From the NCBI GenBank assembly GCA_027068915.1, contig JAMOLT010000008.1, positions 1 to 45,845 on the forward strand: a stretch of DNA of 45,845 nt, in the 5' to 3' direction. Source of the DNA: Sedimenticola sp. GTDB taxonomy: Bacteria > Pseudomonadota > Gammaproteobacteria > Chromatiales > Chromatiaceae. A program made the translations under genes and the position numbers. Below, in pieces: positions 1-45,845 of the stretch (positions within the stretch are counted from its first letter, which is position 1; the number at the start of each line of letters is the position of its first letter). The notes below the pieces were generated by a model. It saw only the letters and a program-made list of their open reading frames with translations. It was not told the origin of the DNA and did not search any database.

Positions 1-72
1 TGGATGACGGGGCTTGAACCCGCGACGACCGGAATCACAATCCGGGACTCTACCAACTGAGCTACATCCACC
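1..72 (-). tRNA. tRNA-His (GUG), 3' end cut by window edge
   Basis: Read on the minus strand, the segment folds as a tRNA: acceptor GTGGATG, D arm TAGCTCAGTTGGTAGAG, anticodon loop TTGTGAT with anticodon GTG, and T loop GTTCAAG. The extra G at position 72, before the first acceptor pair, is the G-1 typical of tRNA-His. The last acceptor bases and the CCA lie left of position 1, so the gene is partial here. It is the last visible member of a leftward tRNA cluster with tRNA-Pro and tRNA-Arg. Confidence 0.93.
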
Positions 73-88
73 ATAAACTTTGCGTATT

Positions 89-264
89 TGGCACGCCCGG
101 CAGGATGATTCGCCCCATCCCTGGAGCACACCCCTGTGGGGCCACGCTACGCGTGTTCGAATTTGCTCCCGGCAAATTCGTCGAACCTGACTGTTTGATA
201 CGCAGGTTCGCTTCCTGCCTGAACAACAATATCCAAATTCTCTGGAATACGCTGTTCTTTTCTA
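89..264 (-). repeat. 176-bp tandem unit, copy 1, with tRNA-Arg 3' fragment
   Basis: The unit starts with the 18 bases that form the CCA and acceptor/T-stem end of the intact tRNA-Arg at 441-517. These are followed by a 74-bp hairpin element (107-180), then nine bases that resume the tRNA T loop and stem (181-189), then about 75 bp of spacer. The spacer side contains a dyad, CGAACCTG (182-189) and CAGGTTCG. The next unit begins exactly 176 bp later. Differences from copy 2 are about five substitutions, all inside the hairpin element. No intact gene is present; reading frames across the unit are artefacts. Confidence 0.85.
107..180 (-). repeat. Multi-hairpin element inserted in tRNA-Arg T loop, copy 1
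   Basis: This 74-bp block interrupts a tRNA-Arg 3' fragment between the T-stem sequence ending CAGGAT (106) and TCGAACCTG (181). In plus orientation it holds four consecutive dyads: GCCCC/GGAGC (one mismatch), CCCC-TGT-GGGG, CACGC-TAC-GCGTG, and CGAATTTGC-TCCCG-GCAAATTCG. The same order and the same TCCCG loop recur at 283-356 and, with different stem bases, at 698-761. I do not recognise a named repeat family. Confidence 0.75.
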
Positions 265-440
265 TGGCACGCCCGGCAGGATGATTCGCCCCATCCCTGG
301 GGCTCTCCCCTGCGGGGCCACGCTGCGCGTGTTCGAATTTGCTCCCGGCAAATTCGTCGAACCTGACTGTTTGATACGCAGGTTCGCTTCCTGCCTGAAC
401 AACAATATCCAAATTCTCTGGAATACGCTGTTCTTTTCTA
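265..440 (-). repeat. 176-bp tandem unit, copy 2, with tRNA-Arg 3' fragment
   Basis: This is the second unit of the tandem array and abuts the intact tRNA-Arg, whose own CCA end starts at 441, again 176 bp on. It has the same parts as copy 1: tRNA-Arg 3' fragment (265-282), hairpin element (283-356), T-arm remnant (357-365) and spacer ending with the same bases before 440. The array looks like repeated duplication of the tRNA-Arg 3' flank, and the functional gene supplies the last partial copy. Confidence 0.85.
283..356 (-). repeat. Multi-hairpin element inserted in tRNA-Arg T loop, copy 2
   Basis: This 74-bp element differs from the one at 107-180 at about five positions. The substitutions mostly fall in hairpin loops (CCCC-TGC-GGGG, CACGC-TGC-GCGTG) or restore pairing (GCCCC with GGGGC), so all stems are intact. 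The terminal hairpin CGAATTTGC-TCCCG-GCAAATTCG is identical to copy 1. It sits at the same T-loop position, between CAGGAT and TCGAACCTG. Confidence 0.75.
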
Positions 441-517
441 TGGCACGCCCGGCAGGATTCGAACCTGCTACCCTCGGCTTAGAAGGCCGATGCTCTATCC
501 AAATGAGCTACGAGCGC
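441..517 (-). tRNA. tRNA-Arg (UCU)
   Basis: The minus-strand sequence is a complete 77-nt tRNA: 5' acceptor GCGCTCG, D arm TAGCTCATTTGGATAGAGC, anticodon loop CTTCTAA with anticodon TCT, T loop GGTTCGAATCC, and an encoded CCA at 441-443. The anticodon loop and overall layout match the gammaproteobacterial argU-type gene. It lies 54 bp downstream (leftwards) of tRNA-Pro. Its 3' end is the source, or the last copy, of the tandem 176-bp array at 89-440. Confidence 0.95.
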
Positions 518-571
518 AGAGAATCGCATCTGGCACAAAGAATTCAATCCATCCTGCCGCATTACGAATAT

Positions 572-648
572 TGGTCGGGGTAGAGAGATTCGAACTCCCG
601 ACATCCTGCTCCCAAAGCAGGCGCGCTACCAGACTGCGCTATACCCCG
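572..648 (-). tRNA. tRNA-Pro (UGG)
   Basis: The minus-strand sequence is a complete 77-nt tRNA: acceptor CGGGGTA, D arm TAGCGCAGTCTGGTAGCGC, anticodon arm CCTGCTTTGGGAGCAGG with anticodon TGG, T loop AGTTCGAATC, and encoded CCA at 572-574. The C1 start is typical of bacterial tRNA-Pro. A damaged second copy lies upstream at 688-806. Confidence 0.95.
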
Positions 649-687
649 AAAACCATCCTTGCTGAATCCATTCTCACTCTCTACACC

Positions 688-806
688 GTAGAGAGATTAC
701 AAAATGCATCCTGCATTTTGCCCTGCGGGTCGCGCGCTAAAATCGCTCCCGGCGATTTTTATCGAACTCCCGACATCCTGCTCCCAAAGCAGGCGCGCCA
801 CCCCGA
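688..806 (-). pseudogene. tRNA-Pro pseudogene: D arm deleted, hairpin element in T loop
   Basis: The segment matches the intact tRNA-Pro at 572-648 over the anticodon arm and T stem: TCGAACTCCCGACATCC and CTCCCAAAGCAGGCGCGC occur in both. Two changes break it. Most of the D arm is missing, because GCGCGC is followed almost directly by the acceptor bases CACCCCGA. A 64-bp hairpin element (698-761) is inserted in the T loop. The anticodon arm is intact. It is the first unit after the cluster promoter, so it is probably transcribed, but it cannot form a normal tRNA without removal of the insert and a compensating D arm. Confidence 0.8.
698..761 (-). repeat. Multi-hairpin element inserted in tRNA-Pro T loop
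   Basis: This insertion of about 64 bp falls between GAGAGAT and TCGAACTCC of a tRNA-Pro copy, the same T-loop point used in the tRNA-Arg fragments. Its dyads follow the same order: CAAAATGCA-TCC-TGCATTTTG, CCC-TGC-GGG, and AAAATCGC-TCCCG-GCGATTTT. The loops ATCC, TGC and TCCCG are shared with the Arg elements, while the stem bases differ on both arms together. That covariation indicates a conserved fold. Exact ends are ambiguous by one or two bases. Confidence 0.75.
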
Positions 807-837
807 ATTTCGCTTCCACCTTCTGCGAAGGCGGTGC

Positions 838-866
838 ATGATACTCAAGGCCGCAATGATAGTCAA
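838..866 (-). promoter_or_regulatory. Sigma70 promoter of the tRNA cluster
   Basis: On the minus strand a -35 TTGACT (861-866) is followed by a 17-bp spacer and a -10 TATCAT (838-843). Directly downstream is a GC-rich discriminator (GCACCGCC), as in stringently controlled stable-RNA promoters. Transcription would start near 831 and run left through the tRNA-Pro pseudogene, tRNA-Pro, tRNA-Arg, the 176-bp repeats and tRNA-His. A small leader hairpin (CACCTTC/GAAGGCG, about 819-836) lies right after the start. Confidence 0.7.
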
Positions 867-941
867 TCTGTGATGTAATTCTGTGCTGAGATATCAATAG
901 GGATTATCATATGGAAGGCTTTTCAAACAGGAGACATAATT

Positions 942-1400
942 TTGAGGAAAATCATATCGCTCAGCCTGTTCCTGGGTATCGCTCTGGTGACCACACAGGC
1001 GCTGGCGGGAATGTACCGCTGGACAGATGACCAGGGCAATGTGGTTTATTCACAGACCCCTCCGCCGGACAATCGACCGGTAAAGCCCATTGCTCCCCCG
1101 CCTCCTCCGGCAGCCGCCCCCCAGGAGGCCAGGGAGAAGGTTCAGAAACTGCAGCAACAACTCGACAACATTGCTGCGGAAAGAAAGGAAAAGCAGCAAG
1201 AACAGGAACAGGCGGAACAGGAGCGCAAAGCCAGGGCGGAAAAATGCACCGCAGCAAAAAAAGCACTGCAGACAATAAAAGAAAGACCTTCCAGTACGCT
1301 TTGGCGGCTTCCTGACGGAAGCTACCAACGGTTTACCGTGGAAGAAAGGGAGACGCAGATTGGTGCATTGAACAAGTCCATCCAAAAAAACTGCCCATAG
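942..1400 (+). CDS. DUF4124 domain-containing exported protein
   Basis: This 152-residue protein begins with a signal peptide (about residues 1-22, MRKIISLSLFLGIALV...ALA). The DUF4124 signature MYRWTDDQGNVVYSQTPP follows directly. A proline-rich linker and a long charged Gln/Glu/Lys/Arg coiled-coil region (about 65-105) come next, then a short tail with three cysteines in the whole mature part. The start is TTG at 942, with AGGAGA seven bases upstream; no in-frame ATG fits better. The family is periplasmic and without known function. It is 8 bp upstream of the MIF-like gene and may be cotranscribed with it. Confidence 0.85.
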   Translation: MRKIISLSLFLGIALVTTQALAGMYRWTDDQGNVVYSQTPPPDNRPVKPIAPPPPPAAAPQEAREKVQKLQQQLDNIAAERKEKQQEQEQAEQERKARAEKCTAAKKALQTIKERPSSTLWRLPDGSYQRFTVEERETQIGALNKSIQKNCP

Positions 1401-1407
1401 GTGACCT

Positions 1408-1755
1408 ATGCCTTTACTTACCCTCATCACCAATCTGGATGTCACAGCAGACCAACAAACACCCCTGCTGTCCACACTCTCCACCCTTGTCGCCCAACTA
1501 CTGGGAAAACCGCAAAGTTATGTCATGACCATTCTCCAGGACAACCAGTCCATGCTCATGGGAGGCACAGATGAACCCAGCGCATACTTACAGCTCAAAA
1601 GCCTGGGGCTGCCTGAAGACAGCACCACTGGTTTTTCTGCCGCACTCTGCGACACCATCACCGAGCAGCTTGGCATTCCGGCTAACCGCATTTATATAGA
1701 GTTTTCCAATCCCCCCAGGCATTTGTGGGGCTGGGACAGGGGCACCTTTGGCTGA
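1408..1755 (+). CDS. MIF-like tautomerase superfamily protein
   Basis: This 115-residue protein has the size and pattern of macrophage migration inhibitory factor/phenylpyruvate tautomerase homologues. Pro2 (MPLLTLITN) is the expected catalytic base of the superfamily, and the C-terminal half carries the family pattern IPANRIYIEFSNPPRHLWGWDRGTF. Bacterial members usually act as trimers on keto-enol substrates, and the physiological substrate is generally unknown. Its TGA overlaps the ATG of the DUF1841 gene by one base, which suggests translational coupling. Confidence 0.88.
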   Translation: MPLLTLITNLDVTADQQTPLLSTLSTLVAQLLGKPQSYVMTILQDNQSMLMGGTDEPSAYLQLKSLGLPEDSTTGFSAALCDTITEQLGIPANRIYIEFSNPPRHLWGWDRGTFG

Positions 1756-2177
1756 TGTTTGGACAAGACCGCACACGCCTGCGCCGCTATTATCTGCAAG
1801 CCTGGGAAAAACAGCAGGCCGGCACGGCTCTGGAACCCCTGGAGGCACTGATTGCCGGCGTTATCGGGCAACACCCGGAATATCATTCACTGCTTCAGTC
1901 CGAAGACGCGCTGAACAAGGATTTTGTCCCGGAGCAGGGACAAAGCAACCCCTTCCTGCACATGGGCATGCACATCAGTCTGGCGGAGCAGATCAACACC
2001 AACCGACCTCCAGGCATCCGTGATGCCTACCAGAAGATCAAGAAGAAGCTTGGTGATGCACATGCCGCAGAGCACCAGATGATGGAATGTCTGGGGCTGG
2101 CCTTGTGGGAAGCCCAGCAGCAAAACCGCGCACCGGATGAAACCACCTATCTCGAATGCCTGAAAAAGCTGGCCTGA
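1755..2177 (+). CDS. DUF1841 family protein
   Basis: This 140-residue cytoplasmic protein starts [19 protein letters not shown], the usual N terminus of the proteobacterial DUF1841 family. It includes the conserved stretch [15 protein letters not shown] and a His/Glu-rich helix ([11 protein letters not shown]). A start at 1755 is chosen over an upstream in-frame start at 1725, because it matches family N termini and forms a TGATG junction with the preceding gene. The function of the family is unknown. Confidence 0.88.
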
Positions 2178-2179
2178 GC

Positions 2180-4309
2180 ATGCGCCCGCAAGCGAAGGAT
2201 ATTTTCAGCTACCGCAAATACTGGGCGCACAAGTTCGCCCCCGCACCTTTCCTGCCCATGAGCCGGGAGGAGATGGCCGACCTCGGCTGGGACAGCTGCG
2301 ACATCATCATCGTCACCGGCGACGCCTATGTGGATCAGGCCAGTTTCGGCATGGCCATCATCGGACGGTTGCTGGAGGCCCAGGGCTTTCGCGTGGGCAT
2401 CATCGCCCAACCCGGCTGGAAGAGCCGGGAAGATTTCATGCAGCTGGGACGGCCCAATCTGTTTTTCGGGGTGACCGCCGGCAACATGGATTCCATGGTC
2501 AACGGCTACACCTCTGACCGCAAGATCCGTTCCGACGACGCCTACACCCCCGATGCCCGGGGCGGCAAACGTCCGGACCGTGCTTCCCTGGTCTACAGCC
2601 AGCGCTGCAAGGAGGCGTACAAGGGCATTCCCGTGGTGATCGGCGGTATCGAAGCCTCCCTGCGGCGCATCGCCCATTACGATTACTGGCAGGACAAAGT
2701 GCGCCACTCCGCCCTGGTGGACAGCAAGGCGGACATCCTGCTGTTCGGCAATGCCGAGCGGGCCATCGTAGAACTCGCCCACCGGCTGGCCCAAGGAGAG
2801 AACATCCGGGACATCACCGGTCTGCGCGGCACCGCCATCCTGCGCAACTCGCTGCCCGATGATTTCACCTACATCGACTCCACCGATGTGGAGGCGCCCG
2901 GCCCAGCCCAGCCAAAAACCAACCCCTACTCCGCTACACCAACCACACCCCCAGCCGTCCAGCCCCAGACGGCGCAGGTCGTCACCCTGCATACTCGTCC
3001 CAGACGCCTCGACAGGGAGCGTACAGCCATACTGCTGCCCGCTTATGAGCAGGTAAAAAGCGATCCCCTGCTCTACGCCCATGCCTCACGCATCCTGCAT
3101 CTCGAGTCCAACCCCGGCAACGCCCGGGCGCTGGTGCAGAAACACGGCAAGCGCTATCTCTGGCTGAATCCACCCCCCATTCCCCTGACCACGAAGGAAC
3201 TGGACCGGGTCTACGAGCTTCCCTACCAGCGCAAGCCCCATCCCTCTTACGGCGACGCCCGGATCCCCGCCTACGAGATGATCCGTTTTTCCATCAACAT
3301 CATGCGTGGCTGCTTTGGCGGCTGCACCTTTTGCTCCATCACGGAACATGAGGGGCGCATCATCCAGAACCGTTCGGAAAAGAGCATCTTGCAGGAAATC
3401 GAAGCCATTCGGGACAATGTTCCCGGATTTACCGGCAATATTTCAGATCTTGGCGGGCCCACCGCAAACATGTGGCGGCTGCATTGCAAGGAAGAGAAAA
3501 TCGAATCCTCCTGCCGCCGCCTGTCCTGTGTGTATCCGGACATCTGCAAGAACATGAAGACCGACCAGACGCCCCTGGTGCAGCTGTACCGCAAGGCCCG
3601 GGCCATTCCCGGCATCAAACGCATCTTCATCGCCTCCGGCCTGCGCTACGATCTGGCCGTGCAGACCCCGGAATATGTCAAGGAGCTGGTTACCCACCAT
3701 GTGGGGGGCTACCTGAAAATTGCGCCGGAACATACGGAAACCACCCCCCTTGCTCACATGATGAAGCCTGGTATCGGCAGCTATGACCGATTCAAGGCCA
3801 TGTTCGAGAAGTATTCCAAGGCAGCGGGGAAAGAACAGTATCTCATTCCCTACTTTATCGCCGCCCACCCAGGCACCACGGATGAGGACATGCTCAACCT
3901 GGCCCTGTGGCTGAAGCAAAACGGCTTTCGCGCCGACCAGGTGCAGGCCTACCTGCCCTCGCCCATGGCCCTGGCCACCGCCATGTGGCATAGCGGATAC
4001 AACCCGCTGAAAAAGATCAGCAGGGGGGAGAAAACCGTATTCTCACCCAAAGGCATGCGCCAGCGGCGGCTGCACAAGGCCTTTCTGCGCTATCATGACG
4101 CCAACAACTGGCCATTGCTGCGGGAAGCCCTGAAGAAAATGGGCCGCGCCGATCTTATTGGCAACGGCAAACACCAGCTGGTTCCCAACTGGCAACCCAG
4201 GGGCACAGGGGACAATGGCGGCGACAAGCCGCGGCCATTTCGCACCAAACACAGCGCTGTGAAAAAGAAGGTCGGCAGAAACCGCGACCCGCACAAGCAT
4301 CGGCGGTAA
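2180..4309 (+). CDS. ygiQ: YgiQ family radical SAM protein
   Basis: This 709-residue protein matches E. coli YgiQ along its length. The N-terminal domain has [20 protein letters not shown] and [16 protein letters not shown]-like blocks. The radical SAM cluster motif CFGGCTFC (Cys378, Cys382, Cys385) sits in [13 protein letters not shown], followed by [14 protein letters not shown]. The C terminus is basic and variable. Radical SAM enzymes use a 4Fe-4S cluster and S-adenosylmethionine; the YgiQ reaction is not known. An in-frame ATG at 2156 would overlap DUF1841 by 22 bp. ATG 2180, just past that stop, is preferred, but neither has a clear ribosome binding site. Confidence 0.95.
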
Positions 4310-4351
4310 AACCTTTGTACAGAATTGCTGTCAAATACAGGATGAATCATT

Positions 4352-5023
4352 TTGAGTAACCCCATGAACAATCAGACCTGGACGGCGGAATACAGCATCG
4401 GCGAGGAGATCGCCCACGCCATCACCCATGGCATCGGCATCCCCCTAAGCATCGCCGCCCTGGTGTTGCTGGTGACCTTTTCCACCTTGCATGGAACCGT
4501 CTGGCATGTAACCAGCACCGCTGTTTATGGCAGCACCCTGGTGCTGCTGTACACGGCTTCCACCCTTTATCACGCCATTCCCCACGAACGCGCCAAACTG
4601 CTCCTGCAGAAATTCGACCACGCGGCGATCTTTCTGCTCATCGCAGGCACCTACACCCCTTTTACTTTGATCACGCTGCACGGCCCCTGGGGCTGGAGCC
4701 TGTTTGGCCTGGTTTGGGCCATCGCCTTTTTCGGGATTTATGTAAAGCTTGCGGGCAGCCCGTCCCTGCAACGCTGGTCACTGCCCTTGTATCTGGGAAT
4801 GGGCTGGCTGGTTTTGCTGGCGATCAAGCCCCTCGTCAGCAATCTCGAAACCGGCGGGCTGATCCTGCTGGTGGCGGGCGGCTTGAGCTATACCCTGGGC
4901 GCTTTGATCTATGCTTGGGAAAACCTGACCTGGAACCACGCCATCTGGCATTTGTTCGTGCTCGCCGGCAGCATTTTGCAGTTCTTCTCCATCTTTTTCT
5001 ATGTGGTGCCGGGTTCCGCCTGA
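4352..5023 (+). CDS. Hemolysin III family (PAQR-like) membrane protein
   Basis: This 223-residue protein has about seven transmembrane segments and the family signatures EIAHAITHGIGIPLS near the N terminus, LYHAIP, and KFDHAAIFLLIAGTYTPF (conserved His/Asp/Ser-type metal-site motifs of the CREST/PAQR superfamily). The C-terminal His lies in NHAIWHLFVLAGS. The start is TTG at 4352, because AGGA ends nine bases upstream; the in-frame ATG at 4364 would leave the ribosome site too far away. Its last 25 bp overlap the end of the convergent polymerase gene at 4999-6345. Despite the name, haemolytic activity is unproven for most members. Confidence 0.9.
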   Translation: MSNPMNNQTWTAEYSIGEEIAHAITHGIGIPLSIAALVLLVTFSTLHGTVWHVTSTAVYGSTLVLLYTASTLYHAIPHERAKLLLQKFDHAAIFLLIAGTYTPFTLITLHGPWGWSLFGLVWAIAFFGIYVKLAGSPSLQRWSLPLYLGMGWLVLLAIKPLVSNLETGGLILLVAGGLSYTLGALIYAWENLTWNHAIWHLFVLAGSILQFFSIFFYVVPGSA

Positions 5024-6345
5024 AAGCAGCCCCGGGTCCCTGCCCTGCGTATCTTTTCCCTGCGGCGCTTGTTGCGCCTGGCAACTTGCAGATAACGATA
5101 CAGCATGGCGATATAAACCATGGCAGGCAGTTGCACCAGCAGATCGACGCTGAACAGGGCCGCCGTGTTTTCCGGATAGCTTCGCAGGGTCAGAAACGCC
5201 AGGATTCCGCCGGTCATGATGAGCATATCCCGCTCCCGCGAAGGCAGCTGATACTTGCCGAAAATGATTCTCAGAAAATACCACCAGGATGCCAGCATCC
5301 CACCCACATAACCGAGCATTCCCAGTAGCCCGCCCGCCAACCAGGCATACAGCAAGCCGTTCTGCCCGTTTTCACCCAGTATCCGTCGATCCGCCTGTGG
5401 GCCATAACCCAGCAAGGGCTGCTCCTGAATACTTTGCCAGGCGATACGGAATATCTTGTCCCTTCCCGACATGCTCTTGAATCCCTCGACCCCTGTGCCG
5501 CGAGTGGCATGTTCAACGATATAGGTCTGGGTTTCTTCAGGAATCAGGTCGATACCACCACTCAACCCCAATATGAACAAGCCCACGGCGATAACTCTGG
5601 GAACCTTGCCCATGAACAGCATGATGAACACCAGGGTTCCCGCCAGAGAAAACAGGGCGCCACGGGACTGCATGAACCAGACCAAAGATACCGATCCGGC
5701 AAACACCGCCACCGCAATTGACCAACTCACCAATCCGCGAACACGCCAGAACATGACGAATGCCAGCACCGCTGGAATGGCTGCAAAACGCGCCATGCCT
5801 GTCGCCCGGCTCATGGCGCCCCCCGCTACATCCCCTGTTCTGTTTACCAGGCCATAACCCGATTCGTCCTCGAACAGCACGTCTCTGGCAAAGAACAACA
5901 ACATGAGCAGCACCACAGCCGCCACTGCCCAGGTCAAGTAATTCAAGCGGGTGATTTGCCGCAACGGTTCATCACCGCTGAGGAAGACCCTTACGCCCAC
6001 CAGAACGGCGAGGAAGGAAAAACCCCAATAGGCCGTATTGAACCAGGGCGTCACCTGAAAAGAAGCCACCAGCATGGCCAGCCCGTAGACCCAGAACAGC
6101 GCCTCGGGCAATGTCAGCCGGCCACGGTAAGGTGATCGGCTGGACAACAGGATCAATCCCCCCACCAGGATTACCCCCATGGGCGCACCGGCCCGCAAGG
6201 CATTGACCGTCGCCAGACCGCCATCCGCCCAGCCGGACAGATTCCAGTGCCCGGTGTTGATCGCCGCCCACAACGCCAGCCATAGGAATACCGACAGGTT
6301 GATATAGTCATCGCGAATCACCGCTATCCAGCTTCGCTTTTTCAT
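4999..6345 (-). CDS. O-antigen ligase/polymerase (Wzy-like), first copy
   Basis: This 448-residue protein has about ten to twelve membrane segments and a large periplasmic loop in the C-terminal half (about residues 285-350), where LLGYGPQAD and the preceding SGRDKIFRIAWQSI resemble the Wzy_C/O-antigen ligase loop. The start is ATG 6345, which overlaps the upstream glycosyltransferase stop as ATGA; an in-frame start further up is out of place. It is the last gene of the leftward polysaccharide block. It could polymerise repeat units or ligate glycan; sequence alone cannot tell. A second such gene lies at 18217-19692. Confidence 0.82.
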   Translation of the reverse strand: MKKRSWIAVIRDDYINLSVFLWLALWAAINTGHWNLSGWADGGLATVNALRAGAPMGVILVGGLILLSSRSPYRGRLTLPEALFWVYGLAMLVASFQVTPWFNTAYWGFSFLAVLVGVRVFLSGDEPLRQITRLNYLTWAVAAVVLLMLLFFARDVLFEDESGYGLVNRTGDVAGGAMSRATGMARFAAIPAVLAFVMFWRVRGLVSWSIAVAVFAGSVSLVWFMQSRGALFSLAGTLVFIMLFMGKVPRVIAVGLFILGLSGGIDLIPEETQTYIVEHATRGTGVEGFKSMSGRDKIFRIAWQSIQEQPLLGYGPQADRRILGENGQNGLLYAWLAGGLLGMLGYVGGMLASWWYFLRIIFGKYQLPSRERDMLIMTGGILAFLTLRSYPENTAALFSVDLLVQLPAMVYIAMLYRYLQVARRNKRRREKIRRAGTRGCFQAEPGTT

Positions 6346-7601
6346 TTGGATTGTAGAGTCAAAGCTTTCTTGTAGATCGCTTCCAGCTCCACCTGTTTCT
6401 GTTCCCAGGAAAAGACGCCGGCCCTGCACAATGCACCATTGGCCAGTGTCTGACGCTGTTGTTCATCCCCAGCCAGCTTTTCAATAACTTCACTGTAGGC
6501 CTGGATCAGGCCTTGCGGTGACTTCAGCGGCAATTTATGGCCACAACTGCTGTCCACGACATCAGAAAACCCGCAATGATCCGGACAAACCACAGGCAAC
6601 CCCAATGAAAGGGCCTCGAGCAACACGGTAGAGGTCAGATCCTTCAAACTGGTAATCACAAACAGATGCCCTGCCCCCATCACCGCCAGCGCCCTGTCTC
6701 TGGCGAGGCGGCCATGCCAGTTGCAACGCCCCGCAATCCCCAGCTCATCGGCCAGCCTGCGCCAGTTGCCGCTCAACGGCCCTTCTCCCAGAATATCCAG
6801 TTGCCAGGACAAATCATCAGGCAGCTTCGCCAGGGCCTTCAACAACAACGGCAGCGCCTTGCCGGGCAGATGCTCTCCGCTCCATACCAGGCGGAGTGGC
6901 TCATCCGGTTTTCGGCAGAGAATCGTCTCTGCAATACAATCAGGAGGCCCCACTTCACAAATGACGTGGCTGTGGACGCCATACCAGCGCTTGATCTCCT
7001 GTTGAATGCCGCCGGTCGCGGCAATCACCGCTTGCGCTTTCCGGAACGCCTTGCGGGAGGAACGCAGTGTGATCCTTTGAAAAGAATTGATCAGGTTTCG
7101 GCCCGCATAATAGACAGCGCCCCGACAACCCAGCACCCCAAGAAAACGCCAGGGTGTGTTTTCCAGCCCACCGACCGGCCCCCAGACAAAAGGCAGATTC
7201 ATTTTCCATAACCGGCCGGGAAAACGAAACCCCACATAGGTCAGCTGATGCGTCAGATCAAATCGTTCGGTTTGGTGAAGACGCCTCGCCAGCTTGAAAG
7301 CATCCCTCAGCCATAGCGCATAGGCAATATTCATCATGGGCTTGAATACCGAGTCTTCGATACGCCGCCACCCTGGAGTCGGCTGGTAATGCCAGGGCTT
7401 GTGCGGGACATAGAGAAAACGCACATTACGCAACTCCTCAGCATGTTTTTGCAGATAGTCCTCGATCTCCGGCTGATGATGGCTCGCCACCAGCACCCAG
7501 GGGTCGGCAAACTGCGCAATCAGCCTGACCCAGTTCCAGCCCACGCCTTCTTCCGATCCATGGCGGGGATTGCAGGCATACGCATTGACCAGCACCTTCA
7601 C
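6342..7601 (-). CDS. Glycosyltransferase family 4-type
   Basis: This 419-residue GT-B-fold glycosyltransferase has an N-terminal NAYACNPRHGSEEGVGWNW motif typical of a GT4 subgroup. The C-terminal donor-binding half has LRLVWSGEHLPGKALPLLLKAL and the E-x7-E region TSTVLLEALSLGLPVVCPDHCG. It presumably adds a sugar to a lipid-linked intermediate in the cytoplasm. The start is GTG 7601, which gives the normal N terminus VKVLVNAYACNP and has AAAGG eight to ten bases upstream. An ATG at 7679 would add 26 unrelated residues. Confidence 0.85.
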   Translation of the reverse strand: MKVLVNAYACNPRHGSEEGVGWNWVRLIAQFADPWVLVASHHQPEIEDYLQKHAEELRNVRFLYVPHKPWHYQPTPGWRRIEDSVFKPMMNIAYALWLRDAFKLARRLHQTERFDLTHQLTYVGFRFPGRLWKMNLPFVWGPVGGLENTPWRFLGVLGCRGAVYYAGRNLINSFQRITLRSSRKAFRKAQAVIAATGGIQQEIKRWYGVHSHVICEVGPPDCIAETILCRKPDEPLRLVWSGEHLPGKALPLLLKALAKLPDDLSWQLDILGEGPLSGNWRRLADELGIAGRCNWHGRLARDRALAVMGAGHLFVITSLKDLTSTVLLEALSLGLPVVCPDHCGFSDVVDSSCGHKLPLKSPQGLIQAYSEVIEKLAGDEQQRQTLANGALCRAGVFSWEQKQVELEAIYKKALTLQSK

Positions 7602-7692
7602 AAAAGAACCTTTATGCCGCCGATCCGGGGATCGGCATCCTGCATAACAGCACAGAGCAAGAGCCATCGCTGCGGACAATCACTGCCATCAT

Positions 7693-8571
7693 TCACTTCT
7701 TCCGGTAATAGGCATTGATGATCATTCCCCGATCAAACCACTCAGATAATTTCAACAAGGCATACGCTCCCCGCCAGGCGGTCTTTCCAAGAACCGAAGG
7801 ATGTTTTTTTTGGATTTTCTCTCTTGGCACTTTTGATACCGTGTGGACAGCGATACATTCAAAGCCATGGCGCTGAAACAGGGCGTTCAGTCCCTGTATT
7901 GAAAAATAATTCACATGTTCCGGCGGCGAAATATACATGTCATGTCTCCCCTGCATCCGGGACAACAGGGATCCGAAATGGGGAACGGCGATAGCGGCAA
8001 CGCCCCCCTTGACCAATACCCTGGACAATCCATCAACCATGCTCTCCACGTCACAAACATGTTCCAGCACCTGACTCAGCAGCACCACATCCTGCGTATC
8101 ATTATATAGCCCGGCGATTTGCTCATTGAATACTTCTTGCAGGGGCGCAAAGCCGACTTGCTCCTCGAAGCCGGCGGCGGAATGGGGATTGGGCTCCAGA
8201 GCGGTAACGGAAAAGCCTTGCTGCACGGCTTCCCGGGAAAAAAACCCGATTCCGGCTCCAATATCCATAAAGCGTTTGCCTTCGGCATAAACCAACAGTT
8301 GCGCAATGATTCGTCTTGCATCCTGAACCGAGTCCGGATAATGCCCCAGATCCAGCGCTACGGATTCCGCCAACGACGCCATACCATAGTCCATGGCGGC
8401 GTAATAGGCATCCATCTCCTGCTGGGCAGGACGCGGCGACAACATGGCTGATCCACAGCAATTGCATTTGCAAACAGGATAGGCGCGCGTTTCGGCTGGT
8501 TTTGAAAACCAAAACACCAGACCAGGGGCCTGGCAAAAAATACAGTTATCCGCATGTAGCGCATCACTCAT
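7693..8571 (-). CDS. Class I SAM-dependent methyltransferase
   Basis: This 292-residue protein has an N-terminal cysteine cluster (CIFCQAPG and CKCNCCGSAML), a likely zinc-binding head common in sugar or O-antigen methyltransferases of this type. The SAM-binding motif I FMDIGAGIGFFSREA follows at about residues 100-114, with the acidic ALEPNP after it. QDVVLLSQVLEHVCD and PPEHVNYFSIQGL are typical of the Methyltransf_23 group. It overlaps the preceding GT2 gene by 8 bp. Probable role: O- or C-methylation of a sugar of the polysaccharide. Confidence 0.85.
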   Translation of the reverse strand: MSDALHADNCIFCQAPGLVFWFSKPAETRAYPVCKCNCCGSAMLSPRPAQQEMDAYYAAMDYGMASLAESVALDLGHYPDSVQDARRIIAQLLVYAEGKRFMDIGAGIGFFSREAVQQGFSVTALEPNPHSAAGFEEQVGFAPLQEVFNEQIAGLYNDTQDVVLLSQVLEHVCDVESMVDGLSRVLVKGGVAAIAVPHFGSLLSRMQGRHDMYISPPEHVNYFSIQGLNALFQRHGFECIAVHTVSKVPREKIQKKHPSVLGKTAWRGAYALLKLSEWFDRGMIINAYYRKK

Positions 8572-9505
8572 CGGGATTACTCAGGAACAGGCTTTTCCAC
8601 AACCCCGCCAAATTTCCCCTGGCGCGGGACAGTAGCACCGGTTGTCGTTTGGCAACAACTTCCGTCAAGGTTTGCCCAAAACGTATGCACAATCCAAGGT
8701 AGCAACGCCACACAGACAACCCATGCTTCCTGACAAAATACAGCCGGTTTCGCACTTCCATCTGGCCAAAACGACAATACCAGTCAGACGAGAGATTCTC
8801 ATGATGATGGTGGTGCCGAAACATTGCATCCGCCACAACAACCAGCTGACCATTCCGGCCCGCACTGTAACTGAAATCCAGATCCTCAAGATAGCTGTAC
8901 CCCTTGAAAAACGCATCGAACTGATGATTTAACAAGACCTGTTTACGCCACAAAACAGCACCAGATATAAGCCATTCCACTCTTGTATTTTCGCTGACTG
9001 CGCCAAGCCGAGTGTGCCAGCCACTGGGCGCAACCGCGCCGGGTTCCTGGTCATACAATCCCAACCATTTTGCAAAACGGGAATGCTTGAGCTTTCCGCC
9101 TGTAGCCGTGGTTTCTTCTTCCTGCAAATTGAAAGCCGCGCCACACACATCAGCCGGGGCCGTGCGCCAGAAAGCCAGCATTTTTTCAAAGGCATCCAGT
9201 TCAAAAACGATGTCGTCATCTACAAAACCGATCAGGTCGATACCATCATCGACGCAGGCAAGGCCAGCATTGCGCTGCGCGGCTGCAGAGGGTTCACCCT
9301 CGAAAACCTGGTACTGAATGGGAAGATCAGTGTACTCCTGTACCAGCTCTGGCTGCGGTATCGCACTTGAGTCGATTATCACTATTTGCATTGGCTGGAT
9401 CTTTTGGGAAGATACATTATGCAAAAGAGCGCGTAGATCCCGAGGACGGTCACGCGTTGGAATAATCAGGCAAAAAGATCCATACACCATTGGAATATTG
9501 AACAC
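8564..9505 (-). CDS. Glycosyltransferase family 2
   Basis: This 313-residue GT-A-type transferase starts with FCLIIPTRDRPRDLRALL. It has the metal-binding region DLIGFVDDDIVFE (DDD, about residues 93-96) and an acceptor-side motif YLEDLDFSYSAGRNG resembling the ED motif of GT2 enzymes. The start is probably GTG 9505, next to the TGA of the upstream gene. An ATG at 9490 gives the same protein five residues shorter and is almost as likely. The substrate is unknown. Confidence 0.85.
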   Translation of the reverse strand: MFNIPMVYGSFCLIIPTRDRPRDLRALLHNVSSQKIQPMQIVIIDSSAIPQPELVQEYTDLPIQYQVFEGEPSAAAQRNAGLACVDDGIDLIGFVDDDIVFELDAFEKMLAFWRTAPADVCGAAFNLQEEETTATGGKLKHSRFAKWLGLYDQEPGAVAPSGWHTRLGAVSENTRVEWLISGAVLWRKQVLLNHQFDAFFKGYSYLEDLDFSYSAGRNGQLVVVADAMFRHHHHHENLSSDWYCRFGQMEVRNRLYFVRKHGLSVWRCYLGLCIRFGQTLTEVVAKRQPVLLSRARGNLAGLWKSLFLSNPDE

Positions 9506-10408
9506 TCAACCAAGGATGCGCTTCAATTTGCCGAGAATGGTTTCAATATACATCTTCTGTCGATTGAGCCAATTTCTCTGCGGTGGAATTCGCTCAGGGC
9601 GTGTAATAACACCGGACAAATAGCCCACAAACCGCGCCACACCTGCAACCATATAGGGTCTTGAAAGCATACGAACTCCGCTTTGTATCAACACAAACCA
9701 AAAAGGTACATACATGACAAAATCCATCTTCCCCAATTTGTACAGGGCCGGCACTTTATACTTGATCTTTGGCGAGTACCCCTCAAAAGGGACATAGTGA
9801 TTACCAACCAAATCCGCAAAGCTTCGTACTTTCCAGCCTTTCTCTCTGGCCTGGATCACCGCCACACAATCCTCATGCCCATAGCTCTTGTAACCACCAA
9901 TATCTTCATAACATGCCCGCCGAAACACCTGCACGGGCCCACCCACTGAATCCGGATTCATAAAGCCACCTGGGGCAGCATTTCCATCGGGCAAAACACT
10001 GCGCAGGAAACAGCCAGCAATACCTAGCTTGCTATCCTTTGAGAACTCTTCCAGCAGCCTCATGTAGAAGTTGCCGGGCAATACAACATCCGCATCCAGC
10101 ACCGCCAAATATTCCCAACTTTCCTTTTCTGCTTTCGACAATGCGTACTCAATTGCTCCCACTTTTCCCGGCGCTACTTGCTCTACACGATTGAGTTCCT
10201 CCCCCGGCTTTTCACGTCGTAAGTAGCGAATGAAGTCATGCATATCAGCATACTCCTCCATCACTTCATCCGTGCCATCATTTGATCCATCACTGACCAG
10301 ATAGTATTTCCAGGGACGCAGGCTTTGCCGCAAAACACTTTCTATGGTTTTTCCTATCTGCCTGGCCTCGTTTCGAGCCGGGGTCACTGCCAGTATTCGA
10401 CTAGTCAC
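9506..10408 (-). CDS. Glycosyltransferase family 2
   Basis: This 300-residue GT2 protein opens ILAVTPARNEARQIGKTIES, then YYLVSDGSNDGTDEVM (nucleotide-binding DGS/DGT) and YLAVLDADVVLPGNF (DAD metal motif, about residue 105). GYKSYGHEDCVAVIQARE provides the ED acceptor motif. A C-terminal hydrophobic region (FVMYVPFWFVLIQSG) may attach to the membrane. GTG 10408 is chosen because it overlaps the upstream stop and yields a family-like N terminus; the longer frame would reach well into the preceding gene. Confidence 0.85.
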   Translation of the reverse strand: MTSRILAVTPARNEARQIGKTIESVLRQSLRPWKYYLVSDGSNDGTDEVMEEYADMHDFIRYLRREKPGEELNRVEQVAPGKVGAIEYALSKAEKESWEYLAVLDADVVLPGNFYMRLLEEFSKDSKLGIAGCFLRSVLPDGNAAPGGFMNPDSVGGPVQVFRRACYEDIGGYKSYGHEDCVAVIQAREKGWKVRSFADLVGNHYVPFEGYSPKIKYKVPALYKLGKMDFVMYVPFWFVLIQSGVRMLSRPYMVAGVARFVGYLSGVITRPERIPPQRNWLNRQKMYIETILGKLKRILG

Positions 10409-11600
10409 GAGGCCAATCCTGAACGATCTGCCTGATATCGGATATATAGCGATCCACGGCATATTTTTCCGAGAGTTGCTGCAACCTGCCTTGAATCGGT
10501 TTCAGTCGTTCTGGCTCACTGAGCAGTTGGTCGATTTTTTTCACTGCCTCCGCCTTGTCTTCGTACAACAACTCCGAAGCCTGCAATATATCCGGTTGCC
10601 CGCCACTGTTGTGCGCCCACACGACACATCCCGCCTTCATCATTTCAATCAACGCTCCAGGAAACGCATCCCCTCTGCAGGCGTGAATACCAAAGGCATG
10701 TTCTGACAATAAGATAGATTTTTCTTTACCCTGTTTTAGTCCCTCCATATTGATCCAGCTTCCATGCTGCCTTGCCAATAATCTAATAGAGTCAACGTAA
10801 GCTTCGTTGCCCCCTACACCGATTATGTGCAAATGTATGTCATGTCCTTTATGCCTTACGGCAGACAGTATTTCAATGATGTCCTCAATGCGTTTCTCAG
10901 GAGAAAGCCTTCCCAAACACACAAAACCATATTGCTTGTGCTCCCAGGGAATCGGTGGAAATTTTCCCGGCACGGGCGATGGCAATACCGGACTGACTGT
11001 TCCAAATCGTTCTCGCATTACTTGCGATACCCAAGGAGATACCGACAACATGAGATCACCACCAGCGAACAAATCTCTCCCCGAAGGTTTTGACAGCAGT
11101 TGCACCAGTTTTAAATAGACGCTTCGAACCCATCTGTTGTTGTAAATCATTCCGGGAGGATAAGGATGCAATGCCTCGCGCATTTCTTTATCCCAGGAAA
11201 AATCCGCAATGAAATGAATCGCTGGGCGGCCAAAATCAGTCGGCCCGTAACCACTGATCAACACATCGTAGTCTTTGGCAATCTTTCTACAGAAACGCTG
11301 GAACAATGCTCCTCTTATTGCAGCCATCCGGCTGTTGCTGCGCAGAAAAAATGGTAACGGCACTTGTATGGAATGGAAGTCAGACGCATCCAGATCCGTT
11401 CCATAATATTTGTTCAATGCCGCTAAATCGTAATGGCCTGCTGTAATCAAAGTTACATCATGGCAATCTTTCAACGCCTGGATACCCCAAAGAACACGTT
11501 TCTCTGAGCCACCCCAACCAAGGCGCACATGCGTTATGGCAACTCGCAATCGCCGCTGTTCGTTTCCCGGGGATTGATCTTTTTCCTGTTCGCCTGTCAT
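10401..11600 (-). CDS. Glycosyltransferase family 4
   Basis: This 399-residue GT-B protein has an N-terminal glycine-rich acceptor motif VRLGWGGSEKRVLWGIQ and the donor-site block YGFVCLGRLSPEKRIEDIIE. The E-x7-E motif is in HACRGDAFPGALIEMMKAGCVVWAHNSGG. It starts with ATG 11600, overlapping the upstream stop as ATGA, so the genes are translationally coupled. Its substrates are unknown. Confidence 0.86.
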   Translation of the reverse strand: MTGEQEKDQSPGNEQRRLRVAITHVRLGWGGSEKRVLWGIQALKDCHDVTLITAGHYDLAALNKYYGTDLDASDFHSIQVPLPFFLRSNSRMAAIRGALFQRFCRKIAKDYDVLISGYGPTDFGRPAIHFIADFSWDKEMREALHPYPPGMIYNNRWVRSVYLKLVQLLSKPSGRDLFAGGDLMLSVSPWVSQVMRERFGTVSPVLPSPVPGKFPPIPWEHKQYGFVCLGRLSPEKRIEDIIEILSAVRHKGHDIHLHIIGVGGNEAYVDSIRLLARQHGSWINMEGLKQGKEKSILLSEHAFGIHACRGDAFPGALIEMMKAGCVVWAHNSGGQPDILQASELLYEDKAEAVKKIDQLLSEPERLKPIQGRLQQLSEKYAVDRYISDIRQIVQDWPRD

Positions 11601-12655
11601 ACCGATTTGAATATGGCCGCAAGCTTTTCTGAAATTACGGTCAGATCAAAATTTGTCTGAACCACTTTTCGCCCAACGATTCCCATACGCCTGGCCTGCT
11701 GACGATCTTCATACAAATTCACCAACGCATTCACCCAATCCGCTTCACTCTCTGCACGAAAACCCAGATCTCCCATTTCCAGAATCCGCGCATTCATACC
11801 AACTGGCGATACTACCACCGGTTTTTCCATTGCCATATATTGCAGCATCTTAAAAGCGCATTTGCCCTTGCCCCATTCACTATCGGGCAACGGCATCAAC
11901 CCAACATCCATATCCTGAATATCCGCCACTTCATTGCTTTCCCGCCAGGGCCGGTATACCACCTTGTCCGCCCCGAGCCGCCGAAAGCCGGGACGCCTGT
12001 CCGAAACCACCAGCAGCCTGGCGTCCACGCATCGTTTGCATACTTCCACAAGGCCATCTTCTATGGATTCAAGATACGCGAGATTTCCCTGGGATCCGAT
12101 CCAGCCGATAGTAAAAACGCTTTCAGTTCTCTCCATCGATCCACGGGGTTGAAATAACCGGGTATCAATGGCCGTAGGAACGATATGGATATTCCTGTTA
12201 TATCGTTCAAACCAGTTTGCCAGATATTCATTCCCGACGATCAGAACATCTGCGTGTTGCGCCAGCTTACGAGCAACACGATTACCAAAAGGAGGCGTCA
12301 ACCAGATTGCGTCGTCAATATCGGCAATCAGGGGCTTCCCCAACCATGATTCGAGCGTTGGATAGCCTGGTAACAGCTCCTTGTTCAACCAGGTCACATC
12401 CGCCGCATGGCTTTTCAACAGGCCGGGCAAACGCGCGCCAAGCTTTACCCCTTGCCACAAGGCATAAACGGGCAGAACCTGCCGGTTACTCAACCCATGA
12501 GGCTTTCCCGGCACCCCCGCCCATTTGTCTATGGCGGGGCAGTACTCCCTCACACTCACCCCCAACCCGGCCAAGGGAGCTATATGCTGGCGGATGCGAT
12601 ACCGGCTCGAAGGCAGGTTTCGCCCCGAGGTCAGTGCCGCCACATCAATCATCAC
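11597..12655 (-). CDS. Glycosyltransferase family 4-like
   Basis: This 352-residue protein has an N terminus ALTSGRNLPSSRYRIRQHIAPL and PLIADIDDAIWL, typical of a GT4 subgroup in capsule loci. The donor half contains FTIGWIGSQGNLAYLESI and the E-region CAFKMLQYMAMEKPVVVSPVGMN. It starts at ATG 12655 (or the next codon, ATG 12652) and overlaps the upstream methyltransferase by 11 bp. Likely a cytoplasmic transferase in assembly of the repeat unit. Confidence 0.83.
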   Translation of the reverse strand: MMIDVAALTSGRNLPSSRYRIRQHIAPLAGLGVSVREYCPAIDKWAGVPGKPHGLSNRQVLPVYALWQGVKLGARLPGLLKSHAADVTWLNKELLPGYPTLESWLGKPLIADIDDAIWLTPPFGNRVARKLAQHADVLIVGNEYLANWFERYNRNIHIVPTAIDTRLFQPRGSMERTESVFTIGWIGSQGNLAYLESIEDGLVEVCKRCVDARLLVVSDRRPGFRRLGADKVVYRPWRESNEVADIQDMDVGLMPLPDSEWGKGKCAFKMLQYMAMEKPVVVSPVGMNARILEMGDLGFRAESEADWVNALVNLYEDRQQARRMGIVGRKVVQTNFDLTVISEKLAAIFKSV

Positions 12656-13661
12656 TAATCCGCCGCGCCCAGATGGTCATGCGCCCCGTCTGACCGAAGC
12701 ATGCGAGAATCATGGATACTGGCAAGAACAGATAGTGCAGTTTTCCTGCCCGGGACGGATAGTTCTTCATCCAGACAACCAGCCTGTTGTCATAGCCCTT
12801 CGCAGAAAGCATCTGCCCCAACCCGCCGAACCAGTTGCTCATCAGGCGTTGGTGATGCACTTTTTCAAGACGCCAGCCACCGGCACGAAGCACTTGCTCC
12901 AACGTTTTTGGCGTGTAGTGATAAAGATGATTTGGCAAATGCAGGGCATAGCCGTATTGCTTGAACGCCATGAAATCCGCTGATCCCGCGTTGGGCACGG
13001 ACAGTACCAGCCAGGCGTCCTTGGCGGCCCATTGGCGAAGTTTTTTCAACGACCCTACGGGGTCATGCAAGTGCTCCAACACCATCCAGCCAATGACCAT
13101 ATCGAAAAGACGGCCAGGGTCAGGTGCATTTTCTACGGTACCCGTATACACATCCAATCCGGCACTGCGTGCATTGTCGGATGCGGAACCGGAGTACTCT
13201 ATGCCAAAAACATTCCACCCTTTGTTTTTCATCTGCTGCAGAAAAGCACCGGAGGCACAGCCGATCTCCAGCAAGTTGCCTGGAGGCGATGCCGGTAAGC
13301 GCTGGACATTCAATTCGAGCGCTCTACGCGCCAGGCGCCTGATAAATGAAGGACGTGAACGCATGTGGGCATTCGCACTGGCCATTGTTCCTTTGTAGGG
13401 CCCGTATTCCTCCGGATAATAGTAGCCCATGCTCTCTGGCGTTGGCCTCGGGTTTGTTCTTATCAAGCCACAACTGCCACATCGAACGACGTTGTAGGTG
13501 CCAGGCAATTCGTGCAACAAATCTCGCCCGCGAAAGAGCAGGGTATCGTTAGCATTGCACCCCAGAATGCAGGGCCGGTCTTCTGTAGACGGATTTGACG
13601 GCAGCATTGACTCCTCAGGCAACTCCTGAAGTACCCCTGATTTACTGCTGACGATCTTCAT
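12645..13661 (-). CDS. Class I SAM-dependent methyltransferase
   Basis: This 338-residue protein has an N-terminal CNAND...VVRCGSCGLIRTNPRP block (a partial zinc-type head with CxxC). SAM motif I LLEIGCASGAFLQQMKNKGW and MVLEHLHDPVGSLKKLRQW follow, with a hydrophobic C-terminal stretch (LHYLFLPVSMILACFG). It is a Methyltransf_23 type, as is the gene at 7693-8571. The start is ATG 13661, which overlaps the flippase stop as ATGA; the longer in-frame start at 13724 lies well inside the flippase. Probable sugar methylation. Confidence 0.85.
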   Translation of the reverse strand: MKIVSSKSGVLQELPEESMLPSNPSTEDRPCILGCNANDTLLFRGRDLLHELPGTYNVVRCGSCGLIRTNPRPTPESMGYYYPEEYGPYKGTMASANAHMRSRPSFIRRLARRALELNVQRLPASPPGNLLEIGCASGAFLQQMKNKGWNVFGIEYSGSASDNARSAGLDVYTGTVENAPDPGRLFDMVIGWMVLEHLHDPVGSLKKLRQWAAKDAWLVLSVPNAGSADFMAFKQYGYALHLPNHLYHYTPKTLEQVLRAGGWRLEKVHHQRLMSNWFGGLGQMLSAKGYDNRLVVWMKNYPSRAGKLHYLFLPVSMILACFGQTGRMTIWARRISDD

Positions 13662-15127
13662 TTCCGCCAGGCCCGTGGCATCAATGAAAGCACATACCCT
13701 TTCAAACCCAACCTCCACGACCAAAGCAGGCTTGTTAAAAACAGGAAAACCCCGGCCACCACAAATAGCGCAACATCGAACACCAAGATACTGCTAGCAG
13801 CAGCCGCAGTTGTGACCAACCCGAAGCCGGTTAATATATAACCTCTCGGGAAAACCCACGCACCACTCTTGTTACCCAACAGCAGCATATCGGCAACCGA
13901 GCGAATGGACCATGCAGCGGCAGCACCCAATATGCCCCAATACGATGTCATCAAATAAAGCACCACCAGGAATGGTATCAGTTCTGTGAGATGAACCCAG
14001 ACAATCACCTTTGGCCGCCCTTCACCCTGCAGCTTCGTATGGAAAACCTTGGCCAATGAATTGGCCCAGAAACCTACAATCAGCAGCTGGGCAACTCCCA
14101 CTGTATTGCGCGCAAATTCTACATCGATCCAAATTGCCGTGAACGGATACACCAGGAAGGCCACCACCACCAGGATCGGCGTTACCAAAATGGCCACCAC
14201 AAGCTCTGCATTCATGGCCAGCTGCTGCACATCATGCTTCCCTTCTGCAGCAAATCTTGGGAACAATGCGTTACTAAGGCTGGCCGATAGCAAGGCGACA
14301 GGAGCAACCAAGCTGAATGGCACTGCGTACAATGCAACAAAGCTCGCATCCCGCAAATAACCGATAACCAACCGCTCCACACCCGACAATAGTGGCGCCA
14401 GCAACATACCCAATGTTATCCAGCTACCATATTTCCACAATGTTCTGGCGACATCGGGCTTCCATCGTGGCAGCATGCTGCCATGCAATGCTTTTCTGGA
14501 GGCAATGACCCAAAACAAGAAAGCCAACAGGCGAGCGACAAGAACAGCTTGGGTAATACTCTCCAAATCCGGAGAGAAAAAATACGCAGTTGCCAAGGGC
14601 AAAAGCTGGAGGAGCAGTTTTCCCGCAACATCGACTATATTCAGCAGAAGGAATTTTTGCCTCCCAAGAACAACGCCATTCAATGCACTGCTGGCGATTG
14701 AGGGGATCAAGGATAACGACACCCACAAAACAGAAGCACGCACCTCCTCCTGCAGACCAGCGCCAATATTTATCCAATAGGTTAGTACATAGCCAAGTGC
14801 AAAGTAGAGAAAAAATGCCCCAAAAGCAGCAAGAAACAGGTTTACAATCAATCCCGCCCACAACACATCTATCTTCTTGTCAGTACCCTCAGCGGACAAA
14901 CCGGCAATTTTATGGGCAATTGCCCTCCCTATTCCAAAGTCGAAAAAACCAAAATAACCGAACAATAGCCACAGAATACTGAGAACCCCGTAGCGTTCCA
15001 TACCGATAAGTTGCAAATATAAGGGAACACTGATCAGCAGAACACCAAGAGAAACCACACCCCCAACAAAATTGTAAAAGGTGTGCTTTTTGGTGCTCAC
15101 AAAACGATCAAAAGCGGCGCCTTCCAA
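13658..15127 (-). CDS. Oligosaccharide flippase (Wzx-like)
   Basis: This 489-residue protein has 12-14 predicted membrane segments and the MATE/MVF-type layout of Wzx flippases, with FYNFVGGVVSLGVLLISVPLYL at the N terminus and the cytoplasmic motif FDFGIGRAIAHKIA typical of PST transporters. It should flip undecaprenyl-diphosphate-linked repeat units to the periplasm. The start codon is unclear: TTG 15127 opens the frame, and GTG 15100 (VSTKKHTFYNF) is an equally good start; neither has a strong ribosome site. Confidence 0.87.
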   Translation of the reverse strand: MEGAAFDRFVSTKKHTFYNFVGGVVSLGVLLISVPLYLQLIGMERYGVLSILWLLFGYFGFFDFGIGRAIAHKIAGLSAEGTDKKIDVLWAGLIVNLFLAAFGAFFLYFALGYVLTYWINIGAGLQEEVRASVLWVSLSLIPSIASSALNGVVLGRQKFLLLNIVDVAGKLLLQLLPLATAYFFSPDLESITQAVLVARLLAFLFWVIASRKALHGSMLPRWKPDVARTLWKYGSWITLGMLLAPLLSGVERLVIGYLRDASFVALYAVPFSLVAPVALLSASLSNALFPRFAAEGKHDVQQLAMNAELVVAILVTPILVVVAFLVYPFTAIWIDVEFARNTVGVAQLLIVGFWANSLAKVFHTKLQGEGRPKVIVWVHLTELIPFLVVLYLMTSYWGILGAAAAWSIRSVADMLLLGNKSGAWVFPRGYILTGFGLVTTAAAASSILVFDVALFVVAGVFLFLTSLLWSWRLGLKGYVLSLMPRAWRK

Positions 15128-15197
15128 GAGAATGCCGCTTGCACAATGGAAACCGGAATACCAGGAATATTCCTCAGATACGATATGTACGCTACTG

Positions 15198-15995
15198 TCA
15201 TGAACGGTTTGCTATCTTGATTTGTGGCCAATGGACAGCAATTGAAAAAAGGAATCGCGGCCCGTCGATCGCATCCCTGCGCCACAGCTTCCCGGGTTCT
15301 GCCAGGAATCGCCATACCCATTCGAACCCGGCATTTCCAACCCATTCGGGTACACGCTTAACCTGCCCACTGTGAAAACCGAAGGCAGCTCCTACGCCAA
15401 TGGCAACAGGGACATTGAGCTTATGATGATTTTCCGCAATCCAGCGTTCCTGCTTGGGCAAGCCCAGACCCACCCAAAGAACATCGGGCCTGGCCTGGTT
15501 GATTCTATCGATCATGGCTTGTTTTTCTTCCGCGCTATGCTCCCTGAAGGGCGGCGAATACTGGCCAGCAATCCTGTGGCCCGGATAGTTTGATTCGAGG
15601 GTCTGTTTCAGTTTTTCCAGGGTTTCATTCGTATCGCCGAAGAAGAAGCTACTGTACCCCTTGCTATCTGCGCGCTCAAAGAAACAGCGCATCAAATCCG
15701 CGCCCGTCACTCTGCCACCCACCTTTTTACCCAAGCGTTTGGCAATCCATACCGGGGCGATGCCATCGGGCACAAACAATTCCGCCTGATCCAGTATGGC
15801 CTTGAAACCGGGATCTTCCATTGCGCAATGCAACCCGTGAAAGCCGGTCACGACCATCCGCGCAGGCTTTTCTTGCGGGTGAGCGATCCAGTCCTCGATG
15901 TAATCCACCGCCTGTGCTGTCTCGATAAGGTGAACACGGTTGCCCAGGATATCCACATGGGGCAGTTGGGCGATAGCGGGGATAGGATTGGACAT
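15198..15995 (-). CDS. WecG/TagA/CpsF family glycosyltransferase
   Basis: This 265-residue protein carries the family hallmarks ELFVPDGIAPVWIAKRLGKK (PDG motif), RVTGADLM, and DVLWVGLGLPKQERWIAENH, followed by GVGAAFGFHSGQ. Members transfer ManNAc, ManNAcA or glucose to lipid-linked intermediates, usually as the second sugar. With the WecA-type enzyme at 27731, this gene would extend undecaprenyl-PP-HexNAc. ATG 15995 is chosen; TTG 16007 is in frame and gives four more residues. Confidence 0.9.
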   Translation of the reverse strand: MSNPIPAIAQLPHVDILGNRVHLIETAQAVDYIEDWIAHPQEKPARMVVTGFHGLHCAMEDPGFKAILDQAELFVPDGIAPVWIAKRLGKKVGGRVTGADLMRCFFERADSKGYSSFFFGDTNETLEKLKQTLESNYPGHRIAGQYSPPFREHSAEEKQAMIDRINQARPDVLWVGLGLPKQERWIAENHHKLNVPVAIGVGAAFGFHSGQVKRVPEWVGNAGFEWVWRFLAEPGKLWRRDAIDGPRFLFSIAVHWPQIKIANRS

Positions 15996-16037
15996 AGGTT
16001 CATTCAAGTATCACGGAGAGGAGGCGCTCTTACGCCG

Positions 16038-17012
16038 TCATCCAGAAGCTTTCGCCTTTTCGACCTGTTGTTTTATCCAGGGGTAGGTTGCTTCGAGCCC
16101 TTTGCGCAAAGATGCTGAAGCACGCCAGCCAAGCATTTTTTCATAGAGACTGTTGTCGGAATTGCGCCCGCGCACGCCCAGCGGCCCGGGAATATGCTTG
16201 ATGCTTACTTTCTTCTCCGCAATGTCCATGACCGTTTTCGCCAATTCGTTGATGCTGACCATTTCTTCGGATCCGATATTTACCGGGCCGGTCCAATCGG
16301 AACGGGTGAAACGCAAGGTGGCCTCAAGGCATTCGTCCACATACATGAAAGAACGGGTTTGTTCTCCGTCACCCCACATTTCAATCTCGCCGCCATCCTC
16401 GGCTTCGGCAATCTTCCGGCAGAATGCGGCCGGCGCTTTTTCTCTCCCATCATTCCACGAGCCTTCCGGGCCAAAGATATTGTGATAACGGGCTACGCGC
16501 ACATCCATGCCGTAGTTTCTGTGATAGGCCAGATACAAACGCTCGCTGAAGAGTTTTTCCCAGCCATAGTCGCTGTCCGGCTGTGCCGGATAGACGCTGT
16601 TTTCTTCCGTCGTGGGGTTTTCAGGATCAAGCTGGTTAAACTCGGGATAAACACAGGCTGACGAAGAATAGAAGATGCGCTTGATGTTGCGCTTGCGGCA
16701 CGCTTCCAGCACGTTCAGGTTGATCATCGCCGAGTTGTGCATGATGTCTGCGTCATTGTCGCCAACAAACACAAAACCTGCGCCACCCATGTCAGCGGCG
16801 AACTGATACACCTCATCGAAACGCCGGTCGATGACGTGGCTGCAGAAATGTGGATCACGCAGATCACCCTGGGCAAAATCATCTGCTTTTGTTTCACCGA
16901 ACTCGGGAAACTTCAGATCCACACCCCTGACCCAGAACCCCTCTTGCTTGAGGCGTTTGACCATGTGACTGCCGATAAAACCACCCGCGCCGCATACCAA
17001 TGCTGTTTTCAT
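16038..17012 (-). CDS. GDP-mannose 3,5-epimerase
   Basis: This 324-residue extended SDR enzyme has a nucleotide-binding GAGGFIGSHM at 8-17, FAADMGGAGF, and the GME-specific blocks SSSACVYPEF, GREKAPAAFCRK and GVRGRNSDN. Every catalytic residue described for the plant GDP-mannose 3,5-epimerase has a counterpart at a constant offset of 25: Cys120, Tyr149, Lys153, Lys192, Arg281. The family converts GDP-D-mannose to GDP-L-galactose (and GDP-L-gulose). The sugar product is therefore probably a donor for this polysaccharide. ATG 17012 with an upstream AGGAG is preferred over a longer frame reaching the divergent gene. Confidence 0.92.
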   Translation of the reverse strand: MKTALVCGAGGFIGSHMVKRLKQEGFWVRGVDLKFPEFGETKADDFAQGDLRDPHFCSHVIDRRFDEVYQFAADMGGAGFVFVGDNDADIMHNSAMINLNVLEACRKRNIKRIFYSSSACVYPEFNQLDPENPTTEENSVYPAQPDSDYGWEKLFSERLYLAYHRNYGMDVRVARYHNIFGPEGSWNDGREKAPAAFCRKIAEAEDGGEIEMWGDGEQTRSFMYVDECLEATLRFTRSDWTGPVNIGSEEMVSINELAKTVMDIAEKKVSIKHIPGPLGVRGRNSDNSLYEKMLGWRASASLRKGLEATYPWIKQQVEKAKASG

Positions 17013-17084
17013 CTGATTGTGCTTCTCCTGAATAGAGTAAAATGACCTGCCGTACCGGCCAGCTTTCAAACCTATCCTGTGTAT

Positions 17085-18215
17085 ATGCCGCAACACCAGC
17101 AATCTGCCGATGGTTTCATTTTTTCCATACTCAGCGGGAAAATCCCATCATGGCCTGATGCGGCAAACACCGCTTTTGCAGATGCGCTTCAACAGGAACT
17201 CCATCTGCAGGGCCTGTACCCGCTGGTCTACCATCTGTGCAAGAATGCTCCCACATGGAAAACCTGGCCTGCCGACATCCGTGAACGGGCGAAAAAAACA
17301 GCCTTTCAGCAAGCAGCCTGTGATCTGGCTGCGGAAACCAGAACCCGCCACCTGCTGACAAGATTGCAGGCGTCGGGGATTCGTCCCATTGTACTAAAAG
17401 GATCAGCCATCGCCTACACTCATTACCGGCAGCATGGCGCAAGAACCAGGGGCGACATCGACCTTCTTTTCTCTCGCAGGGATTTGCCTGCCGCCTTTCG
17501 GATTCTGGAAGCAGAAGGGTATGAATACGTCTATCGCCAGGGCTATCTGGGGCAGGAGCTGGGTTTTAAAGACACCTCCCCCGGGCAAAAAAACCCACCG
17601 CTGGACATTCACTGGAGAAGCAGCAGCTATGTGCTGCTGGCGCACCTGCTGGACTATGATGAAATCATCGACTCCGCCATAAGCATTCCCGAACTGGCCG
17701 ACCGCCCCTGCGCCATGAATCCGGTTCACGCCTTGCTGCACGCCTGCATACACTGGGCAAAGCACACCGCCAGCGGCGACAGCATTCGAACCCTGTGGAT
17801 ATACGATATGCATATGCTCGCCGGAGGACTGGATGATGGGGAAATGCAGCGGTTCGTCCAAAGCGCCGCCGAAAAAAAAATCAGCCGGATCTGCGCTGCC
17901 GCCATCGCTGCCGTAAAGCAGGCATTCACCTGCAAGGCACTTGAAACCCTGCATGACGAGCTGAGCCAAATCCATCAACAGGAACCCAGCGCAAGAATGC
18001 TTGAACGCCATGCCACCAGCTTTACACTCCGCGACATATGGTCTTTGGAAAATAGCATCACCTTGCGAAACAGCCTGCAGGACATCCTATTGCCACCCGG
18101 CGCCTATGTACTGAGATCCTATGGCAGAAAAAATCAGCTATGGCTGCCCTTGCTGTATGCACACAGGTTGTCAGCCGGATTGATCGAGTACACCAGACGC
18201 AGGCTAAGTCGATAG
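17085..18215 (+). CDS. Nucleotidyltransferase-fold protein (NTP_transf_5-like)
   Basis: This 376-residue protein has a nucleotidyltransferase core: LKGSAIAYTHY (GS motif, about residue 106), then ARTRGDIDLLF with the DxD pair, and later LDIHWRSS and HACIHWAKH, as in the uncharacterised family often found near polysaccharide genes. The product acts on an unknown substrate. It is the only plus-strand gene inside the locus, divergent from the epimerase and ending 1 bp before the convergent ligase gene. GTG 17079 and ATG 17085 are both possible starts. Confidence 0.75.
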   Translation: MPQHQQSADGFIFSILSGKIPSWPDAANTAFADALQQELHLQGLYPLVYHLCKNAPTWKTWPADIRERAKKTAFQQAACDLAAETRTRHLLTRLQASGIRPIVLKGSAIAYTHYRQHGARTRGDIDLLFSRRDLPAAFRILEAEGYEYVYRQGYLGQELGFKDTSPGQKNPPLDIHWRSSSYVLLAHLLDYDEIIDSAISIPELADRPCAMNPVHALLHACIHWAKHTASGDSIRTLWIYDMHMLAGGLDDGEMQRFVQSAAEKKISRICAAAIAAVKQAFTCKALETLHDELSQIHQQEPSARMLERHATSFTLRDIWSLENSITLRNSLQDILLPPGAYVLRSYGRKNQLWLPLLYAHRLSAGLIEYTRRRLSR

Positions 18216-18216
18216 C

Positions 18217-19692
18217 CTACCAGTCATCCAGGGATACGCCATTTCTCGGCTGACGAATCACTGGCGTGGAAGCTGCGGGAACCTGCATGCGCCTGGCTCC
18301 GGCCTTTCTGCCCGGCCTTTCCTTGAGCACCATCTCTTCCGTATTTTCTTTCAGGAATACCGCCAGCAAGAATGCAAAGTAGATGGCGTTGGCCGGTTTG
18401 TGCAAATTGAAATCCACGAAAGAATGGAGTATCAAGAGAAATACGCCAATGCCAGCGCCGGCCTGAACATAACGGAAGGTACGCCAGCGCCCCTTGATCC
18501 ACAACCTGCGCCAGCCAAGGGCATACAGACCCAGCCCGACAAGAACAAGGAGCAGCGCCAGTACGCCACCGTCAAATATCCACTCCAGGTAATCGTTATG
18601 GGCATGATTGACGAAAGCATCGATGCCGACGGGCTGAAAATGGGGATAGACTTCCGGATAGGCTCCAGGCCCTGCACCCACAGGGAAAAACTCCAATGCC
18701 CCCTGCATGGATGTCGCATAGATGCTCCAGCGGGAATCCTCCATGGGATCCATGGAAAAGCGATCAAGAATGGGGGCAAGGCCAATTTCCACCGTCAGCA
18801 CCACAATCACTGCAATCACGGTTCCATAAGTGCCATATACATTGCCCCCACCCAGGCGGCGCGCAAACACCAGCAAGGCCAGGAACAGCCCGAGCATGGT
18901 CAGGACGATGCCAGCCCGGGAGCGAGTGAACACCAGGCACAATATGATCAACACACCAATAACGGCATAGATACTGGCTTGATGCCCTTTGGCTGTGGCA
19001 AGGAAGCTCAACCGCTTGCGCCAGGATCCCTGGGCAGAATCAAACCTGTGTTGCCCCACCGTCGCCGCAAGCAATGCCAGCGCCACCGGAAACAGCATTT
19101 CCAGAAGGCCTGCCAGGTGATCTCTGTTCAGATAGGTGCCTGCGGCAGCCTTGATACCATATTCATTGGACAGGTAAAGCGAGCTGGCGCCTCCTCCCCC
19201 ATATTGCATGAGGCTCAACACCGACTGAAACACAGCCATGCCCAAGGCCACATAGATCAGCTTGAGAATGTTCTGTTGCGGTTGATTGATGACAGCGGCA
19301 AACACCACCAGGGGCGGCAACAGCGCCCACAGCGCCCCTTCCGTTTTGTGTGGCGCCAGCGTAATGGCACGCCAGACCTGCTCCCCGCTCATGCCGATTG
19401 CCCGATAGATTTCGGAAAAAGCCTCGCGCCCCGGCAATTGCTGCCACAGCACCGCCGGCAGGGGCATCAGCATCAGCACGGGCAGCAGGATGATTCCTCC
19501 AAGCATAACCAGATGTGCAGTTCCGAGTTGCGACATTTCTGACGGGCGCATCAGCAGCAGAACAAGAATACCCAGTGAAAACAGCTCCAGCAGCAACAGC
19601 GGCACCGGGAGATTGCCCGCACGAAACAGGGGTGCAAACAGAAGCATCAGCAATAGAAGCCAGAAAACGCCTTGTTTACTATGCTGAACCAC
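18217..19692 (-). CDS. O-antigen ligase/polymerase (Wzy/WaaL-like), second copy
   Basis: This 491-residue protein has 10-12 membrane segments. The Wzy_C-type region contains FTRSRAGIVLTMLGL, DSRWSIYATSMQGALEFFPVGAGPGAYPEVYPHF and AFVNHAHNDYLEWIFDGG. The NHAHNDYLE block is the typical signature of this ligase family. The C-terminal tail is basic and cytoplasmic. The start is GTG 19692, with AGGAG eight bases upstream. It is longer than the copy at 4999-6345 and differs in its loop, so the two may have different roles (polymerase versus ligase). Confidence 0.87.
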   Translation of the reverse strand: MVQHSKQGVFWLLLLMLLFAPLFRAGNLPVPLLLLELFSLGILVLLLMRPSEMSQLGTAHLVMLGGIILLPVLMLMPLPAVLWQQLPGREAFSEIYRAIGMSGEQVWRAITLAPHKTEGALWALLPPLVVFAAVINQPQQNILKLIYVALGMAVFQSVLSLMQYGGGGASSLYLSNEYGIKAAAGTYLNRDHLAGLLEMLFPVALALLAATVGQHRFDSAQGSWRKRLSFLATAKGHQASIYAVIGVLIILCLVFTRSRAGIVLTMLGLFLALLVFARRLGGGNVYGTYGTVIAVIVVLTVEIGLAPILDRFSMDPMEDSRWSIYATSMQGALEFFPVGAGPGAYPEVYPHFQPVGIDAFVNHAHNDYLEWIFDGGVLALLLVLVGLGLYALGWRRLWIKGRWRTFRYVQAGAGIGVFLLILHSFVDFNLHKPANAIYFAFLLAVFLKENTEEMVLKERPGRKAGARRMQVPAASTPVIRQPRNGVSLDDW

Positions 19693-19781
19693 AACAAAGT
19701 CTCCTGCACCTGCAGCACCCCATAAGGGGTAGGATGGCTACGCCAGCATGCTGTTCCTGCGACACTGGAGAAAAGCCGACC

Positions 19782-20678
19782 TCAGGGACTGATAGGGGGA
19801 GGCGGAGGTACGGGATCATCCGGGCCCGGAATAATCCCGAGCACGACACCCGTCCCGATAAAGGTAAGCACATCCACCGACGTTTGGTTGCCGAAGATTG
19901 CGGGGGTACAGTTACCGACGGGGGCAGCCGCCGCGAGAGGGCATTTGTCAGCATCAATTCCTATGACCTCAAGGCCATCCCAGGCCTCATCACAACCATT
20001 GAAATAGGATATTTCGACATGGGATTTCTCCGGCACCCGCAGCTTGACTCCGTTTTTTAGCTCATGACCCTTGGCAACCGGATGAAACCCCTGGCCTTCA
20101 TCAACAAAAACCTCGCCCTTGAGCTCCTTCAAAACAGCAATGGGGCAACTGTTTTCGTCCACAGCAACAGTTTTTTTTCCTTCATAGACAACACTGCAGG
20201 CGCCCTTGTAGTTTACTTCTGCCTGGCCATCAACTTTCAGTTGATCACCATGATTCAGAACCTCTCCTTCCTGGGCTATATGGAACTGCCCATCACGTTT
20301 TACCAGAACAGATCCCATAACCTGAGTGAGGATGATCGCAACATCATCTGCGCCACCAGCCCCTCCTCCCATGCAGGGAATCCACAGACCCGCCAGCGTG
20401 GGACAGCTTTCGACATCGACGTCAACAATCTTCGCGCCCTTCCATACTACTTCGCAGCCACTGTCAAAAACCACCTTGACCTCTGCCCCCTCCATGATCA
20501 TCAGGCGGTCGCCATCCGATACCCGTTGGCCAGTCTGAACAGGCAAATAGCGGTCTCCCTGAAACAGCAATACGTCACCCTTCACAGAAGCCAGCACGGC
20601 ATTCTGCGTGTCTTTTGCCGGCACACTGCCTACCTGCAACGCAAGTGCCACTACCAATATTGATATAATCGCTTTCAT
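19782..20678 (-). CDS. Exported protein with three cysteine-paired FecR-like repeats
   Basis: This 298-residue protein has a signal peptide (MKAIISILVVALALQVGSVPA). Three tandem repeats of about 65 residues follow, each beginning with a VxGxV core, then GD-L, an acidic/hydrophobic strand, a Cys (GCEVVWKG, ACSVVYEG, GCDEAWDG) and ending in a second Cys (ESCP, NSCP, DKCP). This suggests one disulfide per repeat. The layout resembles FecR-type beta domains. A short hydrophobic stretch (VDVLTFIGTGVVLGIIPG) and the tail PPPPPISP end the protein. The start is ATG 20678. I do not recognise a named family; it lies between the TPR gene and the ligase, so a periplasmic glycan-related role is likely. 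Confidence 0.75.
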   Translation of the reverse strand: MKAIISILVVALALQVGSVPAKDTQNAVLASVKGDVLLFQGDRYLPVQTGQRVSDGDRLMIMEGAEVKVVFDSGCEVVWKGAKIVDVDVESCPTLAGLWIPCMGGGAGGADDVAIILTQVMGSVLVKRDGQFHIAQEGEVLNHGDQLKVDGQAEVNYKGACSVVYEGKKTVAVDENSCPIAVLKELKGEVFVDEGQGFHPVAKGHELKNGVKLRVPEKSHVEISYFNGCDEAWDGLEVIGIDADKCPLAAAAPVGNCTPAIFGNQTSVDVLTFIGTGVVLGIIPGPDDPVPPPPPISP

Positions 20679-20783
20679 TCGCAATCTGTTTGTCACTCTG
20701 CCTGGCGGGCTATTGGTCGAATATGGATTTCCAGCCTGAAAAATGTCTCTCGACAACAAGTTGAACCACGCCGTAATGCTAGC

Positions 20784-20789
20784 ATTATA
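20784..20789 (-). promoter_or_regulatory. Possible -10 box upstream of the FecR-like gene
   Basis: On the minus strand a perfect TATAAT lies at 20784-20789, about 105 bp before the ATG at 20678. No convincing TTGACA-like -35 sits 16-18 bp upstream; an extended leader and an activator would be needed. The 236-bp gap between this gene and the TPR gene is the widest within this part of the locus, which makes an internal promoter plausible. Confidence 0.4.
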
Positions 20790-20914
20790 GTGCTTATTAC
20801 CCAAGAACTTACGTCATCATCAAGGCCTAACTTAATGACATTGGGGTGAATAACTACCCATCGGATACCCAACTCATCCCTATTCCAGGCAGGGGTTCCC
20901 AGAATGCCCTGTCG

Positions 20915-22171
20915 TCATTCCAGCTTGTGGATAGACAAACGATCAAACCAAAGCTCTCCCTCAACAATGTGTTCATCACCGTTTTCCCCCACGATTTCCA
21001 GTCTCAACAACTGCCCGGTACATGCCTTGTCATCAGGAACTTCAAATGTAAACTGCTGGGTTTCCCAATCACTTGCCCCCACCAGCAACGCTGCTTCTCC
21101 CAGTAGCCTTGTATCATTTCCTACACACCGGACAACCCATTTCAATCCACCCTGAATACGCAGACGATCAACCCGTGTACGCATGGACATCGCATAGCGC
21201 CCTTTACTCAATAGCAACGGCTGATATACCTGCTTCTGTGGAGTGTTTTCACCCTTGTAGTAAATATGCAAAGCCTTCTCACCCTCAGCCCCATAGGTAT
21301 GCTTGCGCCGAATGACCCACGCCTTGTCTTCAGGAAAGTGCCAGCCAAAGCCTGCATTTGCAGGGGGCAATTCGAAACCGCCATCGAATACGCTGCCAAG
21401 ATATTCACGCTCTCTGGCATCCAGGCCATTGATCCATACCAGATAAGCTTCCGCCCATTGCTGATCCTGTTGCAGACGTTCAACCAGCAGGTTTCTCTCC
21501 ATCCTGGACAGGGGCACGGAACTGGCATGCCGGAGGGAAGCCACGGCAACCACGGTTTCAAGCTTCTTTGCATGTCTGCTCAGATAGTCGAAGAATGCAT
21601 CCCACCACGGAGGGGGCGCATCAGCCAGAAACTTGAACATGCCAACCGATTGTTCATTCCCGGCAATCTTGCTCAAGGCAGGATAAATCCTGTTGCCCAG
21701 GCCCGGATCCAGCTCCAGCGCCACGGCCCAATTCTCCATGGCTCGCACCAATTGCCCACGCGCCACCCAGTATCGTGCCGCATTCAATCTGATAATTTTA
21801 TGCGAAGGCATCCGGCGTACAGCAAGGCTGATCATTTCATCCGCGTCCTGAAGCTTGCCCCTGTCCAGCAGCAACTGTGCAAGTGCTTCCATGGGGGCTG
21901 CATTGCCTGGATTCAGGGCAATGGCTTTACGCAACAACTGCTCAGCCTTGTCCCGGTCATTCGGCAACAGAGCTTTCCCCTTAAGATACAGGGCAACAGG
22001 ATGGTCAGGATTCCATAGCAAGGCCTGGTCTATGGCCTGCTCATTACCCAACAGCGCCTGCCGCACATAATGCTCCCCCAGGCCGCTGGCCAGGATTCTC
22101 CAGGCAACCAGCAGCGCTATCAGCAAGACCGATATTCTGATGGCAACCATTTTGGCTTTTGACAATCTCAT
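20915..22171 (-). CDS. TPR membrane protein with C-terminal jelly-roll-like domain
   Basis: This 418-residue protein has an N-terminal membrane anchor (AIRISVLLIALLVAWRIL, about residues 10-28). TPR-like helical pairs cover about 40-180 (LYLKGKALLP, EQLLRKAIALNPGN, ENWAVALELDPG). The C-terminal 160 residues look like a galactose-binding-type jelly roll: FDGGFE, GEKALHIYYKG, GRYAMSMRTRVDRLRIQGGLKW. Three cysteines occur in that domain region. TPR proteins next to Wzy-like ligases are common, and the carbohydrate-binding tail would suit contact with nascent glycan. It is 3 bp from the J-domain gene. Confidence 0.78.
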   Translation of the reverse strand: MRLSKAKMVAIRISVLLIALLVAWRILASGLGEHYVRQALLGNEQAIDQALLWNPDHPVALYLKGKALLPNDRDKAEQLLRKAIALNPGNAAPMEALAQLLLDRGKLQDADEMISLAVRRMPSHKIIRLNAARYWVARGQLVRAMENWAVALELDPGLGNRIYPALSKIAGNEQSVGMFKFLADAPPPWWDAFFDYLSRHAKKLETVVAVASLRHASSVPLSRMERNLLVERLQQDQQWAEAYLVWINGLDAREREYLGSVFDGGFELPPANAGFGWHFPEDKAWVIRRKHTYGAEGEKALHIYYKGENTPQKQVYQPLLLSKGRYAMSMRTRVDRLRIQGGLKWVVRCVGNDTRLLGEAALLVGASDWETQQFTFEVPDDKACTGQLLRLEIVGENGDEHIVEGELWFDRLSIHKLE

Positions 22172-22174
22172 TCC

Positions 22175-23626
22175 TCAGGGCGCCTCTTGCGTGTTGGCTA
22201 CATTGTGCAGGAGGCTGGCAATGTACAGTTTTTTTCCTTTGCGGATCAATTGAAGCACCATTTCGCCATGGAAGCGGGTTTTGTTGCCATTTTTTGCTTC
22301 ATTTACCACTTGCAAGCTGGCCTTCAGCTGGTATGCAGTATTGCCCAGCTGCCTTATGGTAACCTGCTCCACATCGATTTTTCTGTGGCGGGTCTGTTGA
22401 AACACCGAGGCGTAGCCGCTCCTGATCAGGTTTCGCCCTTGCCCCGGGTTCGTGCTCGGCTCCAGGGTAAACAGGCTCAATAACTTGTTCAGATCAGCAG
22501 CTTCATAGGCGCGCACATATTGCATAAACACATACTCTGGCTGCAGCCAGGGCAAGGTTTCGCCACCGTTGCGCGCCCCGGCTCTCCGCTGCAGGTTCCG
22601 GTTTGGTCTTTCAATGGCGCTGGAAGCCGCTATCTCTGCACCATCAAAACCCGTATAAGGCAGATTGGCCATGGTGGCGGGTGCAGCAGGCTCTACGCCA
22701 GGTTGTTCATGGCTAGCTGCACTGCTCTGCCGGGCAGGCACTGGCGTGCTTCTTTCCACCACGGCCTCCTGGCTGGCTACTTTAGAATCTGGCTGCTGCG
22801 CTGCCTTGGGTTCAATCATCTCTATCTCCGGCAAGCTTTCCTTCACAACCTCCGGCGCGGCGCCTGTCCATACATCTGCCGAAGAAAACAGGCTGGGCGG
22901 CACTCTATCCGCCACACTTTCGCCAGCCCGTTCCGGTTTTGCCAGGGTCAATGTGGTGTTTCCTGAACCACCCAGGGAAATCAGCAGCAATACCGCTCCC
23001 AGCAGCAATAAAATCACCAGCCAGATCACAATTTTAGGGTACCGCTGCAGAAACCTGAATCGATATGGCAGTTCCAGCGGGCTGGCAGAACGCGGAATCA
23101 CCCGGGGCGACACCTTCCAGCCTGCCGGCTGCCCATGCCGGCGTTTTTTTCCTGCGGCCTTGCTGCCCTGGGTAGTACGCCCTAGTTCCTGGTCGTATGC
23201 ACGGCGCTTCTCCGGGCGCTTGAGTACACCATAAGCACGATTCAGACAGCGTACAAACTGTTCTTCCCAATGCTCTTTGGTGCCACTCCTGTCTGGATGA
23301 AAAAGACTGATGAGCAAACGGTATCTGCGCCGGATTTCGTTGTTGTCAGCATTGGCTGGAAGCCCCAGTACGCAATAGTGATTGCAGCCATCTGGAAACA
23401 ACAGCTGGCGGATATAAAAATAGGAAGCAGCCAGGAGTTCATCGGTACGGCAACCCAGTTTGTGGGCAACAGGAGCCAGACGCTCTTCCGGGCGGGTAAG
23501 GTAATCGAGAAAAGCGGAAAATTCCCCGGGAACTGGTGTCGTGGCATCAACGGAAGCCGGATGTGACTGAGGCGCACGATAATAATCAAGCACCATGGCG
23601 AAAAACTGTTCTGTAACCCCTGGCAT
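22175..23626 (-). CDS. Membrane-anchored J-domain protein with periplasmic NTF2-like domain
   Basis: This 483-residue protein has a novel-looking layout. Residues 1-80 form an unrecognised helical head. Residues 82-148 are a J domain with YCVLGLPANADNNEIRRRYR and the catalytic HPD at 110-112. A basic linker follows (KKRRH), then one membrane segment at about 198-218. A Pro/Ala/Glu-rich periplasmic stretch leads to a C-terminal region (about 365-480, LNKLLSLFTLEPSTN to LIRKGKKLYIASLLH) resembling an NTF2/SnoaL fold. The J domain should stimulate a cytosolic Hsp70. It lies 27 bp downstream of the Wzc-type kinase and just before the TPR gene, so it is probably part of the export machinery. Confidence 0.8.
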   Translation of the reverse strand: MPGVTEQFFAMVLDYYRAPQSHPASVDATTPVPGEFSAFLDYLTRPEERLAPVAHKLGCRTDELLAASYFYIRQLLFPDGCNHYCVLGLPANADNNEIRRRYRLLISLFHPDRSGTKEHWEEQFVRCLNRAYGVLKRPEKRRAYDQELGRTTQGSKAAGKKRRHGQPAGWKVSPRVIPRSASPLELPYRFRFLQRYPKIVIWLVILLLLGAVLLLISLGGSGNTTLTLAKPERAGESVADRVPPSLFSSADVWTGAAPEVVKESLPEIEMIEPKAAQQPDSKVASQEAVVERSTPVPARQSSAASHEQPGVEPAAPATMANLPYTGFDGAEIAASSAIERPNRNLQRRAGARNGGETLPWLQPEYVFMQYVRAYEAADLNKLLSLFTLEPSTNPGQGRNLIRSGYASVFQQTRHRKIDVEQVTIRQLGNTAYQLKASLQVVNEAKNGNKTRFHGEMVLQLIRKGKKLYIASLLHNVANTQEAP

Positions 23627-23653
23627 CAGTTTGGCTGGAAACCTGGCAAATAC

Positions 23654-25915
23654 TCAGGAAGCCAGCTTGGGCCGGCCCCTGGCATCACTATCTGCGTAGC
23701 CATAGTAGTTATAGTCATACTGATAATCATACCCATAGCCGCTGCGTCCCTGCCCGTATTTGACCAGCAGCGTTCCCAGCACCTTGGCGCGCGCCTGCCG
23801 CAGACGTTGCACTGCGCCCTTGAGCGCACCCGTGCGGGTAACCCCCGCATCCACCACCACAATGGTGGCTCGGGCCAGGTTCGCCAGTATCAAAGCATCG
23901 GCCAGCCCCAGCACCGGCGGCCCGTCGATAATCACCAGATCAAATTTTTCCTCTGCTGTTTGCAAAAACTCCATCATCCTGCCGCTTCCCAGGAGCTCGG
24001 CGGGGTTCGGCGGCAGCGGGCCGGCTGTCATCACATACAAGCCATCCACAATGCCCTGCTGGAGAACCTCACTGGCCTTGTAACCACCAGCCAGGTGGTT
24101 GGTTAAACCAGCTTCATTGGGAAGATCAAGCTCACTGTGCAGCGATGGGTTGCGCAGATCAGCATCCACCAGCAGCACGTTTGCCCCGCCTTGCACATAC
24201 GTCAGGGCAAGGCTGACTGCAGTGGTGGTTTTCCCCTCTCCGGCAATGGAGCTCGTTACATGCAGTATTTCCGGAGAGCCAGACGGTAAGGAAAACGACA
24301 GTGCTGTCCGGCAGGAACGATAGGCCTCGGCAATCGCTGATTTCGGCTCCATGCAGGTTTTCAGCGCCACCGATTCGGCATCATTCTCCAGGCGCAGCTC
24401 CGGAATAACGCCCAGGACAGGCAGCTCGACAAGCTTTTCAAGCTCGGATGTCGATTTGATCGTGTCATCCAGGTGTTCGAACAGGAAAGCCAGACCTATG
24501 CCACCCAACAGACCAATAACCAGTGCAATCTGCAGATTTTTCATCAGGTTGGGCTTGTAGGCGGCGCCCGGCACTTCGCCTTTGTCAATAATGGAAATGT
24601 TATTGGCCCCTACTCCCGCAGCCACACCAACCTCCTTGATACGCTGCAAGAGGCCGTCATACAGCTCGCGGTTGGTCTCCACGTCCCGTTTTAGCGCCTG
24701 GTAATCCGTACTCTTGCGTTGCAGGTCGAGAATCTGCCCCTTGATATCCGCCATGCGCGACTGCAGCATGGCCTGCTCTCTCACCGCCGCCTGATAGCTG
24801 CTTTTGATGGAAGATTGGATGCCTGCGCTTTCTTCGGCAACCTTGCGCTCAAGCTCCTCGATCTGGCCTTTCAGTCGCTGCATCTTCGGATAGGCTGGCT
24901 TGAATACACGCAGATTATCCTCATATTCTCCCTCCAAATCCGCCAGTTTTTCCTTGTAGGACTGAATCACTTCACTGGCGGAAATCTGCTCAAAACCCTG
25001 TGCGCCGCTGTTTTTCATCTCTTGAAATCTGGACTCCGCCTTGATCCTTTCCGCCTCAACGTCCGTCAGCCTGGCGTTCAGCGCCTGAAGCTTCTGCATC
25101 AATATGCCTTGCTTGGCATCCATGTCCACAATTGCCCTTTCACCGGCATATTCCACCAGCTTTCGTTCCGATCCTTCCAGATTGGCCCGGACTTGCTTGA
25201 TGCGATCAGAAAGAAAGGCTTTTGCATAGGAGGAGTTTTCGAAGCGCCTCTCCATGGTGGTATCGATAAAACTCTTGGCCAGTGTATTCACCACTTTGGC
25301 CGCCAGCTCGGGATTCGGGCTGTCATAGCTTACAACCACCAGCCGGGAGTTCTTTATCGGGCTGACCGTCAGATTCGCCAACAGGAGATGCTCCAGTCCC
25401 GCGGTGCCAGTGGTATTTTCCGCCTTGCCACCATCCCCATGGCTTTCGCCGGAAAAAAAACCTTTCACTTCCCGGAAAAAGGAAGGTTTTTCTTCTGCCC
25501 TGAACTGGTCTGATGATTCCAGTCCCAGTTGCTCGACGACCCGCTTCGCCAGCCCGCGGCTTTTCAGTAGCTGGTACTGGGTTTCATAGAAATCATAACT
25601 GTATGCCGACTCCCTGGGGGTAACCCCTTCGAAGTTGACGATTCTCGCGGCCTCCCGGTCAATTTGCAGTTTCACACTGCTGCGATAGAGCGGGGTTTGC
25701 AGGGATGTAGCAATAGCACTGGCTACTAGCGCAATCAGGGTAAAGAGAATAATCGTGAACTTGTGTCGGACAATGACCAGCCAATAATCCTTCAGGTTCA
25801 GCCCTTCTTCATCATCGAAACCGCCTTGCACCCTCTCATACAAAGCAAGCTCACGCTCCTCGTCTGACAGGGCCAACACATTGCGCGGCAGCGGCTTGGG
25901 GTTTTCAGGGTTCAT
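23654..25915 (-). CDS. Wzc-type polysaccharide biosynthesis tyrosine autokinase
   Basis: This 753-residue protein is a BY-kinase fused to a Wzz-type co-polymerase. The N-terminal Wzz domain includes membrane segment FTIILFTLIALVASAIA; a long periplasmic coiled-coil (about 220-420) with a GNVR-like end follows; the second membrane segment is LQIALVIGLLGGIGLAFLF. The cytoplasmic kinase has Walker A SIAGEGKTTT (about 555), Walker A' VLLVDADLRNP (about 583) and Walker B LVIIDGPPV (about 660). A C-terminal tyrosine cluster (nine Tyr, about 718-740) is the expected autophosphorylation site. It controls chain length and export with the Wza-like protein, and is presumably reversed by the phosphatase at 26935. 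Confidence 0.95.
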   Translation of the reverse strand: MNPENPKPLPRNVLALSDEERELALYERVQGGFDDEEGLNLKDYWLVIVRHKFTIILFTLIALVASAIATSLQTPLYRSSVKLQIDREAARIVNFEGVTPRESAYSYDFYETQYQLLKSRGLAKRVVEQLGLESSDQFRAEEKPSFFREVKGFFSGESHGDGGKAENTTGTAGLEHLLLANLTVSPIKNSRLVVVSYDSPNPELAAKVVNTLAKSFIDTTMERRFENSSYAKAFLSDRIKQVRANLEGSERKLVEYAGERAIVDMDAKQGILMQKLQALNARLTDVEAERIKAESRFQEMKNSGAQGFEQISASEVIQSYKEKLADLEGEYEDNLRVFKPAYPKMQRLKGQIEELERKVAEESAGIQSSIKSSYQAAVREQAMLQSRMADIKGQILDLQRKSTDYQALKRDVETNRELYDGLLQRIKEVGVAAGVGANNISIIDKGEVPGAAYKPNLMKNLQIALVIGLLGGIGLAFLFEHLDDTIKSTSELEKLVELPVLGVIPELRLENDAESVALKTCMEPKSAIAEAYRSCRTALSFSLPSGSPEILHVTSSIAGEGKTTTAVSLALTYVQGGANVLLVDADLRNPSLHSELDLPNEAGLTNHLAGGYKASEVLQQGIVDGLYVMTAGPLPPNPAELLGSGRMMEFLQTAEEKFDLVIIDGPPVLGLADALILANLARATIVVVDAGVTRTGALKGAVQRLRQARAKVLGTLLVKYGQGRSGYGYDYQYDYNYYGYADSDARGRPKLAS

Positions 25916-25921
25916 GGCGCA

Positions 25922-26671
25922 TCAGAACAGTACTGTCCAGCCGACAAAGCTGGTAAGCGTTTTGGTGAAAAGTTCCCATCCGGCTTTGCTGCCGCTTCTG
26001 TTGACGACGATGATGTCACCACTTTGCAGCACCGGATCTGTCTGCTGGCCGGACCTCACTTTGGTATAGGACAAAATATATCCTGTGGTTTTCCCGTCAA
26101 CGGTGCGGAATATGGCGACTTCGGAGAAGTCCGCTAGCCTGTCCATGCCCTTGGCATTGGCAATCGCCTGCAGAAAAGTGGTCTTGCCCTTGAGTGGGAA
26201 TACACCGGGGTTTTTCACCCAGCCCTCGACTGTGATTTTCTGGCTTTCATATTCCTTGACGAATACCGTCACATGGGGGTCTTGCAGGTATTTTTCCCCA
26301 AGCACCTTTTCGACCTGGCGTTCAGCCTCCCCTGTTGTCAGCCCTCCCACCTTGACCGGGCCGATCAAAGGCAATGACACGTACCCCTGGGTATTCACCC
26401 TGGCAACGCGACTCAACTCCCCGGCCTGAAAAACCTCCACTTCGATCACATCCATCGGCCCGATACGATACTCCCAGGAACCCAAATCCATTGCACCGAG
26501 ACCCTGGGCAACAGGGGAATCCGTCCCTGGCGCACTTGCCTGCTTCCCCCCGGAGGCAGCTTCAACCTGTTGCCTCAGCGCAATATCGTCAAGAATATCC
26601 TCGGCGACTACCATTTGGGTAAACGCCAGGAATATCAGTATTGCAAGAGAAAAAACAAACCGATTCAACAT
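25922..26671 (-). CDS. Polysaccharide export protein (Wza-like, SLBB domain)
   Basis: This 249-residue protein has a signal peptide (MLNRFVFSLAILIFLAFTQMVVA), a Poly_export domain (YRIGPMDVIEVEVFQ to PHVTVFVKEYESQKI) and an SLBB domain (ITVEGWVKNPGVFPLKG to VLQSGDIIVVNRSG). It is much shorter than E. coli Wza (about 380 residues). It contains no cysteine, so it has no lipoprotein acylation site. The C-terminal WELFTKTLTSFVGWTVLF could be a short amphipathic outer-membrane helix. It is 6 bp upstream of the autokinase gene. ATG 26671 gives a normal signal peptide. Confidence 0.9.
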   Translation of the reverse strand: MLNRFVFSLAILIFLAFTQMVVAEDILDDIALRQQVEAASGGKQASAPGTDSPVAQGLGAMDLGSWEYRIGPMDVIEVEVFQAGELSRVARVNTQGYVSLPLIGPVKVGGLTTGEAERQVEKVLGEKYLQDPHVTVFVKEYESQKITVEGWVKNPGVFPLKGKTTFLQAIANAKGMDRLADFSEVAIFRTVDGKTTGYILSYTKVRSGQQTDPVLQSGDIIVVNRSGSKAGWELFTKTLTSFVGWTVLF

Positions 26672-26805
26672 CTTGTTTAGGAAAGTCCTGACCAAATCAA
26701 TACTCGTCACTCCGGCAAATTACGCAGCCCGGTAAACCAGGGTCATGGATTCCGGCTTGCGCCAGAATGGCGATTTAAGCTCCATAGATAAACAGGGATA
26801 CGTTC

Positions 26806-26835
26806 ATAATATCATTGGAACGCTGCGAATGTTCA
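26806..26835 (-). promoter_or_regulatory. Candidate promoter of the exporter-autokinase operon
   Basis: On the minus strand, TGAACA (26830-26835) and TATTAT (26806-26811) are 18 bp apart. Transcription would start near 26799 and give a leader of about 128 nt before the Wza-like ATG. The site is downstream of the dyad at 26901-26933, which could insulate it from the phosphatase gene. Confidence 0.45.
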
Positions 26836-26900
26836 GCATAAAATTTTATGTTTTTCCGCCTGAAACAGAGGCTTACAAACCGTTGCGGCGCTCCCTTAGG

Positions 26901-26933
26901 AGGATATTGAAAAACGATGTTTTTCAATATCCT
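26901..26933. terminator. 15-bp perfect dyad at the end of the phosphatase gene
   Basis: AGGATATTGAAAAAC (26901-26915) and its exact complement at 26919-26933 are separated by GAT. It begins two bases beyond the phosphatase stop codon on the minus strand. There is no T run after the stem in that direction, so it is not a classical intrinsic terminator. It may act as an RNA stability element or attenuator. A related dyad lies at 28976-29020. Confidence 0.5.
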
Positions 26934-26934
26934 G

Positions 26935-27738
26935 TCAGGAAAGCCAGCGCCGGAAGAAGCCCTGCTTTTTTCCGCTATCGATCTTTCCGCCCTGGCTGCA
27001 TCCCGGCGGCGGAGGAATACTTTCAGGATCAGCATTTTCCCATGCAGAACGAGGGCGATCCAACACCAGCCTCGCCGCTTCCTCCTTCCCCACATATTTC
27101 TGTGCTATCAGCTCGCCTTCCGCCAGCAGCGGTGGCCGACTGTTGCAATTGTGTCCGTCCGTAGCCAGCAAATGCACGATGCCATCACCCATCATCTTTT
27201 CACTCCAGTATCTTGCAGCCCGGCCAAAACGTCCGCTGAGACTACCTGCCGTCAATTGAATCCACGCACCTGCCTGCACCGCAGAAATAAATTCCGGATA
27301 GTGACCCTTTATCCAGTTCAGCCGCTCTGGATGGGTAATGACAGGCACAAACCCTGCACCAAGCACATCAGACACAAATCGGTCAAAGTTCACCAGCGGC
27401 ACATGATGAGGCGGCTCAAACAGGAAATAACGCGACTGGTTCAAAGTGGGAAACGCCCCGGAGCACAAATTCTCCACCAGTTCAGGAACAACCTGGATAT
27501 CCGCTCCATATGTCAGTTCCAGGCCAATACCCTGGGCATCCAGTTCCTTGTGAAATGACTGAACCGCCGCGGCAATATCCTCTGGAGTGTTGTCAAACAG
27601 ACCAGGATAAATGTGCGGAGTACAGGCCAGATGCGTGATGCCATCACCCAATGCAATCTGCGCCATTTCCAGCGCGACAGACAAATCGCCGGCGCCGTCA
27701 TCGATATTCGGCAATATATGGCAATGCAGATCATACAT
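26935..27738 (-). CDS. CpsB/CapC-type tyrosine-protein phosphatase (PHP domain)
   Basis: This 267-residue PHP-fold metal-dependent phosphatase has metal-binding motifs YDLHCHILPNIDDGA (2-16), HLACTPHIYPG, ITHPERL and LLATDGHN. This family dephosphorylates BY-kinases in capsule systems, and the gene sits directly upstream of the exporter and autokinase. The start is ATG 27738, which has AGGGG eight bases upstream and gives the family N terminus MYDLHCH; it overlaps the upstream gene by 8 bp. The C terminus ends with a basic KKQGFFRRWL stretch. Confidence 0.93.
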   Translation of the reverse strand: MYDLHCHILPNIDDGAGDLSVALEMAQIALGDGITHLACTPHIYPGLFDNTPEDIAAAVQSFHKELDAQGIGLELTYGADIQVVPELVENLCSGAFPTLNQSRYFLFEPPHHVPLVNFDRFVSDVLGAGFVPVITHPERLNWIKGHYPEFISAVQAGAWIQLTAGSLSGRFGRAARYWSEKMMGDGIVHLLATDGHNCNSRPPLLAEGELIAQKYVGKEEAARLVLDRPRSAWENADPESIPPPPGCSQGGKIDSGKKQGFFRRWLS

Positions 27739-28831
27739 TGGCATTGCCCCTGTGCTTTTTTGTTTGCTGGAACCTGTGGTCATGCACCCGGCGCAATGCC
27801 TTCATAACCTTCCAGGCATGATGCATACCCCAGAAATAAGCCGCGAAAAGCAGCAAAAACCCATAGAACATCAAAAACTCAGGCACTCCACCCCATTCTC
27901 CAGCCAGCCCGATTGCAGCCATCAACACGCTGAGCCCCAACATGATAAACACCGTGGCCCTGGTGCTAAATCCGGCAGCCAGCAGAATATGATGGAAATG
28001 CTCCCGATCCGGAGAGAAAGGAGAACGACCCAGCATCACCCTTCTGCTCATAATGGCGACGGCATCCATAATGGGCAGTGCAAACAACCAGATCGCAGTG
28101 ATCGGACGAAGCAGGCCGATGGGCTCCTGGGTAAAGCGCATCAGAAACCAGGCAACTGCCAGGCCCAGAAACAAAGCACCGGCATCTCCCAGAAATACAG
28201 TTGCCGACCGGCCTTCAGCAAACCGAAAATTGAACAGCAAAAACCCAACCAGAACACCGCAGAACAGAAGCAAGATCTGGGTATCCACCACCAACCCGCC
28301 TTGCCAGGCAAGTGCCACCAGGGCGCCAAAAAAGATCAGCAACAGGCCGCCGGCAAGTCCATCCAAGCCGTCAAGCATGTTGGTGGCATTGATAACGCCT
28401 ACACTACAAAAAACACTGAACGGCACCGCCAGCACACCCAGCAATACATCCCGATTGCTGAACAATCCCCCCAGATTCTGCAGCTCGACATTGCCCCACA
28501 AGACAATTATCAGAGACGCACCAATCTGGGCGGCAAAACGTGACCAGGGGGGTGTTTCCTGAAAATCATCAAGCACACCGACAATAAATACCACCGCAGC
28601 AGCCAGAAAAAAGGGACGCCATTGCCCCAGGGATATATCTAGGGTCAGCAACAGCAGCAGAAAAGCGCAAAAGATCGCCACGCCACCAATCAAGGGGGTC
28701 GCCTGCCTGTGATTCTTGCGGCCACCAGGCTGATCCACAAGACCAATACGGCAAGCCACCGGCTTGAACAACCAGATAAGCCCCGCAGTCAATGCCACAG
28801 CAGCAGTGAATAAAACAATGGTTTCGATAAT
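27731..28831 (-). CDS. WecA-like undecaprenyl-phosphate HexNAc-1-P transferase
   Basis: This MraY/WecA-family enzyme has about eleven membrane segments. It carries IGLVDQPGGRKNHRQATPLIGG, VGVLDD, NATNMLDGLDGLAGG (catalytic Asp region), FLGDAG, and SPDREHFHHILLAAGF (the HxHH-type loop typical of WecA). It would start glycan synthesis by moving HexNAc-1-phosphate to undecaprenyl phosphate. The first ordinary start is GTG 28798, but that cuts the first membrane segment. The open frame continues upstream as ETIVLFTAAV to a likely ATT start at 28829-28831, preceded by AGGA at about seven bases. I give the longer form with that caveat. Confidence 0.85.
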   Translation of the reverse strand: MIETIVLFTAAVALTAGLIWLFKPVACRIGLVDQPGGRKNHRQATPLIGGVAIFCAFLLLLLTLDISLGQWRPFFLAAAVVFIVGVLDDFQETPPWSRFAAQIGASLIIVLWGNVELQNLGGLFSNRDVLLGVLAVPFSVFCSVGVINATNMLDGLDGLAGGLLLIFFGALVALAWQGGLVVDTQILLLFCGVLVGFLLFNFRFAEGRSATVFLGDAGALFLGLAVAWFLMRFTQEPIGLLRPITAIWLFALPIMDAVAIMSRRVMLGRSPFSPDREHFHHILLAAGFSTRATVFIMLGLSVLMAAIGLAGEWGGVPEFLMFYGFLLLFAAYFWGMHHAWKVMKALRRVHDHRFQQTKKHRGNANV

Positions 28832-28934
28832 AGGTATCCTGTCAGGTCCTCAGCCAGACCAAGTCCGAAGCCCTGACGCAATAGCGCATGAGAATCAGCC
28901 CTCCTGCTACTGCGTTGGGAGCGTCTATCTCAAC

Positions 28935-28965
28935 ATAATCCACGCTGTTGGGATAGGCAGGTCAA
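28935..28965 (-). promoter_or_regulatory. Weak candidate promoter of the WecA-like gene
   Basis: On the minus strand TTGACC (28960-28965) and GATTAT (28935-28940) are 19 bp apart, wider than the ideal spacing. It would give a leader of roughly 95 nt. Nothing better was seen between 28832 and 28975. Confidence 0.28.
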
Positions 28966-28975
28966 AATATGATAT

Positions 28976-29020
28976 TTAACAGGCTGTTGAAAAAAACATC
29001 ATTTTTCAACCTCCTGTTAA
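28976..29020. repeat. Dyad with TTGAAAAA core upstream of the WecA-like gene
   Basis: The arms 28976-28994 and 29002-29020 pair at 17 of 19 positions (TTAACAGG..TTGAAAAA with TTTTTCAA..CCTGTTAA). The central TTGAAAAA/TTTTTCAA core and the flanking AGG/CCT are shared with the dyad at 26901-26933. It may be a bidirectional transcription stop or a small repeat. The stretch 28832-29231 has no gene. Confidence 0.55.
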
Positions 29021-29040
29021 GGCGAATGGCGCTTACTTAA

Positions 29041-29209
29041 GGGCATCTCTATAAATTCTGTTTGAGCAGATATGTGCTTGGGAGGCTCAAGAGCAAGGCG
29101 AAGACCACAGCAAATAGCAGGGGTGCCGCTACAATTGTTATTCCGGCACACGAACCCATGGACGGGTGCGTGCGCCAGTGTGACAAAAACCGAATTATTC
29201 GAGATGCCC
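29041..29209. mobile_element. 169-bp MITE-like element with IS5-type ends
   Basis: The ends are inverted copies: GGGCATCTC at 29041-29049 and GAGATGCCC at 29201-29209, with 16 of the terminal 20 bases matching. The trinucleotide TAA flanks it on both sides (29038-29040 and 29210-29212), as expected for IS5-related elements that duplicate 2-4 bp. It has no transposase. It lies just left of the AT-rich DsrE gene. Confidence 0.65.
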
Positions 29210-29231
29210 TAAAGGTGGATGCTATTCATGC

Positions 29232-29717
29232 CTAAGGCTTTATGTAAGCATAACCCATTGCTTGCAAACGGGCTAATTCAGCAACACCACTCGGAACAAT
29301 GTCTGCTTTACTTACATCATAAAGATCATCTTCATAACTAATTTTTTTCCCTCGTAAAGTATTGGCACATACCTGAAAGACAATTCCCTGTGCTTTTAAA
29401 CCAGATATTTTTGCCTGCATTTCATCTGTTGCATTACCATGTTTTAATTTGGTATTTTCCACTGCATCAGGCTCAAGCAATAAAGAAAGCCCCTTGCCAT
29501 GCATCACTATTCTAAGCTCCAGGCTTTCTTGACCAACTGCATTAATGTGATTTTGCACATTACGCAGAGCACCCGCTTGCGCTTTTGGATTATCATAGTT
29601 AATGTGGTAAACAACCTTTTGTTTTCCGTATCCTTCGTTCGCTATCGCATTTCCAACAAACAGCATCGCAACACCTAAGAATACTGCCAATAGACTTCTT
29701 GATTTATGTTGTATCAT
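29232..29717 (-). CDS. Exported DsrE-family protein (AT-rich)
   Basis: This 161-residue protein has a signal peptide (SLLAVFLGVAMLFVGNAIA) and a DsrE/DsrF-like fold: KVVYHINYDNPKAQAGALRNVQNHI, ELRIVMHGKGLSLLL and the single-Cys motif GIVFQVCANTLRGKKI. Members of this exported branch are thought to handle sulfur, but their role is not settled. ATG 29717 has a strong AGGAGGAG seven bases upstream. GC content is clearly lower than in the neighbours and the gene is bracketed by a MITE and a palindrome, which suggests acquisition. A paralogue with a Tat signal is at 42472. Confidence 0.88.
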   Translation of the reverse strand: MIQHKSRSLLAVFLGVAMLFVGNAIANEGYGKQKVVYHINYDNPKAQAGALRNVQNHINAVGQESLELRIVMHGKGLSLLLEPDAVENTKLKHGNATDEMQAKISGLKAQGIVFQVCANTLRGKKISYEDDLYDVSKADIVPSGVAELARLQAMGYAYIKP

Positions 29718-29796
29718 TTTTGTTCTCCTCCTGGGTTTATGGAAACTAAATGTGCAAGCCATTTCTTTTCTCCACGTTTTGTATAGGAGTCTACAC

Positions 29797-29946
29797 TAGG
29801 AGCCTGTCGGACTTAACCGTTTGAAGCGAAAATTACTGGGGCGAATTAAATCAGTTTATCGTGTGAGGAGAATAGCATGCTATTTGACGATCAGGATAAG
29901 CTGAATTAATCACCATCCAGTGATTTGCAGCCAAACAGTGTTAATT
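29797..29946. other. Non-coding stretch with large imperfect palindrome, possible IS remnant
   Basis: No gene is seen. The arms near 29845-29861 and 29897-29914 (ATTAA.TCAG.TTATC with GATAA.CTGA.TTAAT) pair imperfectly around a perfect 14-bp palindrome AATAGCATGCTATT (29872-29885). The outer sequence AGCCTGTCGGACTTAA near 29802 resembles the terminal repeats of some IS families as I recall them, but no matching end was found on the other side. Confidence 0.4.
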
Positions 29947-29950
29947 CCAA

Positions 29951-30931
29951 CTAGCTGCGCAATGTCTTGATGTAGTTCATTCTGTCCCAGGCTTCGGGGT
30001 GAATGGCGTTCACCTGGCAGGCGCTACCCATCATTTGATATACCGATTCATATTCCTTTTCTTCCATCCACTGTTTCATTTCCTGCAGGATTCCCCCAAG
30101 CGTTTCCGGGCCATGTTGCAGCAGTACCGCACACAGATGCACGACACTGGCTCCGGCCAGCAGCATTTTCAACGCCTGTTGCGAGCCATGTACACCACCT
30201 GTAGCAGCCAGGGACAGATCTACCTTGTCATACAGGCGCGCTATCCAGTGCATGCGCAACAGGGCTTCATGGGGATGGGAGAGATGCAGCTCTGGCTGTA
30301 CATCCAGTGTATTCAAGTTCATTTCAGGCTGGTAGAAACGGTTGAACAGTACTACACCATCTGCCCCCGCCGTTTCCAGCTGGCGCACAAAATAGCCCAG
30401 AGAGGTGAAGTACGGGGAGAGTTTGACGGTTACGGGGATCTGCACCTGACTTTTCAGCTGCCCGAGTATGCTTATGTAGCGATTTTCAACTACTTCTGCC
30501 GAATCTTCGGCGGCGGGAAGAAAATATATGTTCAGCTCCAGGGCATCCGCACCCGCCTGTTCCAGTTCTTTCCCGTGTTCCACCCAGCCACTTTCCGTGG
30601 CGCCATTGAGACTGGCAATGACAGGAATCCCAAGGCTGGATTTGAGCGCCTGCAATTGCTCCAGGTATTCGTCCAGACCGGTCTTGTAGTCCGGGGACAG
30701 CGGCAGGTAGGTGTCTGCTTCACCATGGCCCAGATCCTGAAATTCCATCAGCCTGGCGAACTGTTCTTCTTCCGCCTGCACGTCCTCTTCAAACAGGGAG
30801 TACATGACCAGCGCCGCTGCACCAGCATCTTCCAGACGTTTGGCGGTATCCAGATCACGGCTCAAAGGCGATGCCGAGGGCACCAAAGGGTTTTTTAGCT
30901 TCAGCCCCAGATAGGTGGTTTCCAGATTCAT
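29951..30931 (-). CDS. Dihydroorotate-dehydrogenase-like protein
   Basis: This 326-residue TIM-barrel flavoprotein of the DHOD-like group has TTYLGLKLKNPLVPSASPLSRD, then VIASLNGATESGWVEHGKELEQAGADALELNI (core barrel strands), PVTVKLSPYF and the phosphate-binding end LSLAATGGVHGSQQALKMLLAGA. Genuine pyrimidine synthesis is unlikely, because such genes commonly accompany nifJ-type oxidoreductases. ATG 30931 overlaps the PFOR stop as ATGA, so the two are coupled. The actual reaction is unknown. Confidence 0.88.
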   Translation of the reverse strand: MNLETTYLGLKLKNPLVPSASPLSRDLDTAKRLEDAGAAALVMYSLFEEDVQAEEEQFARLMEFQDLGHGEADTYLPLSPDYKTGLDEYLEQLQALKSSLGIPVIASLNGATESGWVEHGKELEQAGADALELNIYFLPAAEDSAEVVENRYISILGQLKSQVQIPVTVKLSPYFTSLGYFVRQLETAGADGVVLFNRFYQPEMNLNTLDVQPELHLSHPHEALLRMHWIARLYDKVDLSLAATGGVHGSQQALKMLLAGASVVHLCAVLLQHGPETLGGILQEMKQWMEEKEYESVYQMMGSACQVNAIHPEAWDRMNYIKTLRS

Positions 30932-33900
30932 GATGCTTTCTCCTCCGACGGTTCCATGGGCAATGCCGCGAGTTGCTTCAGGTGATGGTAGCGTTCCAGA
31001 ACCGCTTCCTGCTGCAGCGCGAGAAACGCATCGGCTTCCTGGGGATGGCTGCGCCACAGCATGGCGAAGCGGGCTTCTGTTTCATAGTATTCCTTGAGGG
31101 GAATTCCTGGCTTTTTATAGTCCAGCTGCAGCGGGTTCAGACCCTTCTCCCTTCTTCGCGGGTCATACCGATACAAAGGCCAGTGGCCACTATTGACGGC
31201 AAGTTTCTGCTGCCGCAGGTTATTGCTCAGATCCACCCCATGAGCAATGCAGGGCGAGTAAGCGAGGAGCAGAGACGGCCCGGGATAGGATTCTGCTTCC
31301 ATCAACGCCTTCAGGGTGTGCACATCCTTGGAGCCCGATGCAATGGACGCCACATAGACATTCTCGTAGGCCATGGCAATTCTGCCCAGATCCTTTTTCG
31401 GCGCAGCCTTGCCACTGGCGGAAAACTTGGCAATTGCACCCCTGGGCGTTGCCTTGGAGGTTTGCCCGCCGGTGTTGGAATATACCTCGGTGTCGAGTAC
31501 CAGCAGGTTGACGTCCTTTCCTGAAGCCAAGGCATGATCCAGACCGCCAAAGCCGATATCATAGGCCCATCCGTCACCACCGATAATCCAGACGCTCTTT
31601 TTCACCAGATAGTCGGCAATGGACAGCAGGCGCCTCGCCTTGTCCCTGTCGATATTCGCCAGTTGCTGCTTGAGCTTCGCTACCCGCTGGCGCTGCTGGT
31701 GGATGCCGGGTTCGTCTGATTGGTCGGCTGCCAGCATTTCCTGCACCAGTGCGGTATCCAGCGCATCGCCCAGTTCCGCCAGCAATACTTCTGCCTGATG
31801 ATGGTGCTGATCCACGGCCAGGCGGAAGCCCAGACCAAACTCCGCATTGTCTTCAAACAGGGAATTGGACCAGGCCGGCCCCCGGCCCTCGGGATTGGTG
31901 GTATAGGGCGTGGTCGGCAGGTTGCCGCCATAGATCGAAGAGCAGCCGGTAGCATTGGCAACCAGCATACGGTCACCAAACATTTGGGTAACCAGGCGAA
32001 TATACGGCGTTTCCCCACAGCCCAGACATGCACCGGAAAATTCGAACAGGGGCTGGGACAGCATGGCGGATTTCATCTTTGGCCAGGTGATCTGCTCCCT
32101 ATCGTACTCCGGCAACTGCTCGAAGAAGGCCCAGTTGCGCCGATCCTGCTCGATGATTTCCTCTTTGGGCACCATATCCAGGGATTTGTGACCAACATTG
32201 CTCTTGTCCCTGGCCGGACAGACATCGGCGCAGATGCCGCAACCGGTGCAGTCGTCCGGCGCCACCTGATAGGCGATATGCAATCCCTGAAACTCCTTGC
32301 CTTTCATGGGCCGGGAAAGGAAGCCATCCGGCGCATCTTTTAGCGCTTCTTCGGTAAATACCTTGGAACGAATCGCCGAGTGGGGGCAGACAAAGGGGCA
32401 TTTGCCGCACTCGATACACAGTTCTGCATCCCATTTGGGCAACTCCAGGGCAATATCACGCTTTTCCCAGGCAGCGGTTCCCAAGGGCCAGGAACCATCA
32501 GCGGGAATGGCGCTCACCGGCAATTCATCTCCCTTGCCGGCAATCAGGGTGGCGGTGATCTCACGCACAAACTGTGGAGCCTGCGGAGGAACCGGCGGCT
32601 GGAAATCGATGGCGCTGTCCGCTTCCTCCGGCAGCATCACCTCATGCAATGCCTCCAGTGAGGCGTCGATGGCGTCAAAGTTGCGCTGCACGATCTTGCG
32701 CCCCTTGCGCCCGTAGGTTTGTTCCACCGCGTATTTGATCTTTTCGATAGCCTCCTCCCGCGGCAATACACCGGAAATGGCAAAGAAGCAGGTCTGCATG
32801 ATGGTGTTGATGCGCCGCCCCATGCCTGAGGCTTTGGCAACGGCGTAGGCGTCGATAATCCAGAGCCTGATACCCCTGTCCAGCATTTCCTGCTGCATGG
32901 TTTTGGGCAGGGTTTGCCAGACCTGCTCCGGGGCGGCATTGGTGTTGAGCAGGAATACCGCTCCGGGCGCAGCCTTTTCCAGCAAATTGAAACGCTCGAC
33001 AAACTGCGGTTGATGGCAGCCGATGAAGCTGGCCTCGCCATCTTCAATGAGGTAGCTGGCGCGGATGGGACGAGGACTGAAGCGCAGGTGGGAAACGGTT
33101 ACCGCCCCTGCTTTCTTTGAATCATAGACAAAATAGCCCTGCACAAACTGGTCGGTTTCTTCACCGATAATTTTCAGCGTATTCTTGTTCGCACTGACGG
33201 TGCCATCCGAACCCAGGCCATAGAACAGGCACTGGATAACGCCCTGCAGATCCGCATTGCGCACATTCCTGTCCCATTCCAGGCTGGTGTGGGAAACATC
33301 ATCATGAATACCGATGGTGAAACCATTCTTGCCTTGCTTCGCCGCCAGGTTGTCAAACACCGCCCGGATCATGCCCGGCGTGAACTCCTTTGAGGACAAG
33401 CCATAACGGCCACCCAGAATGCGCGGCAGGCTGCCGAACTTTTCACCGCCAGCCGCCACATGCTCGGCAAAGGCCGTTACCACATCCTTGTACAGCGGCT
33501 CCCCGGCAGCTCCCGGCTCTTTGCAGCGATCCAGTACCGCGATGGCATTGACGGTTTCCGGCAATGCCTCAAGCAAATGCTGCACGGAGAAAGGCCGGTA
33601 CAGGCGCACCCGCAGCAGGCCCAGTTTTTCACCGGCCACCAGCAAGTCCTCTACGGTTTCTTCCACCGCCTCTGCACCAGAACCCATAATAATGATCACC
33701 CGCTCGGCATCGGCTGCGCCAATATAATCGAACAGATGATATTGCCGCCCCGTGAGCCGGGCGAACTGATCCATGCAGTCCTGCACTACCTGTGGCAGCT
33801 TTTCGTACCAGGGGTTGACTGTTTCCCTGCCCTGGAAATACACATCCGGATTCTGCGAGGTGCCGCGCAGCACCGGCTTGTCAGGCGTCAGCGCACTGCG

Positions 33901-34512
33901 CCGGTGTTCGATGAGATAGTCACTTTTGATCATGTCGCGAATGATTTCATCATCCACCAGATCCACCTTCATCAACTCATGGGAGGTACGGAAGCCGTCA
34001 AAGAAATGCACGAAAGGCAAATGCCCACGCAGGGTTGCCGCCTGGGATATCAGCGCCATATCCATGGCTTCCTGCACCGACCCGGAAGCAAGCATGGCGA
34101 AGCCGGTGGAGCGGGTCGCCATAACATCGCTGTGATCACCAAAAATGGAAAGCGCCTGCGCTGCCAGGGAGCGCGCCGCCACATGAATAACCACCGGGGA
34201 TAGCTCTCCTGCTATCTTGTACATATTGGGAATCATCAGCAACAATCCCTGGGAGGCAGTAAAGGTAGTAGTCAACGCCCCTGCCTGCACCGCACCATGT
34301 ACTGTACCGGAAGCACCACCTTCACTTTGCATTTCGATAATTTCCGGAACGCCCCCCCAGATGTTTTTCTTTCCCTGCGCAGACCATTCATCAGAGAACT
34401 CCCCCATAGGGGAAGCCGGTGTGATGGGATAGATGGCAATAACTTCATTGGTCTTGTGCGCAATATGCGCCACGGCCTGATTGCCATCAAGGGTAGTCTT
34501 TTTTGTTATCAT
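30928..34512 (-). CDS. nifJ: Pyruvate:ferredoxin (flavodoxin) oxidoreductase
   Basis: This 1194-residue single-chain PFOR has all expected parts. The N terminus has AIYPITPASPMGEF. Two ferredoxin-type clusters occur at about residue 700 (CIECGKCPFVCP) and about 755 (CTGCGICADVCP). The C-terminal thiamine-diphosphate half has ACLGCGETPY, ANATGCSSIYGG and GGDGWAYDIGFGGLDHA, with a late Cys in LLAYSPCIAHGVDL. It interconverts pyruvate and acetyl-CoA with ferredoxin or flavodoxin, and is oxygen-sensitive in most bacteria. ATG 34512 gives the normal MITKKTTLDGNQAVAH start. Confidence 0.96.
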   Translation of the reverse strand: MITKKTTLDGNQAVAHIAHKTNEVIAIYPITPASPMGEFSDEWSAQGKKNIWGGVPEIIEMQSEGGASGTVHGAVQAGALTTTFTASQGLLLMIPNMYKIAGELSPVVIHVAARSLAAQALSIFGDHSDVMATRSTGFAMLASGSVQEAMDMALISQAATLRGHLPFVHFFDGFRTSHELMKVDLVDDEIIRDMIKSDYLIEHRRSALTPDKPVLRGTSQNPDVYFQGRETVNPWYEKLPQVVQDCMDQFARLTGRQYHLFDYIGAADAERVIIIMGSGAEAVEETVEDLLVAGEKLGLLRVRLYRPFSVQHLLEALPETVNAIAVLDRCKEPGAAGEPLYKDVVTAFAEHVAAGGEKFGSLPRILGGRYGLSSKEFTPGMIRAVFDNLAAKQGKNGFTIGIHDDVSHTSLEWDRNVRNADLQGVIQCLFYGLGSDGTVSANKNTLKIIGEETDQFVQGYFVYDSKKAGAVTVSHLRFSPRPIRASYLIEDGEASFIGCHQPQFVERFNLLEKAAPGAVFLLNTNAAPEQVWQTLPKTMQQEMLDRGIRLWIIDAYAVAKASGMGRRINTIMQTCFFAISGVLPREEAIEKIKYAVEQTYGRKGRKIVQRNFDAIDASLEALHEVMLPEEADSAIDFQPPVPPQAPQFVREITATLIAGKGDELPVSAIPADGSWPLGTAAWEKRDIALELPKWDAELCIECGKCPFVCPHSAIRSKVFTEEALKDAPDGFLSRPMKGKEFQGLHIAYQVAPDDCTGCGICADVCPARDKSNVGHKSLDMVPKEEIIEQDRRNWAFFEQLPEYDREQITWPKMKSAMLSQPLFEFSGACLGCGETPYIRLVTQMFGDRMLVANATGCSSIYGGNLPTTPYTTNPEGRGPAWSNSLFEDNAEFGLGFRLAVDQHHHQAEVLLAELGDALDTALVQEMLAADQSDEPGIHQQRQRVAKLKQQLANIDRDKARRLLSIADYLVKKSVWIIGGDGWAYDIGFGGLDHALASGKDVNLLVLDTEVYSNTGGQTSKATPRGAIAKFSASGKAAPKKDLGRIAMAYENVYVASIASGSKDVHTLKALMEAESYPGPSLLLAYSPCIAHGVDLSNNLRQQKLAVNSGHWPLYRYDPRRREKGLNPLQLDYKKPGIPLKEYYETEARFAMLWRSHPQEADAFLALQQEAVLERYHHLKQLAALPMEPSEEKAS

Positions 34513-34628
34513 CAATTCAATCCCGATATCTATGCACAGGCCATCATTTTGTACCACAAGCTGTTGCAGACCAAGCTGTTTTCCGGCCTTATTGGGACGA
34601 AACATCCCTTACTTTGACAGGAATCAAG

Positions 34629-36140
34629 ATGCAGACTCCCATCTCCCAGAGCAGCCAGTGGCTGATCACCGCGTTGGAAATCATGTCGGGCCTGTTCATT
34701 TTGCTTCTCGGGCTGTTGGCGCTATGGGTGGTGGCGGTATTTGTTGCCGATATCAGCCAGACACGCCACGCCATCCGTCGCAATTATCCTGTGATCGGGC
34801 GCTTCCGTTATCTGTTTGAGAAACTGGGCGGCTTCTTCCGCCAGTATTTTTTTGCCATGGATCGGGAAGAACTGCCTTTCAATCGCGCCCAGCGCACCTG
34901 GGTATATCGCGCCGCCAAGGATCTGAACAACACCGTGGCCTTCGGCTCCACCAGGGACATTCGCACACCGGGCAGCGTACTGTTCGTCAACTGCCCCTAC
35001 CCCACCCTGGGGGAAAATGCAGCTCCATCGACCCCGGTCACCATCGGCAAGGGCTGCCCCTCACCCTATATCGCCCCTTCCTTCTTCAACCTCTCCGGCA
35101 TGAGCTATGGCGCAATCTCCAAACCCGCCATACAGGCTCTTGCCCAGGGAGCGAAGAAAGCCGGCATCTGGATGAACACCGGAGAAGGAGGGCTTACTCC
35201 CTGGCATCTACAAGGCGGCTGTGATCTGGTGTTCCAGATCGGCACGGCAAAATACGGGGTAAGAGATGCGAATGGCGCTCTGGATGACCACAAGCTGGCC
35301 AGCATAGCCGCCCATGAGCAGGTGCGCATGTTTGAGCTCAAACTCAGCCAGGGAGCGAAACCGGGAAAAGGCGGCATTGTCCCGGCCGACAAGGTAACCC
35401 GGGAAATCGCGGAAATTCGCGGCATCAAGGAGGGCTGTGCTTCCATCAGTCCCAATCGTCACCCCGATATCAGTAATGATAACGATTTGCTGAACACGTT
35501 GTCCCACATCCGTGAGGTTACCGGCAAACCTGTGGGCTTCAAGACCGTCATCGGGGACACGCAATGGCTGGATGAGCTGTTTTCCCTGATCAGGGAAAAA
35601 GGCAAGAACTATGCGCCGGATTTTATCGCCCTGGATGGCGCAGAAGGCGGAACCGGCGCTTCTCCCATGCCCCTCATCGACGCCGTAGGGCTGCCCCTGA
35701 AGGAAAGCCTGCCCCTACTGGTCGACAAGCTCAATGAATACGGGTTGCGGGATCGCGTCAAGGTCATTGCTTCCGGCAAGCTGGTGAACCCGTCGGATAT
35801 TACCTGGGCATTGTGCGTGGGTGCAGACTTTATCGTATCCGCGAGAGGATTCATGTTTACCCTGGGCTGCATTCAGGCACTGCAGTGCAACGATAACACC
35901 TGCCCCACCGGCATCGCCACTCACGACAAAAAGCTGCAGCGGGGGCTGGACCCGGAACTGAAAGCCAATCGGGTGGCAAATTATGTACGCAACATGACCT
36001 ACGAGGTAGGCATGATCGCTCACGCCTGTGGCCTTTCCTCACCCCGGGGGTTTCAGCGCCATCATGCCCGCGTGGTGCAGGAAAGCGGGCTTTCCGTTCC
36101 TCTGAGCGAGATTTTTCCGCCGGTGAAACGCCCCGGCTAA
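34629..36140 (+). CDS. FMN-binding glutamate synthase family protein
   Basis: This 503-residue protein has an N-terminal membrane segment ([23 protein letters not shown], about residues 19-41). A glutamate-synthase alpha-like barrel follows: [54 protein letters not shown] and [23 protein letters not shown] (about 419-441, the 3Fe-4S-type cysteines partly present). It lacks the amidotransferase domain, so it is not a normal GOGAT; the reaction is unknown. AGGAA lies seven bases upstream of ATG 34629. It is divergent from nifJ by 116 bp. Confidence 0.9.
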
Positions 36141-36664
36141 CGACGCTGCTGCCGCAGATAGTTGGAACGGCTGCGGGAAGTGGGACGGGCATCGGGAAAT
36201 ACCAGGGGCGCCAATTCCTCCAGGGCGCGCTGATACACCTTGCGCTTGAAATAAATCACCTCTTTGACCGGGTGCCAGTATTTTACCCAGCACCAGTCAT
36301 CAAACTCAGGCTTCTCGGCACTGTCCAGACAAAAGCCACTTTCATCGCAGGTTACCTGCAACAGAAACCAACGCTGCTTTTGTCCAATACACAGGGGCTG
36401 AGCGTGACGGCGGATAAACTTCTTCGGTAAACGATAACGCAGCCAGCGCTTGGTGCTCCCCAGTATCTTGACATGCTGGGGCTTGAGGCCGACCTCCTCT
36501 TCCAGTTCGCGGTACATGGCTTCTTCCGGTGATTCGCCTTCCTGAATCCCCCCCTGGGGGAATTGCCATGCATCCTGGCCGATACGACGCCCCCAGAACA
36601 GCCGGTTCTTTTCGTTGACCAGTATGATACCCACATTGGGTCTGAATCCATCCCTGTCTATCAC
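36137..36664 (-). CDS. rppH: RNA pyrophosphohydrolase
   Basis: This 175-residue Nudix hydrolase starts [39 protein letters not shown], the standard RppH N terminus. A complete Nudix box follows at residues 38-60 (G38, E44, R52-E-L-x-E-E-x-G-L60). The enzyme removes pyrophosphate from mRNA 5' ends to start decay. Its end overlaps the convergent glutamate-synthase-family gene by 4 bp. Confidence 0.96.
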
Positions 36665-36853
36665 GGGATTGTTCTCATTCTTAATCTTTCATTGCCTGCA
36701 TTTTTCCACAACCTGCCCGAACTCCGCAAGCACATTGGGCAGGGGCGCCCTGAATTGCCAACCAATACGCCTGCCCGCACCTTTCTGCGGCTGAACTTTG
36801 AAAACAGTTTCCGGTATAGTTCACTCCAGTTTTTCAATATTCAACGATACGCT

Positions 36854-37525
36854 ATGGCTTTAGTGCTATTCGATCTGGACAATACGCTGCTGGCGGGTGA
36901 TTCAGACTATCTCTGGGGGCAGTTCCTGGGAGAAAAAGGACTGGTGGATCCGGCTTTCTACAGCGCGGAAAACGAACGTTTCTATCAGGAATACAAGGAC
37001 GGAGAGCTGGACATATTCGAGTTTCTAGAATTCTCCCTGAAACCTCTTGCCGAGCATTCCATGAATGAGCTGCAAAACCTGCATCGGCAATTCATGGAAG
37101 AAAAGATCCATCCCATTGTTTCTGAAGATGCACTGTTACTGGTGGACAAACACCGCAAGCGCGGCGATGATCTGGTGATCATTACTGCCACGAATTCCTT
37201 TGTCACAGCCCCTATCGCCCGACGATTTGGCATTCAGAACCTGATCGCCACAGAACCGGAAATCCAGAACAATCGCTATACGGGCAGGGTATCTGACACG
37301 CCCTGTTTCCGCGAGGGGAAGGTAAAAAAACTAAATGATTGGCTAAAATGCAGGAATTTGAACCTCGGTGATTCCTGGTTCTACAGCGACTCGCACAACG
37401 ATCTGGCGCTGCTGGAGCAGGTAACTCACCCCATCCCCGTAGACCCCGACGTCACACTGGCTTCTGTCGCCAGAGAAAAAGGCTGGCCAATACTTTATCT
37501 TCACCATGCCTCGCCACCCTCTTAG
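36854..37525 (+). CDS. HAD-superfamily phosphatase (SerB-like subfamily IB)
   Basis: This 223-residue protein has HAD motif I LVLFDLDNTLL (Asp nucleophile at residue 7, Asp9), motif II VIITATNSF, and motifs III/IV GKVKKLNDW and FYSDSHNDLALLEQV. Residues 14-100 form a helical cap. HAD-IB members include phosphoserine and other small-molecule phosphatases; the substrate is not evident. The ATG at 36854 is the start of the conserved domain, and upstream in-frame sequence is unrelated. Its end overlaps the ABC permease gene by 20 bp. Confidence 0.88.
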   Translation: MALVLFDLDNTLLAGDSDYLWGQFLGEKGLVDPAFYSAENERFYQEYKDGELDIFEFLEFSLKPLAEHSMNELQNLHRQFMEEKIHPIVSEDALLLVDKHRKRGDDLVIITATNSFVTAPIARRFGIQNLIATEPEIQNNRYTGRVSDTPCFREGKVKKLNDWLKCRNLNLGDSWFYSDSHNDLALLEQVTHPIPVDPDVTLASVAREKGWPILYLHHASPPS

Positions 37526-38498
37526 GAAATCGCTGTCCCTGCTTTTTTTGCTGATTCTGTTTGCAATCGGTAGCCTCGGGGTTTCTTTGATGACCGGCAG
37601 TGTGTCCATTCCTGCAGCACAGTTGTGGCAACTGCTCTGGCATGATGATGGCAGCGTGCAATACCGCATCATTCACGAACTACGCCTGCCTCGAACCTTG
37701 TCTGCATTCGGCGTGGGCGGCGTACTGGCGCTGGCCGGGGTTCTGATGCAGGCACTGCTGCGCAACCCCCTGGCCGACCCCTATATTCTCGGGGTATCCG
37801 GCGGTGCTGCCGTTGCCGTGCTTGGAGCCATGCTCCTCGGCCTGCCCCTGGCCTGGCATGCCCCCATGGCGTTTGTTGGCGCTCTTGCCAGTATTCTGCT
37901 GCTGTTTGCCCTGGCACAGCAAGGCAACTGGAACACGTCCAGGCTGTTGCTGACGGGCGTAGTACTCGCTGCGGGCTGGTCTGCACTGATCAGCTTCATA
38001 CTCAGCCTCAGTCCGCCGATGCAATTGCCGGGCATGCTGTTCTGGCTCATGGGGGATCTTGGTGATGCCTTGACTCCCTCCCTGCCCCTGGCAGTTCTGC
38101 TGATCGGATTGGTTATCTCCCTATGGCTGTCCCCGGCGCTGAATCTGGCATTGCTGGGTTCACAGCGGGCTGCTGCACTTGGTGTGGAAATTCGCCGCCT
38201 GCATATATACATCTACATACTTGCATCCCTGCTCACCGCAGCCGCTGTCAGCATTGCCGGCGCAATTGGCTTTATCGGCCTGATCGCCCCGCACATGCTG
38301 CGCCTGCTGGCGGGCAGCGACCATCGTATCCTGGTGCCCGGCGCTGTGCTGATCGGCGCCGGTCTGCTGGTGCTGGCCGATACTGCAGCCCGCACCCTGA
38401 TCGCTCCCATGCAATTACCCGTAGGGGTTCTGACTGCGCTGTTTGGCGTGCCCGTATTCCTGTTACTGCTGCACAAAAGCTACGGGGAACGAACATGA
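37506..38498 (+). CDS. BtuC/FecCD-type ABC transporter permease
   Basis: This 330-residue protein has about ten membrane segments and the family signatures LRLPRTLSAFGVGGVLALAGVLMQALLRNPLADPYILGVSGGA, AGAIGFIGLIAPHMLRLLAGSDHR and LVLADTAARTL. It forms a membrane channel for iron-siderophore or cobalamin import. No periplasmic binding protein or TonB receptor gene is adjacent, and no cobalamin riboswitch was seen upstream, so the substrate is uncertain. It overlaps the ATPase gene by four bases (ATGA). Confidence 0.92.
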   Translation: MPRHPLRKSLSLLFLLILFAIGSLGVSLMTGSVSIPAAQLWQLLWHDDGSVQYRIIHELRLPRTLSAFGVGGVLALAGVLMQALLRNPLADPYILGVSGGAAVAVLGAMLLGLPLAWHAPMAFVGALASILLLFALAQQGNWNTSRLLLTGVVLAAGWSALISFILSLSPPMQLPGMLFWLMGDLGDALTPSLPLAVLLIGLVISLWLSPALNLALLGSQRAAALGVEIRRLHIYIYILASLLTAAAVSIAGAIGFIGLIAPHMLRLLAGSDHRILVPGAVLIGAGLLVLADTAARTLIAPMQLPVGVLTALFGVPVFLLLLHKSYGERT

Positions 38499-39268
38499 AG
38501 CGGAAACTGTTACAGGTGGATGATCTTGCCCTGTCCATAGGCAACACCCGCATCACCAAACACCTGGATTTGTATATTGAGGAAGGAAGCTGCTGGGGAA
38601 TATTGGGCCCCAATGGTGCAGGTAAAACCACCTTGCTGCATACGCTGGCAGGGCTTTATCCGGCGGATTCCGGCCACATCCGCTATGCGGGAAAGAAACT
38701 GGATGCGTATTCACCGAAAGAGCTTGCCGGAGTGCGGGGAGTGCTTTTTCAGACCGAGCTAAGTGGGTTCCCCGGCACCCTGTTTGAAACCGTACTTGCA
38801 GGCCGGCACCCTCATTTGGGCATCCTCGGCTGGGAAACCCCGGAAGACCTGCAGCAGGCCGCCCGCATGATCAGGCTGGCCGGGCTGGAAGGACTGGAAA
38901 GCAGAAACACACAAACCCTGTCCGGCGGAGAGCGTCAGCGCATGGAAATCGCCACCCTGCTGACACAACAGCCACACCTGGCACTACTGGATGAGCCCAG
39001 CAACCACCTCGACCCCGGCCAGCAAATTGTCATGCTGCAGCTATTGCAAAAACATTTTGCTAGCGCAGGCCATGCCCTGCTAATGGTGCTGCATGATTGC
39101 AGTCTTGCCATAAGATTCTGTGATCATTTACTATTGCTGAAGGGTGACGGTCAGTATCTTGCCGGATCAACACAGAAACTCGCTACCCCGGAAAATCTAT
39201 CCTGGCTATATCAGCATCCTGTTTCATTGCAACAAGTTGATGGGAATACTTGTTTACATTTTCAGTAA
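38495..39268 (+). CDS. BtuD/FecE-type ABC transporter ATP-binding protein
   Basis: This 257-residue ATPase has Walker A GPNGAGKTT (38-46), signature LSGGERQRM, Walker B LALLDEPSNHLD and the H-loop LMVLHDCSL. It pairs with the preceding permease through an ATGA overlap. The exact start ATG 38495 gives MKRKLLQVDDLALSIG; the open frame upstream is inside the permease gene. Substrate as for the permease: an iron complex or cobalamin. Confidence 0.93.
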   Translation: MKRKLLQVDDLALSIGNTRITKHLDLYIEEGSCWGILGPNGAGKTTLLHTLAGLYPADSGHIRYAGKKLDAYSPKELAGVRGVLFQTELSGFPGTLFETVLAGRHPHLGILGWETPEDLQQAARMIRLAGLEGLESRNTQTLSGGERQRMEIATLLTQQPHLALLDEPSNHLDPGQQIVMLQLLQKHFASAGHALLMVLHDCSLAIRFCDHLLLLKGDGQYLAGSTQKLATPENLSWLYQHPVSLQQVDGNTCLHFQ

Positions 39269-39284
39269 CTCACAAGGAGCGCAC

Positions 39285-40232
39285 ATGACTCACTCTATAC
39301 CGAAAATTACCGCCATTGCCCTGTCTGCATTCGCATTGAGCGCCTGCAACAATGACTATTACTACGATGACGGTGGCTATGGTGGTGGCGGGGGTGGCTA
39401 TGGCGGGGGTTACTATCCTCCAGCATACGACTATGACGCCCCCAGAGCGGAGCTGGTAAACAACTGCAAGGGCAGAGTCAGGGAAAAGGTCAGGAATCGC
39501 ATCGGCTATGGCGCGAAGATCTCCTGGGGAAACATCGATGTCTACAACAGCTCCCGCCGCGAAGCCACCGTCAACGGCAGGGGCACTGCCCGAAACGAAG
39601 GACGCAAGCATAAACTGCACTATACCTGCACCATGAACCGGCGGGATGCCTATGTGCGCAGCGCACGTATCGAGCTGGACAATGACCAGGGCATCGGCGG
39701 TGGCGGTAGTGGCAACTGGAACCAGAAAGCCATTCATGCCTGCAAGGAGCGCATTCGCTACCAGGCGAAACGCAATATTCGCCAACAGTTCAGTCTGGAC
39801 TTTACCAGGCAGAACATCACCACCCCGGCGGAACGCAGGCGCCATGTAAGTGGACAGGCACTCGTCCGGGGAAAGAACGGCAATGGAAAGATCTCCTATG
39901 ACTGCAAGGTGCATGTCAATCCTATGCGAGTGGACAGCGCCGGGTATCGCTGGGTCAAGCCACTCCCTTCCGCTGGCAGCAGCGGTGGCAGCGGCAACAA
40001 CATGAAAGCCAAACGCATCTGCCAGGATAATCTGAAAAACAGGCTGCACACATTTGGCTACAGGAAGATCAAGTTCCTTTCAACATCCGTTCGTAACCTC
40101 TCTGGCAACAAGAAGCAGGTAAACATCCAGGTGAAGGCCAAAAAGGACGGTGGAAAAGTAACCGAACGCTGGGAATGTCGCGTAAATGCCAACAATGGCA
40201 GGGTGCTGAAGATGCAGAAAATCTGGAACTGA
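39285..40232 (+). CDS. Lipoprotein with Gly/Tyr-rich linker and three repeated Cys-pair domains
   Basis: This 315-residue protein starts with a lipoprotein signal (lipobox LSAC, Cys21). A short Tyr/Gly-rich linker follows (DDGGYGGGGGGYGGGYYPP). The rest is three copies of a basic domain of about 75 residues, each with a Cys near the start (NNCKGRVREK, HACKERIRYQ, RICQDNLKNR) and one near the end (YTCTMN, YDCKVH, WECRVN). This suggests one disulfide per domain. AAGGAG precedes ATG 39285. The family is unrecognised. The gene sits 16 bp after the ABC ATPase, but a functional link is not evident. Confidence 0.8.
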   Translation: MTHSIPKITAIALSAFALSACNNDYYYDDGGYGGGGGGYGGGYYPPAYDYDAPRAELVNNCKGRVREKVRNRIGYGAKISWGNIDVYNSSRREATVNGRGTARNEGRKHKLHYTCTMNRRDAYVRSARIELDNDQGIGGGGSGNWNQKAIHACKERIRYQAKRNIRQQFSLDFTRQNITTPAERRRHVSGQALVRGKNGNGKISYDCKVHVNPMRVDSAGYRWVKPLPSAGSSGGSGNNMKAKRICQDNLKNRLHTFGYRKIKFLSTSVRNLSGNKKQVNIQVKAKKDGGKVTERWECRVNANNGRVLKMQKIWN

Positions 40233-40275
40233 ACCTCCCTCCAGGTGCTCAAGGATGAACGCCTGGCCCGCATGG

Positions 40276-41889
40276 TTATTTACCCTCAGCGGACACTTCC
40301 AGATCAACCAGGCAGCGCCCGCTTTGCGTCAGCTGCTGGCGCACATGCTCTGCAAAACCGGCGCCGGCTTCTTTGTAGATATTGAAGGTTGCATCCACCC
40401 CGGCCTTTTCCAGCGCCAAACGATCATCTTCATAGCGGGTTACTGCTGCAATCAAACCTTCGTAGCCAACATGTTTCAACAACATGACCGTCTGGTGCAT
40501 GTCCTTGAGCGTCGGCATGGCCAGCATCACCAGGCGCAGGTTTTTTGTATCCACATCCTGCCAGAAATCCAGATCCTCGGCATCTCCCAGTATCGCATTG
40601 TGGCCCTTTTCCTGGTGCCAGAGAATGGCATTCTGGTTGGCGTCAATACCTATCACCTTGTCGCCAAATACTTCCCGCATGGTTTCATAGGCACCAGTGC
40701 CTACACGCCCCATGCCGGCGACAAGGATCTCTGCACCACCAAGATCCGGATGAATATCCACTGGCAGGCGCGTTTTTGACTGGAACCGGTACAACCAGGG
40801 CTCCAGCCTCGCATACAATTCATGCACATGGGCATTGGCAATGGCAGCAATTACGAAACTGAAGGTCAGCGACAGGGCGATGACAACCAGCCATTGCTGT
40901 CCCAGCCATCCTGCAGTAACCGCCATGGCGGCAACAATAAGCCCGAATTCACTGTAGCTGGACAGCTCCATGGTGCTCAGGAAAGAGGTTCTCGCCCGCA
41001 AACGAAAACGCGTCATTGTCAAGAACCACAGCAGGGATTTCAATGGCAGAATCAGTATCGCCAGCAACACCGCAACCATTACATCGGAAAACTCTGGCAA
41101 CGTCGCAATACCTATTTGCAGGAAAAATCCCAGCAGGAATAGATCCTTGAAGCGCAACAGGGAACGCGCCAGTTCATTGGACTTTGGCAACCCGCCCAGC
41201 AATGCCCCGAAAACCAGCGCCCCGAGACCATCTTTCATGCCCGTCAGGCTGAACAACTCTCCCCCACCTACGGCCATCACCAGGCCAAACAGCACCAGAA
41301 GCTCACCATGACCGGAGCGCTCCATGATTTTGTTCAACAACGGCCTTAGCAGCGGGAGCAGAAGCAGGCCAAACGCCCAGACACCGGGCATTTTGCCCGT
41401 GGCCAGCGCCAGAAAAGCCACGGCAACAATATCTTGAATAACCAGAATACCGATACTCACCTGGCCATGGCGGGTTTTCATCTCACCCCGCTCTTCAAGG
41501 ATCTTTACCGCAAACACGGTGCTGCTGAAGCTCAGGGCAAATGCCACCAGCGCCGCCGACCTCCATTCCAGATGGCCGAACCAGGCCAGGCCGACAGCCC
41601 CGGCCAGCATCAGGAACCCACCGATGAACAGCACTGTCAGCAGCATATGGATACAGGTGGAACCCCAGATCTCCGGCACCAGCAAGCTGCGCAGGCGCAA
41701 CTTCAAACCAATGGTGAACAGCAGCAGGAGCACCCCGATATTTGCCGCTTCCTGCAACACTTCACCACCCTGCACACCCAGAGCATGCAAAACAAACCCC
41801 GCCAGCAGAAACCCTACCAGGGGCGGTAAATACACCTGCCGGGCAGCCAGCCCGAATAACAGCGCGATCAATAACCAGAGTGGATCCAA
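40276..41889 (-). CDS. CPA2-family cation:proton antiporter with RCK/TrkA-N domain
   Basis: This 537-residue protein has a 12-helix antiporter domain (for example LPPLVGFLLAGFVLHALG, FALSFSSTVFAVKILEERGE, IGILVIQDIVAVAFLALATG). A cytoplasmic TrkA-N domain follows with ILVAGMGRVGTGAYETM (GxGxxG, about residue 390) and the NAD-site acidic IGIDAN. It is related to KefB/YbaL-type K+/H+ systems. The single visible start ATG 41889 is used. It is not obviously part of a neighbouring operon. Confidence 0.9.
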   Translation of the reverse strand: MDPLWLLIALLFGLAARQVYLPPLVGFLLAGFVLHALGVQGGEVLQEAANIGVLLLLFTIGLKLRLRSLLVPEIWGSTCIHMLLTVLFIGGFLMLAGAVGLAWFGHLEWRSAALVAFALSFSSTVFAVKILEERGEMKTRHGQVSIGILVIQDIVAVAFLALATGKMPGVWAFGLLLLPLLRPLLNKIMERSGHGELLVLFGLVMAVGGGELFSLTGMKDGLGALVFGALLGGLPKSNELARSLLRFKDLFLLGFFLQIGIATLPEFSDVMVAVLLAILILPLKSLLWFLTMTRFRLRARTSFLSTMELSSYSEFGLIVAAMAVTAGWLGQQWLVVIALSLTFSFVIAAIANAHVHELYARLEPWLYRFQSKTRLPVDIHPDLGGAEILVAGMGRVGTGAYETMREVFGDKVIGIDANQNAILWHQEKGHNAILGDAEDLDFWQDVDTKNLRLVMLAMPTLKDMHQTVMLLKHVGYEGLIAAVTRYEDDRLALEKAGVDATFNIYKEAGAGFAEHVRQQLTQSGRCLVDLEVSAEGK

Positions 41890-41929
41890 AATACAGTTCC
41901 TGCTGTCAAGTCAAAGAGAGCCGCCGTTG

Positions 41930-41957
41930 TTGGTTCGGCGATGAAGTGCCATACTAT
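41930..41957 (+). promoter_or_regulatory. Candidate promoter of the sulfur-globule-like gene
   Basis: TTGGTT (41930-41935) and TACTAT (41952-41957) are 16 bp apart. The predicted start near 41964 gives a leader of about 40 nt before ATG 42005, with GGAGGT at 41992-41997. Confidence 0.45.
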
Positions 41958-42004
41958 CAAATGTAGTAAGAATTCTGTTCTCAAGCTGAATGGAGGTAAG
42001 CAAA

Positions 42005-42376
42005 ATGAAATCCCTGAAAAGCATTTTACTGGCTGCTATTCTTGCTGGCAGCCTGCTCATGGCCGGATCTGCGAACGCCTGGTTCGGCGGATGGGCGCCA
42101 TGGGACTGGTTTGATGACGATGACTGGTATGACTATCCACCGCCCTGGTATTACGGCGCCTATCCCGGTTACGGCGCGCCCTATGGCTACGGATACCCTC
42201 TGACCTACGGCTATGGCGCCCCTTATTATGGATATGGAGCACCTTATGGATATGGTGGTTATCCCTATGGCGGTTACGGATATGGCTATCCTTATGGCCC
42301 ACCCACTCCGCCTGCTCCACCAGTTGCGCCCCAGGCTCCGCAACCTGCGCCCGATGCGGGCAGTTCCAGCAAATAA
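42005..42376 (+). CDS. Gly/Tyr-rich secreted protein, sulfur globule protein-like
   Basis: This 123-residue protein has a signal peptide ([25 protein letters not shown]), then an aromatic/acidic segment ([19 protein letters not shown]), many Gly-Tyr-Pro repeats ([11 protein letters not shown] and variants), and a Pro/Ala tail. Size, composition and signal peptide resemble the Gly/Tyr-rich sulfur globule coat proteins of purple sulfur bacteria, but low-complexity proteins can look alike. GGAGGT precedes ATG 42005. A terminator follows at 42386-42418, then a Tat-exported DsrE gene. Confidence 0.72.
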
Positions 42377-42385
42377 CCTCTTTGG

Positions 42386-42418
42386 AAAGCCGGCGCACCA
42401 TACTGCGCCGGCTTTTCC
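42386..42418 (+). terminator. Intrinsic terminator after the sulfur-globule-like gene
   Basis: AAAGCCGGCGCA (42386-42397) pairs perfectly with TGCGCCGGCTTT (42404-42415) across a 6-nt loop. The stem is followed by a short T run (42413-42416). It is 9 bp after the stop codon. Confidence 0.72.
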
Positions 42419-42421
42419 GTC

Positions 42422-42450
42422 TCGACACCACAGCCGCTTCGCGCAATAAT
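42422..42450 (+). promoter_or_regulatory. Candidate promoter of the Tat-exported DsrE gene
   Basis: TCGACA (42422-42427) is followed by a 17-bp spacer and AATAAT (42445-42450), each box differing from consensus at one base. The start would be near 42457, giving a leader of only about 15 nt with AGGAGGAG before ATG 42472. Placed directly after a terminator, it makes the gene independent of the upstream one. Confidence 0.55.
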
Positions 42451-42471
42451 CCTCTGCAGGAGGAGAACCCT

Positions 42472-42945
42472 ATGAATAAGCCAGTAAACCGCCGGCGCTT
42501 TATACAGTTGCTGGCTGCCGCCAGCGGCGCCACCCTGCTGGGCACGGCAGGCGCCCACCATACCGACAGCCATTTTGAAGACGATGCAAAACATCATATC
42601 GTCTATCAGCTGAACAAGGCCGACCCGAAATACATTGGGAGCATCCTGTTTTCCGCAGGTGAAATGATACGCAAATACGGTGACGACGTAGAGGTCGTAA
42701 TCGCTGTCTTTGGTGAAGGCATTCACTTGCTGGGGAAACGCCCCCAGCGCCCCATCCCCCGGGATCTGCAGCAAAAAGCCTCTTCCCTGGCGGCCTATGG
42801 TGTTGCCTTTCATGCCTGCGGCAATACCCTGAAGTCCCTGCGCTGGACGAAGAATGATCTGCTGGACTTCTCCAAGGAAGTTCCCATCGGCATAGACGAC
42901 ATCATGCAACTGCAGGAAAGGGGCTTTACCTATATCTCCTGGTGA
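42472..42945 (+). CDS. Tat-exported DsrE-family protein
   Basis: This 157-residue protein starts with a twin-arginine signal (NRRRFIQLLAAASGATLLG), then a His-rich segment (GAHHTDSHFEDDAKHH). A DsrE-like domain follows: IVYQLNKADPKYIGSILFSAGEMIRKYG, VEVVIAVFGEGIHLL and GVAFHACGNTLKSL with a single conserved Cys. It matches the exported DsrE protein at 29232-29717 in the HACGNTL/VCANTL motif and the C-terminal MQLQERGFTYI versus ARLQAMGYAYI. The Tat route suggests folding or cofactor loading before export. GGAGGAG precedes ATG 42472. Confidence 0.9.
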   Translation: MNKPVNRRRFIQLLAAASGATLLGTAGAHHTDSHFEDDAKHHIVYQLNKADPKYIGSILFSAGEMIRKYGDDVEVVIAVFGEGIHLLGKRPQRPIPRDLQQKASSLAAYGVAFHACGNTLKSLRWTKNDLLDFSKEVPIGIDDIMQLQERGFTYISW

Positions 42946-43020
42946 TTGGATCCCGCCGCCTCCATCCATGGAGTCGTGGAGGATAACAAACCGCCCGCCT
43001 CATGACGAAGACGCAGGGCT

Positions 43021-45845
43021 TCAGTGAAAATCCCGGGAGTGAATCCGCAGCTCCGCCAGCAAAGAACTGTGATCGTACAGCCGCCGCACGATAAGGTGCT
43101 GCACACCGTCGGCGCGCTGGATTTCCGCCCACACGCCGAGCAATTTCGCACCCAGCACGATCTTGCGTTGCCGCTCCGCCAGGTGACGCCAGACGATGAG
43201 ATTGAGGCTTCCGGTTTCATCTTCCAGGGTAATGAAAACCGCATTGCCCTTGCCCGGACGCTGGCGGGTCAGCACCAGCCCCGCGGCGCGCACCATCAGC
43301 CCGGGTTGGCGCCGCCCGACTGCTTCCGCCGGAACAAAACGCAGCGCCTCCAGCTTCTCCCGCAACAGGGCCAGGGGGTGACAGCGCAGACTCAGTCCCA
43401 GATGGGCATAGTCCGCCAGCACTTCTTCCACCACAGCAGGGAGTGGCAATCCGGGCTGCCTTTCCCGCGGCGGCGCATCCGCCAGCAACGGCAGGCGGGC
43501 TTCAATCGCCGCCACCGACCAGTTGGCCATGCGCCGGTTCTGCTCCAGGGAATGCAGGGCGTCCGCAGCGGCCAGGGCGTTGAGATCCCTGCGCTTCAAG
43601 TCCGCCCTGGCCGCCAGTTGCTGTACGCTTTCAAACGCACCGGATTGCCGCGCCAGCACCAGACGCCGCACCGCCTGCCGGGACAACCCCTTGATCATGC
43701 GCAAGCCCAGGCGCAGCATTAGCATCCCTTCCCTTGTTTCCAGGGTACAGTCCCAGTCACTGGCATTGACCTCTGCCGGCAGCACCTTGACCCCGTGCGC
43801 CCGGGCATCGCCAACCAGTTGCGCCGGAGCGTAGAAGCCCATGGGCTGGCTGTTGAGCAAGGCCGCTGCAAACACCGCCGGGTGATGGCATTTGATCCAG
43901 GCCGAGACATACACCAGCAGGGCAAAACTGGCGGCATGGGACTCGGGAAAACCGTACTCCCCGAAGCCCTGGATCTGGCGAAAGATACGCTCGGCATATG
44001 CTTCGGAATAACCCCGTTGACGCATGCCGGATTTGAGCTTCTGCTCCCATATTTCCATGCCGCCCCTGCGCTTCCAGGCCGCCATGGAGCGGCGGATCTG
44101 ATCCGCCTCGCCAGGACTGAAGCCCGCCGCCACCTGGGTGAGCTTGATGACCTGCTCCTGGAAGATGGGCACGCCCAGGGTGCGCTCCAGCACCGCCCTG
44201 ACATCTTCCGAAGGATATTCCACCGGCTCCCGTCCCTGGCGGCGGCGCAGATAGGGATGCACCATGTCCCCCTGGATGGGGCCGGGGCGCACAATGGCGA
44301 CTTCCACCACCAGGTCGTAGAAGTTCTCCGGTTTCAGACGCGGCAGCATGGACATCTGCGCCCGGGATTCGATCTGGAACACCCCCAGGGTATCGGCCCT
44401 GCCGATCATGGCGTACACCTCGGGGTCTTCCGCGGGTATGTCCTGCAGACGCATTCGCCCTGCCGGATCGAGCAGCCGCAGCGCCCGGCGAATGGCGCTG
44501 AGCATGCCCAGGGCCAGCACATCCACCTTCAGCAGTCCCAGGGACTCCAGATCATCCTTGTCCCACTGGATGATGGTGCGCCCGGGCATGGCGGCATTTT
44601 CCACCGGCGCCAATTCATCCAGCCCGCCACGGCTGATGACAAAGCCCCCCACATGCTGGGACAGGTGCCGCGGGAAACCCAGCAGCTCATTGCCAAGCCA
44701 CAGTAACTGGCGAATGCGCAGGTTTTCCAGGTCAAAACCCGCCTCTTCCAGCCACGCCCCCTGCACATCTCCCCAGCTGCGCCAGCCGGATACCGCCTGC
44801 GCCAACTGTTCCACCTGCTGCAAGGAAAACCCCAGGGCCTTGCCCACATCCCGCAGGGCGCTTTTGGGGCGATAGGTGATCACCGTTGCCGCAAGAGCGG
44901 CCCGTTCCCGGCCATATTTGCGGTAGATATACTGGATCACCTCTTCGCGCCGTTCATGCTCGAAATCCACATCGATATCCGGCGGTTCTCCCCGTTCCCG
45001 GGAGATAAAGCGCTCGAACAGCAGATTCATGCGCGCCGGATCCACTTCGGTGATCCCCAGGCAATAGCACACGGCGGAATTGGCGGCGGAACCCCTGCCC
45101 TGGCACAGGATGCCCTGCTTGCGGGCGAAAGCCACGATGTCCCAGACGGTGAGGAAATAGGCGGCATAATCCAGTTGCGCAATCAGCTGCAGTTCATGTT
45201 CGATTTGCAGCCGCACCTTGCGCGGACAGCCCTGGGGCCAGCGCTCCCTCTTGCCCTGCTCCACCAGTTGCCGCAGATAGTCCTGGGGCTGCATGCCTGC
45301 CGGGGTGACATCATCCGGGTATTCATAACGCAGCTCATCCAGGGAGAATTTGCAGCGGCGGGCGATTTCCAGGCTTTGCCGCAGCAACTGTGCGGGATAA
45401 AGCAGGCGCAGGTCATCCAGGCTGCGCAAATGCCGCTCTGCATTCGGCAATGCCCGCCCGCCCAGGCGGTCCAGGGTGCAATGATGGCGAATGGCGGACA
45501 ACAGATCCCGCAAGGGGCGGCGGCCAGGCGTATGCATACAGACATTGCCCGCCGCCACCAGAGGCAAGGCGTACCTTGTCCCCGCAGCCTGCAACTGCTG
45601 CAAGTGCTGTTCATCCACCCCGTCCCGCAGCAGGGTTGTCACCAGCCAGCCCGTTTCGGCAAACGCCTGCTTGAACCATTGCAGCTGTTCTTCATCCAGC
45701 TGCAGGTTCCGGGGCGGAATGAACAGCGCCAGGCAATCCGCCAGGCCATCTTCCAGGTCTTTGCGGCGCAGTTCATATGCGCCCTTGGCCGCCTTGCGCC
45801 TGCCCCTGGTGATCAAGCGGCACAGCTGGGTATAACCCTTGCGGC
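43021..45845 (-). CDS. dnaE2: Error-prone DNA polymerase DnaE2, N terminus outside window
   Basis: The frame is open to the right window edge, so only the C-terminal 941 or so residues are visible and the first part of the PHP domain is missing. The visible part has the catalytic PDIDVDF motif, RGSAANSAVCYCLGITEVDP, SQHVGGFVISRGGL, LKVDVLALGMLSA and FQEQVIKLTQVAAGFSPGEAD, then a C-terminal OB domain (AVFITLEDETGSLNLIVW). It ends soon after the OB domain and lacks a tau-binding tail, as in DnaE2 rather than DnaE1. The usual partners imuA/imuB would lie outside the window. It takes part in damage-induced mutagenic synthesis. Confidence 0.93.
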   Translation of the reverse strand, partial: RKGYTQLCRLITRGRRKAAKGAYELRRKDLEDGLADCLALFIPPRNLQLDEEQLQWFKQAFAETGWLVTTLLRDGVDEQHLQQLQAAGTRYALPLVAAGNVCMHTPGRRPLRDLLSAIRHHCTLDRLGGRALPNAERHLRSLDDLRLLYPAQLLRQSLEIARRCKFSLDELRYEYPDDVTPAGMQPQDYLRQLVEQGKRERWPQGCPRKVRLQIEHELQLIAQLDYAAYFLTVWDIVAFARKQGILCQGRGSAANSAVCYCLGITEVDPARMNLLFERFISRERGEPPDIDVDFEHERREEVIQYIYRKYGRERAALAATVITYRPKSALRDVGKALGFSLQQVEQLAQAVSGWRSWGDVQGAWLEEAGFDLENLRIRQLLWLGNELLGFPRHLSQHVGGFVISRGGLDELAPVENAAMPGRTIIQWDKDDLESLGLLKVDVLALGMLSAIRRALRLLDPAGRMRLQDIPAEDPEVYAMIGRADTLGVFQIESRAQMSMLPRLKPENFYDLVVEVAIVRPGPIQGDMVHPYLRRRQGREPVEYPSEDVRAVLERTLGVPIFQEQVIKLTQVAAGFSPGEADQIRRSMAAWKRRGGMEIWEQKLKSGMRQRGYSEAYAERIFRQIQGFGEYGFPESHAASFALLVYVSAWIKCHHPAVFAAALLNSQPMGFYAPAQLVGDARAHGVKVLPAEVNASDWDCTLETREGMLMLRLGLRMIKGLSRQAVRRLVLARQSGAFESVQQLAARADLKRRDLNALAAADALHSLEQNRRMANWSVAAIEARLPLLADAPPRERQPGLPLPAVVEEVLADYAHLGLSLRCHPLALLREKLEALRFVPAEAVGRRQPGLMVRAAGLVLTRQRPGKGNAVFITLEDETGSLNLIVWRHLAERQRKIVLGAKLLGVWAEIQRADGVQHLIVRRLYDHSSLLAELRIHSRDFH

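Follow-up and report, generated by a model that had tools for sequence, protein, structure and literature searches.

Hairpin elements at the T-loop site of tRNA fragments in a Sedimenticola tRNA array, and their likeness to the tRNA-linked repeats of Escherichia coli

What are the sequences that interrupt fragments of two different tRNAs at one and the same position, and how did they come to lie next to intact copies of the same genes? This question is raised by the start of a 45,845-nucleotide stretch of Sedimenticola sp. DNA (the whole stretch is called the window here), whose minus strand begins as a tRNA array in the order Pro-Arg-His. A preliminary description had reported three hairpin inserts at 107-180, 283-356 and 698-761, all at a single T-loop site and with intact tRNA genes beside the damaged copies. 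These observations could be confirmed: the insert, which we call E, lies twice in a copy of the tRNA-Arg 3' end and once in a 5' copy of tRNA-Pro, each time at GTTCGA^ATC on the tRNA strand (3 of 3 copies), and both tRNA-Arg (441-517) and tRNA-Pro (572-648) are present in intact form. We find that the inserts belong to cassettes with a definite anatomy and site, that their stems covary, that they are spread over many genomes, and that they resemble the repeats of the E. coli tyrT region. It is probable, in our judgement, that the two Arg cassettes encode a structured RNA consisting of a clamp and the four-hairpin E, and, as part of the same explanation, that they are tRNA-linked repeats (TLR) of the RtT kind, with the tRNA-Pro copy as a mirror-type relative upstream of its tRNA.

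The Pro-Arg-His array and the anatomy of its cassettes

Two tandem units of 176 bp (89-264 and 265-440, 97% identical) lie 3' of tRNA-Arg, and a third, divergent copy stands before tRNA-Pro. The Arg fragments consist of the tRNA 3' end and the T-arm 5' strand only, and the Pro fragment is a 5' part of its tRNA. The 18-bp 3' end of tRNA-Arg occurs three times, at 89, 265 and 441, and each Arg unit combines it with an antisense copy of the T-arm. On these antisense copies (202-219 and 378-395, computed; 671-684, by eye) the preliminary description had been silent. The features are as follows.

1-71, minus strand: tRNA-His gene, truncated by the contig end (RF00005, 3' cut)
89-221, minus strand: TLR/RtT-type cassette 2, adjoining tRNA-Arg (model R2, 73.8 bits, E 1e-16)
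89-106, minus strand: tRNA-Arg 3' end copy (ATCCTGCCGGGCGTGCCA), arm P1 of cassette 2 (repeat family D3, 3 copies, 100% identical)
107-180, minus strand: insert E copy 1 (H1-M1-M2-H2) at GTTCGA^ATC (model R1 match 112-180, 80.2 bits)
202-219, minus strand: antisense T-arm of tRNA-Arg (minus strand GGCAGGAAGCGAACCTGC), P1 prime and start of H0 (inverted repeat I3, 89% complementary)
265-397, minus strand: TLR/RtT-type cassette 1, adjoining tRNA-Arg (R2, 77.8 bits, E 1.1e-17)
265-282, minus strand: tRNA-Arg 3' end copy, arm P1 of cassette 1 (repeat family D3)
283-356, minus strand: insert E copy 2 (R1 match 288-356, 85.5 bits)
288-303, minus strand: hairpin H2 of E copy 2, AGGGAT in loop (fold prediction)
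307-317, minus strand: hairpin M2 of E copy 2 (CCCCGCAGGGG; fold prediction)
319-331, minus strand: hairpin M1 of E copy 2 (fold prediction)
334-356, minus strand: hairpin H1 of E copy 2, loop CGGGA (fold prediction; covariation)
378-395, minus strand: antisense T-arm of cassette 1 (inverted repeat I4; 0 of 200 shuffles)
441-517, minus strand: intact tRNA-Arg(TCT)
572-648, minus strand: intact tRNA-Pro(TGG)
671-684, minus strand: antisense T-arm-like stretch of tRNA-Pro, 3' of the insert (by eye; similar layout by eye in congener loci L119, L056 and L305)
688-697, minus strand: T-arm 3' strand of tRNA-Pro (ATCTCTCTAC; sequence reading)
698-761, minus strand: insert E copy 3, within the tRNA-Pro 5' fragment (R1 703-760, 52.7 bits; R2 697-786, E 5e-5)
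762-802, minus strand: tRNA-Pro 5' fragment, D-arm end to T-loop (repeat family D2, 98% identical to 590-630)

In the cassettes, the antisense copy of the tRNA T-arm and acceptor pairs with the fresh copy of the tRNA 3' end to form a clamp (stem P1). Past P1 there is a GA/GA (or Watson-Crick) step, followed by a short hairpin, H0, which carries the T-stem 5' strand, and E bulges out after the GA, in what would be the T-loop. E itself folds into four hairpins, namely H1 (loop CGGGA), M1, M2 (CCCGCAGGG) and H2 (whose loop includes AGGAT or AGGGAT); the middle hairpins of the Pro copy are predicted to be short or weak. The linker facing the insertion point read GA in 17, TT in 5 and TC in 2 of 24 aligned cassettes, with GA on the opposite side in all 24. 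A tandem GA motif is noted for RtT RNA in PMC7657543.

Of the mapped T-loop copies, 28 lie downstream of an intact tRNA, and 21 of these have an antisense copy of the 3' third of the tRNA on their left (matched by no more than 2 of 200 shuffles; loci L255 and L115 are apparently the same contig, so that this count includes one repeat), as do 4 of 42 trailers that are not followed by an E. Among the upstream, Pro-like copies none of nine reached the threshold in a shuffle test for an arm on the right side, and the antisense arm beside Pro-type copies is therefore a matter of sequence reading. A loose test of P1 pairing separated poorly (at least 9 of 10 positions paired in 19/33 cassettes with their own arm and in 281/914 with swapped arms). 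When the geometry of P1 and H0 was fixed, for 29 of these 33 cassettes, the own-locus mean was 12.17/14 paired positions versus 10.99/14 with the right arm of another isotype, and at least 13/14 were paired in 11/29 own and 54/688 other-isotype combinations (0 of 2000 permutations). The tRNA trailer was duplicated past the cassette in 29 of 57 loci.

Covariation of the fold and spread of the cassette

The preliminary description had also proposed a conserved fold on account of stem bases that change together, and this proposal was supported. For the three copies and on both strands, the single-strand folds of E were more stable than shuffled sequences (z -3.8 to -5.8), which equalled them in 0-1 of 200 cases. 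Covariation was scored in three alignments, with shuffles that ignore relatedness. An alignment of 21 E copies (A2) had 95.7% paired cells, with 15 of 22 pairs changed on both sides (0/500 shuffles). For whole cassettes (A3, comprising 24 of 40), double changes were present in 25 of 41 pairs, giving a score of 0.305 compared to 0.130 after shuffling (0/500). Finally, 11 Arg and 2 Pro cassettes of congeners, fitted to the model structure (A4), showed double changes in 21 of 39 pairs; here H1 was 99.1% paired, with 7 of its 9 pairs doubly changed. Either structural selection or template switching within palindromes would be sufficient to keep such diverged stems paired.

The gap between tRNA-Arg and tRNA-His varies among the congeners. 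It holds two units in this genome and in G007, one in G005, G008, G012 and G013, one together with the remnant of an antisense arm in G001 and G009, only the remnant in G004, and nothing in G006. Across this gap the H1 stems diverge widely in sequence and keep their pairing (the 99.1% of cells given above for A4). At the loci of G009, G001 and G007 (L312, L313 and L314) the match to tRNA-Arg(TCT) is confined to its 3' 42 nt, and no tRNA-Arg is detected by ARAGORN; upstream of this 3' half is a long insert that resembles, on our reading, a group I intron carrying a homing-type gene, and Rfam models at gathering scores detected no intron in tRNA-Arg of these three genomes.

A plain-DNA query with one copy retrieved from its own genome only itself and chance words, and a structure model was therefore needed to chart the spread of E. 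A pattern made of two loops gave 4 matches in the window against 0.05 expected, of which three fall on two of the E copies, one of these being matched twice, and the fourth is an unrelated site at 25612; in 92 genomes it gave many chance matches, from which true copies were chosen by reading the loci. Model R1, built on E alone from A2, matched 44 of 85 relatives at E 0.001 (its loci are 80 places among the matches listed). Outside the window, it gave two further matches in the same genome, at C10:22592-22657 in the D-loop of a tRNA-Ser and at C22:7768-7833, where the fetched stretch holds no tRNA. The preliminary description had envisaged that such a search might yield only the three copies and no preferred site, or a REP family inserted at random; instead, many genomes matched, and neither outcome was seen.

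A flank-blind H1 pattern matched at least 118 stretches of GTDB genomes. In 80 of these it gave 91 matches, in Pseudomonas, Klebsiella, Alloalcanivorax, Nitrococcus, Rhodanobacter and others, and 30 of the 91 lay within 500 bp of a tRNA. Both sets were merged into 128 non-redundant loci (86 of 106 listed rows, the 20 weakest being omitted; 213 of 223 matches with enough flank; like left flanks removed). An intact tRNA lay within 500 bp at 47 of the 128 compared to 0 of 31 chance-pattern loci, which leaves 81 E-type loci without one in the fetched stretch; the target specificity that the preliminary description suggested for the element may accordingly not extend to all copies. Eight loci in Pseudomonas, Alloalcanivorax and Klebsiella (L194, L199, L203, L206, L209, L245, L250 and L261) carry a related form with A-rich (CAAAA-like) ends and have no tRNA within 500 bp.

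To follow the cassette as a whole, a second model (R2) was built from 24 cassettes, none of them of the window's genus. At E ≤1e-4 it matched 113 of 274 sampled gammaproteobacterial genomes. Rfam model RF00391 at E 1e-3 matched 43 of 229 genomes, 15 of them above the cut-off, and among 14 controls E. coli alone. The R2 loci are 60 places among the matches listed, the better ones of this model. After removal of four matches of L379 (the same place as L356) from 124, we counted 120 R2 matches in 89 loci, of which 24 hold two or more units. For 83 of the 120, the end of the match agreed at 15 or more of 18 positions with the 3' terminus of a tRNA or tmRNA lying upstream on the same strand, 7-80 nt before the nearest unit, and for 75 the identity was 18/18. 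This tally leans to tRNAs, since R2 includes the tRNA end and the loci were drawn from its better matches. The 83 belong to Gln (30), Ser (24), Arg (11), Tyr (8), Glu (6), Pro (3) and tmRNA (1); the remainder had a poorer 3' match (30) or no intact tRNA in the fetched stretch (7). The same kind of cassette was seen behind tmRNA, whose tRNA-like end has a T-arm, at L162 135-200 (G052) and at L338 (G104). A repeat described as 22 copies in E. coli K-12, of function not known, is thus matched, in this survey, in about four in ten sampled gammaproteobacterial genomes, next to at least six tRNA isotypes and tmRNA, and its covarying fold includes the copy of the tRNA tail. This breadth makes function and origin testable by comparison. 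It also calls for caution in annotation, since apparently broken tRNA fragments of this type are probably parts of a structured cassette.

Insertion sites of E and the origin of the cassettes

That tRNA loops are a preferred site, as had been proposed from the three copies in the window, is borne out by its recurrence across many genomes. Split sites were mapped into a neighbouring tRNA for 49 of 137 and 26 of 91 copies, of which a few map by chance (L129, L196, L227 and L242 among them); the mapping requires an intact neighbour, so that the intact copy alongside is there by construction. The commonest split is in the T-loop at GGTTCGA^A. Other splits lie in the D-loop of tRNA-Ser (L151, L160, L059, L066), in the anticodon loop of tRNA-Ser(CGA) (L107, L158) and in the T-loop on the antisense strand of Phe, Asn and Met tRNAs (L109, L124, L070, L114).

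Copies also occur in other surroundings. In G026, a copy (L156 591-651) lies in frame within a DEAD-box helicase gene whose product matches PF00270 and PF00271 and has about 22 extra residues relative to CshA, between conserved motifs. For other copies in G026 (10 sampled) and in G084 (9 sampled) the shared sequence extends beyond E. At L141 and L147, E lies within larger repeats with ends that look by eye like long inverted repeats, and at L171 and L146 (G015) it apparently sits inside an ATTGCG palindrome, which we take to be REP-like. The occurrence of E-type hairpins in D-loops and anticodon loops, on both strands, and within the helicase gene gives E the look of a small mobile hairpin element, and its dispersed copies, with the one inside a gene, hint at a source for the cassettes. 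None of the Y1-transposase genes of this genome could be linked to it. The literature search returned REP and MITE papers, and none that by its title or the start of its abstract dealt with insertion into tRNA loops. We also considered a general targeting of hairpin loops for the copies away from tRNAs, and rejected it: their flanks pair little better than swapped flanks, exceeding the 95th percentile at 8 of 81 loci away from tRNAs (4 expected; rank test p 0.01) and at 6 of 47 near tRNAs (2.4 expected).

The arrangement of the cassettes suggests how they might work. Read-through from the tRNA would transcribe the cassette, the transcript would fold into clamp and E, and the nucleases that mature tRNAs would release it by a cut at the tRNA-like 3' end, which would explain why this end stays identical to that of the tRNA. 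An RNA product cut from the tRNA precursor in this way is likely, as judged from sequence. At 17 of 55 loci a terminator-like signal separates the cassette from its tRNA, so that co-transcription is not assured. The direct repeats of the tRNA 3' end could allow RecA or slippage to alter the number of units. As to origin, the TLR/RtT RNAs of gammaproteobacteria may descend from a mobile E hairpin inserted 3' of GA in the loops of tRNA genes, with the intact tRNA kept by local duplication alongside and the insert becoming an RNA that rides on tRNA processing. We put this forward tentatively, at somewhat less than an even chance. If true, it would explain how a repeat already known in 1978 arose, and it predicts as its footprints insertions in T-, D- and anticodon loops on both strands.

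The main competing explanation is that E is purely selfish, a REP- or MITE-like element that uses a single-strand (HUH-type) mechanism to enter DNA on the 3' side of (Y)GA, meets tRNA loops through their TTCGA and folds as DNA without RNA function. Such an element would leave the signature seen in the non-redundant loci, where the base preceding E is A in 108/128 and the base at -2 is G in 74/128; the insertions in D-loops, anticodon loops and antisense T-loops mostly obey GA^ on E's own strand. Its mobility would fit the many copies outside tRNAs, those within larger repeats in G026 and G084, the in-frame helicase copy, and the lack of target duplications at the tRNA splits, as judged by eye. 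It does not predict, however, that the antisense partner is kept in three quarters of the copies downstream of an intact tRNA (the 21/28 above), that the tRNA 3' end is exact in 75 of 120 R2 matches, or that stems covary at an orthologous site, and the four Y1-transposase (Y1_Tnp) genes of the genome have no credible E alongside (best 14.1 bits, E 0.057). We regard a purely selfish E as a serious possibility, on balance doubtful.

At the att sites of tyrosine recombinases, too, an intact tRNA is followed by a fragment of its 3' end, with crossover at the T-loop or the anticodon loop, and the fragments could on this resemblance be read as integration scars (attR) around an unrelated hairpin. 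This is very unlikely, given that the same architecture occurs at Gln, Ser, Arg, Tyr, Glu, Pro and Val tRNAs and tmRNA, that 5' fragments upstream of tRNAs (the Pro copy in the window, L064, L066 and L158) are not attR-like, and that the units read, of ~140-220 bp, have no integrase-sized gene inside. An artefact of assembly or sequencing might be suspected where a contig starts inside a tRNA array and repeats break assemblies, but we consider its probability negligible: the same cassette is found in eight congeners (G005, G008, G009, G001, G007, G012, G013 and G010) and in a finished E. coli genome.

Relation to known repeats and RNAs

The preliminary description knew of no named family with these properties. 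This view is refuted, since the Arg copies fit the architecture of E. coli TLR and RtT (RF00391). According to PMC8144298, a TLR (Egan and Landy 1978, Rudd 1999) is a repeat that directly follows a tRNA or rRNA gene, its last 18-19 bp are identical to the gene's 3' end, one to five copies occur per locus, and E. coli K-12 has 22 TLRs at ten loci, with no known function; a phenotype claimed for the tyrT repeat in 1991 was retracted. The same source states that three TLRs beside 5S genes (rrA, rrB and rrF) are transcribed and processed, that rrB is located behind a first terminator, and that recognition of the rrB repeat by RNase E is suggested by its authors; CsrA binding is predicted there for these three, the other 19 TLRs scoring below 0.01. 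RtT members near Asn and Lys tRNA genes of Actinobacillus are described in PMC4986893, and a change in number of a 175-bp rtT repeat in Salmonella in PMC2658671. The literature consulted, with few subscription papers, contained no report of TLR outside enterics and Pasteurellaceae.

The two Arg copies share the 18-bp 3' identity (three copies, 100% identical) and the repetition (two 176-bp units) of TLRs; the Pro copy, a 5' fragment upstream of tRNA-Pro, lacks the 3' identity. By sequence reading, the E. coli K-12 tyrT repeats have the same order of parts, and the Arg cassettes have the RtT architecture with covarying helices as in these repeats. Held out from training, the window was recovered by R2 (Arg copies E 1.1e-17 and 1e-16, Pro copy E 5e-5), as were four repeats of the E. 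coli tyrT region (E 8e-19 to 1e-20), two of which were training members. With R1, the E. coli insert reached at most 17.5 bits, so that, at the level of sequence, the dispersed E family is but weakly tied to the E. coli insert. RF00391 itself gave no match in window positions 1-1000 at its gathering score or at E up to 1, and none in the genome. It scored above threshold at tRNA-Tyr in a congener (G010, L118; 64 bits versus 45) and in Nitrococcus mobilis (L239; 48.2). When 20 loci were scanned at E up to 0.5, its matches overlapped the cassette at 11, including nine sub-threshold matches (E 5e-5 to 0.16) at Gln, Tyr, Val, Glu, Pro and Ser loci, and it found nothing at the other nine, among them the Arg cassettes L110, L174 and L180.

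E has in common with REP/BIME sequences and their RAYT transposases that short hairpins are dispersed, and some enterobacterial BIME clusters resemble rtT (PMC2965389). It differs in its set of four hairpins with a single orientation and in the absence from A2 of a GTAG or CGTC tag (tags as given in PMC3733652), and in its own genome no link to a flanking RAYT gene was found. Compared to the rrA, rrB and rrF sRNAs, which are processed from a stable-RNA precursor in E. coli (PMC8144298), the cassettes share the TLR family and the GGA motifs; those sRNAs are linked to 5S rRNA, whereas here the GGA-bearing loops are, by analogy, only suggestive of CsrA sites. E. coli TLRs agree with the Arg cassettes in lying directly downstream of a gene, in the 18-bp 3' identity and in the range of copy number. 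The cassettes described here differ in their many families (Arg, Gln, Ser, Glu, Val, Pro and tmRNA), in the H1 loop CGGGA of the window and in upstream (5') variants at tRNA-Pro, Ser and Gln. The Rfam model of RtT RNA (RF00391; E. coli rttR) misses the window; with this RNA the Arg cassettes share the tandem GA motif and the whole succession of antisense arm, GA, H0, GGTTCGA, insert, GAGTA and tRNA 3' end.
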